NCBI RefSeq assembly: GCF_030158565.1
Contig: NZ_JAOASQ010000006.1
Span: 1,921 to 65,920 of the forward strand
DNA length: 64,000 bases
Direction: 5' to 3'
From: Limnohabitans sp.
GTDB lineage: Bacteria; Pseudomonadota; Gammaproteobacteria; Burkholderiales; Burkholderiaceae_C
Within the stretch, counting starts at the first letter, position 1, and the number at the start of each line of letters is the position of its first letter. Below the pieces are notes generated by a model, which worked only from the letters and a program-made list of their open reading frames with translations, made no database searches and was not told the origin of the DNA. Shown piece by piece: positions 1-64,000 of this stretch. The translations under genes and the position numbers were made by a program.

Positions 1-1
1 G

Positions 2-91
2 GGCCGCACCGTCTGGCAATGCAACGAGTGCAGCGACCCCGATTGCGAACACAAGCTGTTCACGGGCCTGCTGGCGCAGCGGTCAAGCTGA
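2..91 (+). CDS. C-terminal end of an unrecognised Cys-rich protein (partial)
   Basis: The window opens inside an open frame that ends at a TGA. The last 29 residues include WQCNECSDPDCEHKLF, with three cysteines and a histidine spaced as in a small metal-binding tail. The other forward frames lack this pattern. I do not recognise the family. The call rests on the ordered Cys/His spacing and the position just before a repeat and the convergent hslO gene. The upstream sequence would be needed to name it. Confidence 0.4.
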   Translation, partial: GRTVWQCNECSDPDCEHKLFTGLLAQRSS

Positions 92-96
92 ACGCT

Positions 97-171
97 GCAG
101 GTCGACGGCTTCAGCCCCGACATGAAACCTGAGCCGAAGCGAACATTGTCGGAGCTAAAGCTCCGACCTGC
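97..171. repeat. Class A palindromic repeat, copy 1
   Basis: An imperfect inverted repeat: GCAGGTCGACGGCTTCAG at the left, GAGCTAAAGCTCCGACCTGC at the right, with a short loop region between. The same element recurs at 20968-21041. It lies 7 bases past the hslO stop and between two convergent genes, where it could act as a bidirectional transcript end. There is no T-run, so it is not a classical terminator. Confidence 0.8.
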
Positions 172-178
172 CAACACA

Positions 179-1198
179 TCAGTGGACCGAACCGCCTGAC
201 AAGTCCGCGCTCAAACCTGTAAACAGCCCTGCCGCGTCCACGGGATCAAAGCGGTATTCGGCCCCGCAAAAATCGCAACCCACATCCACCTGTCCACGCT
301 CGGCGATGATGCTCTCCACCTCTTCGGTGCCCAAGCTGCGGATCATGTTGCCCACGCGCTCACGGCTGCAACGGCAAGCAAAACGGGGACCTGTCTCACC
401 GATGAGCGGCTCAAAACGGGCCAACGGCTCTTCCCAGTACAAGCGGTGCAAGATGGTTTCGGCATCCAGTGTGAGCAACTCTTCGCGCTTGAGGCTCTTG
501 GTCAAAATCGCGATGCGGCTGAAATCTTCGCTTTGGCCCAGCGCCGCTTCACGCTCCACCGAGTCGGCCTTGCCGCCCAGATTGCCTTCGCCTTCGATCG
601 GCAGGCGCTGGATCAGCAAACCGGCCGCCACCTTGTCATCGGCCGCCAGCACCAGCACGGTGTCCAGTTGCTCGGACTGCAGCATGTAATGCTCCAGCAC
701 TTCACTGATGTTCTCCAGCTTTTCACCTTGGTCACCAAACAAGGGGACCACGCCCTGGTAAGGCTGCTGGCCCGGCAAGCGGTCTTGCGGGTCCAGCGTG
801 ATGGCGCAGCGCCCCTGGTTGTTCACGTTGACCATCTGGCTCAGTGTCGCGTCATCGTCCACATCCCCCACCTGGGTGCAGGTGGCACGCAAACTGAAAT
901 CGGGCTGCACTTCGACCACGCCCAGCTTGACCGGACCGTCTCCAAAAATCTGCAAAACCAAAGCGCCATTGAACTTGATGTTGCCCTGCATCAGCACACC
1001 GGCTGCGGCCATCTCGCCCAGCAATTGGCGCACAGGTGCGGGGTAAGCACCCGTCTCGGAATTGGCCGCGCGACGCGCCAGGATGTCTTGCCAAGCATCG
1101 GTCAAGCGCACGAGCATGCCACGCACCGGCAGGCCTTCAAAAATGAATTTATGGAGTTCAGACAAAGTCAATTCACCGGCCAGTTGGCCAATCCTCAA
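179..1198 (-). CDS. hslO: Hsp33 redox-regulated chaperone
   Basis: Hsp33 is a cytosolic holdase switched on by oxidation of a zinc-bound Cys cluster near its C-terminus. That cluster is visible here as FACRCSRERV (C-x-C) followed by CDFCGAEYRF (C-x2-C). The N-terminal part has the family signature LHKFIFEGLPVRGMLVRLTDAW. The 339-residue length is slightly longer than usual because the track begins at a TTG. An in-frame TTG just before SELHKF is an alternative start giving a more typical N-terminus. The gene lies 18 bases downstream of the gamma-carbonic-anhydrase-like gene on the same strand, so the two probably share a transcript. Confidence 0.93.
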   Translation of the reverse strand: MRIGQLAGELTLSELHKFIFEGLPVRGMLVRLTDAWQDILARRAANSETGAYPAPVRQLLGEMAAAGVLMQGNIKFNGALVLQIFGDGPVKLGVVEVQPDFSLRATCTQVGDVDDDATLSQMVNVNNQGRCAITLDPQDRLPGQQPYQGVVPLFGDQGEKLENISEVLEHYMLQSEQLDTVLVLAADDKVAAGLLIQRLPIEGEGNLGGKADSVEREAALGQSEDFSRIAILTKSLKREELLTLDAETILHRLYWEEPLARFEPLIGETGPRFACRCSRERVGNMIRSLGTEEVESIIAERGQVDVGCDFCGAEYRFDPVDAAGLFTGLSADLSGGSVH

Positions 1199-1216
1199 AA
1201 GTTAACAATATAAAAA

Positions 1217-1741
1217 TCAGCCGATTTTCTTCAGACCGGCTTTGAAGCGCTGCGCATTTTGAACGTAGTGACGAGCGCTTTGGCGCAGGCCTTCGATCTG
1301 TTCTGCACTCAATTCACGCACCACCTTGGCGGGGGTGCCCATGATCATGGAGCCATCTGGAAACTCTTTGCCCTCGGTCACCAAAGAGCCCGCGCCCACC
1401 AGACAGTTCTTGCCGATCTTGGCACCGTTGAGCACCACCGCGCCAATGCCGATCAGCGATTCATCACCAATCGTGCAGCCGTGCAGCATGACCATGTGGC
1501 CCACCGTGACGTGCTTGCCGACCTTGATCGGCTTGCCGTGGTCGGCGTGCATCACGCTGCCATCCTGGATGTTGCTGCCCTCGCCGATGTCGATGGTTTC
1601 GGTGTCACCTCGCACAGTGACCCCAAACCAGACGCTGGCGTCTTTGGCGATCTTGACCGCGCCCATGACCTGCGCCGAGTCGGCAACCCAGGCGGAGTCG
1701 GCCACTTCGGGGGTGTGCGCGTCGAGTTGGTAAATGGCCAT
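1217..1741 (-). CDS. Gamma-carbonic-anhydrase-like hexapeptide-repeat protein (YrdA/PaaY type)
   Basis: A 174-residue left-handed beta-helix protein built of hexapeptide repeats ([42 protein letters not shown]). The metal-site histidines are in place in [10 protein letters not shown] and [10 protein letters not shown]. The family is related to archaeal gamma carbonic anhydrase, but most bacterial members have unproven activity. I chose ATG at 1741, which has AGGAGA just upstream. The longer track ORF (to 2182) only adds non-conserved sequence antisense to DUF455. It is first in a likely two-gene unit with hslO. Confidence 0.92.
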
Positions 1742-1775
1742 GTCTGTCTCCTGAGGGGTTATCGGATCGGCGAAA

Positions 1776-1789
1776 CCTACAATTGTAGG
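1776..1789. promoter_or_regulatory. Perfect 14-bp palindrome in a divergent promoter region
   Basis: CCTACAATTGTAGG is a perfect palindrome between two divergent genes. On both strands it contains TACAAT, a good sigma-70 -10 hexamer. I cannot see strong -35 elements. It may be a shared operator or a symmetric pair of -10 elements. Confidence 0.45.
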
Positions 1790-1886
1790 GAGGCTCAAAG
1801 GAACACTTGAGCACGGCGCCCTCATTTCCCGTCTGTGCGGGGTTTTCTGAAGGGCGAACCATTTTGCCGATCTCATTTTGCCAAGC

Positions 1887-2663
1887 ATGTCTTCTTTGCG
1901 TACCGCCGCCCTGGGGCCTTGGGCTGAAGCCGACCCCGTTTTGAAAGCCCAAGCCACCTTGGCGCTGGACTTGCACGCCCCCGTGCGGGCGCAAGAGCAC
2001 CTGCAAGCGCCCAGCCCCCTGCCTGGCCGCCCCGTCAAACCCGCGCTGCTGCCGCACACGCACATCAAGGCCAAGTCGCTCACCACGCCTGAAGGTCGGG
2101 CGATCTTGCTGCATTCGATCACCCACATCGAGCTCAACGCCATCGATCTGGCGCTGGACGTGGTGTGGCGCTTTGCAGGCATGCCCGAAGCTTTTTACAC
2201 CGACTGGGTCCGTATTGCCCAAGAAGAAGCCAAGCACTTCATGCTGCTTCGCAACCACCTGGTGGACATGGGCTACGACTACGGTGACTTCCCTGCGCAC
2301 AACTCCCTGTGGGACATGGCCGAGCGCACCCAAGGTGACTTGCTGGCCCGCATCGGCATCGTGCCGCGCACCATGGAAGCACGCGGCTTGGACGCATCGC
2401 CAGGCGTGAAAAACAAGCTGGTCAGCGCAGGCGACCATGCCGCAGGCAAAATCCTGGACATCATCCTGGAAGAGGAAATCGGCCATGTGGCCGCTGGCAA
2501 CCGCTGGTACCGCCACCTGTGCGCGCAACGGGGCTTGGACCCGGTGCGCACCTATGCCGAGCTGATCGCGCAATACGACGCCCCCAAACTGCGCCCACCC
2601 TTCAACATGGCAGCACGGCGTTTGGCGGGGTTTGAAGAAGCAGAATTGGCGGCTTTGAGCTGA
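1887..2663 (+). CDS. DUF455 ferritin-like-fold protein
   Basis: A 258-residue protein of the DUF455 family, predicted four-helix ferritin-like fold. Candidate di-iron ligands are spaced along the helices: [12 protein letters not shown] (E-x-x-H type), IAQEEAKHF (E..H) and EEEIGHV (E..H). The conserved tryptophan/proline-rich tail ([20 protein letters not shown]) is typical of the family. Some relatives have been linked to tRNA hydroxylase-like folds, but no reaction can be assigned here. The track starts at TTG 1878; I prefer ATG 1887. It is transcribed divergently from the gamma-carbonic-anhydrase-like gene. Confidence 0.88.
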
Positions 2664-2684
2664 AGTTGCGACCTGCACAACATC

Positions 2685-3593
2685 TCAGCCGCGCGGATGG
2701 TGCTGCGCGTGCAAGCTTTTGAGCCGCTCCCGAGCCACATGGGTGTAGATCGTGGTGGTTGAAATGTCGGCATGGCCCAGCAGCATCTGCACGGCACGCA
2801 AATCGGCCCCGTGGTTGAGCAAGTGCGTAGCAAAGGCGTGGCGCAAGGTGTGTGGCGACAAGGGCGAGGTGATGCCCGCCTGGATGGCGTAGCGCTTGAC
2901 CAGGTTCCAGAACATGATGCGCGACATGGCCGTGCCCGGCTTGGGGCCGCTGGAGGTGATGAACAGATCTTCGGTCTGCCGCTGCCCGAGCAATACCGGA
3001 CGGGCTTGCCCCATGTAGCGCTGCAGCCATTGCTGCGCTTCTTGACCAAAAGGCACCAAGCGCTCTTTGCTGCCCTTGCCCATGATGCGCAGCACGCCTT
3101 CGTTCAAGGACACATGCAGGGTCTTGAGCTCCACCAGCTCGCTCACGCGCAGACCGCTGGCGTACATCAGCTCCAGCATGGCCCGATCACGCAGGCCCAA
3201 ATCGGTGGCCACATCGGGGGCACTGAGCAAAGCGTCGACCTGAGCCTCGCCCAAGGTCTTGGGCACGCGCACAGCCTGCTTGGCCGCCAGCATGCGCAGC
3301 GTGGGGTCTTGGGTGATGAAACGCTCGCGCAGGGCCCAGCGAAAATAGCGTTTGAAGACCGTCAGCCTGCGGTTGGCCGAGGTGGCCTTGCTTTGAGCGT
3401 GGCGCTCGGCAAAGTAGGCCTGAAGGTGGTGTTCCAGCGCGGCATCCAGCGCCAGCCGCTGATTCAGGAACAACCAGGTCGCAAAAAGCTCCAGATCACG
3501 TCGGTAGGCCGCCAAGGTGTTGGCAGCGAGGCCATCCTCCAGCCAGAGGGCATCGGCAAAGCGGTCGATGGCCGACTGGCTGTCTGGGTGCAT
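2685..3593 (-). CDS. xerD: Tyrosine recombinase XerD
   Basis: Site-specific recombinase that with XerC resolves chromosome dimers at dif. It is 302 residues, the usual length. An N-terminal SAM-like core-binding domain (NTLAAYRRDLELF) is followed by the catalytic domain: Arg in ASGLRVSELV, Lys in MGKGSKERLVPF, HTLRH, the second His in LGHADIS and the nucleophile Tyr in TTTIYTHV. The end LHAQHHPRG matches XerD rather than XerC. Its ATG overlaps the stop of the upstream Bug gene by one base, so the two are probably translationally coupled. No integron or phage context is present. Confidence 0.95.
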   Translation of the reverse strand: MHPDSQSAIDRFADALWLEDGLAANTLAAYRRDLELFATWLFLNQRLALDAALEHHLQAYFAERHAQSKATSANRRLTVFKRYFRWALRERFITQDPTLRMLAAKQAVRVPKTLGEAQVDALLSAPDVATDLGLRDRAMLELMYASGLRVSELVELKTLHVSLNEGVLRIMGKGSKERLVPFGQEAQQWLQRYMGQARPVLLGQRQTEDLFITSSGPKPGTAMSRIMFWNLVKRYAIQAGITSPLSPHTLRHAFATHLLNHGADLRAVQMLLGHADISTTTIYTHVARERLKSLHAQHHPRG

Positions 3594-4558
3594 CAGTCCA
3601 GCTTGAGCTTTTGCTGGTCCACAACCTTTTTGTAAACCTCGAATTCGGCCTTGATCTGGACCGTGAATTCTTCAGGCGTGTTGGCCACCACCAAAGAGCC
3701 TGTGTCCTGGATGCGTTTGACCACGGCCGGGTCTTGCAGGGCTTTCTTCACGCCAGCGCTGACTTTGTCGACCACGTCCTTGGGCAAGCCCTTGGGGCCC
3801 AGGATGCCGTAATAAGCCATGCGGTTGACGGGCTCAAGCCCCACTTCCTTGAAGGTGGGCACGTTGGGCAGCTGAGTCAAGCGCTGAGGCGCGGCCAGCA
3901 CAATCGGCACCAATTTGCCTGACAAAATGAATGGCAATGCAGAAGGCAAGTTGTCAAAAATGATCGGCACCTGGCCTGCCACCGTGTCGTTCAGGGCCGG
4001 GCCTGCGCCACGGTAAGGGATGTGGGTGATGAACACACCCGTCAGACTCTTCCACAATTCAGTTTGCAAGTGGCCAATGCCGCCCGTGCCCGAAGAGGAG
4101 TAGGAGTATTTGCCAGGATTCTTCTTCAACTCAGCCAGAAAGCCCTTGTAGTCCTTGGCCGGAAAACTTGGATGGACCGCTATCACATTGGGCGTGGCCG
4201 CAATGTTGATGATGGGGGTGAAATCCGTGAGCGGGTTGTATGGGATCTTGGCATTGATCGCTGGATTGGCTGCGGTGGTCGACACCGTCGCCATGCCCAG
4301 GGAATACCCATCTGGACTGGCTTTGGCGGTTTCATTGGCACCCACCACACCGCCGCCACCGGCTTTGTTTTCAACGATCACGCTTTGCCCCAAGGCCTTA
4401 CCCAAAGGCTCAGAAATCACGCGGGCCACGATGTCCGTGGTGCCCCCGGGGGCAAAAGGCACTTGCAGTTTCACAGGCCGATTGGGATAAGCCTGGGCCC
4501 AAACCGAACCACTCACGACAGCCAAGGTGGCCACTGAAATCCAATTGCGACGCTTCAT
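3593..4558 (-). CDS. Bug-family periplasmic solute-binding protein (TTT receptor)
   Basis: A 321-residue binding protein of the Bug/TctC type. It has a Sec signal ([23 protein letters not shown]) followed by [23 protein letters not shown], the hallmark N-terminus. The internal [20 protein letters not shown] and FDNLPSALP motifs shape the carboxylate-binding pocket in this family. No TctA or TctB membrane genes lie nearby, so it is an orphan receptor, as is common in Burkholderiales. The ligand cannot be read from sequence. It overlaps xerD by one base. A leader with a small hairpin (GCCCCTGACGGCAAGGGG) separates it from the divergent AEC gene. Confidence 0.93.
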
Positions 4559-4699
4559 ACAAAAAACTCCTCAAATGAGCCTTGATCATAAGCACAAACA
4601 ATGCCCCTGACGGCAAGGGGAAACCCATGACAGCACAGCGCCTTCACCGAGGCGACAGGCCTGAACCGATCACGCCCAAAGCACGGTTATGCTCATGCA

Positions 4700-5605
4700 G
4701 TGAATTTCGCCCAACTGCTCTTTCCCGACTTCTCGCTCATCCTGTGCGGCTACCTGATTTGCCGATACACGGCCTTGAACCGATCCGTGTGGCAATCGGT
4801 CGAAACGCTGGTGTATTTTTTCCTGTTTCCGGTCTTGCTGTTCCACTCGATCGTCAAAAGCCCGATCGACCTGAACACCGCCTCCAGCCTGATCGGCGCG
4901 GGCCTGAGCTTGGGCCTGTGCGCGATCGCCTTGTCCTACAGCCTGCCGCATTGGCCCGTGCTGGGCAAACGGCTCGACAAACGCGACCACGCCGCCAGCG
5001 CGCAGGTGGGGTTTCGCTTCAACTCCTTCATTGCCCTGGCATTGGCCGACCGCCTGGCGGGCCCCGAAGGCTTGCTGATGATCTCGATGCTGATAGGCGT
5101 GTGCGTGCCCCTGTTCAACATCGGCGCCGTCTGGCCCATGGCCCGGCATGCGAACAAGGGCTTCATGGGTGAACTCGTCCGCAACCCCCTGATCGTGGCC
5201 ACAGGTGCGGGCTTGATCGCCAACCTGATGGGTTTTCTGATGCCCCAATGGCTGGACCCGAGCATCGGCCGCATCGGCGCCTCGTCTTTGGCGCTGGGCT
5301 TGATGGCCGCAGGCGCTGGCATGCAACTGGGCACCCTGACGCGGGGCAAACTGCTGGGCCTGAGCGTGCTGTCGATCAAGCATTTCTTTTTGCCCCTGAT
5401 CGCGTTGGGCATGTCGCGGCTGTTTGAACTGAACCCGACCCAGACCACCGTCTTGCTGGCGTTTTCGGCCTTGCCCACCGCATCGACTTGCTATGTGCTG
5501 GCTGCCCGCATGGGCTACAACGGGCCCTATGTGGCGGGCCTGGTCACACTGTCCACCTTGTCGGGCATGTGGAGCTTGCCCTTTGCACTGGGCGTGCTGC
5601 GCTGA
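4700..5605 (+). CDS. AEC-family (auxin efflux carrier-like) permease
   Basis: A 301-residue inner-membrane protein with about ten hydrophobic segments, beginning FAQLLFPDFSLILCGYLICRYT. Family features include a conserved start (FFLFPVLLFHSI) and the TVLLAFSALPTASTCYVLAARMGYN segment near the C-terminal half, typical of bacterial MdcF/AEC transporters of small carboxylates. The start is GTG at 4700; no in-frame ATG fits. It is divergent from the orphan Bug receptor across 141 bases. A shared carboxylate theme is tempting but unproven. The substrate is unknown. Confidence 0.88.
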   Translation: MNFAQLLFPDFSLILCGYLICRYTALNRSVWQSVETLVYFFLFPVLLFHSIVKSPIDLNTASSLIGAGLSLGLCAIALSYSLPHWPVLGKRLDKRDHAASAQVGFRFNSFIALALADRLAGPEGLLMISMLIGVCVPLFNIGAVWPMARHANKGFMGELVRNPLIVATGAGLIANLMGFLMPQWLDPSIGRIGASSLALGLMAAGAGMQLGTLTRGKLLGLSVLSIKHFFLPLIALGMSRLFELNPTQTTVLLAFSALPTASTCYVLAARMGYNGPYVAGLVTLSTLSGMWSLPFALGVLR

Positions 5606-5640
5606 CCCACAAGCATCTTGGGCCCACACTCATTCCAAAC

Positions 5641-5815
5641 CACGTCATACCGGAGGAGATCCGGCATCCACCATCCATATCATGCAGGACTTGATCCGGC
5701 ACCCGCTTTTCATGTCATACCGGACTTGATCCGGTATCCACTTTCCATGTCATACCGGACTTGATCCGGTATCCACTTTCCATGTCATACCGGACTTGAT
5801 CCGGTATCCACTTTC
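5641..5815. repeat. Class B tandem array: five 35-bp units
   Basis: Three identical 35-bp units (5711-5745, 5746-5780, 5781-5815: CATGTCATACCGGACTTGAT then CCGGTATCCACTTTC) are preceded by two diverged units in the same phase (5641-5675 and 5676-5710). Each unit holds ATACCGGA-CTTGA-TCCGGTAT, an 8-bp perfect stem with a 5-base loop. There are no spacers between units. Confidence 0.95.
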
Positions 5816-5829
5816 GTGGTGATTCCACG

Positions 5830-5942
5830 TGGACCCAGGATCAAGTCCGGGGTGACACGCCTTTAGTCCGGGTGGCGTGCCTCAAGTCCGGGGTGTCATT
5901 CTTAAAGTCCGAGGTGACGTGCATCAGGTCCCGGGTGACATG
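5830..5942. repeat. Degenerate inverted class B copies running into queG
   Basis: About four decayed units in the opposite orientation to the tandem array, each keeping AGTCCGGGGTGAC or a variant (GGATCAAGTCCGGGGTGACA, CTTTAGTCCGGGTGGC, CTCAAGTCCGGGGTGTCA, TTAAAGTCCGAGGTGAC, ATCAGGTCCCGGGTGACA). The last one reaches into queG and supplies its stop codon. With the tandem array this explains the whole 318-base gap between the AEC gene and queG. Confidence 0.8.
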
Positions 5943-7054
5943 AGCTGAGCCCGAGTGGCTGATCGCAGGGACCAGGCCACCTGCTCTTGCACCACCGGGT
6001 CAGCATGCGCCGTGAGGGCTTGCAAGGCCTGTTGCAGGCTTTCTCGCTCTGGGGCCGTCAGCGCATCAGACGCCAATGCATTGCCCGCCGCCAGCGCCAG
6101 GTTGCGCAGCCATCTGGCATGCCCGATGCGGCGGATCGCGCTGCCTTCGGTGCGGCGCAAGAACTCGGCCTCACTCCAAGCCATGAGCTGAGCGATGCGC
6201 CCAGCGCCCAGGCCTTCACGCGGCTGCCAGTCGGGCAAGGGGCTGACCTGCGCGAACTTGTTCCACGGGCAAGCCAACTGGCAATCGTCACAACCGTAGA
6301 TGCGGTTGCCGATCAAGGGGCGCAGCGCTTCATCGATCGGCCCCGCATGCTCGATCGTCAAATACGAAATGCAGCGCCGGGCATCCAGCTTGTAGGGCCC
6401 CACGATGGCCTGGGTCGGGCACAGGTCCATGCAGGCGGTGCATTGGCCACAATGGCCGCTCACGGCTGCAGTCTCGGGCAAAGCGAAGTCCACGAACAGC
6501 TCACCCAGGAAAAACATCGAGCCCGCTTCCCGGTTCAGCACCAAGGTGTGCTTGCCACGCCAGCCAAGGCCACTGCGCGTGGCCAGCTCGGCTTCCAGCA
6601 CCGGGGCCGAGTCGGTGAACACGCGGTGGCCAAACGGGCCAATGGCCTGGGCGATCCGCTCTTGCAGCTTTTGCAAGCGGCTGCGCAAGACCTTGTGGTA
6701 ATCGCGCCCTCGGGCGTAGACCGACACCACCGCTTCGCCCGGCTGCAAGCTGCGGGCGGTTTCGCGGGCCACCCAGTCAGTGGGCGTTTCTTGCGGCAGA
6801 TAATCCATGCGTGCGGTGATCACGCTCACGGTGCCCGGCACCAGCTCGGCAGGCCGTGCGCGCTTCATGCCGTGTCCGGCCATGTAGGCCATGCTGCCGT
6901 GAAATCCGGCATCGAGCCAGGCCTTTAATCCGGGCTCGGCTGTGGCCAAATCGACACCGGTCACGCCAATTTGGGACAATCCCAATTCACGCGCCCAGAT
7001 TTGGATCTGGGACAGCCATTCACGAGGTTCGATCTGAGTACTTTGAGCAGTCAC
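5924..7054 (-). CDS. queG: Epoxyqueuosine reductase QueG
   Basis: Reduces epoxyqueuosine to queuosine in tRNA, using cobalamin and two [4Fe-4S] clusters. Both clusters are visible: CGQCTACMDLCPTQAI and CDDCQLACPWN. The substrate/cobalamin region TDSAPVLEAELATRSGLGWRGKHTLV is intact, and a HEAT-like tail follows. Starting at GTG 7054 (VTAQSTQIEPREW) gives 376 residues, the normal length. The 588-residue track ORF adds antisense tsaE sequence and should be ignored. The final residues (QLMSPGT) and the TGA are read from a class B repeat copy. It lies head-to-head with tsaE. Confidence 0.94.
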   Translation of the reverse strand: MTAQSTQIEPREWLSQIQIWARELGLSQIGVTGVDLATAEPGLKAWLDAGFHGSMAYMAGHGMKRARPAELVPGTVSVITARMDYLPQETPTDWVARETARSLQPGEAVVSVYARGRDYHKVLRSRLQKLQERIAQAIGPFGHRVFTDSAPVLEAELATRSGLGWRGKHTLVLNREAGSMFFLGELFVDFALPETAAVSGHCGQCTACMDLCPTQAIVGPYKLDARRCISYLTIEHAGPIDEALRPLIGNRIYGCDDCQLACPWNKFAQVSPLPDWQPREGLGAGRIAQLMAWSEAEFLRRTEGSAIRRIGHARWLRNLALAAGNALASDALTAPERESLQQALQALTAHADPVVQEQVAWSLRSATRAQLMSPGT

Positions 7055-7600
7055 ACGCCGATTGTAGAAAGCCCCGCCCCCACCCCGTCCTTGCCCCCGG
7101 TCTGGACAGGTTTGTGGGCCAATGAATCGGCCACCCAAAGCTTTGCCACCCATCTGGCCCAGGCCCTGCAAACCTGGCCCGGCGGGCGCGATGCGCGCAT
7201 CGAGCTGCGCGGCAATCTGGGCGCGGGCAAAACCACACTGGTGCGTCACCTCTTGCGTGCAGCAGGTGTGCAAGGCCGCATCAAAAGCCCGACCTATGCC
7301 GTGGTCGAGCCGCACCAGGCGGGCTCGGGAGAGACCACTTGGCCGATCTGGCACTTTGACTTTTACCGCTTCAGCGACCCGCAAGAATGGGAAGACGCAG
7401 GCTTTCGCGACATCTTTGCCGGGCCCGGCCTCAAGCTCATGGAGTGGCCTGACAAAGTGGCGGGGCAGCTGCCACCTGCCGATCTGGTGATTGCGCTGCA
7501 CGCGCTGGATGAAAACCAGCGCCAAGTCAGCATGGGCGCGCAGACCGCTGCGGGCCAACAATGGTTGAACGATTGGATGGCCCGTGAGCATGCGCGCTGA
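7043..7600 (+). CDS. tsaE: tRNA threonylcarbamoyladenosine biosynthesis ATPase TsaE
   Basis: P-loop ATPase that works with TsaB and TsaD to make t6A37 in ANN-decoding tRNAs. Walker A is GNLGAGKTTLVRHLL. SPTYAVVEPH and the conserved IWHFDFYR block follow, then LKLMEWPDKV. No ATG is available in frame at the 5' end. Possible starts are TTG 6971, TTG 7043 and TTG 7091, giving 209, 185 and 169 residues. I list 7043 because it overlaps queG least while keeping the full domain. The stop overlaps the start of amiC, so translation is probably coupled. Confidence 0.9.
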   Translation: MSSHTPIVESPAPTPSLPPVWTGLWANESATQSFATHLAQALQTWPGGRDARIELRGNLGAGKTTLVRHLLRAAGVQGRIKSPTYAVVEPHQAGSGETTWPIWHFDFYRFSDPQEWEDAGFRDIFAGPGLKLMEWPDKVAGQLPPADLVIALHALDENQRQVSMGAQTAAGQQWLNDWMAREHAR

Positions 7601-8960
7601 CCGACGACGCCTGATCAAGGCCGGTTTCCTGGCGCTCAGCCTGGGCGCCTCGCACATGGTGCGCGGCGCCACCATGATGGCCGTGCGCATCTGGCCTGCA
7701 GCCGATTACACCCGGGTCACGCTCGAATCGGACAAACCCTTGCAGACCCGGCAGACCTTCATCGCGTCGCCGCCCCGACTGGCGGTGGACATCGAAGGCA
7801 TGGAACTCAACCCCGCCTTGCGCGAGCTGGTGGGCAAAGTGCAGGCGTCCGACCCCAACATCGCGGGCATCCGGGTCGGCCAGTTCAGCCCGAACGTGGT
7901 GCGGTTGGTGATCGATCTCAAGCGCCCCATCGCGCCGCAAGTGTTCACCCTGCCACCGGTGGCGTCTTATGCCAACCGCTTGGTGCTGGACCTCTACCCG
8001 ACGCAAGCCGTGGACCCGCTGGAGCAATTGATTCAGGAGCGCACCGCCACAGCCCCCACAACAGCCCCATTGCCAACGCCGGCCATGCCCAGCACGGACC
8101 CCTTGGGTGAGTTGATCGCCAAACAAGGGCAAAAGCCTGCCTTGCCGACGCCATCTACACGACGGCAGGATTTCGAGCCGGCGCCCACCGCCTCGATGGA
8201 CCGCCCCGACCACCCGCCACGCCCCACCGCCCCAACCGACCGGCTGATCGTGATCGCGATCGACCCTGGTCATGGCGGTGAAGACCCCGGCGCCATCGGC
8301 CCGGGCGGCACGCAAGAAAAAGACGTGGTGCTCAAGATCGCCAAAATGCTGCGCGACCGCATCAATGCGGCCAGCGTGGCGGGTAGCCCCATGCGGGCTT
8401 ACCTCACGCGCGATGCCGACTTCTTTGTGCCGCTGCAGGTGCGGGTACAAAAAGCCCGGCGCGTGCAGGCTGACCTGTTTCTCAGCATCCACGCCGACGC
8501 GTTTTTCACACCCCAGGCCAGCGGTGCCAGCGTGTTTGCATTGAGCCAGGGCGCTGCTTCCAGCAGTGCAGCACGATGGATGGCACAAAAGGAAAATAAA
8601 GCCGACCTGATCGGTGGCCTCAACCTGGGGGCGCAGGATGCCCAAGTCCAGCATGCCCTGCTGGACATGAGCACCACCGCCCAGATCAAGGACAGCCTGC
8701 AACTGGGCGGCCATTTGCTGCGCCACATTGGCGGTGTGGGAAGACTGCACAAACCCCGGGTCGAGCAAGCCGGTTTTGCCGTGCTCAAAGCCCCCGACAT
8801 CCCCAGCGTGCTGGTCGAGACCGCCTTCATCAGCAACCCTGAGGAAGAAGAAAAGCTGCGCAGCGAGAGCTACCAGCAAAAACTCACCGACGCCTTGATG
8901 CGCGGCATCTTTCAATACTTCTCGCGCAACCCGCCGCTGGCGAGAAACAGGTCCACTTGA
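7590..8960 (+). CDS. amiC: N-acetylmuramoyl-L-alanine amidase, AMIN plus Amidase_3
   Basis: Splits septal peptidoglycan during daughter-cell separation. A Tat-like leader (RADRRRLIKAGFLALSLGA) precedes an AMIN domain (about 30-130, IWPAADYTRVTLES) for septal targeting, a Pro-rich linker and a C-terminal Amidase_3 domain. The zinc ligands are in DPGHGGEDPGA, SIHADAF and the VETAFISNPEE glutamate. The arrangement matches AmiC, which is Tat-exported in E. coli. ATG 7590 overlaps the tsaE stop; GTG 7584 is an in-frame alternative. The tsaE-amiC pairing is the usual proteobacterial order, commonly followed by mutL, which here lies 8 kb away. Confidence 0.93.
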   Translation: MRADRRRLIKAGFLALSLGASHMVRGATMMAVRIWPAADYTRVTLESDKPLQTRQTFIASPPRLAVDIEGMELNPALRELVGKVQASDPNIAGIRVGQFSPNVVRLVIDLKRPIAPQVFTLPPVASYANRLVLDLYPTQAVDPLEQLIQERTATAPTTAPLPTPAMPSTDPLGELIAKQGQKPALPTPSTRRQDFEPAPTASMDRPDHPPRPTAPTDRLIVIAIDPGHGGEDPGAIGPGGTQEKDVVLKIAKMLRDRINAASVAGSPMRAYLTRDADFFVPLQVRVQKARRVQADLFLSIHADAFFTPQASGASVFALSQGAASSSAARWMAQKENKADLIGGLNLGAQDAQVQHALLDMSTTAQIKDSLQLGGHLLRHIGGVGRLHKPRVEQAGFAVLKAPDIPSVLVETAFISNPEEEEKLRSESYQQKLTDALMRGIFQYFSRNPPLARNRST

Positions 8961-8976
8961 GGAAAAAACATTCAAA

Positions 8977-9005
8977 TTGATGCTTTAAAAGATATCAAAT
9001 AGAAT
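8977..9005 (+). promoter_or_regulatory. Promoter and candidate operator of the toxin-antitoxin pair
   Basis: TTGATG (8977-8982), a 17-base spacer and TAGAAT (9000-9005) make a good sigma-70 promoter. The spacer region carries the inverted halves TTGAT and ATCAA, a possible antitoxin autoregulation site. The first ATG (9004) overlaps the -10, so translation must begin downstream. Confidence 0.6.
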
Positions 9006-9030
9006 GACTGATCCACTCCAAGGCCGCGTC

Positions 9031-9276
9031 ATGGACACCATCCTCAGCAAAAACAGCATCAGCGTCACAGAGCTCAAGCGCAACTACGCCAGCATCCTGG
9101 CGCAAGCCGACGACGAACCCGTGGCTGTGCTCAACCACAACCGCCCCGAAGCCTACTTGGTGCCGGCGGCCTATTTCGAGCGCCTGCTCAACCAGCTGGA
9201 AGACTTGGAAGACGCCAAACTCGTGCAAGAACGCGCCAACGGCCCCTTCATCGACATCAGCCCAGATGCCTTATAA
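9031..9276 (+). CDS. Type II antitoxin, Phd/YefM (StbD-like) family
   Basis: An 81-residue antitoxin with the Phd/YefM N-terminal DNA-binding signature ISVTELKRNYASILAQADDEPVAVLNHNRPEAYLVPAAYFERL and an acidic, flexible C-terminal tail that would wrap the toxin. The track starts at 9004, but that ATG lies inside the predicted -10, so I place the start at ATG 9031 (MDTILSKNSI). It overlaps the toxin gene by 11 bases, the usual translational coupling of such pairs. It likely represses its own promoter. Confidence 0.9.
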   Translation: MDTILSKNSISVTELKRNYASILAQADDEPVAVLNHNRPEAYLVPAAYFERLLNQLEDLEDAKLVQERANGPFIDISPDAL

Positions 9277-9553
9277 GCTGCGTTTTCACGAACTGGCATG
9301 GGCCGAATGGCAAAAGCTCGACGGCAGCATCAAAAGCCCGCTCAAGAAAAAACTGCTGGAAAGGCTGCAAGAACCCCGGGTTCCATCAGCCGCTTTGTCG
9401 CAAATGCCCGACTGCTACAAGATCAAATTGCGCCAGGCAGGCTACCGATTGGTGTACCGGGTCGATGACGGCGTGGTGTACGTGACCGTCATCGCCATTG
9501 GCAAACGCGACAAAAGCGCGGTCTACGCCACCGCCATCACACGCCTGCCCTGA
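9266..9553 (+). CDS. Type II toxin, RelE/StbE family
   Basis: A 95-residue RelE-fold protein, an mRNA interferase that cuts in the ribosomal A site. It begins YKLRFHELAWAEWQKLDGSIKSPLKKKLLERL, then has CYKIKLRQAGYRLVYRVDDGVVYVTVIAIGKRDKSAVYATA, with the C-terminal basic and aromatic residues (R, K, Y) expected at the catalytic face. The length is typical and the frame is intact, so it is probably active. It sits just after amiC and before a convergent aldolase gene, with no mobile-element remnant nearby. Confidence 0.92.
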   Translation: MPYKLRFHELAWAEWQKLDGSIKSPLKKKLLERLQEPRVPSAALSQMPDCYKIKLRQAGYRLVYRVDDGVVYVTVIAIGKRDKSAVYATAITRLP

Positions 9554-9585
9554 GACAGGTGGCCATCTCACACCGGGGTAAGCTT

Positions 9586-10257
9586 TTACAAAGCAGCCTG
9601 CTGGCTCGCCTGCACGTCCCGATCAAACTGATCCATGGCCGTGAGGGTCAAAGGGTCGGTGGCCAGACCGGCCGCGAACTCGGGGCGCACGGTCACGGCG
9701 TGGGCACCGCAGGCGATCAGGCGCGAGAGCACATCGGCCGACTTGATGCTGGCGGCCAGCAGTTGCAGGCCATCAGATTGCACGGCCACGCAGGCCTCGA
9801 TCAGTGACCAGACATCACGGCCATCGGCTTGCAGGCGGCCCACATAGGGCGCGACAAAGTTGGCCCCTTGCGCTCTGGCCCACAGCAGTTGCACCGGATT
9901 GGACAAGCCGGTCAGCAGCGTGGGCACGCCCCAGGCCTGTACCTCGCGCAGCACCGGCTGCCAGTCGGGGTGGCAAGGCAGCTTGATGGTCAGGCGCACA
10001 CGCGCCTGCACGGCGGCGGGCAACAGCACTTCGAGCCATTGCGCGGCTTCGCCCACATCGGCGCGGGGCAGTTGCAGCATCAGCTCGGGGATGCGGGCTT
10101 CACCGGCTTGCGCCACCAACTTCACATACCCGGCCAGGCTGACCGGCAAACCGGCCTGCATGACCAGTGTGGGGTTGGTGGTCACGCCCTGCACGGGCGG
10201 GCAACCGGCGGGCAGTACCCATTGGCGGGCGTCGGCGGAGTCGAGGTAAAACTTCAT
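9586..10257 (-). CDS. Transaldolase-like protein (fructose-6-phosphate aldolase/TalC type)
   Basis: A 223-residue single-domain TIM barrel. MKFYLDSAD, GVTTNPTL and the Schiff-base lysine in RLTIKLPCH match the small transaldolase/FSA family, and GLSNPVQLLWARAQGANFVAPYVGRL is the conserved central block. Canonical FSA cleaves fructose 6-phosphate to dihydroxyacetone and glyceraldehyde 3-phosphate. The true substrate here could be another keto-sugar phosphate. The ATG overlaps the ROK gene stop by four bases. As the last gene of the minus-strand arm of the sugar locus, it likely acts on what the PfkB kinase produces. Confidence 0.85.
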   Translation of the reverse strand: MKFYLDSADARQWVLPAGCPPVQGVTTNPTLVMQAGLPVSLAGYVKLVAQAGEARIPELMLQLPRADVGEAAQWLEVLLPAAVQARVRLTIKLPCHPDWQPVLREVQAWGVPTLLTGLSNPVQLLWARAQGANFVAPYVGRLQADGRDVWSLIEACVAVQSDGLQLLAASIKSADVLSRLIACGAHAVTVRPEFAAGLATDPLTLTAMDQFDRDVQASQQAAL

Positions 10258-11477
10258 GGGTTGTCCTGTTTCAGGAAGATGTCTTTGTCGGGGAAGAACT
10301 GGCTGTGCAGCGGCAGCAAGGCCCCGCCCAAAGCGCGGGCATGCGCGCCCACCTGGCCCGCCAGCAGTTGCGGCTGGTGCATGCCGTCAAAACGGTAGCC
10401 CGCCAGCGCATCTTGGGTGGCCGACATCAAAGCGGTCATGAGCGGCGCGCCCAGCGAGCCGTCCATCACCACCGCGTCCAGATCGAGCAAAGCGGCCGAG
10501 CTGGCCACCGTCATGGCCAGCGCCTGGCTGGCCTGGGCGATCCACGGGGCGGTGAATTCGGCATAAGCCGCATCCATGATGCCGCCCTGGTGGATCAACA
10601 AGGGGTTGTGCCCTGCGGCCAGCAAGGCTTGTTCGAGCTGCCAGCCCGAAGCTTTTTGCAGCAACTGCGGCGGCATGCCGACTTCTTTTTGCACGCTGGA
10701 CGCCAGACCCACCGGCAGCGAGCCAATCGCCCCGGCATTGCCGCGCTCGCCATTCATGATGTGGCCCGACAGCACCAGACCGCCCCCAATGAAGGTGCCC
10801 ACAAACACGTACAAAAAGCTGCGCACGCTGCGGCCATGGCCTTGCAGCAACTCGGCCACGCAGGCGGCGGTGGTGTCTTTGGCAAACACCACCGGCAAAT
10901 CGGTCAGGCGCTGCACTTCGGCGGGCAAGTCGATGTGTTCCCAGCGGGCCAGCGCTTGAGCGGCTTGCCCGCCCATGAGGTCGGCCCATTTGTGCAGGGA
11001 CAGGGGGGCCGTCAGACCCACGCCCACGGTGCGTGCCCACAGATCGCCCATGCGGCTTTGCAGGGTTTGCAGGCCCTTGGCCATGGAGGCGAACAATTGG
11101 TCCGGATCGGGGTAGTCGTAATGAACTTCGACACGCTCGACCGGCTGGCCTGTGAAATCGGCCACCAGCAGCTCCAGATTGCGCCGCCCCACCTGAATGC
11201 CCACGCTGAACGCACCTTGCGGGTTGAGCGACAGCGGCACCGAGGGCTGGCCGATCTTGCCGCGCACCCGGTCCTGTTTGACCAGCAGCCCATCGTCAAG
11301 CAAACGCCCCACGATGATGGCCACCGTCTGGGTGGACAGCTGGGTCAGTCGCGCCAGGTCGGCCTTGGGGATGGCCCCGTGGTGGCGGATGGCCTGGAGC
11401 ACGATGCGCTCATTGAACTGGCGCATGCCCACGTGGTTGGAACCACGCATGGCGGGCGATGTGGGCGCAGAGTTCAT
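10254..11477 (-). CDS. ROK-family transcriptional repressor
   Basis: A 407-residue protein with an N-terminal winged helix (FNERIVLQAIRHHGAIPKADLARLTQLSTQTVAIIVGRLLDDGLL) fused to a ROK sugar-sensing domain (FVGTFIGGGLVLSGHIMNGERGNAGAIGSLPVG). The CxCGxxGC zinc motif of many ROK proteins is not visible, which is not unusual for regulators. This architecture is that of NagC/Mlc/XylR-type repressors. Its place between the mutarotase and aldolase genes points to control of this sugar locus. The imperfect palindrome at 12801-12829 is a candidate operator. The inducer is unknown. Confidence 0.92.
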   Translation of the reverse strand: MNSAPTSPAMRGSNHVGMRQFNERIVLQAIRHHGAIPKADLARLTQLSTQTVAIIVGRLLDDGLLVKQDRVRGKIGQPSVPLSLNPQGAFSVGIQVGRRNLELLVADFTGQPVERVEVHYDYPDPDQLFASMAKGLQTLQSRMGDLWARTVGVGLTAPLSLHKWADLMGGQAAQALARWEHIDLPAEVQRLTDLPVVFAKDTTAACVAELLQGHGRSVRSFLYVFVGTFIGGGLVLSGHIMNGERGNAGAIGSLPVGLASSVQKEVGMPPQLLQKASGWQLEQALLAAGHNPLLIHQGGIMDAAYAEFTAPWIAQASQALAMTVASSAALLDLDAVVMDGSLGAPLMTALMSATQDALAGYRFDGMHQPQLLAGQVGAHARALGGALLPLHSQFFPDKDIFLKQDNP

Positions 11478-11522
11478 GGCGAATGCGGGCGTTAAATGCC
11501 AACGGGGGTCAGGCGTTAAAAA

Positions 11523-11963
11523 TCAGACAAGAATCACGCCCTTGCAGAACAAGGCGTTGCCGTAGGCTGTGCCCTCGCCGGTTTGAACGATCAGGCTGGC
11601 CCCCTTGATTTTCTCGTAAAAGGCGTAGCGCTCGACCGGCTCGACCTGTTCGGCCTTGAAGCCTTCGGCCACCACCAGATCAACCACCGCTTGCTGGGCG
11701 GCCGTGCGGTGGCCTTCTGCGCTGTGGCACACGCGCATGAAAGCGGCCGGTTGCGCCACATCGACTGCCAGCGGAAACACCGACAGCACGGCTTGGCTCA
11801 CCCTTTCCAGACTGTTGCCAGGAAGGCGCACGACCGGCTTGCCATGGCTCAAAAAGTCGGCGGTGAAATTGGCGTCCACCACGGCCACCCATTCCCCATG
11901 GCCCATGGCGCACAGGTGCATCAGCAGCTCGGGGGTGAGCAGCGGGTCGATCCCTTTCAGCAT
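11523..11963 (-). CDS. RbsD/FucU-family sugar mutarotase
   Basis: A 146-residue member of the RbsD/FucU family, which interconverts sugar anomers just after uptake. Visible family features are the N-terminal MLKGIDPLLTPELLMHLCAMGHGEWVAVVDANF, with the catalytic GHG histidine and conserved D/N, and the C-terminal VQTGEGTAYGNALFCKGV. The residues resemble FucU more than RbsD, but the sugar cannot be fixed from sequence. The ATG overlaps the ATPase stop by seven bases. Its presence suggests that the imported sugar needs a specific anomer for the kinase or isomerase. Confidence 0.9.
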   Translation of the reverse strand: MLKGIDPLLTPELLMHLCAMGHGEWVAVVDANFTADFLSHGKPVVRLPGNSLERVSQAVLSVFPLAVDVAQPAAFMRVCHSAEGHRTAAQQAVVDLVVAEGFKAEQVEPVERYAFYEKIKGASLIVQTGEGTAYGNALFCKGVILV

Positions 11964-12745
11964 GTGACGGCCTCTTCGGAACGCAGGCTGGTCGGGTCGA
12001 TGGCCCCTGTGATCAGGCCCACAATTTCCTCGGGGTTGGTTTCGCGGGTCAGGCGGCTGCAAATGATGCGGCCCTGGCGGAACACCCAGATGCGGTCTAC
12101 CAGATCGAACACCTGGCGCAGGTTGTGGCTGATGATGATCAAAGGAATGCCCTGCTTCTTGAGGCCCTTGATGATCTCTTCGACCCGGGCGGTTTCCTGT
12201 ACGCCCAAGGCGGCTGTGGGTTCGTCCAGGATGATGAGTTTTTTGGCAAAACCGGCGGCGCGGGCAATCGCCACACATTGGCGCTGGCCGCCCGACATGC
12301 CGCGCAGGCTCTCGGACATGTCCTGAATCTTCACGCCGGTGGTGGCCAGCATGCTGGCCGATTGCTCGCGCATGGCCTTGTGGTTCAAGATGGACAGCGG
12401 GCCCAGATTCAGGCGCGTGATCTCGCGGCCCAGAAAGATGTTGGCCGGCACATCCAGGTCTTCGGCCAGCGCCAGCGTCTGGTACACGGTCTCAATGCCC
12501 TGTTCGCGGGCGTCCAGCGGCGACTCGAAGTTGACCTTGCCCCCGTCCAGCAGGATGTCGCCCGAGTTGGGCTGCTCGGCCCCGGTGATCAGGCGCACAA
12601 AGGTGCTTTTGCCTGCGCCGTTGTCACCCACGATGGCGGCGTGCTCGCCGGGCAACAGGCGAAATTGCGCGTCGGTCAAGGCTTTGACGCCGCCGTAATG
12701 CTTGGTGAGTTTCTGGATTTCGAGAACGGGTGTGGGTGACGACAT
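11957..12745 (-). CDS. Sugar ABC transporter ATPase, single-domain (FrcA-like)
   Basis: A 262-residue ATPase with Walker A GDNGAGKST, Q-loop in VYQTLAL, signature MSGGQRQCVAIARA, Walker B LIILDEPTAALG and the H-loop histidine in IISHNLRQVF. Ribose-type importers often use a fused double ATPase, whereas single-domain ATPases of about 260 residues are typical of the fructose FrcABC type. I start at ATG 12745 (MSSPTPVLEIQKL), preceded by AAAGAG; the extension to 12802 is unsupported. It lies on the opposite strand to its binding protein and permease, across a shared regulatory gap. Confidence 0.92.
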   Translation of the reverse strand: MSSPTPVLEIQKLTKHYGGVKALTDAQFRLLPGEHAAIVGDNGAGKSTFVRLITGAEQPNSGDILLDGGKVNFESPLDAREQGIETVYQTLALAEDLDVPANIFLGREITRLNLGPLSILNHKAMREQSASMLATTGVKIQDMSESLRGMSGGQRQCVAIARAAGFAKKLIILDEPTAALGVQETARVEEIIKGLKKQGIPLIIISHNLRQVFDLVDRIWVFRQGRIICSRLTRETNPEEIVGLITGAIDPTSLRSEEAVTC

Positions 12746-12800
12746 GGCAACTCTTTCACAGGGAATGACCGCAAGCATCGCGCATTTATCCGATCTTTGC

Positions 12801-12829
12801 ATTAGTAAAACTACTAGGTTTACTTAGTC
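12801..12829. promoter_or_regulatory. Candidate operator between the divergent sugar-transport arms
   Basis: ATTAGTAAAACTACTAGGTTTACTTAGTC contains imperfect inverted halves (AGTAAAAC and GTTTACTT) around the 6-bp palindrome CTACTAG/ACTAG. It is the most AT-rich and symmetric stretch of the 165-base gap, so it is the best site for the locus ROK repressor. Confidence 0.45.
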
Positions 12830-12858
12830 AGATTTTCAGTTTCTAATCCGTCCGCGGT

Positions 12859-12876
12859 CAGAAAAACGGTTTTCTG
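12859..12876. promoter_or_regulatory. Inverted repeat upstream of the binding-protein gene
   Basis: CAGAAAAACGGTTTTCTG is a 7-bp stem with a 4-base loop, 35 bases before the binding-protein ATG. It could be a second operator half or a leader hairpin. Confidence 0.4.
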
Positions 12877-12910
12877 AACGAATCGAACCCCCACAACGGA
12901 GATAAGACCC

Positions 12911-13876
12911 ATGATCACCAAACGCACATTCGGCCGCCTGGCCATCGCTGCAGCAGCGGCCACCCTGTTCACCTCGGCCATGGCGGCTGACGTGACCGTG
13001 GCCTACATCACCAACGGCAACACCAACGAAGGCTGGACGCTGATCAACGGCGGCGCCAAGAAAGCCGGTCAGGCCAAAGGTGTGAAGTTCATCGAACTGG
13101 CCGCCGAAAAAGGCGAGCTGTCCAAGCAATTGGCCATCGTCGAAGACATGATCACCCGCAAGGTCAACGCGATCGCCATCGCACCTGTGGACTCGGCTGG
13201 CATCGCCCCCGCCATCAACAAGGCGCTGAAGGCCGGTATCGCCGTGGTGGCTGTGGACACCGGCATCACCGGTGCCGCCATCACCTCTTATGTGGCCACC
13301 GACAACATCAAAGCCGCCAATGTGCAGGGCAAGTGGGCCGCAGGCGAGATCAAGGACGGCGACACCGTGATTTATGTGACCGGCGACCAAGGCCAGTCCA
13401 CCGGTCAAGAGCGCAAGAAGGGCTTCGTGGATGCCCTGAACGCGGGCCGCAAGAATGTGAAGATCGTCGAAGTGGCCACCACTTGGGACCAGACCATGGC
13501 CCAAAACGGTGTGGAAGCCGCACTGCGCGCCAACCCCAATGCCAAGGTGATCGCCTGCGCCTGGGACGGCGGTGCCTTGGGTGCCAAGGCCGCGCTGATG
13601 GCCGCTGGCAAGAAGCCCGGCGACGTGAAAATCGCTGGCTTTGACGGCTCCCCCGGCGGCCTGGACATGATGAAGCAAGGCTGGCAGCAAGCCAACGCCG
13701 CACAGATGCTGGCCAAGATCGGCCAGGTTGGCGTGGAAACCGCTGTGGCCGCAGCCCAAGGCAAGAAGGTCGATGCCCGCATCGACACCGGCTCCTTCCT
13801 GGTGCTGCCTTCCAACGTGGACAAGTTCGCCGCCGACTCCGGCGTGGGCCAGTTCATGAAGGTCAAGGCCAAGTGA
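12911..13876 (+). CDS. Sugar ABC transporter periplasmic binding protein
   Basis: A 321-residue cluster B (ribose-type) binding protein. The Sec signal MITKRTFGRLAIAAAAATLFTSAMAA is followed by DVTVAYITNGNTNEGWTLINGGAKKAG. Family motifs include AIAIAPVDSAGIAPAINKALKAGIAVVAVDTG, YVTGDQGQSTGQERKKGF and KIAGFDGSPGGLDMMKQGW. GGAG sits upstream of the ATG. Ligands in this family are free pentoses or hexoses. Together with the FrcA-type ATPase and a PfkB kinase, fructose or a related ketose is plausible but not shown. A class C palindrome separates it from the permease gene. Confidence 0.93.
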   Translation: MITKRTFGRLAIAAAAATLFTSAMAADVTVAYITNGNTNEGWTLINGGAKKAGQAKGVKFIELAAEKGELSKQLAIVEDMITRKVNAIAIAPVDSAGIAPAINKALKAGIAVVAVDTGITGAAITSYVATDNIKAANVQGKWAAGEIKDGDTVIYVTGDQGQSTGQERKKGFVDALNAGRKNVKIVEVATTWDQTMAQNGVEAALRANPNAKVIACAWDGGALGAKAALMAAGKKPGDVKIAGFDGSPGGLDMMKQGWQQANAAQMLAKIGQVGVETAVAAAQGKKVDARIDTGSFLVLPSNVDKFAADSGVGQFMKVKAK

Positions 13877-13930
13877 TGGCCTGACGGCCGAGGCAACTTG
13901 GCCGGCCCTGTTCAAAGCGCCACAACATGA

Positions 13931-14001
13931 CCGTCATCGCGAGGAGCGAAGCGACGTGGCGATCCAGACACTGGATTGCCACGCTGCGCTCGCAATGACG
14001 G
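13931..14001. repeat. Class C palindromic repeat between transporter genes
   Basis: Left arm CCGTCATCGCGAGGAGCGAA continues to CGTGGCGATCCAG. Right arm CTGGATTGCCACGCTGCGCT continues to CGCAATGACGG. The two form a long imperfect stem, followed by extra decayed halves (TTGCGATGACGGCTGTTGA). A related copy lies inside recC at 52202-52334. It fills most of the 241-base gap in the operon and could protect or stabilise the upstream binding-protein transcript. Confidence 0.9.
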
Positions 14002-14077
14002 CTGTTGACGCTTGCGATGACGGCTGTTGATATTCGCGATGCCCCATCGCACAAAAAAAACCTGCCCTGCAGGCGAC

Positions 14078-14097
14078 TGACCACCACGGGGTGGTCA
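14078..14097. promoter_or_regulatory. Perfect hairpin just before the permease gene
   Basis: TGACCACC-ACGG-GGTGGTCA is a perfect 8-bp stem with a 4-base loop ending 20 bases before the permease ATG. No T-run follows. It may be a processing barrier that lowers permease output relative to the binding protein. Confidence 0.45.
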
Positions 14098-14117
14098 TTT
14101 GATGAATCGAGAAACAT

Positions 14118-15062
14118 ATGAAATCCATCACCCGACAAGAGTGGTACGGCGCCTTTGTGGCGGTCATCGTGCTGGGCGTTTTGCTCACCTTCGCCTCGCC
14201 CTACTTCCTGACCACCGGCAACCTGTCCAACATCCTGGTGCAGGCCTCGGTGATCGCCTTGCTGGCGGGTGGACAAACTTTTGTGATCCTGACCGGCGGT
14301 GTCGATCTGGCCGTGGGTGCCCTCACCGCGCTGGCAGGGGCTGTGGCCGGTCACCTGATGATCAAGGTCGGCATCGACCCTTATGCAGCCATGGTGGTGG
14401 CGCTGGCGATTGGCGCAGCGGTCGGCCTGTTCAATGGCTATTTGGTGGCCTTTGTCGGCATTCCGGCTTTCATCGTCACGCTTGGCGGCTTGACGCTTTG
14501 GCGCGGTCTGGCCTTTGATTTGACCGGCGGTTTTGACAACGCGGGCTTGCCCGATCCCTTCCCCTTCCTGGGCTATGGCGATGTGTTCGGCATCCCCATG
14601 CCCACGCTGATCACCGGTATCTTTTTTGTGGTGATGGCTTTCATTCTGTCGAGCACCAAGATCGGCCGCTATGTGTACGCCATGGGCTCCAACGAAATGG
14701 GTGCCCGCCAAGTGGGCATCAACATCCGCTGGTACAAGCTGGGCGTGTATGTGGTGTCTGGCCTGAGCTGCGCTTTGGGTGCCATCGTGCTGATGGCCCG
14801 CATGGACTCGTCGAGCGGCAAGATGGCGCAAATGTTTGAGCTGGACGCGATCGCGGCCGTGATCTTGGGCGGCACATCGCTCTTTGGCGGGCGCGGCAGC
14901 ATCTGGGGCAGCTTGCTGGGCGCGGTGCTGATCACCATGATCCGCAACGGCATGAACCTGATGGAAGTCTCGCAATTCAAGCAGATGATGGCCATTGGCG
15001 CGGTCGTGATCGTCGCCGTCTGGATCGACGTGGTGCGCCGCAAGCACCTGCTCAAGAAGTGA
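14118..15062 (+). CDS. Sugar ABC transporter permease (RbsC/FrcC-like)
   Basis: A 314-residue inner-membrane permease of the BPD_transp_2 family with about eight to ten hydrophobic segments. Motifs include ALLAGGQTFVILTGGVDLAVGAL (the conserved start of the pore region), FVGIPAFIVTLGGLTLWRGLAF and the ATPase-contact stretch ELDAIAAVILGGTSLFGGRGSIWGSLLGA. It pairs with the binding protein upstream and the ATPase on the opposite strand. The ATG 14118 has a modest GAGAAA ribosome site. It ends 22 bases before the kinase gene. Confidence 0.94.
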   Translation: MKSITRQEWYGAFVAVIVLGVLLTFASPYFLTTGNLSNILVQASVIALLAGGQTFVILTGGVDLAVGALTALAGAVAGHLMIKVGIDPYAAMVVALAIGAAVGLFNGYLVAFVGIPAFIVTLGGLTLWRGLAFDLTGGFDNAGLPDPFPFLGYGDVFGIPMPTLITGIFFVVMAFILSSTKIGRYVYAMGSNEMGARQVGINIRWYKLGVYVVSGLSCALGAIVLMARMDSSSGKMAQMFELDAIAAVILGGTSLFGGRGSIWGSLLGAVLITMIRNGMNLMEVSQFKQMMAIGAVVIVAVWIDVVRRKHLLKK

Positions 15063-15084
15063 ATCCCCTGCCCTGTGATTTGAT

Positions 15085-16017
15085 ATGACGACTCCGATTT
15101 TTGTGTTGGGCGAAGCCCTGATGGACTGCATTGCCCAAGCCGATGGGCGGCTCTTGCCCCTCATGGGCGGCAGCCCCTTCAACATGGCCCGCGCCGCCGC
15201 GCTGCGCGGGGCATCAGTGGCTTATCTCAACCCCTTGTCCAACGACCTGTTCGGCCAAGGCATGGCGCAACTGTTGCTGCGTGACGGTGTGGCACTGCGA
15301 GGTGGCCAGAGCCGCCTGCCCACCTCGCTGGCCGTGGTGCAAGTGACGGATGGCCAGCCGAGCTACGGTTTTTACCGCGAAGGCATTGCCGACCGGGACT
15401 ACACGGTGGAAGGCATCACGGCTGTGCTGCAACAGCAAAAAACGCCAGGCATTTTGCACACCGGTTCGCTGCTGCTGATCCCGCCGGAACACCACAAAGT
15501 GCTGTCCATTCTGAAGGCGGCACGCGAAATGGGCTGGACCATCAGTGTGGACATCAACCTGCGGCCCAAAGTGGCCCATGACCTGGCGCAATACGTGCAA
15601 GCGCTGCGCGAAGTGATCGCCCTGACCGACTGGCTCAAGGCCAGCGACGAAGACCTGGAAACGATGGGCTTTGCGGATGTGGCCATCGGTAAATCTGCGC
15701 GTCTGGTGAGTGAACTGCGTGCGGGCGTGGCCCCGGGTGCGCTGAGCCGCGTGGCCCTGACTTTTGGCGGCGATGGCGCTTACCTTGACATCGAAGGCCA
15801 GACCCACAGCCTGCCCGTGCCCCGCATCACCGTGGCCGACACCGTGGGCGCAGGCGACACCTTCTGGGGCAACACCCTGGCCGATTGGGCCTTGCAGCCT
15901 GCCGATGCCGCAGCTCGAGTGGGTGACACGTTGGCCTTGTCCATGAAAGCTGCGGCCATCAATTGCACCCGACAGGGGTGCCAGCCGCCTACGCTGGCTC
16001 AGGTGCTGGCTTTTTAA
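15085..16017 (+). CDS. PfkB-family sugar kinase (fructokinase-like)
   Basis: A 310-residue ribokinase-fold kinase. The N-terminal PfkB motif is GGSPFNMARAAALRG and the C-terminal motif with the catalytic Asp is DTVGAGDTFWGN. SVDINLRPKVAHD is the conserved mid-domain block, and EALMDCI resembles fructokinases. Being third after the binding protein and permease, it presumably phosphorylates the imported sugar in the cytosol. The linked transaldolase-like aldolase could then cleave the product, with the mutarotase providing the right anomer. Substrate identity is inferred only. Confidence 0.9.
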   Translation: MTTPIFVLGEALMDCIAQADGRLLPLMGGSPFNMARAAALRGASVAYLNPLSNDLFGQGMAQLLLRDGVALRGGQSRLPTSLAVVQVTDGQPSYGFYREGIADRDYTVEGITAVLQQQKTPGILHTGSLLLIPPEHHKVLSILKAAREMGWTISVDINLRPKVAHDLAQYVQALREVIALTDWLKASDEDLETMGFADVAIGKSARLVSELRAGVAPGALSRVALTFGGDGAYLDIEGQTHSLPVPRITVADTVGAGDTFWGNTLADWALQPADAAARVGDTLALSMKAAAINCTRQGCQPPTLAQVLAF

Positions 16018-16030
16018 ATCCGCCCCTTCA

Positions 16031-16102
16031 TGTCACCCCGGGCGAAGACCCGGGGTCCAGGTTTTAAGAACAGCTGGATCCCGCATCCAGTGCGGGGTGA
16101 CA
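16031..16102. repeat. Class B palindromic pair between convergent genes
   Basis: TGTCACCCCGGGCGAAGACC followed by CGGGGTCCAG forms one hairpin. CTGGATCCCGCATCCAGTGC followed by GGGGTGAC mirrors it, so the whole is a nested palindrome. It lies between the kinase and the convergent DedA gene and could stop both transcripts. Confidence 0.85.
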
Positions 16103-16135
16103 AAGCGAAAGCAGAGGGGATTGCTGGCGTTTTGA

Positions 16136-16774
16136 TCAACCCGCTTTGCGAGCCCGCCACGCGCCAATGACCGCGATCAAACCCGGCACCAAAATCAAAG
16201 CCCAGATGATCTTGCTCAGGTGCGTTTGCACAAAGGGCAAATTGCCGAACAGATAACCGGCCAGGGTCAGACCCACCACCCAGATGGCACCGCCCACCAC
16301 ATTGAACATCGTGAACTTGTGGCGGGTCATCTCGGCCACGCCCGCCACAAAAGGCACAAAGGTGCGGATGAAAGGCATGAAGCGCGCCAGGATGATGGTG
16401 ATGCCACCGTACTTTTCGTAAAAAGCGTTGGCCTGCATGAAGGCCTGGCGGTTGAAAAAGCGGGAATTCTCCCATTTGAAAACTTTGGGGCCAAAGTAGC
16501 GGCCAATGCTGTAGTTCGTCTGGTCGCCCAAAATGGCTGCGGCCAACAACAGCGCCATGGTCAAGGGCAGGTTCAGCAAGTCGGCACCGCACAGCGCGCC
16601 GACAATGAACAGCAACGAATCGCCCGGCAAGAACGGCATGATCACCAGGCCGGTCTCCACAAAAATGATCACGAACAAGAGCGCGTAAACCCAGGCGCCA
16701 TGTTGGCCCACAAAGGCCTCCAGGTAGCGGTCAACGTGGAGGATGAAATCGAGGAGTTGCAAAAGGATGTCCAT
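16136..16774 (-). CDS. DedA-family inner-membrane protein
   Basis: A 212-residue membrane protein of the DedA/VTT superfamily, implicated in undecaprenyl-phosphate or phospholipid flipping across the membrane. Visible family features are FVETGLVIMPFLPGDSLLF, the GDQTNYSIGRYFG stretch, and RFMPFIRTFVPFVAGVAEM with the conserved basic and proline residues. I start at ATG 16774 (MDILLQLLDF); the seven extra residues of the track ORF are not needed. It is convergent with the kinase and divergent from mutL. Confidence 0.93.
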   Translation of the reverse strand: MDILLQLLDFILHVDRYLEAFVGQHGAWVYALLFVIIFVETGLVIMPFLPGDSLLFIVGALCGADLLNLPLTMALLLAAAILGDQTNYSIGRYFGPKVFKWENSRFFNRQAFMQANAFYEKYGGITIILARFMPFIRTFVPFVAGVAEMTRHKFTMFNVVGGAIWVVGLTLAGYLFGNLPFVQTHLSKIIWALILVPGLIAVIGAWRARKAG

Positions 16775-16811
16775 GCCGCGATTATCCCTGCCCAAGCCCT
16801 AAAATCAGGCG

Positions 16812-18794
16812 GTGACCTCCCAACAAAGCCCGGCGACCGCGCGCCGCCCCATCCGCGAACTCCCCGATGAACTGATCAGCCAGATCGCCGCAGGCGAGGT
16901 GGTCGAGCGCCCTGCCTCGGTCGTGCGCGAGCTGGTGGACAACGCCATGGACGCAGGTGCACAAAGCATCACGCTGCGCCTGATGGGCGGCGGCACCCGG
17001 CTGATCTCGGTCGAAGACGACGGTGGCGGCATTGCCCCGGACGAGCTGGCCACGGCCTTGAAGCGCCACGCCACCAGCAAGATCGGCAACCTCGACGAAC
17101 TCGAATCGGTGATGACCATGGGCTTTCGGGGCGAGGCGCTGGCGGCCATCAACTCGGTGTCCGAACTCACCCTGCTCTCGCGCATGGACGGCCAGCCCAC
17201 GGCCTTTGCGCTGGACGGTCGCACCGGCGAGATCCGCCCCGCCGCCCGCGCCGTGGGCACCACGGTCGAAGTCAAGGAGCTGTTTTTCTCGACCCCCGCC
17301 CGCCGCAAGTTTTTGAAAAGCGACAGCACCGAGCTGGCGCATTGCATCGAGGCCGTGCGCCGCCACGCCCTGGCCCGCCCCGATGTGGGCTTTGCCATCT
17401 GGCACGAGGGCAAGCTGGTTGAGCAGTGGCGCGTGCACCCCGGTACTGCGGGCCTGGAACAGCGCCTGGCCGATGTGCTGGGCGAAGAGTTCGTGGCGCA
17501 GTCCATCGCCGTGGAATACCACGCCGGGCCGCTCAAGGTGATCGGCCGCGCCGGTCTGCCCGATGCGGCCCGCTCGCGCCCCGACCACCAGTTTGCCTAT
17601 GTGAATGGCCGTTTTGTGCGCGACAAGGTGGTCATGCACGGTGCGCGCAGCGCCTACGAAGATGTGCTGCACGGCCAGAAACAACCGGCCTATGCCCTGT
17701 TCATGCAGATCGACCCCACGCTGGTCGATGTGAACGTGCACCCCACCAAGATCGAGGTGCGATTCAGGGACAGCCGCGCCGTGCATCAGGCGGTGCGTCA
17801 TGCCATCGAAAACGCCCTGGCCGCGCCGCGTTCGCAAAACCTGGGCGATTCAGCCACAGAGGCCAAGGGCGATTTCGACCTGCAAGCCCCTGCCCCCAAA
17901 GCCCTGCCCGAGTCGGCCAGCTGGCAGCAAGGCGGCATGGCTTTCGAGCGCCCTGGCCCATCGACCTTTTCTGCGCCCAGCTACAAGCCCGCAGACTTTG
18001 TGCGGCCCCGCGTGGACGGCGAGCAGGCCATGGCCGACCTCAAAGCACTGTGGAACCCGCCCGAGCCCCGACAAGAAGCACACGACACGGACGCACCGCG
18101 CTGGTCCGCACCTGCGCCATCGTTGAACCCCAACACCGCAGCATCTGCCCTGCCCGCACCGAACACCGAGGCGGCGCAAGCCCTGCCTGAGGGCGATTGG
18201 CCCCTGGGCCGCGCCGTGGCGCAGTTGCACGGCGTCTACATCCTGGCTGAAAACAAGCAAGGCCTGGTGGTCGTGGACATGCACGCCGCGCACGAGCGCA
18301 TCGTGTACGAGTGCCTGAAAAACCAACTCAATACCCAAGGCGAAGACGGCCCGCGCATCGCCAGCCAGCCGCTGCTGATTCCGGCCACCTTTGCCGCCAA
18401 CCCGACCGAGGTGGCCACCGCCGAAGCGTGCGCGGAAGCCCTTGAACAACTTGGCCTGGAAATCTCGCCCCTGTCGGCCAAGACCCTGGCCGTGCGCGCC
18501 GTGCCCACCAGCTTGGCGCAAGGCGATGCGGTCGAGCTGGCCCGCAGCGTGCTGGCCGAGCTGGCGCAACACGACGCGAGCACCGTGGTCCAGCGCGCCC
18601 AAAACGAGATCCTGGCCACCATGGCCTGCCATGGTGCGGTGCGCGCCAACCGCCGCCTCACGCTCGACGAGATGAACGCTCTTTTGCGCCAGATGGAAGA
18701 GACCGAACGCTCCGACCAATGCAACCACGGCCGCCCCACCTGGCGGCAAATGAGCATGCGCGATCTGGACGCCTTGTTCTTGCGGGGCCGTTGA
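16812..18794 (+). CDS. mutL: DNA mismatch repair protein MutL with endonuclease motif
   Basis: A 660-residue GHKL ATPase that links MutS to strand removal. The N-terminal ATPase has [33 protein letters not shown] (catalytic Glu), DDGGGI and [11 protein letters not shown] Pro-rich linker covers about 340-450, followed by the dimerisation domain. That domain holds [14 protein letters not shown], which fits the DQHA(X)2E(X)4E endonuclease motif except for M in place of Q. It also holds ACHGAVRAN and CNHGRPTW, the further metal-site motifs. MutL of this kind nicks DNA itself in MutH-less bacteria. GTG 16812 is the start. The stop overlaps the next ATG by one base. Confidence 0.95.
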
Positions 18795-20005
18795 TGCCCA
18801 AGCACCTTGTGGTTGTGCTGCTGGCCTTGCTGCTTGGACTGCAGGCCGTCACCACCGACCTGTACTTGCCTGCCCTGCCCGCCATCCGCGCCAGCCTGAA
18901 CGCGAGCATGGGCGAAATCCAGCTGACCTTGACCGCGCTTTTGCTGGCCTTTGGCATTTCTCAACTGGTCTGGGGGCCGCTGTCGGACCGCTTTGGCCGT
19001 CGGCCCATCTTGCTCTGGGGCATGGGCGCTTATGTGATCGCCTCGGTGGCCTGCGTGGCGGCACCGGGCATCGGTTGGTTGATCGCCGCCCGTGCCGTGC
19101 AGGGCATCGCCATGGGCGCGGCGGTCATGGCCGCACGCGCCATCGTGCGCGACCTGTACCAGCCCCACGAAGGCGCACAGGTCATGTCGCAAGCCCTGTC
19201 GGGCCTGGGCCTGATCGCCTGCACCTGCGCCCCAGTGGGTGGCTTGCTCAGCGACTGGATTGGCTGGCGCTATGCGCTCTTGTCGGTCACCCTGTTTGGC
19301 GTGCTCACACTGGGCTTGCTGCTGTGGGGCTACCGCGAAACACTACCCGAGCGCCGCATGGATGCGCTGCGCTGGGATTCACTGTGGCGCTCCAATCTGG
19401 ACATCATCCGCCACCCGGTCTTCCTCACCTGGTGCGCCTTGTCCTCGGCGTCCTACCTGGGTCTGTTCACTTTCCTGGCCACATCGTCCTTCGTCTTCAC
19501 ACAACAGCTGGGCTACAGCAAGACCATCTACGGCTTGCTGATGTTCACCATGTCCTTGGCCTACATCGTGGGCACTTTCTGGGGCCGCTGGATGCTGCGC
19601 CGCACCAGCATCCACCGCACCGTAGGCGTGGCCGGTTTCTTGTCGATCAGTGGCGGTGTGTTGCTCACCGTGCTGGCGCATGCCGGCGCTGGACAAGCCT
19701 GGTACGGTGCCTGGGCCGTGATGCTGCCGGTGTACCTGTTCATGTTCGGTCACGGCGTGCATCAGCCCTGCGGCCAGAGCGCTGCCGTGGCGCCCTTCCC
19801 GCTCAAGGCAGGCACGGCTTCGGCGCTCAACGGATTCTTGATGATGCTCGGCGCCTTCTTCATGGGCGGCTGGCTGGGGCGCAACATGGATGTGCCGCTG
19901 TTGGCCCTGGCCCACGGCCTGTTGTTGTGGAGTGCGGTGATCGCTGCCGTGGCCTGGACTGCGGTGCAACGCCATGGCCGACCTGTGGAATTGAAAGCCG
20001 CATGA
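18794..20005 (+). CDS. MFS drug exporter, Bcr/CflA family
   Basis: A 403-residue twelve-helix transporter. [20 protein letters not shown] and the motif A loop [14 protein letters not shown] are characteristic of the Bcr/CflA subfamily. GCAPVGGLL-like motif C is seen as [18 protein letters not shown]. These proteins export drugs, peptides or sulfonamide-type compounds by proton antiport. The ATG overlaps the mutL stop (TGATG) and the stop overlaps the miaA ATG, so mutL, this gene and miaA form one tightly coupled unit. The track version starting at 18719 runs into mutL and is not preferred. Confidence 0.93.
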
Positions 20006-20958
20006 ACCCGTCGCTGGACGCCATCGCCATCGTCGGGCCCACGGCCAGCGGCAAAACCGCTGCGGCCCTGACCCTGGCGCAAGTCCTGCAGGCGCAAGGC
20101 GGCGCCGAGATCATCAGCGTGGACTCGGCCCTGGTGTACCGGGGCATGGACATTGGCACAGCCAAACCCAGCCGAGAAGAGCTGGCTGCCGTGCCGCACC
20201 ACCTGATCGACACGATCGACCCCTTGCAAAGCTACAGCGCCGCTGAATTTGCGCGCGATGCGACTCGGCTCATCGGTGAGATCCACGCCCGGGGCCGCAT
20301 GCCGCTGCTGGTGGGCGGCACCATGCTCTACCTCAAAGCCCTGCTCGAAGGCCTGAACGACATCCCCGCCGCCGACCCGCAGGTGCGCGAAGCCATTCAG
20401 GCCCGCGCCGAACAAGTGGGCTGGCCCGCCCTGCACGCCGAGCTGCAGCAGGTGGACCCGGTGACCGCCGCCCGCCTGGCCCCCGGCGACAGCCAGCGTG
20501 TGGGCCGCGCTCTGGAAGTATGGACTGCGACTGGCCGGACCTTGTCTTCCTTTCACCAAAGCGCCAAAGCCACAGCGCCCGATTGGCACATCCCGGTGTT
20601 GAGCCTGGAGCCGATGGACCGGACTTGGCTGCACCAGCGCATTGCCCAGCGTTTTGAGCTGATGATGGCGCAAGGCTTCATTCATGAGGTGCGCCAGCTG
20701 CGCGCCCGGGGTGACTTGACCCCCGACCTGCCCTCGATGCGCTGTGTGGGCTACCGCCAGGCCTGGCAAGGGCTGGACGAAGGCTGGAGCGAAAAAGAAA
20801 TCGCGGATCGCGGCATCTTTGCCACACGCCAACTGGCCAAACGCCAGATCACCTGGCTGCGCAGCATGGACAGCCGCCATGTGATCACCGCCGACGCACC
20901 CGATGCTTTGGCGCAAGTGCTGCAAACCGCACTGAACGCCCTCTCGCACACCCGATAA
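20002..20958 (+). CDS. miaA: tRNA dimethylallyltransferase MiaA
   Basis: Adds a dimethylallyl group to A37 of UNN-decoding tRNAs. The 318-residue protein has the P-loop [17 protein letters not shown], the [16 protein letters not shown] block with the catalytic Asp, PHHLID, and [16 protein letters not shown]. The tRNA-binding insertion follows ([14 protein letters not shown]), then [14 protein letters not shown]. The start is ATG 20002, overlapping the MFS stop by four bases. The mutL-miaA association is classical in proteobacteria; the exporter between them is a local insertion. Confidence 0.96.
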
Positions 20959-20967
20959 CCACATTTT

Positions 20968-21041
20968 GTAGGTCGGCGGCTTCAGCCCCGACATGGGCCT
21001 GTGCCCACGCCACCACTGTCGGAGCTGAAGCTCCGACCTAC
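20968..21041. repeat. Class A palindromic repeat, copy 2
   Basis: GTAGGTCGGCGGCTTCAGCC at the left and GAGCTGAAGCTCCGACCTAC at the right. Relative to copy 1 (97-171) both ends of the outer stem changed together: GTAGGTC/GACCTAC here against GCAGGTC/GACCTGC there. It lies between convergent miaA and arfB. Confidence 0.85.
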
Positions 21042-21051
21042 GGGGTTCACG

Positions 21052-21450
21052 TTAATCTGACGCACGGCGTGAGGCTTTCAACTTGGACTGGATGGCCTTG
21101 CCCTGCAAACGCCGCTGCACCGCGCCATAGCTGGGTTTGGTGGCCTTGCGGGCTTTGGGCGCTTTGGCAAATTGGTCGAGCAGTTCGTACAGCCGAGTCC
21201 AAGCATCCTGGCGGTTGGCTTCTTGCGTGCGGTAACGCTGGGCCTTGATGATGAGCACGCCTTCTAGCGACAGGCGGCTGTCGCCCGACTGCAGCCAGCG
21301 CGCCTTGACGGCTTCGGGCAAGGATGAGCTTGCCACATCGAAACGCAGCTGGATGGCGGTGGAAACTTTGTTGACGTTTTGCCCGCCCGGGCCTTGGGCG
21401 CGGATGGCGGTCAATTCAACTTCGGCCTCGGGAATGTGCAGGGTGTTCAT
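21052..21450 (-). CDS. arfB: Alternative ribosome-rescue factor ArfB (YaeJ)
   Basis: A 132-residue peptidyl-tRNA hydrolase that frees stalled ribosomes. It has the catalytic GGQ in RAQGPGGQNVNKVSTAIQLRFD. Its basic tail (KARKATKPSYGAVQRRLQGKAIQSKLKASRR) enters the empty mRNA channel. Release-factor domains 2 and 4 needed for stop-codon reading are absent, which separates it from RF1/RF2. I take ATG 21450 (MNTLHIPEAE); the longer track ORF is not supported. The gene is convergent with miaA across a class A repeat. Confidence 0.94.
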   Translation of the reverse strand: MNTLHIPEAEVELTAIRAQGPGGQNVNKVSTAIQLRFDVASSSLPEAVKARWLQSGDSRLSLEGVLIIKAQRYRTQEANRQDAWTRLYELLDQFAKAPKARKATKPSYGAVQRRLQGKAIQSKLKASRRASD

Positions 21451-21509
21451 GGACTGCAGCGAGTATGCCGCAGAGGCTGCGACTGGGTGGTCATGAAGAC
21501 CACACAGCT

Positions 21510-21998
21510 TTATTGGAGCGGCTCTTTCAAGGCATCGGGTACAGGCAGCGGCAAGACGTCGATGCCTTCGTCCAGCAAGGCTTCGGTTTCTTCGCGCGTG
21601 GCCTGGCCACGGATGTTGCACTCTTCGCGTTCACCATAGTGGATCTTGCGGGCTTCTTCGGCAAATTGGGTGCCCACATCTTCGGTGTTGGCCATGACGT
21701 GGCGCACCATGTGCAGCAAGGCCGCTTGCATTTGCGCCAGGGGATGGGCGTCCGTTGCGGCAGGCATGGCGGGCGCGGCGCTTGGGGCAGCGGCCTCTGG
21801 CGCTGCAGGCGTTTGGACAGGCTCTGTGCCGTGCCCCAGGTTCAGGCGCGGTGCCGACAGCATTTTGGTGATCTCGCTGTCGTTGCACATGGGGCACGTG
21901 ACCAGTCCCCGCGCACGTTGCGCGTCGTAATCGTCCTGCGAGCCGAACCAGCCTTCAAAGCTGTGGCCCTGACGGCACTGGAGGTCAAGGACTTTCAT
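21510..21998 (-). CDS. DUF1178 family protein
   Basis: A 162-residue conserved protein. The N-terminal zinc-ribbon-like pattern CRQGHSFEGWF and VTCPMCND are the DUF1178 signature. A Pro/Ala linker and a helical C-terminal region (HMVRHVMANTEDVGTQFAEEARKIHYGEREECNIRGQATREE) follow. The function is unknown. It is the last gene of a run that follows the complex I operon on the minus strand (DUF2818, NUDIX, DUF1178), separated from the NUDIX gene by only nine bases. Confidence 0.9.
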   Translation of the reverse strand: MKVLDLQCRQGHSFEGWFGSQDDYDAQRARGLVTCPMCNDSEITKMLSAPRLNLGHGTEPVQTPAAPEAAAPSAAPAMPAATDAHPLAQMQAALLHMVRHVMANTEDVGTQFAEEARKIHYGEREECNIRGQATREETEALLDEGIDVLPLPVPDALKEPLQ

Positions 21999-22007
21999 GC
22001 GGAATGT

Positions 22008-22595
22008 TCAGGTGGCGCTTTGCCAAGTCAGCGGCCATGCGCCTGACAAGACATTTTGCAACCAAAGCGCTCCCGTGAGGGTTTTGGCGTCGGTCACCAG
22101 ACCTTGCTGGCACCAGGCCATCAGTTCGTCGGGGCTGGCGGTGAACACGTCCAGAAACTCCTCTGCGTCCAGCTGGCGCTCGCCCAATCTGAGGTCTCGC
22201 GCAAACCAGATCTCGATCACTTCGGTTGAATAAGCGATCACCGGGTGAAGCACACCCGCTTTGGCCCATTCGCGGGCACGGTAACCGGTCTCTTCCATCA
22301 GCTCGCGCTGCGCGCAGAGCCAAGGGTCTTCGCCCGCGTCCAGCTTGCCTGCCGGGAACTCGATCATGACCTGCCCCACCGGGTAGCGGAACTGACGCTC
22401 CAGCACCAAGCGCAGGCTGCCATCGGGCATTTGCAGCATGGGGATCACCATCACTGCACCGGGGTGAATCACGTATTCACGGGTGGCCAAGCCTTGGTTG
22501 GGCAGACGGACCGTGTCCCGGAAAGCGTGCAAGAAATGACCGCGCAGCAACTCCTCTTGCGAGACGCGGTGCTCGATCAGATGATCGTCAGACAT
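22008..22595 (-). CDS. NUDIX hydrolase, ADP-ribose pyrophosphatase-like
   Basis: A 195-residue hydrolase with a complete Nudix box, GKLDAGEDPWLCAQRELMEETGY (G-x5-E-x7-REL-x-EE-x-G). The upstream VLERQFRYPVGQVMIEFPAG is typical of ADP-sugar pyrophosphatases of the NudF/ADPRase group. It likely cleaves ADP-ribose or a related nucleoside diphosphate sugar in the cytosol. It lies 28 bases after the DUF2818 gene. In several betaproteobacteria a NUDIX gene follows nuoN, which might link NAD turnover with complex I, but that is only context. Confidence 0.92.
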   Translation of the reverse strand: MSDDHLIEHRVSQEELLRGHFLHAFRDTVRLPNQGLATREYVIHPGAVMVIPMLQMPDGSLRLVLERQFRYPVGQVMIEFPAGKLDAGEDPWLCAQRELMEETGYRAREWAKAGVLHPVIAYSTEVIEIWFARDLRLGERQLDAEEFLDVFTASPDELMAWCQQGLVTDAKTLTGALWLQNVLSGAWPLTWQSAT

Positions 22596-22623
22596 GAGGG
22601 AACTCAGTGCAAACCGACAGCGC

Positions 22624-22926
22624 TCAATGCTGGCGGTGCATCAGGTAACGGTAGACGAAACCTGGAAAGGCCAAGGTCACAAACATGGTGCCGGTGATGG
22701 CATAAAACTCCCAGCCTTGGGGAGCGATTTGGCCACCGTGGTTTTCCAGCGCCAAGCCCACAGCGCCGACCACAAAGTACAGCAGCACCAACTCAGCCAG
22801 CCGGATGGCCAGTGATTTGGTGCTGCGAGAGGGACCGACCAGCAGGATGCTCTGGTTGGCAAACGGCAGGTTGGCGGCCAGCAATGCCAGCGCGATCAAG
22901 ATGCCGATTTGCCAGGACGTGGACAT
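22624..22926 (-). CDS. DUF2818 membrane protein
   Basis: A 100-residue protein with three predicted membrane helices (IGILIALALLAANLPFA, LAELVLLYFVVGAVGLAL, ITGTMFVTLAFPGFVYRYL). This family is found directly after nuoN in Burkholderiales, as here, with ten bases between the genes. A role as an accessory or assembly factor of complex I is a reasonable inference from this fixed position, but no function is established. Confidence 0.88.
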   Translation of the reverse strand: MSTSWQIGILIALALLAANLPFANQSILLVGPSRSTKSLAIRLAELVLLYFVVGAVGLALENHGGQIAPQGWEFYAITGTMFVTLAFPGFVYRYLMHRQH

Positions 22927-22936
22927 GCTTGAAAGA

Positions 22937-24427
22937 TCAGACCGCCAGCATGCGGGCGACAGCGTCGGCGCACAAAGCCATCAGCGCACCAGGCGCCATG
23001 CCCAGCACCAGGACCAGCAAACCGTTCATGGACAGCACCACACGCACATCGGCATCGGCCGAGACGGTGGTGGCCGTCACAGGCTCATCAAAGTACATGA
23101 CCTTGACAACGCGCAGGTAGTAGAAGGCGCCAATCAAGGACATGATCACGGCAAAGATCGCCAGGCCGATGTAGAAACCTTGACCCGAAGCCACCAGGGA
23201 TTGCAACACGGCCAGCTTGGCGTAGAAGCCGACCATGGGCGGGATACCGGCCAGAGAAAACAGACAAACGGCCATCACACCTGCGTACAGCGGGCTGCGC
23301 TGGTTCAGGCCAGCCAAGTCAGAAATCTCTTCGCTCTCGAACCCTTGACGGGCCAGCAGCATGATGATGCCGAAGCTGGCCAAAGTGGTCAGCACATAAC
23401 CGACGATGTAGAACATGGCCGAGCTGTAGGCGTTGGCCGCCAGAGTGGTCTGGCCGTTGATGACCCCTGCCACGAAGCCCAGCAAAACAAAGCCCATTTG
23501 CGCGATGGTCGAGAAAGCCAGCATGCGCTTGAGGTTGGTCTGAGCGATCGCAGCCAGGTTACCGATCAGCAAGGAGCCAATCGCCAGGAAGGACAACATC
23601 TGTTGCCAGTCGATGGCCAAAGGCAGCAGGCCTTCGACCAGCAAGCGGATCATGATGCCGAATGCCGCGAGCTTGGGCGCGCCACCGATCAGCAGCGTGG
23701 CGGCTGTGGGGGCACCTTGGTAAACGTCAGGGATCCACATGTGGAAAGGCACGGCACCGATCTTGAATGCCAAACCAGCCACGATGAAGACCAGACCGAA
23801 CACCAGCACTTGGTGGTTGACTTGACCCGAAGCGATGGCTTTGAGCACAGCGGCCAGCTCCAGGCTGCCGGTCGCGCCGTACATCATGGACATGCCGTAC
23901 AGCAGGAAGCCCGAAGCCATCGCGCCGAGCACGAAGTACTTCATGGCCGCTTCAGTGGCTTGAGCATTGTCACGACGCAAGGCCACCAGCGCGTAGCTCG
24001 ACAAGGTCAGCAATTCAAGGCCCAAGTAGATGACCAGGAAGTTTTGACCAGAAATCATCACGCTCATGCCCAGCAAGGCAAACATGCTCAGGCTGAACAA
24101 CTCACCGCCGCGCAGCATGTCGCGATCAGCCGCGTAGGGACGCGAGTACACCAAGGTCACCATCACGGCGATCGAGGCAAAGCACTTGAGCCAATGGCCC
24201 ATCGGGTCGCTGACCACCAGGTGGCCAAAGCCATACAGGGTCTGACCGGCGTCGGCGTACATGGCGTTGAGCCAGGCCACGCCACCCAAAGACAACAATG
24301 TCAAGGCATAGGTGGCGGTGCGCTTGGGGCTCTTCACGAACAGGTCGGCCAGCGCGATCACGCAAGCCATGACCAGCAACACGATTTCAGGATAGATCGT
24401 CATCCAGCTGGTGGTGTCCATCATCAT
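22937..24427 (-). CDS. nuoN: NADH-quinone oxidoreductase subunit N
   Basis: Antiporter-like membrane subunit of complex I, 496 residues with about fourteen helices. The proton-channel lysines and glutamate sit in the expected segments (GLELLTLSSYALVAL; KIGAVPFHMWIPDVYQGAPT; GGAPKLAAFG; AQTNLKRMLAFSTIAQMGF). It starts at the first of three tandem ATGs. It is the last nuo gene of the operon in transcription order and is followed closely by DUF2818. Confidence 0.96.
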   Translation of the reverse strand: MMMDTTSWMTIYPEIVLLVMACVIALADLFVKSPKRTATYALTLLSLGGVAWLNAMYADAGQTLYGFGHLVVSDPMGHWLKCFASIAVMVTLVYSRPYAADRDMLRGGELFSLSMFALLGMSVMISGQNFLVIYLGLELLTLSSYALVALRRDNAQATEAAMKYFVLGAMASGFLLYGMSMMYGATGSLELAAVLKAIASGQVNHQVLVFGLVFIVAGLAFKIGAVPFHMWIPDVYQGAPTAATLLIGGAPKLAAFGIMIRLLVEGLLPLAIDWQQMLSFLAIGSLLIGNLAAIAQTNLKRMLAFSTIAQMGFVLLGFVAGVINGQTTLAANAYSSAMFYIVGYVLTTLASFGIIMLLARQGFESEEISDLAGLNQRSPLYAGVMAVCLFSLAGIPPMVGFYAKLAVLQSLVASGQGFYIGLAIFAVIMSLIGAFYYLRVVKVMYFDEPVTATTVSADADVRVVLSMNGLLVLVLGMAPGALMALCADAVARMLAV

Positions 24428-24458
24428 TCTTTCTTTTCTTCAGTTCAGTACTGAATGG

Positions 24459-25937
24459 TCATTGGGGCAATTTGGACAGGGCCACGTGCTTGAGCAAGTC
24501 GGCCACCGAGGTATCCATCACGTCGGTGAATGGCTTGGGGTACAGGCCCATGTAGAGCACGGCAATGGCCAGCAAAGCCATGACCAGGAATTCACGGCTG
24601 TTGATGTCTGTCAGTTCCTTGACGTCGTCGTTGACCACAGGACCAAGGTACACGCGCTTGAACATCCACAGGGTGTAGGCGGCGCCAAAGATCAGTGCCG
24701 AAGCCGCCAGTGCGCCGATCCAGAAGTTGAACTTCACGGCACCCAGGATCACCATCCACTCGCCCACGAAACCGGCTGTGCCTGGCAGGCCGCAGTTGGC
24801 CATCGAGAACAGCAAGGCAAAAGCGGCGAACTTGGGCATGGTGTTGACCACACCGCCGTAGCTGGCGATCTCACGCGAGTGAACGCGGTCATACAAAACA
24901 CCGATCGACAGGAACATGGCCGCCGACACGAAACCGTGAGCGATCATCTGAACGATGCCACCCGACACGCCCAGCGGGTTGAAGATGAAAAAGCCCAAGG
25001 TCACAAAGCCCATGTGTGCGACCGATGAATAAGCCACCAGCTTTTTCATGTCTTGTTGCACCATCGCAACCAAGCCCACATAGACCACGGCCACCAGGGA
25101 CAGCACGATCATGAAAGTGCCCCACTCGTGCGCAGCGTCCGGTGCGATGGGCATCGAGAAACGCAGGAAGCCATAAGCACCGAGCTTGAGCATGATGGCG
25201 GCCAGCACAGCCGAGCCGCCGGTGGGAGCTTCGACGTGAACGTCTGGCAACCAGGTGTGGAAAGGCCACATGGGGACTTTCACGGCAAAAGCGGCAAAGA
25301 AGGCAAAGAACAACAAGGTCTGCACGTGACCGGCCAAAGGCAGCTTGTGCCAGGCCAGGATGTCAAAACTGCCGTTCGATGCGGTGTACAGGTAGATGAG
25401 CGCAATCAGCGTCAGCAGCGAACCCATCAGGGTGTACAAGAAGAACTTGAATGCAGCGTAGATCTTGTTCGGGCCACCCCAGATCCCGATGATCAGGTAC
25501 ATCGGGATCAGCGTGGCTTCAAAGAAGACGTAGAACAACATGCCGTCGAGGGCACTGAACACACCGATCATCAGACCCGAGAGGATCAGGAAGGCGGCCA
25601 TGTACTGGTTGACTTTGCGGGTGATGACTTCCCAGCCCGCAATGACCACGATCACATTGATGAAAGCGGTCAGCAACACGAACCACAGCGAGATGCCGTC
25701 CACACCCAGGTGGTAGTGCACGTTGAAGCGCTCGATCCAGGTGTACTTTTCGACAAACTGCATGGCCGAAGTACCGAGCTCAAAGCCCTTGTACAACGGC
25801 AAGGTGATCAGGAAACTGAGCACAGAGCCGATCAACGCCACCCAGCGCACGGCGCGGGCTTGGCTGTCACGACCGATGGCCAGCAAGATGACGCCGAAAA
25901 CAATCGGTGTCCAGATGGCAAGGCTTAACAATCCCAT
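24459..25937 (-). CDS. nuoM: NADH-quinone oxidoreductase subunit M
   Basis: Antiporter-like proton-pumping subunit, 492 residues. Key stretches are FFEATLIPMYLIIGIWGG (conserved Glu in helix 5), VKVPMWPFHTWLPDVHVEAPTGGSAVLAAIMLKLGAYG (Lys residues of the half-channels) and QQDMKKLVAYSSVAHMGF. Length and motif order match other betaproteobacterial NuoM. It lies between nuoL and nuoN with short gaps (20 and 31 bases), all on the minus strand. Confidence 0.97.
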   Translation of the reverse strand: MGLLSLAIWTPIVFGVILLAIGRDSQARAVRWVALIGSVLSFLITLPLYKGFELGTSAMQFVEKYTWIERFNVHYHLGVDGISLWFVLLTAFINVIVVIAGWEVITRKVNQYMAAFLILSGLMIGVFSALDGMLFYVFFEATLIPMYLIIGIWGGPNKIYAAFKFFLYTLMGSLLTLIALIYLYTASNGSFDILAWHKLPLAGHVQTLLFFAFFAAFAVKVPMWPFHTWLPDVHVEAPTGGSAVLAAIMLKLGAYGFLRFSMPIAPDAAHEWGTFMIVLSLVAVVYVGLVAMVQQDMKKLVAYSSVAHMGFVTLGFFIFNPLGVSGGIVQMIAHGFVSAAMFLSIGVLYDRVHSREIASYGGVVNTMPKFAAFALLFSMANCGLPGTAGFVGEWMVILGAVKFNFWIGALAASALIFGAAYTLWMFKRVYLGPVVNDDVKELTDINSREFLVMALLAIAVLYMGLYPKPFTDVMDTSVADLLKHVALSKLPQ

Positions 25938-25957
25938 TTTTATTGTCCTCTAAACCG

Positions 25958-27976
25958 TTAAGCGAGCCAGACGAAATACGTCATCAGCGCGAACACACCC
26001 AGGATCATGACCAGGGCATAGTGGTACAGGTAGCCCGACTGGAAGCGGCGCACGGCTCCAGAGATCAGACCCACCACTTTCCAGGAACCGTTGACCACCA
26101 GGCCATCGATCAAGGCGCGGTCGCCCACTTTCCACAAACCGGAGCCGAGCAAACGCGCACCGCGGGCCAGGATGTTTTCGTTGATCCAGTCCAGGAAATA
26201 CTTGTTCTCGAGGATGACGATCACGGGACGCAAAACACGTGCGAAGAATGCAGGCACTTTGGGGTTGACGAGGTACATGTACCAGGACACCACCACACCT
26301 GCCAAAGCCAGCCAGAAAGGTGCCGTGCTCAGGGCGTGCACTGCCATGGCCACGGGGCCGTGGAACATCTCGGCCATTTCTTCCATCACGGGGTGCTTCT
26401 CGGCGTTCACGAAGATCACGTCTTTGAAGAACTCGCCGTAGAGCATGGGCTCGATCGCCATGAAGCCGATCACCACCGAAGGAATCGCCAACAAGACCAA
26501 GGGCACGGTCACGACCCATGGGGACTCGTGGGGTTCGTGGTGATCGTCGTGGCCATGACCGTGGTCGTCGTGACCATGGTGGGCGTCCGGGTTCTGGTCG
26601 TAGCGTTCCTTGCCGTGGAAGACCAGGAAGTACATGCGGAACGAATAGAAAGCGGTCACAAAGACACCGGCCAGCACGGCGAAGTTGGCAAAGCCAGCGG
26701 CAGCCAGATGGCTTTCATGCACCGCTTCGATGATGCTGTCCTTCGAGTAAAAACCCGAGAAGAACGGCGTGCCGATCAATGCCAGCGAACCGAGCAAGGA
26801 AGTGATCCAGGTGATGGGCATGTACTTGCGCACGCCGCCCATCCAGCGGATGTCCTGGTTGTGGTGCATGCCCATGATGACGGAGCCGGCACCCAAGAAC
26901 AGCAAGGCCTTGAAGAAAGCGTGCGTCATCAGGTGGAACACGGCGACCGAGTAAGCCGATGCGCCCAGGGCCACGGTCATGTAACCGAGCTGCGACAAGG
27001 TGGAGTAAGCCACCACGCGCTTGATGTCGTTCTGGATGATGCCCAGGAAACCCATGAACAGCGCGGTGATCGCGCCGATCACCATCATGAAGGACAGCGC
27101 CGTGTCGGACAGCTCGAACAGCGGCGACATGCGCGCGACCATGAAGATGCCGGCGGTCACCATCGTCGCCGCGTGGATCAGCGCCGAGATCGGCGTCGGG
27201 CCTTCCATCGAGTCGGGCAGCCACACATGCAGCGGGAACTGCGCGCTCTTGCCCATCGCGCCGATGAACAGGCAGATGCAGATCACGGTGATCAGCATCC
27301 AGTCGGTGCCCGGCAGGTTCAGCTTGGCGAGTTCGTCGGCCTTGGCGAAGGCCTCGGTGTAGTTCAGCGTGCCGGCGTAGGCGACGATCAGGCCGATGCC
27401 GAGGATGAAGCCGAAGTCGCCGACGCGGTTGACCAGGAAGGCCTTCATGTTGGCGGCGATCGCTGTCGGCTTCTTGTAATAGAAACCGATCAGCAGGTAC
27501 GACACCAGGCCCACCGCCTCCCAGCCGAAGAACAGCTGCAGCATGTTGTTGCTCATCACGAGCATCAACATCGAGAAGGTGAACAGCGAGATGTAGCTGA
27601 AGAAGCGCTGGTAGCCGTCTTCCTCGGCCATGTAGCCGATGGTGTAGATGTGCACCATCAGCGACACGAAGGTCACCACGCACATCATCATGGCCGTGAG
27701 GCTGTCGATCAGGAAGCCCACTTCCATCTTGAGGCCACCGACCACCATCCAGGTGTAGAGGGTCTCGTTGAATCGGGCACCGTCGATCACGCTCTTGAGC
27801 GTCATGGCCGACAGGATGAAAGCCACCAACACGCCCAGAATGGTCAGGGTGTGCGACAGGCGACGGCCAATCCAGTTGCCACCGAATTGCGTACCAAAAA
27901 TACCGGCCAGTGCCGAGCCCACCAGGGGCGCGAGCGGCACAGCCAGCAGCGTGCTTGCGTTGAGGGTTTGACTCAT
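25958..27976 (-). CDS. nuoL: NADH-quinone oxidoreductase subunit L
   Basis: The distal antiporter-like subunit with the long lateral helix, 672 residues from ATG 27976 (MSQTLNASTL). Conserved segments include FGWEAVGLVSYLLIGF, KSAQFPLHVWLPDSMEGPTPISALIHAATMVTAG and QNDIKRVVAYSTLSQLGYM. A His-rich cytoplasmic loop (NPDAHHGHDDHGHGHDDHHEPHESPW) precedes the C-terminal part. The middle of the gene, roughly 27020-27760, is much richer in GC and G/C-ending codons than the flanks and leaves other frames open, suggesting a recombinant block. The reading frame itself is intact. Confidence 0.96.
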   Translation of the reverse strand: MSQTLNASTLLAVPLAPLVGSALAGIFGTQFGGNWIGRRLSHTLTILGVLVAFILSAMTLKSVIDGARFNETLYTWMVVGGLKMEVGFLIDSLTAMMMCVVTFVSLMVHIYTIGYMAEEDGYQRFFSYISLFTFSMLMLVMSNNMLQLFFGWEAVGLVSYLLIGFYYKKPTAIAANMKAFLVNRVGDFGFILGIGLIVAYAGTLNYTEAFAKADELAKLNLPGTDWMLITVICICLFIGAMGKSAQFPLHVWLPDSMEGPTPISALIHAATMVTAGIFMVARMSPLFELSDTALSFMMVIGAITALFMGFLGIIQNDIKRVVAYSTLSQLGYMTVALGASAYSVAVFHLMTHAFFKALLFLGAGSVIMGMHHNQDIRWMGGVRKYMPITWITSLLGSLALIGTPFFSGFYSKDSIIEAVHESHLAAAGFANFAVLAGVFVTAFYSFRMYFLVFHGKERYDQNPDAHHGHDDHGHGHDDHHEPHESPWVVTVPLVLLAIPSVVIGFMAIEPMLYGEFFKDVIFVNAEKHPVMEEMAEMFHGPVAMAVHALSTAPFWLALAGVVVSWYMYLVNPKVPAFFARVLRPVIVILENKYFLDWINENILARGARLLGSGLWKVGDRALIDGLVVNGSWKVVGLISGAVRRFQSGYLYHYALVMILGVFALMTYFVWLA

Positions 27977-27983
27977 ATTCTTA

Positions 27984-28295
27984 TTAACCCTTGAGCGAAT
28001 TGAGTTCGTCCACGTTGATGCTGTTCTTGTTGCGGAACAACAGCACGAGGATGGCCAAGCCGATGGCCGATTCAGCAGCCGCCACCGTGAGGATGAAGAA
28101 CACGAACACTTGGCCGTGCATGTCACCCAGGTAGTGCGAGAAGGCCACAAAGTTCATGTTCACGGCCAGCAACATCAATTCAATGGCCATGAGCAAGACG
28201 ATCAGGTTCTTGCGGTTCAAGAAAATGCCGATCACGGCCAATGCAAACAGCATGGCGCCGAGCGACAAGAAATGTCCGAGGGTCAAGGCCATCAT
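27984..28295 (-). CDS. nuoK: NADH-quinone oxidoreductase subunit K
   Basis: A 103-residue three-helix subunit. It carries the two conserved membrane glutamates of the proton path, in [17 protein letters not shown] and [17 protein letters not shown]. The start is one of two tandem ATGs preceded by GGAGAA. It overlaps the nuoJ stop by four bases and lies seven bases before nuoL. Confidence 0.97.
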
Positions 28296-28942
28296 TTGTT
28301 CTCCTGTGCAGCTTCGGGTGCCACGGGGGCTGGGGCTGCCTGGGTGGCCGCCACTTTGACGACCTTCATGCGGTCAGCCGCGCGCACTCGGACCTGAATC
28401 GAGGGGTTGATCGCCTTGCTGTCCTTGCGCTCACGCAAAGTCAGGGCAATCGCCGCCACCATGGCCACCAGCAAGATCGACGCAGCGATCTGGATGGGCA
28501 TCAGGTATTCGGTGTACAGCAAGATGCCCAGGGCTTTGCTGTTGGACACCGGTGCTGCACCGGCAACCAACGCCACCGCCTTGGGTACTTCGGACAAACG
28601 GAAACCGCTCATCAGGACTGCGCCCATTTCAAGGGCCACGATGGCCCCCAAAGTTGCAGCCAAAGGAAAGTTTTTCCAAAAGCCCTGACGCAGCGTGTCG
28701 ATGTTGATGTCCAGCATCATCACCACGAACAGGAAAAGCACCATCACCGCCCCCAGGTAAACCAGCACCAAAGTGATGGCCAGGAATTCGGCGTTGAGCA
28801 GCAGCCAGATGGCTGAGGCCTGGGAAAAGGCCAACATGAGGTACAGCACAGCGTGCACAGGGTTGCGCGCCGTCACCACCCGGAAGGCTGAAAACATCAG
28901 CACCACCGAGAAGAGGTAGAAGAAACCGGTCTTGACGTCCAT
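28292..28942 (-). CDS. nuoJ: NADH-quinone oxidoreductase subunit J
   Basis: A 216-residue membrane subunit with five predicted helices. Helix 3 carries the conserved Tyr/Gly hinge region ([23 protein letters not shown]). The C-terminal tail is Ala/Pro-rich ([20 protein letters not shown]), a length variation seen in betaproteobacteria. It lies between nuoI and nuoK. Confidence 0.95.
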
Positions 28943-28980
28943 AGGTCTGTCTTTTTTAAATGTTCAGGACTGGGCCACGT

Positions 28981-29487
28981 TCAACGGTAAGGCGCATCGG
29001 CCGCTTTGGCTGCTGCGATCTCTTTTTCGTAACGGTCGCCCACGGCCAGCAACATGTCCTTGGTGAAGTACAGGTCGCCACGTTTTTCGCCGTGGTATTC
29101 GAAGATTTGCGTCTCGACGATGGAGTCCACCGGGCAGCTTTCTTCACAGAAGCCACAGAAGATGCACTTGGTCAGGTCGATGTCGTAGCGCGTGGTACGG
29201 CGTGAACCGTCTTCGCGCTGACCCGCCTCGATGGTGATGGCCATCGCGGGGCAAACGGCTTCGCAAAGTTTGCAGGCGATGCAGCGCTCTTCACCGTTGT
29301 CATAACGGCGCAGCGCATGCAGGCCACGGAAACGGGGCGACAGCGGTGTTTTTTCTTCCGGGAACTGCACCGTCACCTTGCGGGCGAAAGCGTAGCGTCC
29401 GGTCAGGGCCATGCCCTTGAACAACTCCACGAGCATGAAGCTCTTGAGGAAGTCCTTGATGGAGAAAGAAGATGTCATGGTGGTCAT
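28981..29487 (-). CDS. nuoI: NADH-quinone oxidoreductase subunit I
   Basis: Carries the N6a and N6b [4Fe-4S] clusters that pass electrons to N2. Both ferredoxin motifs are intact: [13 protein letters not shown] and [13 protein letters not shown]. The N-terminal amphipathic region ([22 protein letters not shown]) anchors it to the membrane arm. ATG 29487 gives 168 residues; ATG 29478 is three codons shorter and equally possible. The much longer track ORF runs into nuoH and is an artefact. Confidence 0.95.
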
Positions 29488-29501
29488 GTTCTGTACACCG
29501 C

Positions 29502-30584
29502 TCATTTCCAGATGTTCCAGGGTGAGAACAGCCAAGCGCCCACCACCAGCAGCCACACCAAGGTGACCGGAATGAAAATCTTCCAGCCCAGACGCATGAT
29601 CTGGTCGTAACGGAAGCGCGGGAAGGTGGCGCGGATCCAGATGAACATGGACACGACCAGGAAAGTTTTCAGGCCCAGCCAGATCCAACCGGGGATCCAG
29701 TTGAACAAGGCGCTGTCGATGGGCGACAACCAGCCGCCCAGGAACATGATCACGGCCAGGATGGACACGAGCCACATGCTGGCGTATTCGGCCAGGAAGA
29801 AGATCGCAAAGCCCATGCCCGAGTACTCGACCATGTGACCGGCCACGATTTCGGCTTCGCCTTCGACCACGTCAAAGGGGTGACGGTTGGTTTCGGCCAC
29901 GCCAGAGATCAGGTACACCAAGAAAATCGGCAACAGGGGCAGCCAGTTCCAGGACAGGAAGTTCAGACCCATGCGGGCCATGCTGCCTTTGTCTTGTGCC
30001 AGCACGATGTCGGTCAGGTTCATGCTGCCCGAGACCATCAGGACGACCAGGAAACAGAAACCCATCGCGATTTCGTAGCTCACCATCTGGGCCGAGGCAC
30101 GCAAAGCGCCCAGGAAGGCGTACTTGGAGTTCGATGCCCAACCGGCAATGATCACGCCGTACACCTCGATCGAAGTGATGGCCATCACCAGCATCAAACC
30201 GGTGTTGATGTTGGTCAGCGCCACTTCAGGGCCAAAGGGGATCGCCACCCAGGCAGCCAGCGCGGGCATGATGGCCATGATCGGGCCCAAGCGGAACAAG
30301 CCTTGGCTGGCCGCGGTGGGGTTGATCAATTCCTTGGTCAGCAGCTTGAGCGCATCGGCGATCGGCTGCAGCAAGCCCATGGGGCCCACGCGGTTGGGAC
30401 CATGACGCACTTGCATGAAGCCCAGCAGCTTGCGCTCCCACAGCGTCAGGTAAGCCACAGCACCCATCAGCGGGGCCAGGATGGCCACGATCTTGAGCAG
30501 GATCCAGAGCACTGGCCAGACCATGGTGGCCCACCAAGTGGCAGCGACCAGGTTCAGGCCGCCGTTGTACAAAGCGTCAATCAT
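29502..30584 (-). CDS. nuoH: NADH-quinone oxidoreductase subunit H
   Basis: Membrane subunit at the quinone-chamber entrance, 360 residues and eight helices. Typical blocks are [65 protein letters not shown] and [27 protein letters not shown], including the charged E-channel residues. It overlaps the nuoG stop by four bases. Confidence 0.97.
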
Positions 30585-32689
30585 GCTGTCACCTCCTGGC
30601 GAGCGTCGGCAGTCAACTGCAGCGACGGTGCGCGGCGCACAATGCCATCCAGTTGGTAAATGGCGGCCACCGCAGGCGTACCCGCTGCAGCTGCCAAGTT
30701 GATCACAGCGCGTGTGGCGTTGGATGCAGCCAGCGGCTTGGCGGTGGCACGGGCCAGCACATCTTGCGATGTCTCGAAGGACACGCCGGGCACGTCCAGC
30801 AAGTTGGCCAGCACGCGCAGCACTTTCCAGGCAGGACGCGTTTCAGCCAAAGGCTTGACCACGGCATGGAAGCTTTGCAGGCGACCTTCGGCGTTGACGA
30901 AGGAGCCAGAAGTCTCGGTGAACGGTGCGATCGGCAGCAGCACGTCGCTGAAAGCCATGTTGGCCTTGAATGGGCTGAGTGTGACGACCATCTCGGCCTG
31001 ACCCAGAGCCTGTGCAGCGGCACTGCCTGCAGCGCTGTCGAACTCAGGTTCGGTGTTGAGCAAGATCGCTGCTTTCAAACCACCAGCCAACATTTGGCCA
31101 GCGTTCTTGCCACCGGTTTGCGGCTGAGCACCGACCCACTGCGCACCCACGGTGTTGGCAGATTCGGTCAAGTAGCCGACGGTCGCGCCGGTTTGCTCGG
31201 CGATCCAGTTGGCCAGGGCCAGCAGGCTCGATGAGTTGGCATGGTGCGCTGCGGCATTGCCCAGCAACACGGCCTTGCGCTCGCCGCCCAGCAAAGACTT
31301 GGCGATGGCTTGGGCCTGCGCTGTGGCGTTGCCCGCCACAGGCGCTGCAACGCCCTTCTCTGCTGCAATCGCTGCTGCCACATCGGCCAGGGCCTGAGCC
31401 CAGCCCGAAGCGTCTGCCAGCACCGCTTGCGCCACGGGCATGGCCCAGGCGTCGGCGTGGCTGAAAGCTGCAGGCGAGGTGATCACGTTCAGCTGCGCGC
31501 CATGGCGCACGGCGTGGCGCACGCGCAAAGCAAACAGGGGGTGGTCCTTGCGCAGGTTAGAACCCACGACCAGCACGCGCTGCAATGTGGACAGCGACGC
31601 AATCGATGTGCCCAATGTGCGCACGCCTTCGGCAGCGCCAAACTCGGCGTTGCGCAGGCGGTAGTCGATGTTGTCCGAACCCAAGCCACGCACCAAAGCG
31701 CCGGCCAGGTACAACTCTTCAACGGTGCTCTGAGGGCTCACCAGTGCGCCGATGCTGTTGGCACCGTGGTCGCGCTGGATGTTTTTCAGGCCATTGGCCA
31801 CGTATTCCAGGGCGGTCTGCCAGTCGACTTCTTTCCAGACGCCACCTTGCTTGAGCATGGGCTGGGTCAGGCGCTCAGCACCGTTCAAGGCTTCGTACGA
31901 GAAACGGTCGCGGTCGGCGATCCAGCACTCGTTGACGTCTTCGTTTTCCAGGGGCACGACGCGCATGACCTGGTTGTTCTTGACCTGCACGATCAGGTTG
32001 GCACCCGACGAATCGTGTGCGGCCACCGACTTGCGGCGCGACAGTTCCCAAGTGCGGGCGCTGTAACGGAAAGGCTTACTGGTCAAGGCCCCCACTGGGC
32101 AGATGTCGATCATGTTGCCCGAGAGTTCGGAGTCGATGGTCTTGCCCAGGAAGGTCTCAATCTCGGCGTGTTCGCCGCGGTTGGACATGCCCAATTCCAT
32201 TTGACCGGCCACTTCCTGACCAAAGCGCACGCAACGTGTGCAGTGGATGCAGCGGCTCATCTCTTCCATCGAGATCAGCGGACCGACTTCCTTGTGGAAG
32301 ACCACACGCTTTTCTTCTTCGTAGCGCGATGTGGAACCGCCGTAACCCACGGCCAGATCTTGCAACTGGCACTCACCGCCCTGGTCGCAGATGGGGCAAT
32401 CCAGCGGGTGGTTGATCAACAAAAACTCCATGACCGACTTCTGGGCGGTCACGGCTTTGTCGCTGCGGGTGCGCACGATCATGCCTTGCGTCACGGGCGT
32501 GGCGCAGGCCGGCATGGGCTTGGGGGCTTTTTCCACATCGACCAGGCACATGCGGCAGCTGGCGGCGATGGAAAGCTTCTTGTGGTAGCAGAAGTGCGGG
32601 ATGTAGGTGCCGGCTTTTTCAGCGGCATGCATCACCATGCTGCCTTCGGCAACTTCCACCTTCTGACCGTCGAGTTCTATTTCAACCAT
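30581..32689 (-). CDS. nuoG: NADH-quinone oxidoreductase subunit G
   Basis: A 702-residue peripheral subunit. Iron-sulfur ligands are visible in order: the [2Fe-2S] set [16 protein letters not shown], the His-Cys N5 set [14 protein letters not shown], and the N4 set CIHCTRC..CPV. The Cys set that binds the extra N7 cluster in E. coli-type NuoG is not visible in the following [16 protein letters not shown] region, as in mitochondrial-type subunits. A degenerate molybdopterin-reductase fold makes up the rest. It overlaps nuoH by four bases. Confidence 0.96.
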
Positions 32690-32702
32690 GGGTCTTCACC
32701 GT

Positions 32703-34082
32703 TTACACAGGGGCACCGACCATGCAGGTCTTGTGCTCGATGTGGTGTACAAATTCGTGACGGAAATGCTTGAGCATGCCGCGCACCGGCATGGCCGCTG
32801 CGTCGCCCAAGGCGCAAATCGTGCGGCCCATGATGTTGCCGGCCACGCTGTCGAGCATGTCGATGTCGCTGGCACGGCCCTGGCCGTTTTCAATGCGGTC
32901 GACCATGCGCCACAGCCAGCCTGTGCCTTCACGGCAAGGGGTGCACTGGCCGCATGATTCGTGCGAGTAGAAGTAAGACAGTCGGGCCAAGGCCTTGACC
33001 ATGCAACGCGTGTCGTCCATGACGATCACCGCGCCCGAACCCAACATCGAACCGCCCTCTTTGGCGATGCTGTCGTAGTCCATGGTGAGCGTCATCATCA
33101 GGTCGCCGGGGATCACGGGCGACGACGAACCGCCAGGGATCACGGCCTTGAGTTGGCGACCACCGCGCACACCACCTGCCAATTCGAGCAGCTTGGCGAA
33201 CGGCGTGCCCATGGGCACTTCGTAGTTACCGGGACGCTCCACATCACCGCTGACCGAGAAGATTTTGGTGCCGCCGTTGTTGGGCTTGCCGCATTCGAGG
33301 TAAGCCTGACCACCGTTGCGGATGATCCAGGGCACCGCCGCGAAAGTTTCGGTGTTGTTGATGGTGGTGGGCTTGCCGTACAAGCCAAAGCTGGCCGGGA
33401 ACGGTGGCTTGAAACGTGGCTGGCCTTTTTTGCCTTCCAGCGATTCGAGCAAAGCGGTTTCTTCGCCGCAGATGTAAGCGCCAAAACCGTGCGAAGCGTG
33501 CAGCTGGAAGCTGAACGCAGAGCCCAGGATGTTGTCACCCAGATAGCCTGCAGCGCGGGCTTCTTCCAGGGCCGCTTCAAAGCGCTCGTAGGTGTGGAAA
33601 ATTTCGCCGTGGATGTAGTTGTAACCCACGCTGATGCCCATGGCATAAGCGGCGATGATCATGCCTTCGATCACCGTATGAGGGTTGTACTCCATGATGT
33701 CGCGGTCTTTGCACGTGCCCGGCTCGCCTTCGTCGGAGTTGCAGACCAAATACTTTTGGCCGGGGAACTGGCGGGGCATGAAGCTCCACTTCAGGCCCGT
33801 TGGGAAACCCGCGCCGCCACGGCCGCGCAGACCGGATTCCTTGACGGTGGCGATCACCTGGTCTTGCGTGAGGCCCGCGACACCCGTGTCGCCTTGCGGC
33901 TCCGCCCCGTCTTTGCCCAGGATCTTGCGCAATGCGGCATAGCCACCACGTGCTTCGTAATCTTGGATGCGCCAATTGCTGCCATTCAAGCCCGCATAAA
34001 TTTGCGGGTTGATGTGGCGATCGTGGAAACAGGTTTCCACGCCCGTGGCCTGGAATTGGTTCAGAACTTGTTGGACGTTCAT
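32703..34082 (-). CDS. nuoF: NADH-quinone oxidoreductase subunit F
   Basis: NADH- and FMN-binding subunit, 459 residues. The nucleotide site is [23 protein letters not shown] contacts lie in [17 protein letters not shown], and the N3 cluster is bound by [12 protein letters not shown] plus a downstream Cys. I start at ATG 34082 ([10 protein letters not shown]), which overlaps the nuoE stop by one base; the longer track start is unsupported. Confidence 0.97.
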
Positions 34083-34570
34083 CAGACGGCCTCCGCTTTC
34101 TTGAGGCTGTCGACCAACTGATCCAGTTTGTCGTGGCTCATGAAGCTGCACATGTGGCGGTCATTGACCAGCAGCACCGGCGCGTCAGCGCAAGCGCCTT
34201 GGCACTCGCTGGGTTGCAAGGTGAACAGGCCATCGGCCGTGGTTTCACCAGCGTGCACGCCCAATTTGTGTTCCAGATGGGCCAGTGCCTGGGCACCGCC
34301 GCGCAACTGGCAAGGCAGGTTGGTGCAGACGTTCAGCTTGAACTTGCCCACCGGCTTTTGGTTGTACATGTTGTAGAAGGTGGTCACTTCGTGCACCGCC
34401 ATCACGGGCATGCCCAACACCTCGGCCACGACTTGTTCGCTGTCGGGGCTGACCCAGCCGAGTTCCTGCTGAACGATCGACAGGCAGGCCATGACGGCCG
34501 ACTGCTTTTGATCCGCAGGGAACTTGGCAACTTCACGCGCAAAGCGTGCTTTGGTTGACTCAGAGATCAT
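34082..34570 (-). CDS. nuoE: NADH-quinone oxidoreductase subunit E
   Basis: A 162-residue thioredoxin-fold subunit binding the N1a [2Fe-2S] cluster. The four ligands appear as [12 protein letters not shown] (C-x4-C) and [10 protein letters not shown] (C-x3-C). The N-terminal helical part ([22 protein letters not shown]) is typical. It overlaps nuoD by four bases and nuoF by one. Confidence 0.97.
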
Positions 34571-35820
34571 CGGTCAATCTCTCCAAAAACGATGTCCATG
34601 GTCCCGATGATCGCGACCGCATCGGCCAGCATGTGGCCACGGGCCATTTCATCGAGAGTGGCCAAATGGGCAAAGCCCGGGGCACGAATTTTGAGGCGGT
34701 AAGGCTTGTTGGCCCCATCGCTCACCATGTAAATACCGAACTCACCCTTGGGGTGTTCGACGGCGGCATAGGCCTCGCCTTCGGGCACATGGAAACCTTC
34801 GGTGAAGAGCTTGAAATGGTGGATCAAGTCTTCCATGTTGGATTTCATGCCTTCACGTGAAGGCGGTGCAATCTTGTGGTTGTCGGTGATGACCGGGCCG
34901 GGGTTGGCACGCAGCCACTTGACGCACTGCTGGATGATGCGGTTCGATTCGCGCATCTCCTGCACACGCACCAGATAGCGGTCGTAGCTGTCGCCGGTCT
35001 TGCCCACAGGCACGTCGAACTCGACTTGGTCGTAGGCATCGTATGGCTGGGTCTTGCGCAAGTCCCAGGCAAAGCCGGAGCCGCGCAACATGGGGCCGGT
35101 CATGCCCAGGTTCAGGGCGCGCTCGGGCGGCACCACGCCGATACCGACCGTGCGCTGCTTCCAGATGCGGTTATCGGTCAGCAGGGTTTCGTATTCGTCC
35201 ACGCACTTGGGGAAACGCTGCGTGAAGTCGTCGATGAAGTCCAGCAAGGAACCGCTGCGGTTCTTGTTGAGCTGCTCGATGGCCTTGGCGTTCTTGATCT
35301 TGCTGACCTGGTACTGCGGCATGCTGTCAGGCAGATCGCGGTACACGCCACCGGGACGGAAATAGGCTGCGTGCATGCGCGCGCCGGACACGGCCTCGTA
35401 CATGTCAAACAGATCTTCGCGTTCGCGGAAGGTGTAAATCAGGATGGTGGAGCTGCCGCAGTCGTTGCCATGGGAGCCGAGCCACATGAGGTGGTTCAGA
35501 ACACGGGTGATCTCGGAGAACATCACGCGGATGTACTGGGCGCGCATGGGCACTTCCAGACCCAACATCTTCTCGATGGCCAGGCAGTAGGCGTGCTCGT
35601 TGCACATCATCGACACGTAGTCCAGGCGGTCCATATAGGGCAGCGACTGGATGTAGGTCTTGTGCTCGGCCAGCTTTTCGGTGGCGCGGTGCAACAAGCC
35701 GATGTGGGGGTCAGCGCGTTGCACGACCTCGCCATCGAGCTCCAGCACCAAGCGCAGCACGCCGTGTGCTGCAGGGTGCTGGGGACCGAAGTTCAGGGTG
35801 TAATTTTTGATTTCGGCCAT
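34567..35820 (-). CDS. nuoD: NADH-quinone oxidoreductase subunit D
   Basis: The 49-kDa quinone-site subunit, 417 residues. [21 protein letters not shown] holds the quinone-contacting His, and [32 protein letters not shown] and the C-terminal DIVFGEIDR are all conserved. Its stop lies next to the nuoE start, and one base separates it from nuoC. Confidence 0.97.
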
Positions 35821-35821
35821 A

Positions 35822-36430
35822 TCAGTTCAGGCCTCCGTAGTTCTCTTCACGGATGATGCGGGGTGTGATTTCACGGGGCTCGATGCTCACGGGCTCGTAC
35901 ACCACACGCTTGCGTTCGGCGTCGTAACGCATTTCGACGTGACCCGACAGCGGGAAGTCTTTGCGGAACGGGTGACCGATGAAGCCATAGTCGGTCAGGA
36001 TGCGGCGCAGGTCGTTGTGACCTTCGAACACGATGCCAAACAAGTCAAAGGCTTCGCGCTCGTACCAGTTGGCAGAGTTCCACAAATCGTTGACCGAAGC
36101 TACCAAAGGCAGATCGTCATCAGGGCACAGCACCTTGACGCGCACGCGCTGGTTCAGGCTGACCGACAGCAAGTGCACGGTCACGCCGAAACGCGGGCCG
36201 TCGGTGCCGACTTCGCGGTAAGCGGAATAGTCCACACCCGCCAAGTCGATGAGTTGTTCAAATTTGCACCCTGCTGCATCGCGCAGGGTTTGCATGACGC
36301 TCAGGTAATGGGCTGCGTTGACATGCACCGTCACTTCGCCCAGAGCGATGGTGATGCGCGCAACGCGCTCACCCAGCGCAGCGGCCAGGGTGTCTTGCAG
36401 GTCTTCGGGGCGAATGGCGAAATCGGTCAT
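35822..36430 (-). CDS. nuoC: NADH-quinone oxidoreductase subunit C
   Basis: The 30-kDa subunit, 202 residues, separate from nuoD (not fused as in E. coli). [13 protein letters not shown] and the signature [46 protein letters not shown] are conserved. I use ATG 36430 ([10 protein letters not shown]), 13 bases after nuoB; the longer track start lies inside nuoB. Confidence 0.96.
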
Positions 36431-36443
36431 CGTCGTCTTCCCC

Positions 36444-36923
36444 TCAAACACGCGCAATGGTGTGTGTGCGGCGGATCTTCTGCTGCAATTGGATGATGCC
36501 GTAGATCAAGGCTTCGGCCGTGGGCGGGCAACCTGGCACATACACGTCCACCGGCACCACCCGGTCGCAACCCCGCACCACCGAATAGCTGTAGTGGTAG
36601 TAACCACCGCCGTTGGCGCACGAACCCATCGAGATGACCCAGCGCGGCTCGGACATCTGGTCGTAGACCTTGCGCAGGGCAGGCGCCATCTTGTTGCACA
36701 GCGTGCCGGCCACGATCATCAGATCGGACTGGCGGGGACTGGCGCGAAAAACCTCGGCGCCAAAGCGACCGAGGTCATAACGGGCTGCCGCCGCATGCAT
36801 CATTTCGACCGCGCAGCAGGCCAGACCAAACGTCATGGGCCAGAGCGAGCCGGTCTTGGCCCAATTCACCACCGAGTCGTAACTCGTGGTGATGAAGCCT
36901 TCTTTCATCACGCCTTCAATCAT
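36444..36923 (-). CDS. nuoB: NADH-quinone oxidoreductase subunit B
   Basis: A 159-residue subunit carrying cluster N2, the last electron carrier before quinone. Ligands are the tandem cysteines of [12 protein letters not shown] plus cysteines in [10 protein letters not shown] and [29 protein letters not shown] is conserved. It lies 44 bases after nuoA. Confidence 0.97.
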
Positions 36924-36967
36924 TTTTTATCCTCAAGCAGGCTGAATGCTGTTGTCAATGCGGACCA

Positions 36968-37327
36968 TCATTCCCAGTCCAGGGCGCCTTTTTTCCATTC
37001 GTAGACAAAGCCCACGACCAGAATGGCCAAGAAAATTACGACGGCCACAAAGCCAGCGACACCGACTTCCTTGAGCGCCACCGCCCAGGGAAACAGGAAG
37101 GCGATTTCCAGATCGAACAAGATGAACAAAATGGCCACCAGGTAGTAGCGCACATCGAACTTCATGCGGGCGTCTTCGAAGGCCTCGAAGCCGCATTCAT
37201 AAGGGGAGTTTTTTTCCGCATCAGGTCGGTTGGGGCCGAGGATGTAACCCAAAACCTGGGGAATGATGCCGACAGCGATGCCGACCAAAATGAACAAGAG
37301 AATGGGGAGGTATTGGTCGAGGTTCAT
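36968..37327 (-). CDS. nuoA: NADH-quinone oxidoreductase subunit A
   Basis: A 119-residue three-helix membrane subunit opening the nuo operon. Conserved elements are the loop [45 protein letters not shown], with the Cys of the active/deactive loop, and acidic residues in helix 2. It lies 64 bases downstream of tRNA-Leu, which may share its transcript. Confidence 0.97.
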
Positions 37328-37356
37328 CTTGAGACTGCCGGTATTACCGAATGAAC

Positions 37357-37379
37357 AGCCCGGGCCTTGAGCCCGGGCT
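37357..37379. promoter_or_regulatory. Strong hairpin between tRNA-Leu and nuoA
   Basis: AGCCCGGG-CCTTGAG-CCCGGGCT is a perfect 8-bp GC-rich stem. A T-run (TTTTCT) follows only on the plus strand, where no gene needs ending. On the nuo strand it would be a leader hairpin or a tRNA 3' processing boundary rather than a terminator. Confidence 0.6.
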
Positions 37380-37391
37380 TTTCTGATTGTC

Positions 37392-37476
37392 TGGTGCCGT
37401 CGGCGAGACTCGAACTCGCACAGCTTTCGCCACTACCCCCTCAAGATAGCGTGTCTACCAATTTCACCACGACGGC
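37392..37476 (-). tRNA. tRNA-Leu (anticodon GAG)
   Basis: Read on the minus strand the gene begins GCCGTCGTGGTGAAATTGGT and ends with GACGGCACCA. The 7-bp acceptor stem closes perfectly and CCA is encoded. The anticodon arm is CTATC-TTGAGGG-GGTAG, giving anticodon GAG for CUC/CUU leucine codons. A long variable arm and the T-loop GTTCGAGTC are present, as expected for a class II tRNA of 85 bases. Confidence 0.97.
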
Positions 37477-37554
37477 GGGATGCATTGTCCAGATGGCTTG
37501 AGGAAAGCATGTCACCACACTTTTTGCTCTCCGGACAATCCCGAATTCTACTCT

Positions 37555-37576
37555 GAAAACAGGGTCATTTCCCTGT
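37555..37576 (-). terminator. Weak intrinsic terminator or attenuator after secG
   Basis: On the minus strand, ACAGGG-AAATGA-CCCTGT is followed by TTTTC, 45 bases past the secG stop. The stem is six pairs and the T-run is short, so leakage into tRNA-Leu and nuo is likely. Confidence 0.4.
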
Positions 37577-37620
37577 CAAATCTCGGAAATTTGTGCACAG
37601 CAACAAAGCTGAGCTGAAGC

Positions 37621-37983
37621 TTACTTGGCAGGTGCTGCCGGTGCGTTGCCAGGAATCTGCGAGGCGGTGCTGTTGTCCGCCGCGGGCGCTGCAGGCGCAC
37701 TCACAGCCGCGCCTTCGAGCACACTGCCGGATGCAGCTGCCGGACGGTTGTTGCCCAGATATGCCAGGAGCAATGTGCAAACAAAGAAAACACCAGCCAG
37801 CACAGCCGTTGTGCGCGACAGGAAGTTGGCGCCACCGGTAGCGCCAAACAAGCTGCCCGAACCACCGCTGCCGAAAGCCGCACCCATGTCTGCGCCTTTG
37901 CCGTGCTGCACCAGGATCAAGCCGATCATGGCCAAAGCAGACATCATTTGCACCACCAAAATCACGGTCATCAAAAAGCTCAT
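37621..37983 (-). CDS. secG: Preprotein translocase subunit SecG
   Basis: A 120-residue two-helix partner of SecYE in the inner membrane. The first helix is TVILVVQMMSALAMIGLILVQHGKGADMG, followed by the family signature GAAFGSGGSGSLFGATGGANFLSRTTAVLAGVFF and the second helix. The C-terminal tail is Ala/Pro-rich. I chose ATG 37983 (MSFLMTVIL). It lies 31 bases after tpiA. Confidence 0.96.
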   Translation of the reverse strand: MSFLMTVILVVQMMSALAMIGLILVQHGKGADMGAAFGSGGSGSLFGATGGANFLSRTTAVLAGVFFVCTLLLAYLGNNRPAAASGSVLEGAAVSAPAAPAADNSTASQIPGNAPAAPAK

Positions 37984-38014
37984 CTTTTTCTCTCCAAAAT
38001 CAATCTTCAAAATC

Positions 38015-38761
38015 TCAGCGGGACGCTGAATTCAAAATAGTCAAAAAATCATCCGCCTGCAAGGCCGCGCCCCCCACCAAGCCACCATCAATATCAGGCT
38101 GAGCCAGCAAGGTCGCCGCATTCACCGCATTCATGCTGCCGCCATACAGGATGGCAATCCGATCAGCTTGCGAACTGGCCGCCTGCAGCTGCTTGCGCAG
38201 CAAGGCGTGAACAGCCTGTGCCTGCTCGGGCGCAGCGGTCAAGCCCGTACCAATCGCCCAGACAGGCTCATAAGCCACCACGATCTCACTGATGCAATGC
38301 CCATTGGCGTGGATCACAGCAGCCAATTGGCGCTTGACCACGGCTTCAGTTTGGCCTGCTTCGCGCTCGGCCTGCGTTTCACCCACACACACAATGGGAG
38401 TGATCCCAGCTGACAGGGCACGCTGCGCCTTGACGGCCACCAACGCATCGGTTTCCGAATGGTATTGGCGACGTTCTGAATGACCAACGATGCAGTAACG
38501 CACCCCAAAGTCCTGCAACATGGTGGCTGACACTTCGCCGGTGTAGGCCCCTGCTTCATGGGCCGACACATCTTGCGCACCCCAGGCCACAGGCGAGTCG
38601 GCCAAAAGCGTTTGCATCTGCGCCAAATAAGGCGCAGGCACACACACCGCAGCACGGCATGTCACACCGGACAACCCCGATTGAATGGCTTCCAGCAAGG
38701 CTGAATTGGTGCGCAGGCCACCATTCATCTTCCAGTTGCCAACAATCAGTTTGCTTTTCAT
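38015..38761 (-). CDS. tpiA: Triosephosphate isomerase
   Basis: A 248-residue TIM barrel interconverting dihydroxyacetone phosphate and glyceraldehyde 3-phosphate. The active-site Lys is in VGNWKMNGG, the His in [12 protein letters not shown], the Glu in [13 protein letters not shown], and the phosphate loop is [12 protein letters not shown]. Its ATG 38761 overlaps the oxidoreductase stop by four bases; the longer track ORF reads into that gene. Confidence 0.97.
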
Positions 38762-39777
38762 GCCGGCATCCAAGTCAGAACAATCTTGCCCACGTGTTGG
38801 TTGGATTCCATCAGGGCGTGCGCCTGGGCTGCACCAGAGGACAAACCACCACCGGCTTGTGTCGCAGCGAACACGCTGTGAATCACCGGTTTGATGCGTC
38901 CCGATGCCAGAGCAGGCCACACGTTTTCGCGCAAAGCGCGAGCGATGGCCCCCTTGAACTCGATCGGACGTGGACGCAAGGTGGAGCCTGTGATGGTCAA
39001 GCGACGACGCAACACCAGGCCCGCGTTGAAGCCACTGTCCAGACCGCCTTGTACCGCGATGATGACCAAGCGACCGTCTTCGGCCAAAGCCTCAACCTCA
39101 CGCGCCACATAGTCGCCAGCGACCATGTCCAAAATCACATCCACGCCTGCCCCGTCGGTCAGGCGCTTGGCCTCGGCGACGAAGTCGGTGGTTTTGTAAT
39201 TGATGGCGTGGTCCGCACCCAAAGCCAAGCAGGCTTGGCATTTGTCGTCCGATCCCGCCGTCACGATCACGGTGGCCCCTGCGGCCTTGGCCATCTGGAT
39301 GGCCGTGACGCCAATACCGCTGGAGCCGCCCTGAATGAGCAAGGTCTCGCCCGCTTGCAGATGCCCGCGGTCAAACACATTGCTCCAGACGGTGAAGAAA
39401 GTCTCGGGCAGCGAAGCGGCTTCGATGTCGGTCAAGCCCTTGGGCACAGGCAGGCACTGGGCCACCGGTGCCACACAAAGCTCGGCGTAACCGCCACCAG
39501 CCACCAAAGCACACACCCGATCGCCCACAGAAAAACCGGATGCGGCCATGGCCAGGGCATCGCCCGCCACCACCACACCAGCCACTTCCAGGCCCGGAAT
39601 GTCCGAAGCACCGGGCGGCACAGGGTACAGGCCTTTGCGTTGCAAGACATCGGGACGATTGACCCCGCTGGCTGACACGCGGATGAGCAACTCCCCTGCC
39701 CCGGCAACCGGGTCAGGGCGTTGTGCAGGCACCAGCACCTCGGGGGCGCCAGGACTTTGAATTTCAATGACGTTCAT
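38758..39777 (-). CDS. NAD(P)H:quinone oxidoreductase, zinc-free MDR family (PIG3/Qor-like)
   Basis: A 339-residue medium-chain dehydrogenase/reductase. It has [32 protein letters not shown] and a nucleotide-binding loop [30 protein letters not shown]. The structural and catalytic zinc cysteines of alcohol dehydrogenases are missing, which fits the quinone reductase branch. [10 protein letters not shown] and the C-terminal HVGKIVLTW are typical of the PIG3-like subgroup. It lies between pnp and tpiA, a conserved betaproteobacterial order. Confidence 0.92.
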
Positions 39778-39836
39778 GAAGCAATGCTCGGTTGGAATCC
39801 AGAACGGGTGACCTCCGGGCCACCCGCAGCCCTTGA

Positions 39837-41942
39837 TCAGCCCTGAGCAGGACGGTCCAACAAAGCCTTCATCGACAACTTGATGCGGCCTTTTTCGTCG
39901 GTTTCCATGACCTTGACCTTGACGATCTGGCCTTCGCTCAGGTAGTCGGTGACCTTCTCAACGCGCTCGTGAGCGATCTGGCTGATGTGCAGCAGACCGT
40001 CTTTGCCGGGCAACAGGTTGATCAGGGCACCGAAGTCCAGGATCTTGGTCACTGGGCCTTCGTAGACCTTGCCGATTTCGACTTCGGCGGTGATCTGCTC
40101 GATGCGCTTCTTGGCGATATCAGCCTTCTCGCCGTCGGTGGCAGCGATGGTGATCGTGCCGTCTTCAGCGATGTTGATCTGGCAACCGGTCTCTTCGGTC
40201 AGGGCGCGGATGGTGGCGCCGCCCTTGCCGATCACGTCACGGATTTTCTCGGGGTTGATCTTCATGGTGAAGAGCTTGGGTGCGAAATCAGACACTTCGG
40301 TGTTGGCTTCGCTCATCGCTTCTTGCATCTTGCCCAGAATGTGCATGCGGGCTTCTTTGGCTTGGGCCAAAGCGACTTGCATGATTTCCTTGGTGATGCC
40401 CTGGATCTTGATGTCCATCTGCAAAGCAGTGATGCCGTTGGTGGTACCAGCCACCTTGAAGTCCATGTCACCCAGGTGGTCTTCGTCACCCAAGATGTCG
40501 GTCAACACCGCAAAGCGGTTGTCTTCCTTGATCAGGCCCATGGCGATACCGGCCACGTGGGCTTTCATCGGCACACCCGCGTCCATCATCGACAGGCAGC
40601 CGCCGCAGACCGAAGCCATGGACGACGAGCCGTTCGATTCGGTGATCTCGGACACCACCCGCACGGTGTAGGGGAACTCTTCTTTGCTCGGCAGCACAGC
40701 GGCCAAAGCACGCTTGGCCAGACGGCCGTGGCCGATTTCGCGGCGCTTGGTCGAGCCCATGCGGCCCACTTCGCCGGTGGCAAAGGGAGGCATGTTGTAG
40801 TGGAACATGAAGCGGTCTTCGAACTCGCCAGCCAACGCGTCGATGCGCTGTGCGTCGCGCTCGGTGCCCAGGGTGGTGATCACCAAAGCCTGGGTTTCAC
40901 CACGTGTGAACAAGGCCGAGCCGTGTGTGCGAGGCAGCACGCTGTTGCGGATTTCGATGGGGCGCACAGTGCGTGTGTCGCGGCCGTCGATGCGGGGCTC
41001 ACCCGCCAAAATCTGGCTGCGCACGATGCGTGCTTCGATTTCGAACATCAGGCCGTCGAGCTTGACGCTGTCGAAGGCGACGCCCTCTTCGGCCAAAGCG
41101 ACTTTGACCGAAGCGTAGGCTTCGCGGCAAGCGTGTGTGCGGGCTTGCTTGTTGCGGATCTGGTAGGCAGCACGCAGTTTTTCTTCGGCGAGTGTTGCCA
41201 GCTTGGCTTCAAAAGCGGTGTCGCGGGCAGGCGCTTGCCAGTCCCACACAGGCTTGCCAGCTTCGCGCACCAGCTCGTGGATGGCGTTGATGGCGGTCTG
41301 GCTTTGCTCGTGACCATAGACCACGGCGCCCAACATGATTTCTTCGGACAGTTGCAGGGCTTCGGATTCGACCATCAGCACAGCGGCTTCGGTACCGGCC
41401 ACCACCAAATCCATCACGCTGTCTTTGCGCTGGGTCTGGCCGGGGTTCAGGACGTATTCGCCATTGATGTAGCCCACGCGCGCGGCGCCGATGGGGCCGT
41501 TGAACGGGATGCCCGAGATGGACAAAGCGGCAGACACAGCGATCATCGCAGCGATGTCGGCGTCAACTTCAGGGTTCAAGGACACGGTGTGGATGACCAC
41601 GTGCACGTCGTTGTAGAAACCTTCGGGGAACAGAGGACGGATCGGGCGGTCGATCAGACGGCTGGTCAGGGTCTCGTGCTCGCTGGGCTTGGCTTCACGC
41701 TTGAAGAAGCTGCCGGGTATCTTGCCTGCAGCGTAGGTCTTCTCGATGTAATCGACAGTCAGCGGGAAAAAGTCTTGACCGGCTTTGGCGATCTTGGAAC
41801 CCACGACGGTGGCCAGCACCACGGTGCCTTCCATGTCGAGCAGCACGGCGCCGCCGGCTTGGCGAGCGACTTCGCCGGTTTCCATCTTGACCGTGTGCTG
41901 GCCCCACTGGAAGGTTTTGGTGACTTTATTGAAAATGGACAT
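39837..41942 (-). CDS. pnp: Polyribonucleotide nucleotidyltransferase (PNPase)
   Basis: A 701-residue phosphorolytic 3'-5' exoribonuclease of the RNA degradosome. Two RNase PH domains are present ([35 protein letters not shown] in the first; [17 protein letters not shown] and [25 protein letters not shown] in the second). A KH domain ([25 protein letters not shown]) and an S1 domain ([31 protein letters not shown]) complete it. I use ATG 41942 ([10 protein letters not shown]); the upstream extension reads leader sequence. A 210-base leader with a terminator-like hairpin separates it from rpsO, as in E. coli. Confidence 0.97.
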
Positions 41943-42093
41943 GTTCAGAACTCCTGAAAACAAAAGCGCATGAGGCTGCACTGTGAGCCCGGAAGTTGAC
42001 GCTCTGAACTCGATGCCATTCCACAAAACCTTGACTCAAAAGCCTTGTGGAATGACACAGCGCGGGTTCTTTGTGACAAATTCCGACTGAAAA

Positions 42094-42137
42094 AAAGAAT
42101 AAAGCGCCTGAGCTAGTGAACTAACTCAGGCGCTTTT
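42094..42137 (-). terminator. rpsO-pnp intergenic terminator
   Basis: On the minus strand, AAGCGCCTGAGTTAGTTCAC followed by TAGCTCAGGCGCTTT forms an 11-bp stem, followed by ATTCTTTTTTT. It lies 15 bases past the rpsO stop. Partial read-through to pnp is the usual arrangement. Confidence 0.9.
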
Positions 42138-42152
42138 CATCTGGAGAGACGA

Positions 42153-42419
42153 TTACTTACGCAGGCCAAGCTTGGCGATCAGCGCAACGTAACGGTCAGC
42201 ATCACGGGACTTGAGGTAGTCCAGCAGTTTGCGGCGACGGCTCACCATGCGCAGCAGACCGCGGCGACCGTGATGGTCTTTGGCGTGTGTTTTGAAGTGA
42301 GGTGTCAGCTCGTTGATGCGGGCTGTCAGCAAAGCCACTTGGACTTCTGGGGAGCCAGTGTCGTTGGCAGCACGTGCGTTGGCCTTGACGACCTCGGCCT
42401 TGATTGAAGATGCAATCAT
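42153..42419 (-). CDS. rpsO: 30S ribosomal protein S15
   Basis: An 88-residue primary 16S rRNA-binding protein. The conserved core is present: [52 protein letters not shown]. Length is normal. It is followed by an intrinsic terminator and pnp. A perfect TATAAT lies about 110 bases upstream. Confidence 0.98.
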
Positions 42420-42530
42420 GGTATTTCCTTGTTTTTCGCCGGATTCTTGAGGAATTTCAGCGGGTTAATGACTTGCGCCAACGGCCGGAAAAGCTATTGG
42501 CGTGCGCTTTGCAAATCGCAAAACAGGAGA

Positions 42531-42536
42531 ATTATA
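42531..42536 (-). promoter_or_regulatory. -10 element of the rpsO promoter
   Basis: On the minus strand GGGCTATAATTC holds a perfect TATAAT. With a 17-base spacer the -35 would fall at 42554-42559 (GTCCAG), a poor match inside a decayed class B repeat copy. Confidence 0.6.
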
Positions 42537-42546
42537 GCCCGTAATC

Positions 42547-42800
42547 GCTCACCCTGGACTTGATCCTCCCCCAGTCTCCCCGGACCGCCCCCCCTTGCCA
42601 CCCCCAACCACAGCCATTTGTCACCCCTTGTCACCGCCCCCTTGTCACCGCCCCCTTATCACGCCCGCCCCCTTATCACGCCCGCCCCCTTGTCACACCC
42701 GACCACCTCCCCTTGTCACATCCGACCACCTCCCCTTGTCACCCCGGACTTGATCCGGGGTCCATGCAGCTGCACTGGATGCCGGGTCAAGCCCGGCATG
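42547..42800. repeat. Class B repeat field with nested tandem doublets
   Basis: A decayed copy (42547-42566) starts the field. Then come three successive exact or near-exact doublets, each beginning TTRTCAC: 14 bp twice (42628-42655), 17 bp twice (42656-42689), 23 bp twice (42690-42735). They lead into a full copy TTGTCACCCCGGACTTGATC then CGGGGTCCATG (42736 on). A second hairpin TGCCGGG-TCAAG-CCCGGCA ends the field. No gene is seen in this gap. Confidence 0.9.
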
Positions 42801-42891
42801 ACAAGCTGCACCCGAAAATGGCATTCAAAGGGTTTTCACCCTGCAAGTTCACAAGACAAATCCCTAAAGTGAAGGCAAAGGAGCCATTTGC

Positions 42892-43866
42892 ATGAAACTG
42901 TCTTTCACTCAAACTTTGTCCAGCGCCCTGCTGATTGGTTTATCAGTCTTGCACGGCCCCAGCGCCATGGCCCAGACCTACCCCGCCAAACCCATTCGGC
43001 TGGTGGTCACCTTCCCTGCAGGCGGCGCGCCCGACATTTTGGCCCGGCTCTTCAGCGAAAAAGCCCAACTGGGCCAACCCGTCATCATCGACAACAAACC
43101 CGGCGCGGGCGGCAACATCGGAGCCGACATCGTGGCCAAGTCCCCAGGCGACGGCTACACCATGGTCATGGGCACGGTCGGCACCCACTCCATCAACGGG
43201 GCGCTCTACGACAAGATGCCCTACGACATGGTGAAGAACTTCTCCCCCATCTCGCTGGTCGCCTCGGCGCCCAACCTGCTGGTGGTCAACAACGACCTGC
43301 CCGTCAAAAGCGTGCCCGAGCTGATCGCCTACATGAAGGCCAACCCCAACAAACTGTCGTTTGGCTCGCCGGGCACCGGCACCTCGGTGCACGTCTCGGG
43401 TGAGTTATTCAAGTCCATGACCGGCACCAGCATGACGCACGTGCCCTACAAAGGCCGCCAGTTTGCCATCCCTGACCTGGTGGGCGGCAGCATCCAGCTC
43501 ATGTTCGACAACATGCCCTCGGCCCTGCCCATGGCCCGCGAAGGCAAGATCCGCGCACTGGCCCAAACCACCGCCAAACGCTCCCCCGCCGCGCCCGATG
43601 TGCCCACCATGGCCGAATTTGTGCCCGGCTTCGAGGCCACCACCTGGTTTGCCCTGTTTGCACCGGCCAACGTGCCCAAGCCGGTCATCGACAAACTCAA
43701 CGCCGAAGTCGTGCGCGTCTTCCGCCTGCCCGAGGTTCAGGACCGCCTGAAAACCCTGGGCCTGGACCCGGTTCTGTCCACGCCCGAAGAATTGGCCAAA
43801 TACCAAGCGGTTGAAATCGCCAAATGGGCCAAGGTGGTCAAGGAGTCCGGGGCCAAGGCGGAGTGA
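42892..43866 (+). CDS. Bug-family periplasmic solute-binding protein (TTT receptor)
   Basis: A 324-residue orphan TctC-type receptor. The signal peptide (MKLSFTQTLSSALLIGLSVLHGPSAMA) is followed by QTYPAKPIRLVVTFPAGGAPDILARLF. THVPYKGRQFAIPDLVGGSIQLMFDNMPSALP is the characteristic ligand-pocket region. Here RQFA replaces the more usual GAGPA, which may alter specificity. An AAAGGAG site precedes the ATG. No TctAB genes are close. It is convergent with the aminotransferase gene. Confidence 0.92.
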   Translation: MKLSFTQTLSSALLIGLSVLHGPSAMAQTYPAKPIRLVVTFPAGGAPDILARLFSEKAQLGQPVIIDNKPGAGGNIGADIVAKSPGDGYTMVMGTVGTHSINGALYDKMPYDMVKNFSPISLVASAPNLLVVNNDLPVKSVPELIAYMKANPNKLSFGSPGTGTSVHVSGELFKSMTGTSMTHVPYKGRQFAIPDLVGGSIQLMFDNMPSALPMAREGKIRALAQTTAKRSPAAPDVPTMAEFVPGFEATTWFALFAPANVPKPVIDKLNAEVVRVFRLPEVQDRLKTLGLDPVLSTPEELAKYQAVEIAKWAKVVKESGAKAE

Positions 43867-43881
43867 CCCTGGCTCTGAGGC

Positions 43882-45063
43882 TCAAGCGGCAGCCAGCCAG
43901 CCCTTGAGCCGCTCCCCCCCCTGGGCCAAGCGGCTCAGGTCTTTGGACGCAAAGCACCAACGCAGCCAGCCTGCGGCCTCGGGCGCAAAAGCTTCGCCCG
44001 GGGCCAGGCCCAAGCCAGCTTCAGCCACCAGTCGTTTGGCCGTCAGCACCGCATCGGGGTGACCTTCGAGCCTGAAAAATGCGTACATGCCGCCTTGGGC
44101 AGGCGCCACTTGCACGCCTGGCACGGCTTGCAGCAGGGGCACCAGGGTGTCGCGGCAGGCTTTGAGATGCGCCACCACACGGGGCGTGATGTTTGCGGTG
44201 TTTTGCAAGGCCACCACGCCGGCGCGCTGGGTGAAGACCGAGGCACACGAGGTGTTGAACTCGATCAGCTTGCCCATGTGCGGCGTCATGGCCTCGGGCA
44301 TGACCAGCCAGCCCAGGCGCCAGCCGGTCATCAAGAAGCTCTTGGAAAAGCTGTGCACCACGACCAAGCGTTCGTCGGGCTCGGCCACATCCAAAAATGA
44401 AGGCGCGCAGCCGTTGGCGGTGTCGGCTTCGTGATACAGGCGCTCGTACACCTCATCGGCCAGCACCCAGGTGCCGGTGGCGCGGCAGTGCGCCAGGATC
44501 TCGGCTTGTTCGGCGCGGCTGAGCGTCCAGCCCGTGGGGTTGTTGGGCGAGTTGACGATGAGCATGCGGGTGGCGGACGTGATGGCGGCTTTGAGCGCGG
44601 CCATGTCGAGCTGCCATTGGCCATTCACCGGGCGCAGGGCCACGCATTTCAAATTGGCGCCCATCACCAGCGCCTGGGCGGTCAGATTGGGCCACACGGG
44701 GGTGACAGCAACCACCTCGTCACCTGCGTCGATCAGGGCTTGCGCGGCCAGCATCAATGCATTCACCCCGCCTGAAGTGATGGCGATGCGGTCGGTGCTT
44801 ATGGGGCCATGCAAGGCCGACATGTAATCCGACACGGCCTGGCGCAGCTCGGGCAGGCCCAGGTTGTGCGAATAAAACGTCTCGCCCTTTTGCATGGAAT
44901 CGATGGCGGCTTGGCGCACCACATCGGGCGTGACTTCGTCGGACTCGCCAAACCAGAAGGCCAGCACATCGGGGCGGCCCATGCCCGCGTTGGCCACTTC
45001 GCGGATGCGAGACTCTTCCAGATCGAGCACGGTCTGGCGCATGAAAGATGTTGAATGACTCAT
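43882..45063 (-). CDS. Class I/II pyridoxal-phosphate aminotransferase
   Basis: A 393-residue fold-type I aminotransferase of the AspC-like branch. ITSGGVNALMLAAQALIDAGDEVVAVTPVWPNL, VNSPNNPTGWTLSRAE (PLP-phosphate and substrate contacts), LADEVYERLYH and the Schiff-base lysine in SFSKSFLMTGWRLGWL are present, and the arginine in GWLRWCF near the C-terminus binds the substrate carboxylate. The substrate cannot be told from sequence. ATG 45063. It is divergent from the small exported protein gene. Confidence 0.91.
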   Translation of the reverse strand: MSHSTSFMRQTVLDLEESRIREVANAGMGRPDVLAFWFGESDEVTPDVVRQAAIDSMQKGETFYSHNLGLPELRQAVSDYMSALHGPISTDRIAITSGGVNALMLAAQALIDAGDEVVAVTPVWPNLTAQALVMGANLKCVALRPVNGQWQLDMAALKAAITSATRMLIVNSPNNPTGWTLSRAEQAEILAHCRATGTWVLADEVYERLYHEADTANGCAPSFLDVAEPDERLVVVHSFSKSFLMTGWRLGWLVMPEAMTPHMGKLIEFNTSCASVFTQRAGVVALQNTANITPRVVAHLKACRDTLVPLLQAVPGVQVAPAQGGMYAFFRLEGHPDAVLTAKRLVAEAGLGLAPGEAFAPEAAGWLRWCFASKDLSRLAQGGERLKGWLAAA

Positions 45064-45162
45064 GCAGTGATCCTAACGTCTTGCGCCCTGTGCATCACCA
45101 AGCGCTTGCGAAATTGAACCGCTTGACTATCATGGACAGCACAATAAAACAGGGAGAAAAAC

Positions 45163-45417
45163 ATGCGCAAACGTTGGGTATCGGCATGTGTGGGCAGCCT
45201 CGGATTGAGCCTGTGCCTGAGTGTGATGCCACTGGCCGCCAAGGACTTCACAGCCACCAGTGGGACGAAAAAAATCACCAAGCCCAAAAAAGTCAAAGCA
45301 CCCAAAATGCCCCACGACAGAAGCGGTTCAGAGAACAGCGCCCAACGCGATAAACGCTTGTTGCGCGAATGTCGGGGGCGGCCCAATGCGGGTGCCTGCG
45401 AAGGCTACGCCAACTGA
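45163..45417 (+). CDS. Small exported basic protein of unknown function
   Basis: An 84-residue protein with a signal peptide (MRKRWVSACVGSLGLSLCLSVMPLAA), a Lys-rich middle (KKITKPKKVKAPKMPHDRSG) and a C-terminal RDKRLLRECRGRPNAGACEGYAN with two cysteines that could form a disulfide in the periplasm. GGGAG lies eight bases before the ATG, and TTGACT upstream is a possible -35. I recognise the tail as a recurring ending in small Burkholderiales secreted proteins, but I know no function for it. Confidence 0.75.
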   Translation: MRKRWVSACVGSLGLSLCLSVMPLAAKDFTATSGTKKITKPKKVKAPKMPHDRSGSENSAQRDKRLLRECRGRPNAGACEGYAN

Positions 45418-45433
45418 GCTGGCCTGCGGGTGA

Positions 45434-47500
45434 TCAGGTCCACCACTGCCGCAAGCCGCTGACCCGCACGCTGGGCCGTGCAATGGCCGCTTCGAGCAGG
45501 CTGGCCTGGGCTTCGATCAAGGTGAACTGTTCACGGGCGCGGGTGATGCCGGTGTAGACCAGCTCGCGCGAGAGCACTTCTGCGCCGCCCGGTGGCAAGA
45601 CCAGTGCGGTGTGCAAAAACTCCGAGCCCTGGCTTTTGTGCACCGTCATGGCAAACGCGGTTTCCACATGCGCCAGCCGCGTCACGCTGACCGAGCGCAG
45701 CTGATCGCCATCGAGGAACCAGGCCTTGAGCTGTCCTTGGGGGTTGGGCAGGACCACGCCCACATCGCCGTTGAACACACCCAGCTGCGTGTCGTTGCGC
45801 GTGACCATGACCGGGCGACCGGCAAACCATTCGCCTTGGGGCTTGAGCCATCCTTGATCGGCCAGCGCTTTTTGCACCGATGCGTTCAAGCCCTCGGTGC
45901 CCCACTCGCCTTGACGCACGGCGCACAGCAGGCGAAAGCGGTCAAAGGCCTGCAAGACCGCTTGCACCCAGACTTCGTGCGCGCCCTCGCCAGGGCCACG
46001 GGCCATGCAGGCCAGGTAATCGGCATAAGAGGGCTTGCCGCTCAAGCCCCGCGCCAGATCGCTCACGGCCAAAGGACTCAACGCCTGCTGCGCACACAAA
46101 GGCTGCGTGCCTGCGCCAGCATCAGCGCCTTGCAAGACCTGGCTTGCAGCGGCCGCATCACCCCGGTTGACGGCCAAAGCGAGCTGGCCAATCGGGCCAC
46201 CAAAGCGGCGGCTTTCGCGCAGCATCACGGTTTGCTGGGCCAAAGGCGGCGCTGACGCGTCAGCGGCAAGATACGCCGTACCCAGCGCCTGCCCGGCCAC
46301 GGCCTGCACAAACTGGGCCGTGTCGGCGCTGTAGTGGCCTTGCGCCGCGTCACGGCACAAATCGCCCAGCACCGCACCGGCCTCGACCGAGGCCAGCTGG
46401 TCCTTGTCGCCCAGCAGCACCAGCCGCGCATGCGGCGGCAAGGCTTGCAGCAAAGCGTCCATCATTTCCAGGTGCACCATCGAGGCTTCGTCCACGATGA
46501 GCACATCCACATCGAGCGGTTGGGCCGCATGGTGGCGGAACTGGCGCGAATCGGGCCGCGCGCCCAACAGCGAATGCAAGGTACGCGCAGGCCCCATGCG
46601 CTCGACCAGCGCTTTGAGGTCCAGCCCCGCATCTGCGGGCACCGTCATGTCCTGCAACGCTTTGTCGATGGATTGTTTCAAACGCGCGGCGGCTTTGCCG
46701 GTGGGTGCGGCCAGCGCCACGCGCAAGGGGCTGCCCGTGTCGTGCAGCGCCAGCAACAAGGCCAGCAAACGGGCCGCGGTGTAGGTCTTGCCCGTGCCCG
46801 GCCCGCCAGTAATCACCGACAAGCGGGCACGCAAGGCCACGGCGCAGGCCATTTTTTGCCAATCGATCTCGACCGCTGCCGCATCGCCCGGTGCAACATC
46901 GCGTGGTGCAAAAAAGCGGTCCAGCCAGGCCCGCGCAGGGGCCTCGGCCACCGGCAGGGGTTCGCAGGCGCGGTGCAGCAGGCCCTGCCCCACCCGCTGC
47001 TCGTAAGCGGCATAGCGGCGCAGGTACAAAAGCGGTGCATCGGCCGTGCCACCCAACACCAGGGGCTGACCTTCATCGGGGGCACCGGGTGCGCGCAGGC
47101 AAGCGGCCTGCAACTGCGCACGCCAGGCGCTCACATCGGCGGGCAATTGCGCCCACAAGGCCTTGAGCCCTATGGAGCCATCGGCCCACAGCGCAGGCCA
47201 ACCCAACAGGTCCAGCGGCGCATCGCTCAAGGCGGCGACCGACAAACAGGTGTGGCCTCGCCCTTCCATCTGCGCCAGCACGGCAGCAGCCACCAGCACA
47301 GTCGCCGGAGCTTGCGGGTCGAGCCGGTGCAATTGCTCGGCCAAGGCACTGTCCAGGCTGCGCAGCAGGCCTTGGTCAGCCCAGTGGTGCAGCCACTGCA
47401 AAGCCTGCGCAGCACTCAGGGTTTGTGCGGGCAGGTCCTGCAGCCAATCCATCTGGGCCGCAGGCACCACCAAGGCGCGGGGGTTTTTGCGCACGTTCAT
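45434..47500 (-). CDS. recD: Exodeoxyribonuclease V subunit alpha (RecD)
   Basis: The fast 5'-3' SF1B helicase of RecBCD, 688 residues. Motifs include Walker A VITGGPGTGKTYTAARLL, LAAPTGKAAARL, the DExx box VLIVDEASMV, LLGDKDQLASVEAGAVLGDL and the C-terminal MTVHKSQGSEF and YTGITRAREQF. I use ATG 47500 (MNVRKNPRAL), overlapping the recB stop by four bases. It is last in the recC-recB-recD unit. Confidence 0.95.
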   Translation of the reverse strand: MNVRKNPRALVVPAAQMDWLQDLPAQTLSAAQALQWLHHWADQGLLRSLDSALAEQLHRLDPQAPATVLVAAAVLAQMEGRGHTCLSVAALSDAPLDLLGWPALWADGSIGLKALWAQLPADVSAWRAQLQAACLRAPGAPDEGQPLVLGGTADAPLLYLRRYAAYEQRVGQGLLHRACEPLPVAEAPARAWLDRFFAPRDVAPGDAAAVEIDWQKMACAVALRARLSVITGGPGTGKTYTAARLLALLLALHDTGSPLRVALAAPTGKAAARLKQSIDKALQDMTVPADAGLDLKALVERMGPARTLHSLLGARPDSRQFRHHAAQPLDVDVLIVDEASMVHLEMMDALLQALPPHARLVLLGDKDQLASVEAGAVLGDLCRDAAQGHYSADTAQFVQAVAGQALGTAYLAADASAPPLAQQTVMLRESRRFGGPIGQLALAVNRGDAAAASQVLQGADAGAGTQPLCAQQALSPLAVSDLARGLSGKPSYADYLACMARGPGEGAHEVWVQAVLQAFDRFRLLCAVRQGEWGTEGLNASVQKALADQGWLKPQGEWFAGRPVMVTRNDTQLGVFNGDVGVVLPNPQGQLKAWFLDGDQLRSVSVTRLAHVETAFAMTVHKSQGSEFLHTALVLPPGGAEVLSRELVYTGITRAREQFTLIEAQASLLEAAIARPSVRVSGLRQWWT

Positions 47501-50500
47501 GCGGCCTCCTTGGGGGTCAACATGGCGTCCAGCGCATCGAGCAAAGCCACCGGCGCGGGCAAGGTGCAACAGCCCCCAGCCGGCCCGTCGATGCCACGCA
47601 AAAACAAGTACACCGCGCCGCCCAGTTGCTGGGCCGGGTCGTAGGCCTCGCCCAAGCGTGCACGCAGCAAGCGGTGCAGCGCCAACATGTAAAGCGCCGC
47701 CTGCACCTCGTAGCGGTGCTGCGCCATGGCCTCGTCCAGCGCTTGCGCGCTGTAGGCCGCATCATGAGTGCCCAGGTGGTTGGATTTGTAGTCCAGCACC
47801 CAGTAGCGCCCCTCGTGCTCGAACACCAGATCGGCAAAGCCCATCAACATGCCGTGCAATTGCGCATCGGGCAGCTGCGGACGGCTCACACCGGGCAGCA
47901 AATGCTGCTGGCACAGCGCGTCGATTTCCTGCGCGTGCAAGCGCTCGGCAGGCAACCAAAATTCCATCTCGGGCAACAAGGTGCCCAGCGCATTCAATGC
48001 AGCCTCGGGCCCGCGCAGCGGCTGGGCCACCACGCGGCTGAGCCAGTGCAGCACCTCGGGGGCCTGCGATGCATAGCCTGCGCGTTCGCAGCGTTTGAGC
48101 AAGCGATCGGCCAAGGGTGTGCCGGGCTGCAAGGCAAAGTTTTCAGCGGCCAGCCATTCGAGCTGGTCGTGCAAGAAGTTGCCCGCGCCGGGGCCCCGTG
48201 CAAAACCATGCCAGGCCTGCGCAACAGCGGTGGTGGGCCACGGCACTTCGTCCACGACAGGCTCGTCGTCGGCTGGGCGCGGCGTGGCCATGTCCAATCC
48301 CGTGTGGGCCAGTGGCTGCGAAGACAAGTCCCGCGTCAAGCGCGAAAAGCTGGCAATGGTCCAGCGCTTGTCGATGATGGCGGTGCTGTGCAGCGCATCG
48401 CGCAGCGCGGCCTCTTGTTCGGTGCGTTGCCAGCAGCTCAAGGGCAACTCTTGCGGGGCCCGCGTGAACTGCACCGACAGGGGCTGCCCTTGCGCATCGG
48501 TTTGCAGCGCCTGCCAACGGGGGGCCCAGTCGATAGCCTCCAGCGCTTGGCCGCCGCTGAGCAAATGGCCCGCTGCGCTGTCGTGGTTCACACAGGTTTT
48601 GCCATTGCCGCGTTTGACCGCGCTCCAACCCAGCCACAAGGCGTGCCGCGCACGGGTCAGGGCCACGTACCACAGGCGAAGGTCTTCGCGCAGGCGGTCC
48701 AAATCGGCGCCTTTGGCATCCTGCTTGTCAAAAGCCAGCGTCCAGCGGCGATCGCCTTGGGCATCGCTCACTTGCAGCACAGCGGCCTTGTCGGCCGTCA
48801 CCACGCGGTGGCTGTGCGCAAAAGGCAAGCAGACCACCGGGTACTCCAGACCCTTGCTCTTGTGGATGGTGATGACCTTGACCAGGTCTTCATCGCTCTC
48901 CAGCCGCACGGTCTGTTCTTCGTTCTCGCTGGCGCTGCCGTCCAGCGCCTCGTCGATCTGCTGGGCCAACCAGCGGATCAAAGCCTGTTCACCGTCCAGC
49001 TGCTGGCTGGCCGCTTGCAGCAACTCGGCCAGGTGCAGCACATTGGTCAGGCGGCGCTCGCCATCGGGCTGGCCACGCCAACGCCCGGCCAGCTGCAGCA
49101 CATGCAGCGACTGGCGCAGCATGGCCAAAACGCCCTGGCTTTGCCAGGTCTGGTGCAGCTCGCGCATCTGCTCGGCGCGGGTGTCCAGCAATTCGTCTTG
49201 CGTGGCCAAGTCGTGCAACTCGTCCAGGCTCAGGCCCACGGTGCGCGTGCCCAAGGCGGCACGGACGCGGCGCATGTCTTGCGGCTCGGCCACGCCACGC
49301 AGCCACAGGCACAGGTCTTGCGCTTCGTCGCTGGCAAAGACCGAGTCTCGGTCCGACAGGTACACCGAGGCCACGCCGCGCACACGCAGCGCGTCGCGCA
49401 CAGCAGCGGCCTCCACACCGGTGCGCACCAGCACCGCGATGTCTTTGGGCTTGAGCGGGGTGTCGCCTTTTTGTGCATCGACAAAGCGCGCCTGCGGGTC
49501 GCTCAGCCAGGCCACGATCTGCTCAGCGCACAAGGCCGACAAATGCGCGCGCGCATCGCGCTGGCTGCGCAGCGTGTCGTCGTGCACCACCGTCATGGCC
49601 GGGATGGCGCCGGTGCTGCTGGTCAGTACTTCGGCGCGGCCCTTGGCGCCCACGCTCTGGAAAGGCAAGGGGTCCTCATCGCCATGGCGGTAACCAAAGG
49701 CATCGGTCGGGATCTCGAACCAGCGGTTGACCACATCGACCACCGCTTGGGTGGACCGGAAGTTGGTGCCCAGCACGTGGTGGCGGCCTTGCGTGGCGCG
49801 GCGCGCAGCCAGGTAGCTCTGGATGTCTGCGCCTCGGAAACCATAAATCGATTGCTTGGGGTCACCGATCAGCAGCAGCGCCGTGTCTGGCCGGTTCTCG
49901 GCCGTGCGGTAGATGCGGTCAAACAAACGGAACTGCAAGGGCGAGGTGTCCTGGAACTCGTCGATCATCGCCACCGGGAACTGCTCGCGCAGGCGCTGGG
50001 CCAGGCGCTCACCGGCCTCAGGGTCGGCCAGCGCCACATCCAGGCGCTGCAGCATGTCGGCAAAGCCAAACAGGCCGCTGCGGCGTTTGAGCTCGGCCAT
50101 GCGTTGCTGCACATGCTGGCGGGCGTGCAAACGGGCGATCTGCGTCGGGTCTGGCAAGGCCAGCAAAGCGGCCTGCAAATCGGCATAGGCCTGGCTTTCG
50201 GGCGGCAGCTGCACCGTGTCTTCACCGGGTTTGCGGCAAGCGAGCAAGCCATCGGGCGTGAAGCGCTCCCAGCCGGTTTTCATGTCGGCTTGCAGGGTTT
50301 GGGCATCGGCCGGGCTTTGTGCCCAGGCCTTGAGCACGCCCAGCCAGGCGGCGCAGTTCTTGGTGCTCAGCTTGCGGCCATCCCAGCTGGACTTGTGTTG
50401 CGCCAGCTGCGCCTCGATCCAACCCAGCAAGTTGTCGGCCTTGACATCCCAGCCCGGCTTGAGCGCCTGCAGTTGCGCAGCGCGTTCGGCCTGTGCCGCG

Positions 50501-51177
50501 CCGAACACCTGCGCCAGCGTGCCGGCTTCGGCATCGGCCAAGGGCACGGCCATCAGGGCGCGCATGTCCTTGTCGAGGGCGGCCACATCGCGCCAGATGC
50601 CTTGCACCTGTGCCACCCCGGTGGTGGACATGGGATAAAGCTGTTGACGCCAGTAGTCCTGCACGGCTTCCAGGCGCAGCGCGGCTTCGTCGCCGACCAG
50701 GTTTTCTTCGAACAGGTTGCCGCTGTCAAAAGCGTGCTCGCGCAGCATGCGCTGGCACCAGGCGTCGATGGTGTACACGGCCGCATCGTCCATGGCCTGC
50801 GCGGCCAGCGCCAGGCGGTAAGCCGCTTGTTCGCGCTGCGGGCCTTCGGGGTATTCGGCCATCAGCCTGTTCAAGAAATCATCTTCGACGGTCAACAGGC
50901 CCCGGAACACCTGCGCCGCCTCAGTCAGGCGGGCACGGATGCGGTCCGACAGCTCACGCGTGGCGGCGCGGGTGAAGGTCATCACCAGCACGTCTTGCGG
51001 CAGCATAGGGCGCATGGGCGCGGTGCCACCTTCTGTGTCCTGTGTGCCGTGGCCCAGCACCAAGCGCACATACAGCGCGGCAATCGTCCAGGTCTTGCCG
51101 GTACCAGCACTCGCCTCGATCAGGTGGCTGCCGCGCAGCGGAAAGGTGCTGGCATTCAGGGCGTGTGCGGTGCTCAT
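47497..51177 (-). CDS. recB: Exodeoxyribonuclease V subunit beta (RecB)
   Basis: A 1226-residue SF1A helicase with a C-terminal nuclease that processes double-strand ends for RecA. Helicase motifs are IEASAGTGKTWTIAALYVRL, VMTFTRAATRELSDRIR, MIDEFQDTSPLQFRLFDRIY, LLIGDPKQSIYGFRGADI and VITIHKSKGLEYPVVCLPFA. The nuclease active site is MLMGFADLVFEHEGRYWVLDYKSNHLG (D, DYK). It overlaps recC and recD by four bases each. The huge antisense ORF at 47425-51264 is only a shadow. Confidence 0.97.
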   Translation of the reverse strand: MSTAHALNASTFPLRGSHLIEASAGTGKTWTIAALYVRLVLGHGTQDTEGGTAPMRPMLPQDVLVMTFTRAATRELSDRIRARLTEAAQVFRGLLTVEDDFLNRLMAEYPEGPQREQAAYRLALAAQAMDDAAVYTIDAWCQRMLREHAFDSGNLFEENLVGDEAALRLEAVQDYWRQQLYPMSTTGVAQVQGIWRDVAALDKDMRALMAVPLADAEAGTLAQVFGAAQAERAAQLQALKPGWDVKADNLLGWIEAQLAQHKSSWDGRKLSTKNCAAWLGVLKAWAQSPADAQTLQADMKTGWERFTPDGLLACRKPGEDTVQLPPESQAYADLQAALLALPDPTQIARLHARQHVQQRMAELKRRSGLFGFADMLQRLDVALADPEAGERLAQRLREQFPVAMIDEFQDTSPLQFRLFDRIYRTAENRPDTALLLIGDPKQSIYGFRGADIQSYLAARRATQGRHHVLGTNFRSTQAVVDVVNRWFEIPTDAFGYRHGDEDPLPFQSVGAKGRAEVLTSSTGAIPAMTVVHDDTLRSQRDARAHLSALCAEQIVAWLSDPQARFVDAQKGDTPLKPKDIAVLVRTGVEAAAVRDALRVRGVASVYLSDRDSVFASDEAQDLCLWLRGVAEPQDMRRVRAALGTRTVGLSLDELHDLATQDELLDTRAEQMRELHQTWQSQGVLAMLRQSLHVLQLAGRWRGQPDGERRLTNVLHLAELLQAASQQLDGEQALIRWLAQQIDEALDGSASENEEQTVRLESDEDLVKVITIHKSKGLEYPVVCLPFAHSHRVVTADKAAVLQVSDAQGDRRWTLAFDKQDAKGADLDRLREDLRLWYVALTRARHALWLGWSAVKRGNGKTCVNHDSAAGHLLSGGQALEAIDWAPRWQALQTDAQGQPLSVQFTRAPQELPLSCWQRTEQEAALRDALHSTAIIDKRWTIASFSRLTRDLSSQPLAHTGLDMATPRPADDEPVVDEVPWPTTAVAQAWHGFARGPGAGNFLHDQLEWLAAENFALQPGTPLADRLLKRCERAGYASQAPEVLHWLSRVVAQPLRGPEAALNALGTLLPEMEFWLPAERLHAQEIDALCQQHLLPGVSRPQLPDAQLHGMLMGFADLVFEHEGRYWVLDYKSNHLGTHDAAYSAQALDEAMAQHRYEVQAALYMLALHRLLRARLGEAYDPAQQLGGAVYLFLRGIDGPAGGCCTLPAPVALLDALDAMLTPKEAA

Positions 51178-54100
51178 GCCTGCTCCTCGGAGTCATCGCC
51201 ACTGTCGGCATCGGGCAAGGGCTCGATCGCGATGTCTGCAGCCCATGCTTGCAAGGGCGCATAAACCGCGTCGGCCAGGCGCTCGAACGCGCCCGTGTCC
51301 AGCAAGGACTGCAGCGTGGGGTAGGTGCGCGCCAGCGCCGGGTCTTCGCCCAGCGCACCGCGTTTGAAGTCGCTGCCCTCGTAGGCATCGGCCAGCGCGT
51401 TGCGGTTGTCCTTGTCTTTGAGCCATTGCAGCGCCAAGCCGGGCGGCAAAGGCAAGGGCCAGCGCATGCCCTCGACCCAGGTGTCCAGCAAAACCTGCAG
51501 CTGGGCACGGGCCTGCTCGGGGTCTTGCGGGGGCACGCGCAGCACGGCGTTGCGCCCCACCACCACACAAGGCAAGGGCTGGTGCATGGCGGCAGCCGCC
51601 AAAGAGAGCAGCCAGATGTCGATCAGTTTGTCGGAGTAGGCCTGCGGTGTTTTGGGCACCAGGTTGGCCAGCTTGCTGGCGCGCAAGGTGAGCGACAGCG
51701 CCCCGCTCTCGCCCCACAAGAGGCCGCTGAGTGCGTCTTGCAAATGCACGTTCAGTGGATCGTTCGGTGTGGCCTGCGCTTGCGGCAGATCGACCAACAA
51801 GCGCTCGGCCACTTCGGGGTAGGCCTGGCGCTCTTGCAGGGCCGCACCCAGCAGGGTTTGCAGCTGATGGCTGAGCTTCTGGGCTTCGAGCACGCCCACA
51901 CCGGCCAGCGGCAAGGCACCGGCCTGGCGCAAGCGCTGCACCACGCGCTGTGCGTGCGCGGGCAACGCATCCAAGCTCAGATCGGTGGGCACATGCGCCA
52001 GCTCGTGGTCCAGCAGCTGGTACAGGTCCAGCCCGCCCAGACCAAACAGTTCTTCGTCGTACAGCGCGCTGCGCTCGTCGTCCAGATGGACTTGCAAACG
52101 CTCGCGGAAAAACGCGCCCACCGGCTTGCGCAGAAAGTGCGCCAGCTGGGTCAGCGTGATGACCGGGGTGCCGGTGGCGGACTGCAGCGGTGGCAACAAG
52201 ACTGGATCGCCGGGTCCCGCCACGTCGCTTCGCTCCTCGCGGCTGACGGCTGCTCCTGGCGATGACGGCCTGGAGGCTTCGTCGTCGCGGGCGCCTTTTT
52301 TCTCGTCATCGCGAGCGAAGCGTGGCGATCCAGTCTGCGCTGCCCGCCATTCCCTGGCATAGGTGTGCAGCGCACTGCCCTCTTCAAAATACGTGCGGCT
52401 GAACGGCTGCAGCGGGTGCACCGTGGTCAGGCGCTTGGCGCTGCCAGTGCCCCAGAGCGCATCGATCTCGTCGCGCAATTGCGACACCAGCACCGAGGGC
52501 GGTTGTTCACTGTTGTCGCGCACGCTGCGGCCGCTCCAGCTGACGTACAGCACGCGCCGCGCCGACAGCAGGGCTTCGAGCATGAGCTGGCGATCGTCGT
52601 CGCGGCGCGAGCGGTCACCCGGCCGGGCCATGCCGGGCAGGCCCAGCAAATCGAAGTCGGCACGCGGGCTGCGGCGCGGATAGTCCCCGTCATTCATGCC
52701 CAGCAGGCACACCATCTGGAAAGGGATCGCCCGCATCGGCATGAGCGTGCAAAAGGTCACGCCACCGGCGCGAAAGCGTTGCTCCAGCTTGGGCACCTTG
52801 AGCGCTTCCAGCCAGGCCGAGCGGGCCACGGCCAGCGGCACAGCCTCTGCAAAATCGGCTTGGTCAGCCGCCTTGCCCCAATCGTTCAGGGCCTGGTCCA
52901 GCGCCGACAAGGCATTGCGGTCGGTGTCGTCTTGCGGCTTGAACAGCGCCGCCAGCAAAGCCCGGCACCGCTCGGCCCACTGCGCGGGGCTGGCCGCCGT
53001 GGCGCAGGTTTCCCACCAGTCCATCAGGGCCTGCAGCAAATGCGCCAGCGCACCGGCCAGCTCGGCGTCGAGCCCGCCGACTTCCGGGTACGGGTCAGGG
53101 CCCGAAGCAGCTGGCGGCATCGGGTCCGCACCGCAGGCATAACCCATCAGCATGCGTTGCACGCCAAACAGGGCCGAGTTGTCTTCGCCGCAAGCGGCCA
53201 GGCCCAGGCCTTGGCGGTGCTGGGCGGACAAGCCCCAGCGGATGCCCGAGCCCGCCATCCAGCGGGTGAGAGTGGGCAATTGTTCGGGCTTGACGCCAAA
53301 ACGGGCCGCCAACGCGGGCACTTCGAGCAGCTCCACCAACTCGCTCATGCGGCCACGCTGCTGCGGCAAGGCCAGCAGCCACTCCACCGCGTGGATCAAG
53401 GGACTGTTGGCTTGCGCCCCCAGGTCAGCGATGTCAAAAGGAATGAAACGGGCGTCGCCCCGCTTGTATTGGCCAAACACGGCGCGGATCGCCGGGGCCA
53501 TCACCTCGATGTCGGGCACCATGACCACCACGTCGCGCGGCGAGGCCTCAGGCATCTGGTGGAACCATTGCAGCAACTGGTCGTGCAGCACTTCCAGCTC
53601 GCGCACCGGGCTGTGCGCCACTTGAAACACCACCGAGCGGTCATCGGCTTGCAGCGGGGCATCCACCGCGTCTTGTGACGACTTCAGGTCGCGGATGCGG
53701 TGTTGCAACTGCGTGAGCAAGCGCGTGGCATCGGCCCCTGGCACATCGTCGAACAGATCGAGCTTGACGCCGGGCACGGCTTCTTGCGCGGCCTGCACAT
53801 CGTCGAACGCATCGAGCTGGCGGATGAAGTCGCGCCCCTGCCGGCCCCAGGCGGCCAGCAAGGCGGGCGCATGCCAATGCATTTGCGCCAAGGGCGTCTC
53901 GGACAGCGATTCTTTTTTGTAGCCATGACGCTTGCGCTCAGCCCGCAGCCATTCGCGCCCGTCCATGATGTCGCCCCAGTGGTACTGGCAGGGGTTGGGC
54001 ACGGCCAGCAGCACCTGGCTGTGCGCGGCCAGCGCCGCCAACATGTCCAGCAGCTGGCCAGGCATGTGGCTCATGCCAAACACCGATACGCGCCGCGCCA

Positions 54101-54761
54101 CCGGGCTGGCCAGCGCCTCGCCCGAGCGCAAGCGGGCCAGCGCCCGCACATGCAAGGCCGGGCGCGTGGCCTGGCGTTCGGCCTCGTTCAGGGTGGCCAG
54201 CACGCGGCGCCACAGCGCGGCTTGCCACAGCTGGTCGGCGGGCAAGTCCGCCTGCCCTGCGGCCTGGCGCAACACATCGCGGCCAGCGGCCCAGTCGTCA
54301 AGCCAGTCAGGCCGGTAAATTTGGTACTGGTCAAACAGGTCGGCCAGGCGGCTGGCCAGTTGCAGTAAGCGGTCGGGCTCATCGCCCCGCAAAAACCCCG
54401 CCACCGGCTGGAACACCGCATCGCCCACGCATTCGGGCAGCAAAGCGATCAAGCGCCAGGTCATGGGCAGTTTGTCGAGCGGCGAGTCGGGCGGCACATT
54501 CTGCGCGCCCAGCACCTGCCGGTAGGTGCGCCACAAAAAGCGCGAAGGCAGCTCAACCCGCGTGGCCGCGCACACGCCGCCCTGCTGGGCCAACGCCATC
54601 TTGATCCACTCGGCCATGCCGTTGCTTTGCACCAGCACCACCTCGGGCTCCAGCGGCCCCAAAGGCTGACGCGACAGCCAGCCCGACAGGGTTTCGGCCA
54701 ACACCTCGGAGCGGTGGCTGTGCAGGGCAATGAAGCCCGAAGGAATGGCAGAAACGGACAT
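51174..54761 (-). CDS. recC: Exodeoxyribonuclease V subunit gamma (RecC) with an in-frame repeat insertion
   Basis: Chi-recognition and scaffold subunit, 1195 residues. The N-terminus FIALHSHRSEVLAETLSGWLSRQPLGPLEPEVVLVQSNGMAEWIKMALAQ is typical. Inactive-helicase remnants (CLLGMNDGDYPRRSPRADFDLLG, DDRQLMLEALLSARRVLYVSWSGRS) and the C-terminal nuclease-like domain follow. Residues about 810-854 (SPRFARDDEKKGARDDEASR, then SREERSDVAGPGDPV) are a translated class C palindromic repeat, low in hydrophobics and absent from the family pattern. The frame stays open on both sides. It probably forms a disordered loop. Confidence 0.95.
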   Translation of the reverse strand: MSVSAIPSGFIALHSHRSEVLAETLSGWLSRQPLGPLEPEVVLVQSNGMAEWIKMALAQQGGVCAATRVELPSRFLWRTYRQVLGAQNVPPDSPLDKLPMTWRLIALLPECVGDAVFQPVAGFLRGDEPDRLLQLASRLADLFDQYQIYRPDWLDDWAAGRDVLRQAAGQADLPADQLWQAALWRRVLATLNEAERQATRPALHVRALARLRSGEALASPVARRVSVFGMSHMPGQLLDMLAALAAHSQVLLAVPNPCQYHWGDIMDGREWLRAERKRHGYKKESLSETPLAQMHWHAPALLAAWGRQGRDFIRQLDAFDDVQAAQEAVPGVKLDLFDDVPGADATRLLTQLQHRIRDLKSSQDAVDAPLQADDRSVVFQVAHSPVRELEVLHDQLLQWFHQMPEASPRDVVVMVPDIEVMAPAIRAVFGQYKRGDARFIPFDIADLGAQANSPLIHAVEWLLALPQQRGRMSELVELLEVPALAARFGVKPEQLPTLTRWMAGSGIRWGLSAQHRQGLGLAACGEDNSALFGVQRMLMGYACGADPMPPAASGPDPYPEVGGLDAELAGALAHLLQALMDWWETCATAASPAQWAERCRALLAALFKPQDDTDRNALSALDQALNDWGKAADQADFAEAVPLAVARSAWLEALKVPKLEQRFRAGGVTFCTLMPMRAIPFQMVCLLGMNDGDYPRRSPRADFDLLGLPGMARPGDRSRRDDDRQLMLEALLSARRVLYVSWSGRSVRDNSEQPPSVLVSQLRDEIDALWGTGSAKRLTTVHPLQPFSRTYFEEGSALHTYAREWRAAQTGSPRFARDDEKKGARDDEASRPSSPGAAVSREERSDVAGPGDPVLLPPLQSATGTPVITLTQLAHFLRKPVGAFFRERLQVHLDDERSALYDEELFGLGGLDLYQLLDHELAHVPTDLSLDALPAHAQRVVQRLRQAGALPLAGVGVLEAQKLSHQLQTLLGAALQERQAYPEVAERLLVDLPQAQATPNDPLNVHLQDALSGLLWGESGALSLTLRASKLANLVPKTPQAYSDKLIDIWLLSLAAAAMHQPLPCVVVGRNAVLRVPPQDPEQARAQLQVLLDTWVEGMRWPLPLPPGLALQWLKDKDNRNALADAYEGSDFKRGALGEDPALARTYPTLQSLLDTGAFERLADAVYAPLQAWAADIAIEPLPDADSGDDSEEQA
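52202..52334. repeat. Class C palindromic repeat embedded in recC
   Basis: Left arm CTGGATCGCC, an 8-base interruption, then CCACGTCGCTTCGCTCCTCG. Right arm CTCGTCATCGCGAGCGAAGC then GTGGCGATCCAG. The arms match each other inverted and match the intergenic element at 13931-14001. The recC frame runs through without a stop. Confidence 0.9.
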
Positions 54762-54925
54762 GCGGCGGGGTCAGGCGATCAGGCTGGGAATACGACAAGA
54801 ATAGCCGCAATCTTGCCCCGCGCCGGGCTCAAGACATGAGCCACGGGCGCCCCGTTTTTTGCCCATATTTTAAGCACAACGCGCCACACCAGGCAGGATG
54901 CGGCTTGGCGCAGTTGTTCATGGAC

Positions 54926-54958
54926 TTATCCACAGCTTTGGGCACGGTCTGTGGGGAA
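54926..54958. promoter_or_regulatory. DnaA-box-like pair upstream of recC
   Basis: TTATCCACA (54926-54934) is a consensus DnaA 9-mer. TGTGGGGAA (54950-54958) is an inverted relative with two mismatches, 15 bases away. It lies in the otherwise gene-free 455-base gap before recC. A single perfect box is expected by chance about once per two windows of this size. Confidence 0.35.
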
Positions 54959-55008
54959 AGTTGGACCACATCCACGCAACAGCCCAAGCCTGCGCCGCCT
55001 GCACCACG

Positions 55009-55115
55009 GTCACCCGGGACGCGATCCGGGGTCCATAGAGGCTGAAGAATGGATCCCGCATCCAGTGCGGGATGACAAACACCAAATGCATCACGCATCC
55101 AGTGTGGGATGACAA
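55009..55115. repeat. Class B repeat copies upstream of the flavin reductase gene
   Basis: GTCACCCGGGACGCGATCCG then GGGTCCATAG is followed by ATGGATCCCGCATCCAGTGC then GGGATGACAAA, and a further half copy CACGCATCCAGTGTGGGATGACAAA. This is the same nested pair layout as at 16031-16102. Apart from the DnaA-like boxes, nothing else is visible in 54762-55216. Confidence 0.85.
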
Positions 55116-55216
55116 ATCCCCAATGCATCGCCTGACACGGGCTTAGATGGCTTTGGTCTGAAACAGCTGTCATCGTCATGACTGGTCATGCCCGAAACCC
55201 GCACTACAGTGCAGGC

Positions 55217-55855
55217 ATGACGCATTTTTACGAACCCCACCTGGGCCACGGCCTGAAGCACGACCCTTTCAACTCGATCGTCGGGCCGCGCCCGATTGGC
55301 TGGGTGTCAAGCCGCAATGCCAGCGGGGGGCTCAATCTGGCGCCCTACAGTTTTTTCAGCGCTTTCAACTACGTGCCGCCGCTGATTGGCTTTTCCAGCA
55401 TTGGTCGCAAGGACACGCTGAACAACATCGAGGCCACCGGCGAGTTTGTCTGGAACCTGGTCACGCGGCCCTTGACCGAGGCGATGAACAAGACCTGCGA
55501 TGCGGTGCCGCCCGAGGTCAGCGAGTTCGATGTGGCTGGCCTCACCCCACAAGCGTCACGCATCGTCAGCGTGCCCCGCGTGGCCGAAAGCCCGGTCAGC
55601 TTCGAGTGCAAATGCACCCAGATCCTGCAGATGGAAGGCATCGATGGCCAAAAGGTCAACACCTGGATGATCTTTGGCCAAGTGGTGGGCGTGCACATCG
55701 ATGAGCGATTGCTCAAAGACGGCATTTACGACACCGCCAACGCCCAGCACGTTTTGCGCGCTGGTGGGCCGGCGGACTATTTCACCATCGGGCCTGAGCA
55801 GTTGTTCAAGCTCTACCGGCCCGAAAGCTGGCAGGGCACGCTGCCCAAAAAGTAA
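55217..55855 (+). CDS. Flavin reductase-like, FMN-binding split-barrel protein
   Basis: A 212-residue protein with the split-barrel flavin-binding signature NSIVGPRPIGWVSSRNASGGLNLAPYSFFSAFNYVPPLIGFSS, followed by RKDTLNNIEATGEFVWNLVTRPL. Such proteins bind FMN and reduce it with NAD(P)H for a partner oxygenase or act as stand-alone oxidoreductases. The C-terminal YFTIGPEQLFKLYRPESW is common in this branch. I start at ATG 55217 (MTHFYEPHLG); the track start at 55178 lies in the leader. No oxygenase partner is adjacent. Confidence 0.9.
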   Translation: MTHFYEPHLGHGLKHDPFNSIVGPRPIGWVSSRNASGGLNLAPYSFFSAFNYVPPLIGFSSIGRKDTLNNIEATGEFVWNLVTRPLTEAMNKTCDAVPPEVSEFDVAGLTPQASRIVSVPRVAESPVSFECKCTQILQMEGIDGQKVNTWMIFGQVVGVHIDERLLKDGIYDTANAQHVLRAGGPADYFTIGPEQLFKLYRPESWQGTLPKK

Positions 55856-55867
55856 AACACCCGCTGC

Positions 55868-56455
55868 TCAGGCCTTGTTGGCTTGGCCAGCGTCGTGCAC
55901 CAGTTGCGCGATCTCGACCGAACCGAGCAACTGAATGGGATGCTGTCGGGCCAAGGCCACAGCGGCTGGGCTAAAGACCCCCAAGCTCATACAGCTGCAC
56001 GAGAAGGCCTCTTGGCTCTCAACAGCGGCCAACAGTTCACGCAAGGGCTCGGCCCCCACGCTGGCGGCTTTCCAGCGTTTGGCGCTGACCAAGGTGATGC
56101 GGCCATTTTTCTCAATCTCAAAGTCGGCGGGGCCGTTGCTCAGAGGGCGAACCTCAAAACCTTGCTTGCGCAAAGCGGTTTCGACCACGGCCGCAAACTC
56201 GCGCCAGGCCATGGCACGGGCCTGCCCTGTGAGCGCTTCGATGCGATCGTTTGACAATGCGTTTCTTTGCCGCCAGGCAGCCATGACGCCGATGACCAAA
56301 AACGGAAAGCCGCCCAGCATGCCCGCTGTTTTGTAGGCATCGGGCAACAAGGCACCGGCCGCCAAGGCCACCGCCAGCATCACCACAAAGCTCACCCACC
56401 AAGGGGCGCGCAACAAGGTCGCGAACAGCGACTTTTCAGACATTTTCAATTTCAT
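55868..56455 (-). CDS. Membrane-anchored restriction-endonuclease-like (Mrr-type) protein
   Basis: A 195-residue protein with two N-terminal membrane helices (WWVSFVVMLAVALAAGALLP; GMLGGFPFLVIGVMAAW) and a cytoplasmic Mrr_cat-like domain: MAWREFAAVVETALRKQGFEVRPLSNGPADFEIEKNGRITLVSAKRWKAA. The catalytic Asp (ADFE) and Lys (SAKRW) are in place. The usual Q/E two residues before the Lys is Ser, so nuclease activity is uncertain. The family role is unknown. It is convergent with the flavin reductase gene, 12 bases apart. Confidence 0.8.
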   Translation of the reverse strand: MKLKMSEKSLFATLLRAPWWVSFVVMLAVALAAGALLPDAYKTAGMLGGFPFLVIGVMAAWRQRNALSNDRIEALTGQARAMAWREFAAVVETALRKQGFEVRPLSNGPADFEIEKNGRITLVSAKRWKAASVGAEPLRELLAAVESQEAFSCSCMSLGVFSPAAVALARQHPIQLLGSVEIAQLVHDAGQANKA

Positions 56456-56597
56456 GGTCAGCTCAAATGAGGTTCACCGCAACACCCCACTGCAACTGCA
56501 GCTTGGCCACGGCACGCCAGTGTAGTAGGCCACGCGACAGGCCCCATTGCCCCTGCGTGCTAAAGTGAATTCAACGTCACTTGCGCAGGTTTCAACC

Positions 56598-57101
56598 ATG
56601 ACCCACTCTCACGACCCCAGCCCCACACACGAGCACACCGAAACCGACTGGAAGCACGATGGCGTGCGCGTGGTGCCAGGCGATCAGTTGGACGGCAACG
56701 TGCCCTCCACCCCCGGCATGGACCGCAAAGCGGCCATCAACTTTGCCCGTGTGGGGGCGCAAAAACTCTGGGCCGGCACGGTGCACATCCACCCCAATGC
56801 CAAAACAGGTGCACACCACCATGGGCCTTTGGAGAGCGTGATCTATGTGGTCAAGGGCCGGGCCCACATGCGCTGGGGCAATGCACTGGAGTTCACCGCC
56901 GAGGCCGGGCCAGGTGATTTCATTTACGTGCCGCCCTATGTGCCGCACCAGGAAATCAATGCCAGCGCAGACGAAACGCTCGAATGCGTGCTGTGCCGCA
57001 GCGACGGCCAGGCGGTGGCGGTCAACATGGACATCGAGCCCGCGGAAAAACCCGAGACGGTGCTCTGGATTGACCCCACGCACCCGCAAGGCGGCGTTTG
57101 A
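56598..57101 (+). CDS. Cupin-domain protein
   Basis: A 167-residue single-cupin protein. Motif 1 is GAHHHGPLESVIYVVKGRAHMRWG (metal ligands H, H, E) and motif 2 is GDFIYVPPYVPHQEIN (third His). The N-terminal His/Asp-rich stretch (MTHSHDPSPTHEHTETDWKHD) is not conserved. Cupins of this form may be metal-dependent dioxygenases, isomerases or binding proteins, and the reaction cannot be assigned. ATG 56598 is preceded by CAGG. The start at 56547 given by the track has no support. Confidence 0.88.
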   Translation: MTHSHDPSPTHEHTETDWKHDGVRVVPGDQLDGNVPSTPGMDRKAAINFARVGAQKLWAGTVHIHPNAKTGAHHHGPLESVIYVVKGRAHMRWGNALEFTAEAGPGDFIYVPPYVPHQEINASADETLECVLCRSDGQAVAVNMDIEPAEKPETVLWIDPTHPQGGV

Positions 57102-57147
57102 CCCCAACACCCGGCCAGGGCGACCGGGTGTGCTTCTCAGCCGAGGG

Positions 57148-58128
57148 TCAATCCAGCGTCACGCCCGCTTTCTTGACGACCTGGCCCAGACGGATGGACT
57201 CTTTGCGGATCAACTCGCCAAACTGAGCGGCCGTGCCGCCCACCACCGGCGTGCCGATGGCTTCCCATTTTTTCTTGAACTCCGGCTCGCTGAAGATGGC
57301 GTTCAAGGTGGTGTTGAGCTTGTTGATGATGGGCGCAGGCGTTCCCGCACGCACCGCGATGCCGTGCCAGCCGGTGATTTCATAACCGGCAATGCCCGCT
57401 TCCATCATGGTCGGCACATTGGGCAATGAGGGGTGGCGCTTGGCCGACGTCACGGCCAGGGCTTTCAATTTGCCACCCTGGATGTGCGGCAAAGAGCTGC
57501 CCAGGATGTCGAACATCACCTGCACCTGACCACCGATCAAATCGTTGAGCGCAGGGCCCGCACCACGGTAGGGGATGTGCGAGATGTTGGTGTTGACCTG
57601 GGTGTTGAAAATCTCACCCGCCAAATGCTGAGGCGTACCGTTGCCTGCCGATGCAAAGGCCAATTTGCTGTCAGGCTTTTGCGCCAAGGCCACCAGCTCC
57701 TTGACGTTGTTGACCGGCACGCTCGGGTGCACCTCGAGCACCAAGGGGAATGAGGAAATCTGGATCACCGGGGCCAGGTCGGTCATGGGCACAAAGGGCA
57801 TGCTGCGGTACAGCGTGGGGTTCACGGCCATGGGGCCGCTGGCGGCCAGCAGCATGGTGTAGCCATCCGCTGGCGCTTGCTTGGCCACTTCGGCGCTGCC
57901 TAGGTTACCGCCTGCACCGCCTTTGTTGTCCACGATCACGGTGACGCCCAGGCGCGTGCTCAATTCACTTTGCAGCATGCGCGCCATCAGGTCGGTCGGG
58001 CCACCCGGTGGGTAAGGCACCACAAAGCGGATCGTTTTGCTGGGGTAGTTGTCCTGGGCCAGCGCGGGCAATGCGGTGGCACCCAAAAGGGCCGCTGAGA
58101 GTGCTGCGACGAAAGTGCTGCGTTTCAT
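57148..58128 (-). CDS. Bug-family periplasmic solute-binding protein in a catabolic cluster
   Basis: A 326-residue TctC-type receptor starting at ATG 58128. It has a signal peptide (MKRSTFVAALSAALLGATALPALA), then [68 protein letters not shown] is the typical pocket region. It lies 29 bases downstream of the BKACE gene on the same strand, so the ligand is probably the acid degraded by the neighbouring enzymes. No TctAB pair is present here. Confidence 0.93.
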   Translation of the reverse strand: MKRSTFVAALSAALLGATALPALAQDNYPSKTIRFVVPYPPGGPTDLMARMLQSELSTRLGVTVIVDNKGGAGGNLGSAEVAKQAPADGYTMLLAASGPMAVNPTLYRSMPFVPMTDLAPVIQISSFPLVLEVHPSVPVNNVKELVALAQKPDSKLAFASAGNGTPQHLAGEIFNTQVNTNISHIPYRGAGPALNDLIGGQVQVMFDILGSSLPHIQGGKLKALAVTSAKRHPSLPNVPTMMEAGIAGYEITGWHGIAVRAGTPAPIINKLNTTLNAIFSEPEFKKKWEAIGTPVVGGTAAQFGELIRKESIRLGQVVKKAGVTLD

Positions 58129-58157
58129 GGTGTTGTCTCCTGTAGAAATGGGAAAGC

Positions 58158-58985
58158 TCAAGCGGCAAAAAAAGCTTCACGCGCTTGGGCTGCGGTGTAG
58201 AGGGGGCGGCCCAGCACACGGGCCGAGTCGGCGATCTGGCGCACCAAGGCGGCGTTGTCGGGGGCCACTTGCCCGTTGTTGAGCAAGAGGTTGTTTTCAA
58301 AACCCACCCGCGCATGGCCACCCAAAGCCACAGCGGTGGTGGCGCAAGCGTGCTCGCCTGCGCCAAAGGCGCACATGGACCAGGGCTCGGAGCCGGTGTG
58401 GGCCATCACAAAAGGCAAGAGGTCTTTGGCCTCCGAGGTCTGGCCTATCGAATAACGGCCCAGCACAAACAAGAGCGACCAAGGCGCATCGGGGATCACG
58501 CCTTGCGCACGCAGAGCTTGCCAGCGCTGCAGGTCGGCCACGTCGTACACGATGACCTGGGTCATGACGCGCTCTTTGGCCAGCCAGCCAAAGAACTGGG
58601 CCAGACCGGCTTCGCCGATCTCGGGCTGGTCCACTTCGCGCAGGCCCACCGACACGGCTTCGGGCTTGAGCGCCGTGACCATGGCGATTTGCTCGGGCGC
58701 TTTGTACACGCGCGCGGCTTCGCTGGTGACCTGGATGATGAGTTCATCGCCCACCGCCGCCTTGACCGCCTGCTGGGCATCACGGTAGCCCTGCACGTCC
58801 AGGCTATGACGCCCCTCAGCATCGCGGATGTGCATGTGGATCATGGCCGCACCCGCATCGAGGCACAGCTTGGCGGTTTGGCCCAGCTCTGCGGTGGTGA
58901 TGGGCAAGGCCGGATGGTCAGGCCGCTGCTTGTAGGCGCCGTTCGGCGCCACGGTGATCAACAGGGGATGCGAAAAAACAGCCAT
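58158..58985 (-). CDS. BKACE (DUF849) beta-keto acid cleavage enzyme
   Basis: A 275-residue zinc-dependent TIM-barrel enzyme that condenses a beta-keto acid with acetyl-CoA to give acetoacetate and a new CoA ester. Visible features are LITVAPNGAY, the zinc histidines in IHMHIRDAEGRHSLD and the GGHARVGFENNLLL block, and SVGLREVDQPEI. Characterised relatives act on 3-keto-5-aminohexanoate, dehydrocarnitine and others. The partner dehydrogenase next door would make its beta-keto substrate. ATG 58985 (MAVFSHPLLI) is the start. Confidence 0.91.
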   Translation of the reverse strand: MAVFSHPLLITVAPNGAYKQRPDHPALPITTAELGQTAKLCLDAGAAMIHMHIRDAEGRHSLDVQGYRDAQQAVKAAVGDELIIQVTSEAARVYKAPEQIAMVTALKPEAVSVGLREVDQPEIGEAGLAQFFGWLAKERVMTQVIVYDVADLQRWQALRAQGVIPDAPWSLLFVLGRYSIGQTSEAKDLLPFVMAHTGSEPWSMCAFGAGEHACATTAVALGGHARVGFENNLLLNNGQVAPDNAALVRQIADSARVLGRPLYTAAQAREAFFAA

Positions 58986-59017
58986 GGGGTGCCTTTTAAA
59001 AATCAATCGTGGGGGAA

Positions 59018-59971
59018 TCAATCGAGAGGGTTAAGGGGCGGCAACTCAGACGCCAGCAAATCCAGCCCTTGGCGCAGCAAGCGGTCATAGCGTTCGCGCT
59101 CGGCCTTTTGGGTCTCGGGTGTCCATTTGAAAAAGCCCTGCCCGGTCTTCATGCCCAGGTCACCCCGGGCCACGCGCTCTTGCAGCACGCGGGCGGGCTC
59201 GGCGTTCACGGCCAGGCTGGGGTACATGCTGGCAGCAGCAGCCGTGTGCACCTCCAGGCCCGCATGGTCGCGCTGCATGACCGGGCCAGCGGCCAAGAAA
59301 CGAAAGCCAAAACCAAAGCGCACGGCCGCGTCCACGTCTTCGGGCGTGGCCACGCCTTCATCGATCAGGGCAAAGGCCTCGCGCGCCAGGGCGTGCTGCA
59401 TGCGGTTGGCCAAAAAGCCCGGCTTGTCCTTGCGCACCAGCACCGGCACGCTGCCACAGCCGCGCATGAAGTCGCACAGCTGCTCGGCTTCTGGCACCTT
59501 GGACTCTGGCCCCAACACCACCTCGACCAGCGGCACCAAATGCGCAGGCATAAAAAAGTGCAGGCCCAGCATGCGCTCGGCCGTGGGCAAGCCCTCGGCG
59601 ATGGCGCTGATCGGGAAGCTGGAGCTGTTGCTGCACAGCAGCGTTTCGGGTGCGGCCATCTGCGCCAGTCGTGCAAAGAGGGCCTGCTTGAGGGGCAGTT
59701 TTTCAGGGATGCACTCGATCAGCACGCTCACGCCGGGCCAGGCCACGTCGGCCAAATCGGCCACGGCCTGCACGCGCTCGCTGCGGTGGGCCATGCCCAA
59801 AGCCTCCAGGTTGTGGCGCACATGGGTGGCCAGCGCCTGGCGCTTGGCGACATCGGGCTCGACCACGGTGACCTGGCTGCCGCCACGGGCCAACACGATG
59901 GCCACGTCCATGCCCATGGTGCCGCCGCCGACGACCACGCTGCGCGCTTGAGAAGGGTGTGAAGAAATCAT
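59018..59971 (-). CDS. Beta-hydroxyacid dehydrogenase, 3-hydroxyacyl-CoA dehydrogenase fold (carnitine-dehydrogenase-like)
   Basis: A 317-residue NAD-dependent enzyme. Rossmann motif is VVVGGGTMGMDVAIVLARGGSQVTVVEPD. Catalytic-region blocks are LLCSNSSSFPISAIAEGL, LGLHFFMPAHLVPLVEVV with the active-site His, and DKPGFLANRMQHALAREAFALIDEGVAT. There is no hydratase domain, so it is a stand-alone dehydrogenase like carnitine 3-dehydrogenase or lambda-crystallin relatives. It is first in the operon (dehydrogenase, BKACE, Bug receptor) and divergent from the LysR gene. Confidence 0.91.
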   Translation of the reverse strand: MISSHPSQARSVVVGGGTMGMDVAIVLARGGSQVTVVEPDVAKRQALATHVRHNLEALGMAHRSERVQAVADLADVAWPGVSVLIECIPEKLPLKQALFARLAQMAAPETLLCSNSSSFPISAIAEGLPTAERMLGLHFFMPAHLVPLVEVVLGPESKVPEAEQLCDFMRGCGSVPVLVRKDKPGFLANRMQHALAREAFALIDEGVATPEDVDAAVRFGFGFRFLAAGPVMQRDHAGLEVHTAAAASMYPSLAVNAEPARVLQERVARGDLGMKTGQGFFKWTPETQKAERERYDRLLRQGLDLLASELPPLNPLD

Positions 59972-60059
59972 GAATCCAGCCGATATTCAAAAGAATGAGC
60001 CGAGTCTAGGAAGGCGCGATTGCTTCGTCCAGCCGTTTTTTTCTATAAACTGATCTGTT
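59972..60059. promoter_or_regulatory. Divergent control region of the LysR-linked operon
   Basis: The 88-base gap contains CTATAAACTGATCTGTTATG next to the LysR ATG, with imperfect inverted halves ATAAAC and TGTTAT. This is where a LysR regulator normally binds to control itself and the divergent operon. Confidence 0.4.
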
Positions 60060-60968
60060 ATGCATATCAATTGGACACCCCGCGATCTGGACATCTTTCT
60101 GGTGCTGGCCGAAACCGGCAGTTTCAGGCGCACGGCAGCGCAAGTGCATTTGTCGCAATCGGCGGTCTCGGGCGTGGTCGCCCGGCTTGAAGAATCCTTG
60201 GGCACCCGCCTGTTTGACCGCACCACGCGCAGCGTGCACCTGACGGCCGCAGGCCAGGTGTTCGTGGAACAAGCCAAACTGCTCAACGCCCAAACCCACG
60301 AGGCCGTGCAACGCGTGCTGCACATCACGCAGATCCAGTCGGGCAAAGTGAGCCTGGCGGCCCTGCCCTCGCTGGCGGCCACGGTGGTGCCGCGCGTGAT
60401 GGCCCGCTATGCCGAGCAACACCCGGACATTGCGCTGCAATTGCACGACACCCTGTCTGGCCCTGCCTTTGACCTGGTGCGCGCAGGCACGGTGGACTTC
60501 GCGCTCACCGCGGCCAACCCCGACTACGCGGACCTGGACTACACACCGTTGTCGGCCGATGGCTTTGTCTTGCTGATCCCTCTGAACCACCGCCTGGCCA
60601 AAGGCAAGACCCCTTTGAACTGGCTGCAGGTGGCCGAGCTGACCCACATCTCGATGCCGCTGCCCGCCAGCGTGCGCCAATACGCCAATGCGGCCTTCAT
60701 TGAACACCGCATCGCCTTCCAACCGCGCTACGAGGTCGAGCACATCGCCACCATCCACGCCATGGTCAAAGCCGGCCTGGGTGTGGCCGCCCTGCCCGAG
60801 CTGGCCGCCGCCTTTGTGCAGCAAGACGGCGTGGTGAGCCGCCGCCTGACGGGCCCGGACATCCAGCGCCCCCTGGGCGTGGTCACCCGCCGCCACCGCA
60901 GCTTGTCACCGGCCGCGCAAGAGATGGTGCGCATGCTGCGGCAAGAGACCACGGCTTTGTTGCCTTGA
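60060..60968 (+). CDS. LysR-family transcriptional regulator
   Basis: A 302-residue LTTR. The N-terminal winged helix is DLDIFLVLAETGSFRRTAAQVHLSQSAVSGVVARLEESLGTRLFDRTTRSVHLTAAGQ, followed by a linker helix and a periplasmic-binding-like effector domain (GKVSLAALPSLAATVVPRVM; GLGVAALPELAAAFV). It is divergent from the dehydrogenase/BKACE/Bug operon, so it most likely activates it with a substrate or intermediate as co-inducer. The co-inducer is unknown. Confidence 0.94.
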   Translation: MHINWTPRDLDIFLVLAETGSFRRTAAQVHLSQSAVSGVVARLEESLGTRLFDRTTRSVHLTAAGQVFVEQAKLLNAQTHEAVQRVLHITQIQSGKVSLAALPSLAATVVPRVMARYAEQHPDIALQLHDTLSGPAFDLVRAGTVDFALTAANPDYADLDYTPLSADGFVLLIPLNHRLAKGKTPLNWLQVAELTHISMPLPASVRQYANAAFIEHRIAFQPRYEVEHIATIHAMVKAGLGVAALPELAAAFVQQDGVVSRRLTGPDIQRPLGVVTRRHRSLSPAAQEMVRMLRQETTALLP

Positions 60969-61024
60969 AGTCGTGCAGCCCATCCCTTGAGCGCAGAACC
61001 CATGCTTTGCAGCCACGCACACCT

Positions 61025-61372
61025 ATGACCCCAGAACAAACGCCAGCCGACGGCTTGGCACCAGCCGACGTGTCCACCATCATCGCGATGGCTTGGCAAG
61101 ACGACACGCCGTTTGAGGCCATTGCCGCGCAGTTTGGTCTGGACGAGCGCGCGGTGATTGACTTGATGCGCGGCGCCCTCAAAACGCGCTCCTTCAGGGT
61201 CTGGCGCATCCGGGTTCGCGGCCGCACGGCCAAACACCAAACCCGGCAAATCAGCGCACAGCGCGATCAGCACAAGCCGGGTTCAGGCGCCCTGCTCAAG
61301 CAAGCTTTGAGCGAAGCGCAGGAGGCGTTTCCTTTGCCACCATCGGCTCTGACGCGTGAATCTCTGCGCTGA
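61025..61372 (+). CDS. DUF2805 / TIGR03643 family small protein
   Basis: A 115-residue protein with the family core DVSTIIAMAWQDDTPFEAIAAQFGLDERAVIDLMRGALKTRSFRVWRIRVRGRTAKH, a helix-turn-helix-like fold with a basic end. Function is unknown. ATG 61025 is chosen; the start at 60965 overlaps the LysR end and has no support. Its last 77 bases overlap, on the opposite strand, the 3' end of the Stealth gene, and this C-terminal extension is longer than I would expect for the family. Confidence 0.82.
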   Translation: MTPEQTPADGLAPADVSTIIAMAWQDDTPFEAIAAQFGLDERAVIDLMRGALKTRSFRVWRIRVRGRTAKHQTRQISAQRDQHKPGSGALLKQALSEAQEAFPLPPSALTRESLR

Positions 61373-62429
61373 TGCCTTCTGAACGCGGCACACTGGACGG
61401 CAAGGCGGCAGGATGTTCAAACGCTGAAGGGCTGGGCAAGATCGACTCCAAAACCGTCAGCACGTTCTGCAAACGCGGGTCGTTGGCCTGCGCATCGTCG
61501 GTGGTGTCGTTGATGCAGAAAAATTCAAGCGCACCAAACTCAGCGGCCAATGCCTGCAACTGGGTGCTTTGATCCCCCTCACCCGTCGAGACATACCGGT
61601 GGCGATAGGGCCGGATGCTGGCCATGCCGTGCGCCAAGGCCCAGCGCAACACAAAGTCCGACACGATGGTGGGCTTGTCCCAGCTGCGAAACACCGTCGA
61701 CCGCACAGCGGCAAACAACTCGGGGGCTGTTTCTTCCAACTCCAGCAGCAGCGACTTGAGCATGGGCCGGGGCGAATGCGCAAAGGTGCGGAAGGTGTTT
61801 TGGTACAGCGGGTCTTGTTCGCGCCAGGCGGCTTGGCCCGATCGGGCGGCGTCGCTCAGCCACTGGATGGACAGGCGGCAAGCGTTTTCCAGCGAGGTGG
61901 CGTCCATGCGCATGGCTTCGTCGGTGACTTCCGGGTCGTCCGACCACGTGACATGAAAGCCGCCGGGATGGAACCAGTCATCGAGGTGCACCGGCGCGCC
62001 AAAAAACACGTCATCGTTGAAATAGAAATAGCGCTCAGACAAACCGGGGATGTGGTGAATCCAGGACTCGATGTGCCCCGAATCAAAGGTGGGCAAGGAC
62101 GCCTCGGGCATCAGGTCACGGTGGTCCACCAGCGTCAACCGGTCCGAGGGGCGCAGCCAATCGGGGGCCTGGGCATCGGTGACGATGTACACATGGCCGT
62201 GGTCAGGGAAAAACTTCTCCAGTGCGCGCAGGCTGTAACGCAGCTCGTGGTTGTCGCGAAAACGGCCCTCCACATTGCTGTAGCGCGCCATGGCGGCACT
62301 GGAGTCATCGGCCAGCTGCTGCAAAGCCGCCTGACGCTTGGCACGCCAATTCGAATCGTTGCCGTCGACCCACAGATAAACGATGTCGATGGGCGAATCT
62401 GGGGCTTGGTAGTCTTGGTTTTGCGGCAC
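61296..62429 (-). CDS. Stealth-family sugar-phosphate transferase
   Basis: A 377-residue protein with the conserved Stealth regions: CR1 IDIVYLWVDGNDSNW, CR2 RFRDNHELRYSLRALEKFFPDHGHVYIVTDAQAPDWL, CR3 around HIPGLSERYFYFNDDVFFG with its acidic metal-site residues, and CR4 near FFCINDT. Family members transfer hexose-1-phosphate units in capsule or exopolysaccharide synthesis. The gene stands alone, with no other polysaccharide genes in the window. The C-terminal 30 residues are not conserved and overlap the DUF2805 gene. Confidence 0.93.
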   Translation of the reverse strand: MPQNQDYQAPDSPIDIVYLWVDGNDSNWRAKRQAALQQLADDSSAAMARYSNVEGRFRDNHELRYSLRALEKFFPDHGHVYIVTDAQAPDWLRPSDRLTLVDHRDLMPEASLPTFDSGHIESWIHHIPGLSERYFYFNDDVFFGAPVHLDDWFHPGGFHVTWSDDPEVTDEAMRMDATSLENACRLSIQWLSDAARSGQAAWREQDPLYQNTFRTFAHSPRPMLKSLLLELEETAPELFAAVRSTVFRSWDKPTIVSDFVLRWALAHGMASIRPYRHRYVSTGEGDQSTQLQALAAEFGALEFFCINDTTDDAQANDPRLQNVLTVLESILPSPSAFEHPAALPSSVPRSEGISAEIHASEPMVAKETPPALRSKLA

Positions 62430-62571
62430 GCGCAGAGTCTATCAGCGGGGCCATGGCAGTTGGCAATAACCCTGCACATGACTGGGCTGGTCCGCCCTGC
62501 AAGGTATTTGGGCTCATCTCACTGCCAGGCACTCGCCAAGGCCTGGGCTGTGGATATGGTTGTCGGACACA

Positions 62572-62860
62572 AGCGGAGATGGATCCCGGATCAAGTCCGG
62601 GATGACGAAACAGAGGTCGAGGGTCGCTTTCGGGATGACGAAGCAGAGGGCGTGAATCACAGCCGGGAAACGAAGTGGAGGCTGCGAACCACGCTGTTCA
62701 TTTGTCACCCCGGGCTTGACCCGGGGTCCATCTTCTGGGTCTTCACGATGAACACAAGTCGGTCATGGATCCCGGATCGAGTCCGGGATGACGATAAATA
62801 GGTCGTGGCTCGAGTCAGGAATGACGAAACAGCAGGTGTTGATCACGTCCGGGATCACGG
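62572..62860. repeat. Class B repeat field between Stealth and cho
   Basis: Copies in alternating orientation: ATGGATCCCGGATCAAGTCC then GGGATGACGAA (from 62580), a truncated GGGTCGCTTTCGGGATGACGAA, TTGTCACCCCGGGCTTGACC then CGGGGTCCATC (62701-62733), ATGGATCCCGGATCGAGTCC then GGGATGACGA (62764 on), and decayed ends AGTCAGGAATGACGAAACAG and GTCCGGGATCACG. Nothing else is recognised in 62430-62893. Confidence 0.88.
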
Positions 62861-62893
62861 GTCAGAAGCCGTGGCTCGCTGCAAGCGTGCGCC

Positions 62894-63763
62894 CTACAAC
62901 GCCAAAATCTCCACACTCTGCGTGAGCAGCGGTCGGCACAGGATCTTGTAGCCGTCGGCGTCAAAGCCTTCAGCCACCTGACTTGCCACTTGGCTGAGCT
63001 GGCGGGCGGCTTCGGGGTTGGGCGCGCTGCCCAGGTAGCACCAGTGGTTGACGACGTGGATTTGCGTGAGTTCTTCATCGCGCTCGACCAAGCCCACCGC
63101 GCCCGGGTAGGGCCAGCATTCCACGCGCAGCGCCAGCAGGCTCGTGAACAGCCGTTCGCGGTGCGCCTGTGGGCTTTCATCGCCTCGGCACACACCGGCG
63201 CATTGGCGAATGGCGGCCCTGAAGCAGGCTTTGCCAGGGGGCAGTTTTTCCAGGCCCAGCGGGCCGTAGCACAGCTTGTTTTGGTCAGCGATGGCGCGCA
63301 GCGCGTCGAGTGCGGCATGGCGGCTGGCAAACAGGCCATACAAATCGGGCTGCGCGGCAAAGTCGATGTCTTTGGAATACACCACCTCGGGCACCCCGTC
63401 GCTCATGCGCAGGCTGCACAGTTGTTTGTTGCGGCGCAGCTTCTGGTTGAACAGCGGGTGCTGGGCCTTGATCATTTGCGCTTCGAGCAAGAGCGCGCCG
63501 ATCTCGCCCGCCGTGCGGATGTGGCTGATGCGCTGGGTCTGGCGCAGCATGCGGGCCTCATCGGGCGTGCGCAGGTGCGACAGCAGGCGGGCGCGGATGT
63601 TGATGCTTTTGCCGATGTACAGCGGCAAGTCGCCCTCTTGGCCGTGGAAGGTGTAGACGCCTGCACCCGTGGGCGCGTCTTCGATCGCTTCGCGCAGGTG
63701 CTGGGGGTATTCGTAGATCCGGCTTTCTTCAAAGTCGTCTCGGCGGCGGCGGGGCAAAGGCAT
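62894..63763 (-). CDS. cho: Excinuclease Cho (UvrC N-terminal homologue)
   Basis: A 289-residue GIY-YIG nuclease. The GIY-YIG domain is GAGVYTFHGQEGDLPLYIGKSINIRARLLSHL, with the catalytic Glu in ALLLEAQMIKAQHPLFN. The family-specific tail has CFRAAIRQCAGVCRGDES. Cho makes the 3' incision in UvrAB-bound lesions and is SOS-induced in E. coli. It lacks the UvrC 5'-incision half, and its length matches Cho. ATG 63763 (MPLPRRRRDDF) is chosen over the longer track start. A LexA-type box lies 71 bases upstream. Confidence 0.93.
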   Translation of the reverse strand: MPLPRRRRDDFEESRIYEYPQHLREAIEDAPTGAGVYTFHGQEGDLPLYIGKSINIRARLLSHLRTPDEARMLRQTQRISHIRTAGEIGALLLEAQMIKAQHPLFNQKLRRNKQLCSLRMSDGVPEVVYSKDIDFAAQPDLYGLFASRHAALDALRAIADQNKLCYGPLGLEKLPPGKACFRAAIRQCAGVCRGDESPQAHRERLFTSLLALRVECWPYPGAVGLVERDEELTQIHVVNHWCYLGSAPNPEAARQLSQVASQVAEGFDADGYKILCRPLLTQSVEILAL

Positions 63764-63833
63764 GGTGGTGGATGGGCCAAACAGGGCAGGATGCGAAGAG
63801 CCCCAGAGGGGGTCAGAACTTGGCCCCAAAACA

Positions 63834-63849
63834 CTGGTTATATTTACAG
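63834..63849. promoter_or_regulatory. LexA-type SOS box upstream of cho
   Basis: CTGGTTATATTTACAG fits CTG-N10-CAG with an AT-rich core. On the cho strand it overlaps TATAAC, a plausible -10. A palindromic TATACT follows on its right side. SOS control of cho is expected from the family. Confidence 0.75.
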
Positions 63850-63897
63850 TATACTGAACAGGTCATGCTTTGCGCAGTTGCCTGACATGCTTGATTT

Positions 63898-63932
63898 GCG
63901 CCCCCTGCCTTGCGGCTCGGGGCGCTTTTTTT
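63898..63932 (+). terminator. Intrinsic terminator on the plus strand
   Basis: GCGCCCC-CT-GCC-TTGC-GGC-TC-GGGGCGC is followed by seven T. The stem is strong. No annotated plus-strand gene precedes it inside the window except a possible short transcript from the TATACT beside the LexA box. Confidence 0.8.
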
Positions 63933-63955
63933 ATGCCTTGCGTTGAGCCCAGGGT

Positions 63956-64000
63956 TCAGCACATGCGGGCGCTCAGGCTGCCCAGCGGCGCAGAAAACTC
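63956..64000 (-). CDS. Possible C-terminal end of a gene entering from the right edge (partial)
   Basis: On the minus strand the edge reads EFSAPLGSLSARMC and stops at TGA. The plus strand offers a competing reading, an ATG at 63963 (MRALRLPSGAEN) with a weak AGGG upstream. Too little sequence is present to decide. The rest of 63764-64000 holds the LexA box and terminator described separately. Confidence 0.2.
   Translation of the reverse strand, partial: EFSAPLGSLSARMC

Follow-up and report, generated by a model that had tools for sequence, protein, structure and literature searches.

The C-rich doublets upstream of rpsO in Limnohabitans sp. GCF_030158565.1 (genome G000, a 3.05 Mb draft in 75 contigs) are in our reading, to which we give a probability of about three in four, a case of a polar minisatellite that sits at the tagged 5' head of REPs of the CGTC superfamily and grows by stepwise local duplication. 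Polar minisatellites, e.g., human MS32, are tandem arrays in which variation is concentrated at one end, beside a fixed element; the arrays described here differ from them in that they are bacterial, have units of 12-29 bp, are anchored at a REP head and do not involve meiotic recombination. Between species these arrays change by whole units and lie only at REP heads, next to a REP and flanks that remain stable, and they appear to be built stepwise by local copying tied to the REP head.

The array upstream of rpsO and its REP dimer

The window, i.e., the whole stretch of 64,000 nucleotides that was analysed, contains a field of C-rich tandem units between two divergent genes, rpsO (ribosomal protein S15, Pfam PF00312; 42153..42419, minus strand) and a gene encoding a TctC/Bug-type solute-binding protein (PF03401; 42892..43866, plus strand). 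At the left edge of this field there is a degenerate REP 5' arm with its loop (CTCACCCTGGACTTGATCCT, 42548..42567, plus strand, as are all the units that follow), which matches the REP in 17/20 positions, a value reached in 0/3000 shuffles; according to the alignment, this arm is also present in the sister species G087. It is followed by a diverged 23-type unit (TTGCCACCCCCAACCACAGCCAT, 42595..42617; 16/23, p=0.022) that is absent from G087, and by a 10-bp unit (TTGTCACCCC, 42618..42627). Next come two identical units of 14 bp (TTGTCACCGCCCCC, 42628..42641 and 42642..42655), two identical units of 17 bp (TTATCACGCCCGCCCCC, 42656..42672 and 42673..42689), and two units of 23 bp that differ by one mismatch (TTGTCACACCCGACCACCTCCCC, 42690..42712, and TTGTCACATCCGACCACCTCCCC, 42713..42735). 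The full-length copy begins at 42736, directly after the 23-bp doublet, and the complete TGTC-tagged REP dimer occupies positions 42737-42803. The series of three doublets and a full copy that the earlier note had described is therefore real; its account was accurate, although it lacked the 10-bp unit, the diverged 23-type unit and the degenerate REP arm. Since these lie to the left of the 14-mers, the array does not simply start with its shortest unit.

The motif TTRTCAC is found 15 times in the window, versus 9.1 expected on both strands, and given that 8 of these 15 are packed into the 125 bp between 42618 and 42742, the cluster is not the product of chance. Beyond TTRTCAC(C) the 14- and 17-mers are no closer to the REP than shuffled sequences are, and any likeness of the 23-mers to it is weak at best (p 0.05-0.12), so that the idea of doublets that capture ever longer pieces of the palindrome is unsupported; what sets the longer units apart is their C-rich spacer. 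With units that have just 7-8 nt in common with the REP, the window array is in fact a weak example of the arrays described below, and the ascending order of its three doublets has a 1-in-6 probability of arising by chance. A search against Rfam gave no match, and nothing was found in a promoter/terminator scan.

Sequence and fold define the two halves of the dimer. The left REP (42737..42764, plus strand) has the tag TGTC, the stem ACCCCGGA/TCCGGGGT, the loop CTTGA and the tail CCA, and the right REP (42776..42803, minus strand) reads TGTC ATGCCGGG CTTGA CCCGGCAT CCA; both are thus composed of TGTC, an 8-bp stem around CTTGA, and CCA, with their heads facing outward, and the dimer folds strongly (z = -5.3). 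This hairpin is not restricted to the window. In 1.16 Mb of G000 a GTCA-type tag was found on 244 hairpins, 160 of which have a CCA end; a slightly stricter count gave 195 GTCA-tagged hairpins versus 0-41 with control tags, and 173 tagged hairpins carry a CCA-type tail. A partner at the tail side is present for 195/331 REPs, and an 8-bp stem with a 5-nt loop is also the modal hairpin type genome-wide. Across the genus, a genome may have anywhere from 0 to 141 exact matches to the main REP type, G000 and G087 being the richest.

The CGTC-tagged REPs were described from five phyla by Di Nocera et al. (2013; PMC3733652), who give them a CGTC or TGTC tag, stems of 8-9 bp, loops of 4-5 nt, a CCA tail and a mostly head-head dimeric arrangement, with some copies located inside genes and with no dedicated transposase found. 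The elements studied here share with them the tag, the 8-bp stem, the 5-nt loop, the tail, the head-head dimers, the intragenic copies and the fact that no dedicated transposase was found. In that description A and then T are said to occupy "almost invariably" the first two stem positions; in the window dimer these are AT in the right half and AC in the left, both types being common in G000. In its tag, stem, loop, tail and head-head arrangement the window palindrome fits the superfamily.

Head arrays in two genomes: placement and local origin

A pattern search detected the same arrangement elsewhere in G000 and in five other congeners. The arrays were surveyed in 1.16 Mb of G000 (173 REPs) and 1.59 Mb of G034 (166 REPs), where an array was counted when at least one partial unit lay directly upstream of a REP head. 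Arrays accompany 76/173 REPs of G000 and 58/166 of G034, in total 134/339 (~40%), as compared with 3.6% for random anchors; two or more units were found at 79/339 REPs, versus about 0.24% under the null. The units are mostly of 18-28 bp. Each comprises a match to its own REP, mostly of 9-14 nt, which covers the tag and some or all of the 5' arm, followed by a spacer.

Several features reveal where these units came from. The last 7 nt of the spacers agree in 5.1/7 positions within an array and in only 2.0/7 between arrays. Unit nucleotides 10-12, arm bases that were not used in finding the units, match their own REP in 2.0/3 positions and other REPs in 1.37/3 (p about 3e-15). The spacers are also similar to the upstream flank in its forward reading (p = 8e-4), and not to its reverse complement. 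Taken together, the locus-specific spacers, the arm bases typical of each REP and the likeness to the forward flank indicate that the arrays were made in place and are of local origin. Inverted template switching, hinted at by TTCTTA versus AAGAA in hrpA, was considered as a source of the spacers and discarded, given that there was no excess over shuffles.

The growth in unit length toward the full repeat, which the earlier note took as a record of how the array expanded, is not general. Of the 79 arrays with two or more units, 18 have a longer unit next to the REP, 17 a shorter one and 44 one of equal length, which rules out lengthening as a rule; at the window locus it is an incidental, one-off feature. 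Decay with distance from the REP, in the pooled data, was not significant (29 vs 23 arrays, p = 0.25).

The placement of the arrays is strongly asymmetric. The 136 REPs without a tail-side partner have 33 head arrays versus 4 tail arrays, and these four are whole-REP tandems; for 100 strict monomers, half-unit arrays were found at 20 heads and 0 tails (p = 7e-7). Given that the palindrome is symmetric, slippage on the hairpin alone should give arrays on both sides, and half-unit arrays are observed only at the head. According to GC skew, array-bearing heads show no leading/lagging bias (48/126 vs 44/130, p = 0.52), an outcome that does not favour a simple lagging-strand hairpin model. The hairpin itself is not all that matters; some property of the tagged end does too.

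Other arrangements are also present in the window. Between 5640 and 5942 three complete REPs and further decayed ones are repeated in tandem every 35 bp, and after them a half-unit array of about 21 bp lies on the minus strand, at an opposite REP head; decayed tandem units of 37 and 33 bp lie at minus-strand REP heads at 55048-55129 and 62597-62675, respectively.

Orthologous arrays in related species

The comparison set included 90 genomes of the genus, and the arrays were compared between species, from draft assemblies. At the window locus only G087 aligns through the array site. There, TTATCACCCCCC, a 12-bp counterpart of the 14-mer, is present twice, the 17-mer TTATCACGCCCGCCCCC is present once as an exact match, the 23-mers are absent, and the array is followed by an identical REP. 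Identity between the flanks of G000 and G087 is 97.2% over 1 kb and 94.4% over 1.2 kb, with zero gaps, and from the REP rightward 160/160 nt are identical. Comparison of the locus across strains had been proposed in the earlier note as a check of serial duplication, and the difference, here between species, of 14x2, 17x2, 23x2 in G000 and 12x2, 17x1 in G087 supports it. By itself this difference may be a gain in G000 or a loss in G087; the locus gives it no polarity because the other congeners lack the entire element. An array of identical structure in distant species, which would have implied constraint rather than stepwise growth, was not found, the other congeners having no array at this site.

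In many other congeners the homology upstream of rpsO ends abruptly at a conserved -10-like AATTATAGCCCG (window 42531-42545; loci L007-L035). Beyond this sequence they carry differing repeats or none, which makes the intergenic site a hotspot for the turnover of repeats.

Other orthologous arrays also differ by whole units between species, which gives further support to serial duplication. A REP pair with its array lies inside hrpA, an open frame of 1383 codons, and one head of this pair has 0 units at L276, L278, L280 and L287, 1 at L261, 2 in G000 and 3 in G034, with the frame maintained in all species. The outer unit is common to G000 and G034; of the inner one, G034 has two copies. For an 18-mer array the counts are 3 units in G087, 4 in G000 and 6 in G034. 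Another common REP dimer carries, at its right-hand head, outer units that occur in more than one species and inner ones that are species-specific and nearly identical within each species. These loci suggest that new units are added beside the REP, a polarity that rests on few loci. An automatic count of units at orthologous G000/G034 loci with a shared REP gave 23 that differ and 4 that are equal, although this count mispairs REPs at multi-REP loci and takes some loci twice, and the loci compared by eye are the evidence. The number of units thus differs between close relatives, at the species level (G000, G087 and G034, as well as hrpA), as in minisatellites or VNTRs.

The nearest named relatives of the HrpA of G000 are from Limnohabitans. 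Palindromic repeats that vary from one Limnohabitans species to another occupy the inter-domain linker of HrpA (L153:14225-18376, on contig C33 of G000; L260-L339). These are translated in frame as VIPANAGIHARTG, VIASEARQSSQR or SGVTKGES, and the linker has between about 50 and more than 90 residues, with flanking domains that remain alignable.

Possible mechanisms and relation to known repeats

A unit consists of local flank, the tag and a variable part of the REP 5' arm; in the window array it includes little of the REP beyond the tag, TTRTCAC(C). In the process that we propose, a 3' end near the tag could become free when the polymerase stalls or the strand is nicked, fall back to a previous head-like match and re-copy spacer and head. 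Short homology would be enough for the first event, and later ones could use the growing array. Units would be added singly, apparently often beside the REP, leaving the outer ones shared between species and the inner ones lineage-specific; older units would diverge and vary in length through small indels, which in C-rich spacers could yield variants of 12, 14, 17 and 23 bp, each doubled once. We infer that most unit differences are gains, that the reaction is slippage or nick-primed re-synthesis, and that the site is set by a special property of the tagged end, perhaps as the target of a nicking enzyme. A more specific proposal, put forward tentatively, is that an active enzyme, which would recognise the CGTC/TGTC tag, nick at or near it and prime local re-synthesis, has left its footprint in the head-only arrays; it is conceivable, though again doubtful, that such an enzyme would be the "missing transposase" activity of the CGTC-tagged REPs, leaving a polar record at about 40% of the copies.

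Slippage could also be passive: the REP stem would stall the polymerase, the nascent end would slip to an upstream match, and flank and head would be re-copied with no need for tag recognition. The strong fold of the dimer, the unit-REP match that mostly ends within the 5' arm or loop, and the spacer as a forward copy of the upstream flank all agree with this explanation; nevertheless, a palindrome should act on both sides, which the 20 heads versus 0 tails of the strict monomers contradict, a leading/lagging bias is missing too, and we regard a purely passive process as possible but rather doubtful. Whole-REP tandems with units of 33-37 bp could have lost their 3' arms later, leaving the present units as remnants; such tandems do exist (e.g., window 5712-5815) and some units are visibly decayed full REPs. 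However, one length and one spacer per array is usual (equal in 44/79), which would need truncation before multiplication; besides, the exact 17-mer is found once in G087 and twice in G000, and the hrpA series grows from 0 to 3 without full REPs at the array positions, all of which makes this origin improbable.

Stepwise copying at the head also has to be weighed against the repeated insertion of new REP fragments by a transposase, targeted to the tag of an existing REP. REPs do cluster, a whole REP dimer of G022 is missing at the corresponding site of G000 (the junction is not clean), and a Y1_Tnp gene is present; but the spacers are copied along with the heads, the units have no 3' arm, and the sole Y1_Tnp lies beside a different repeat, at about one per genome whether there are 0 or 141 REP matches, so that we consider such insertion quite unlikely. 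It is very unlikely that the array represents selected protein-binding sites (TTGTCAC) for the control of the divergent rpsO and tctC: despite its position between both genes and immediately before the conserved -10 region of rpsO, a single congener has it upstream of rpsO, and in a different form, and an array of this kind also lies within the coding sequence of hrpA. Lastly, short repeats collapsed or expanded during assembly, a known risk for tandem repeats in a draft of 75 contigs, are a scarcely credible source of an architecture that recurs in several independently assembled congeners, isolates included, and that preserves the frame of hrpA.

With respect to the enzyme, G000 has one Y1_Tnp (RAYT-like) gene (L146:13000-14100; contig C38, near 153558), which is flanked by AATTGGGGTCAGATCCCAATTA repeats and not by TGTC REPs. 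Judged from this arrangement, the AATTGGGGTCAGATCCCAATTA repeat is likely the cognate of Y1_Tnp; the same repeat is also found upstream of rpsO in several congeners. About one copy of the gene is present in 85/90 congeners, regardless of whether the exact main-REP pattern has 0 or 141 matches, and this constant copy number, together with the different flanking repeats, led us to reject Y1_Tnp as the dedicated enzyme of the TGTC REPs. It is not their obvious partner, although it might act in trans.

The REPs themselves are of a known kind, and we rate the head-anchored half-unit arrays as new relative to the open-licence literature, in which no earlier description of them was found; subscription journals may hold some. 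The available portion of the report on CGTC-tagged REPs (PMC3733652) contains no description of such arrays, calls head-tail dimers negligible and does not mention Burkholderiales. RAYT-associated REPs, BIMEs and REPINs (PMC2817692, PMC3116915) are likewise short and palindromic, with a conserved tag on one of their ends and clustered reiteration, and RAYT-catalysed processing has been proposed to drive BIME dynamics (PMC2817692). However, RAYT REPs and REPINs have a GTAG tag instead of TGTC and a cognate transposase flanked by its own REPs, and BIMEs are formed by whole REPs in alternating orientation, in contrast with the partial, directly oriented units found here (PMC2817692, PMC3116915).

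A process confined to the tagged end separates tag-directed models from plain hairpin slippage. CRISPR arrays are also polar, with newer units next to one fixed end, and combine a constant repeat with unique spacers. The likeness to the head arrays is superficial, since the spacers here are local flank copies shared by neighbouring units and duplicated within arrays, the unit length varies, and the common core of the window array has 7-8 nt.

No dedicated transposase that would explain the spread of the CGTC-tagged REPs has been found (PMC3733652), and the arrays offer a locus-by-locus record of a process at the tagged end. Given that sister species already differ while their flanks are free of gaps, this process seems rapid enough for measurement in culture. 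Typing of Limnohabitans could make use of the arrays as markers, and within hrpA the same process alters a conserved protein in frame. In addition, a second repeat class (CGTCATCGCGAGCGAAGCG...) shows tandem half-units at its GATGACGG end at two places of the window (13931-14041 and 52232-52320), and hence head arrays may extend beyond the TGTC/CTTGA REPs.
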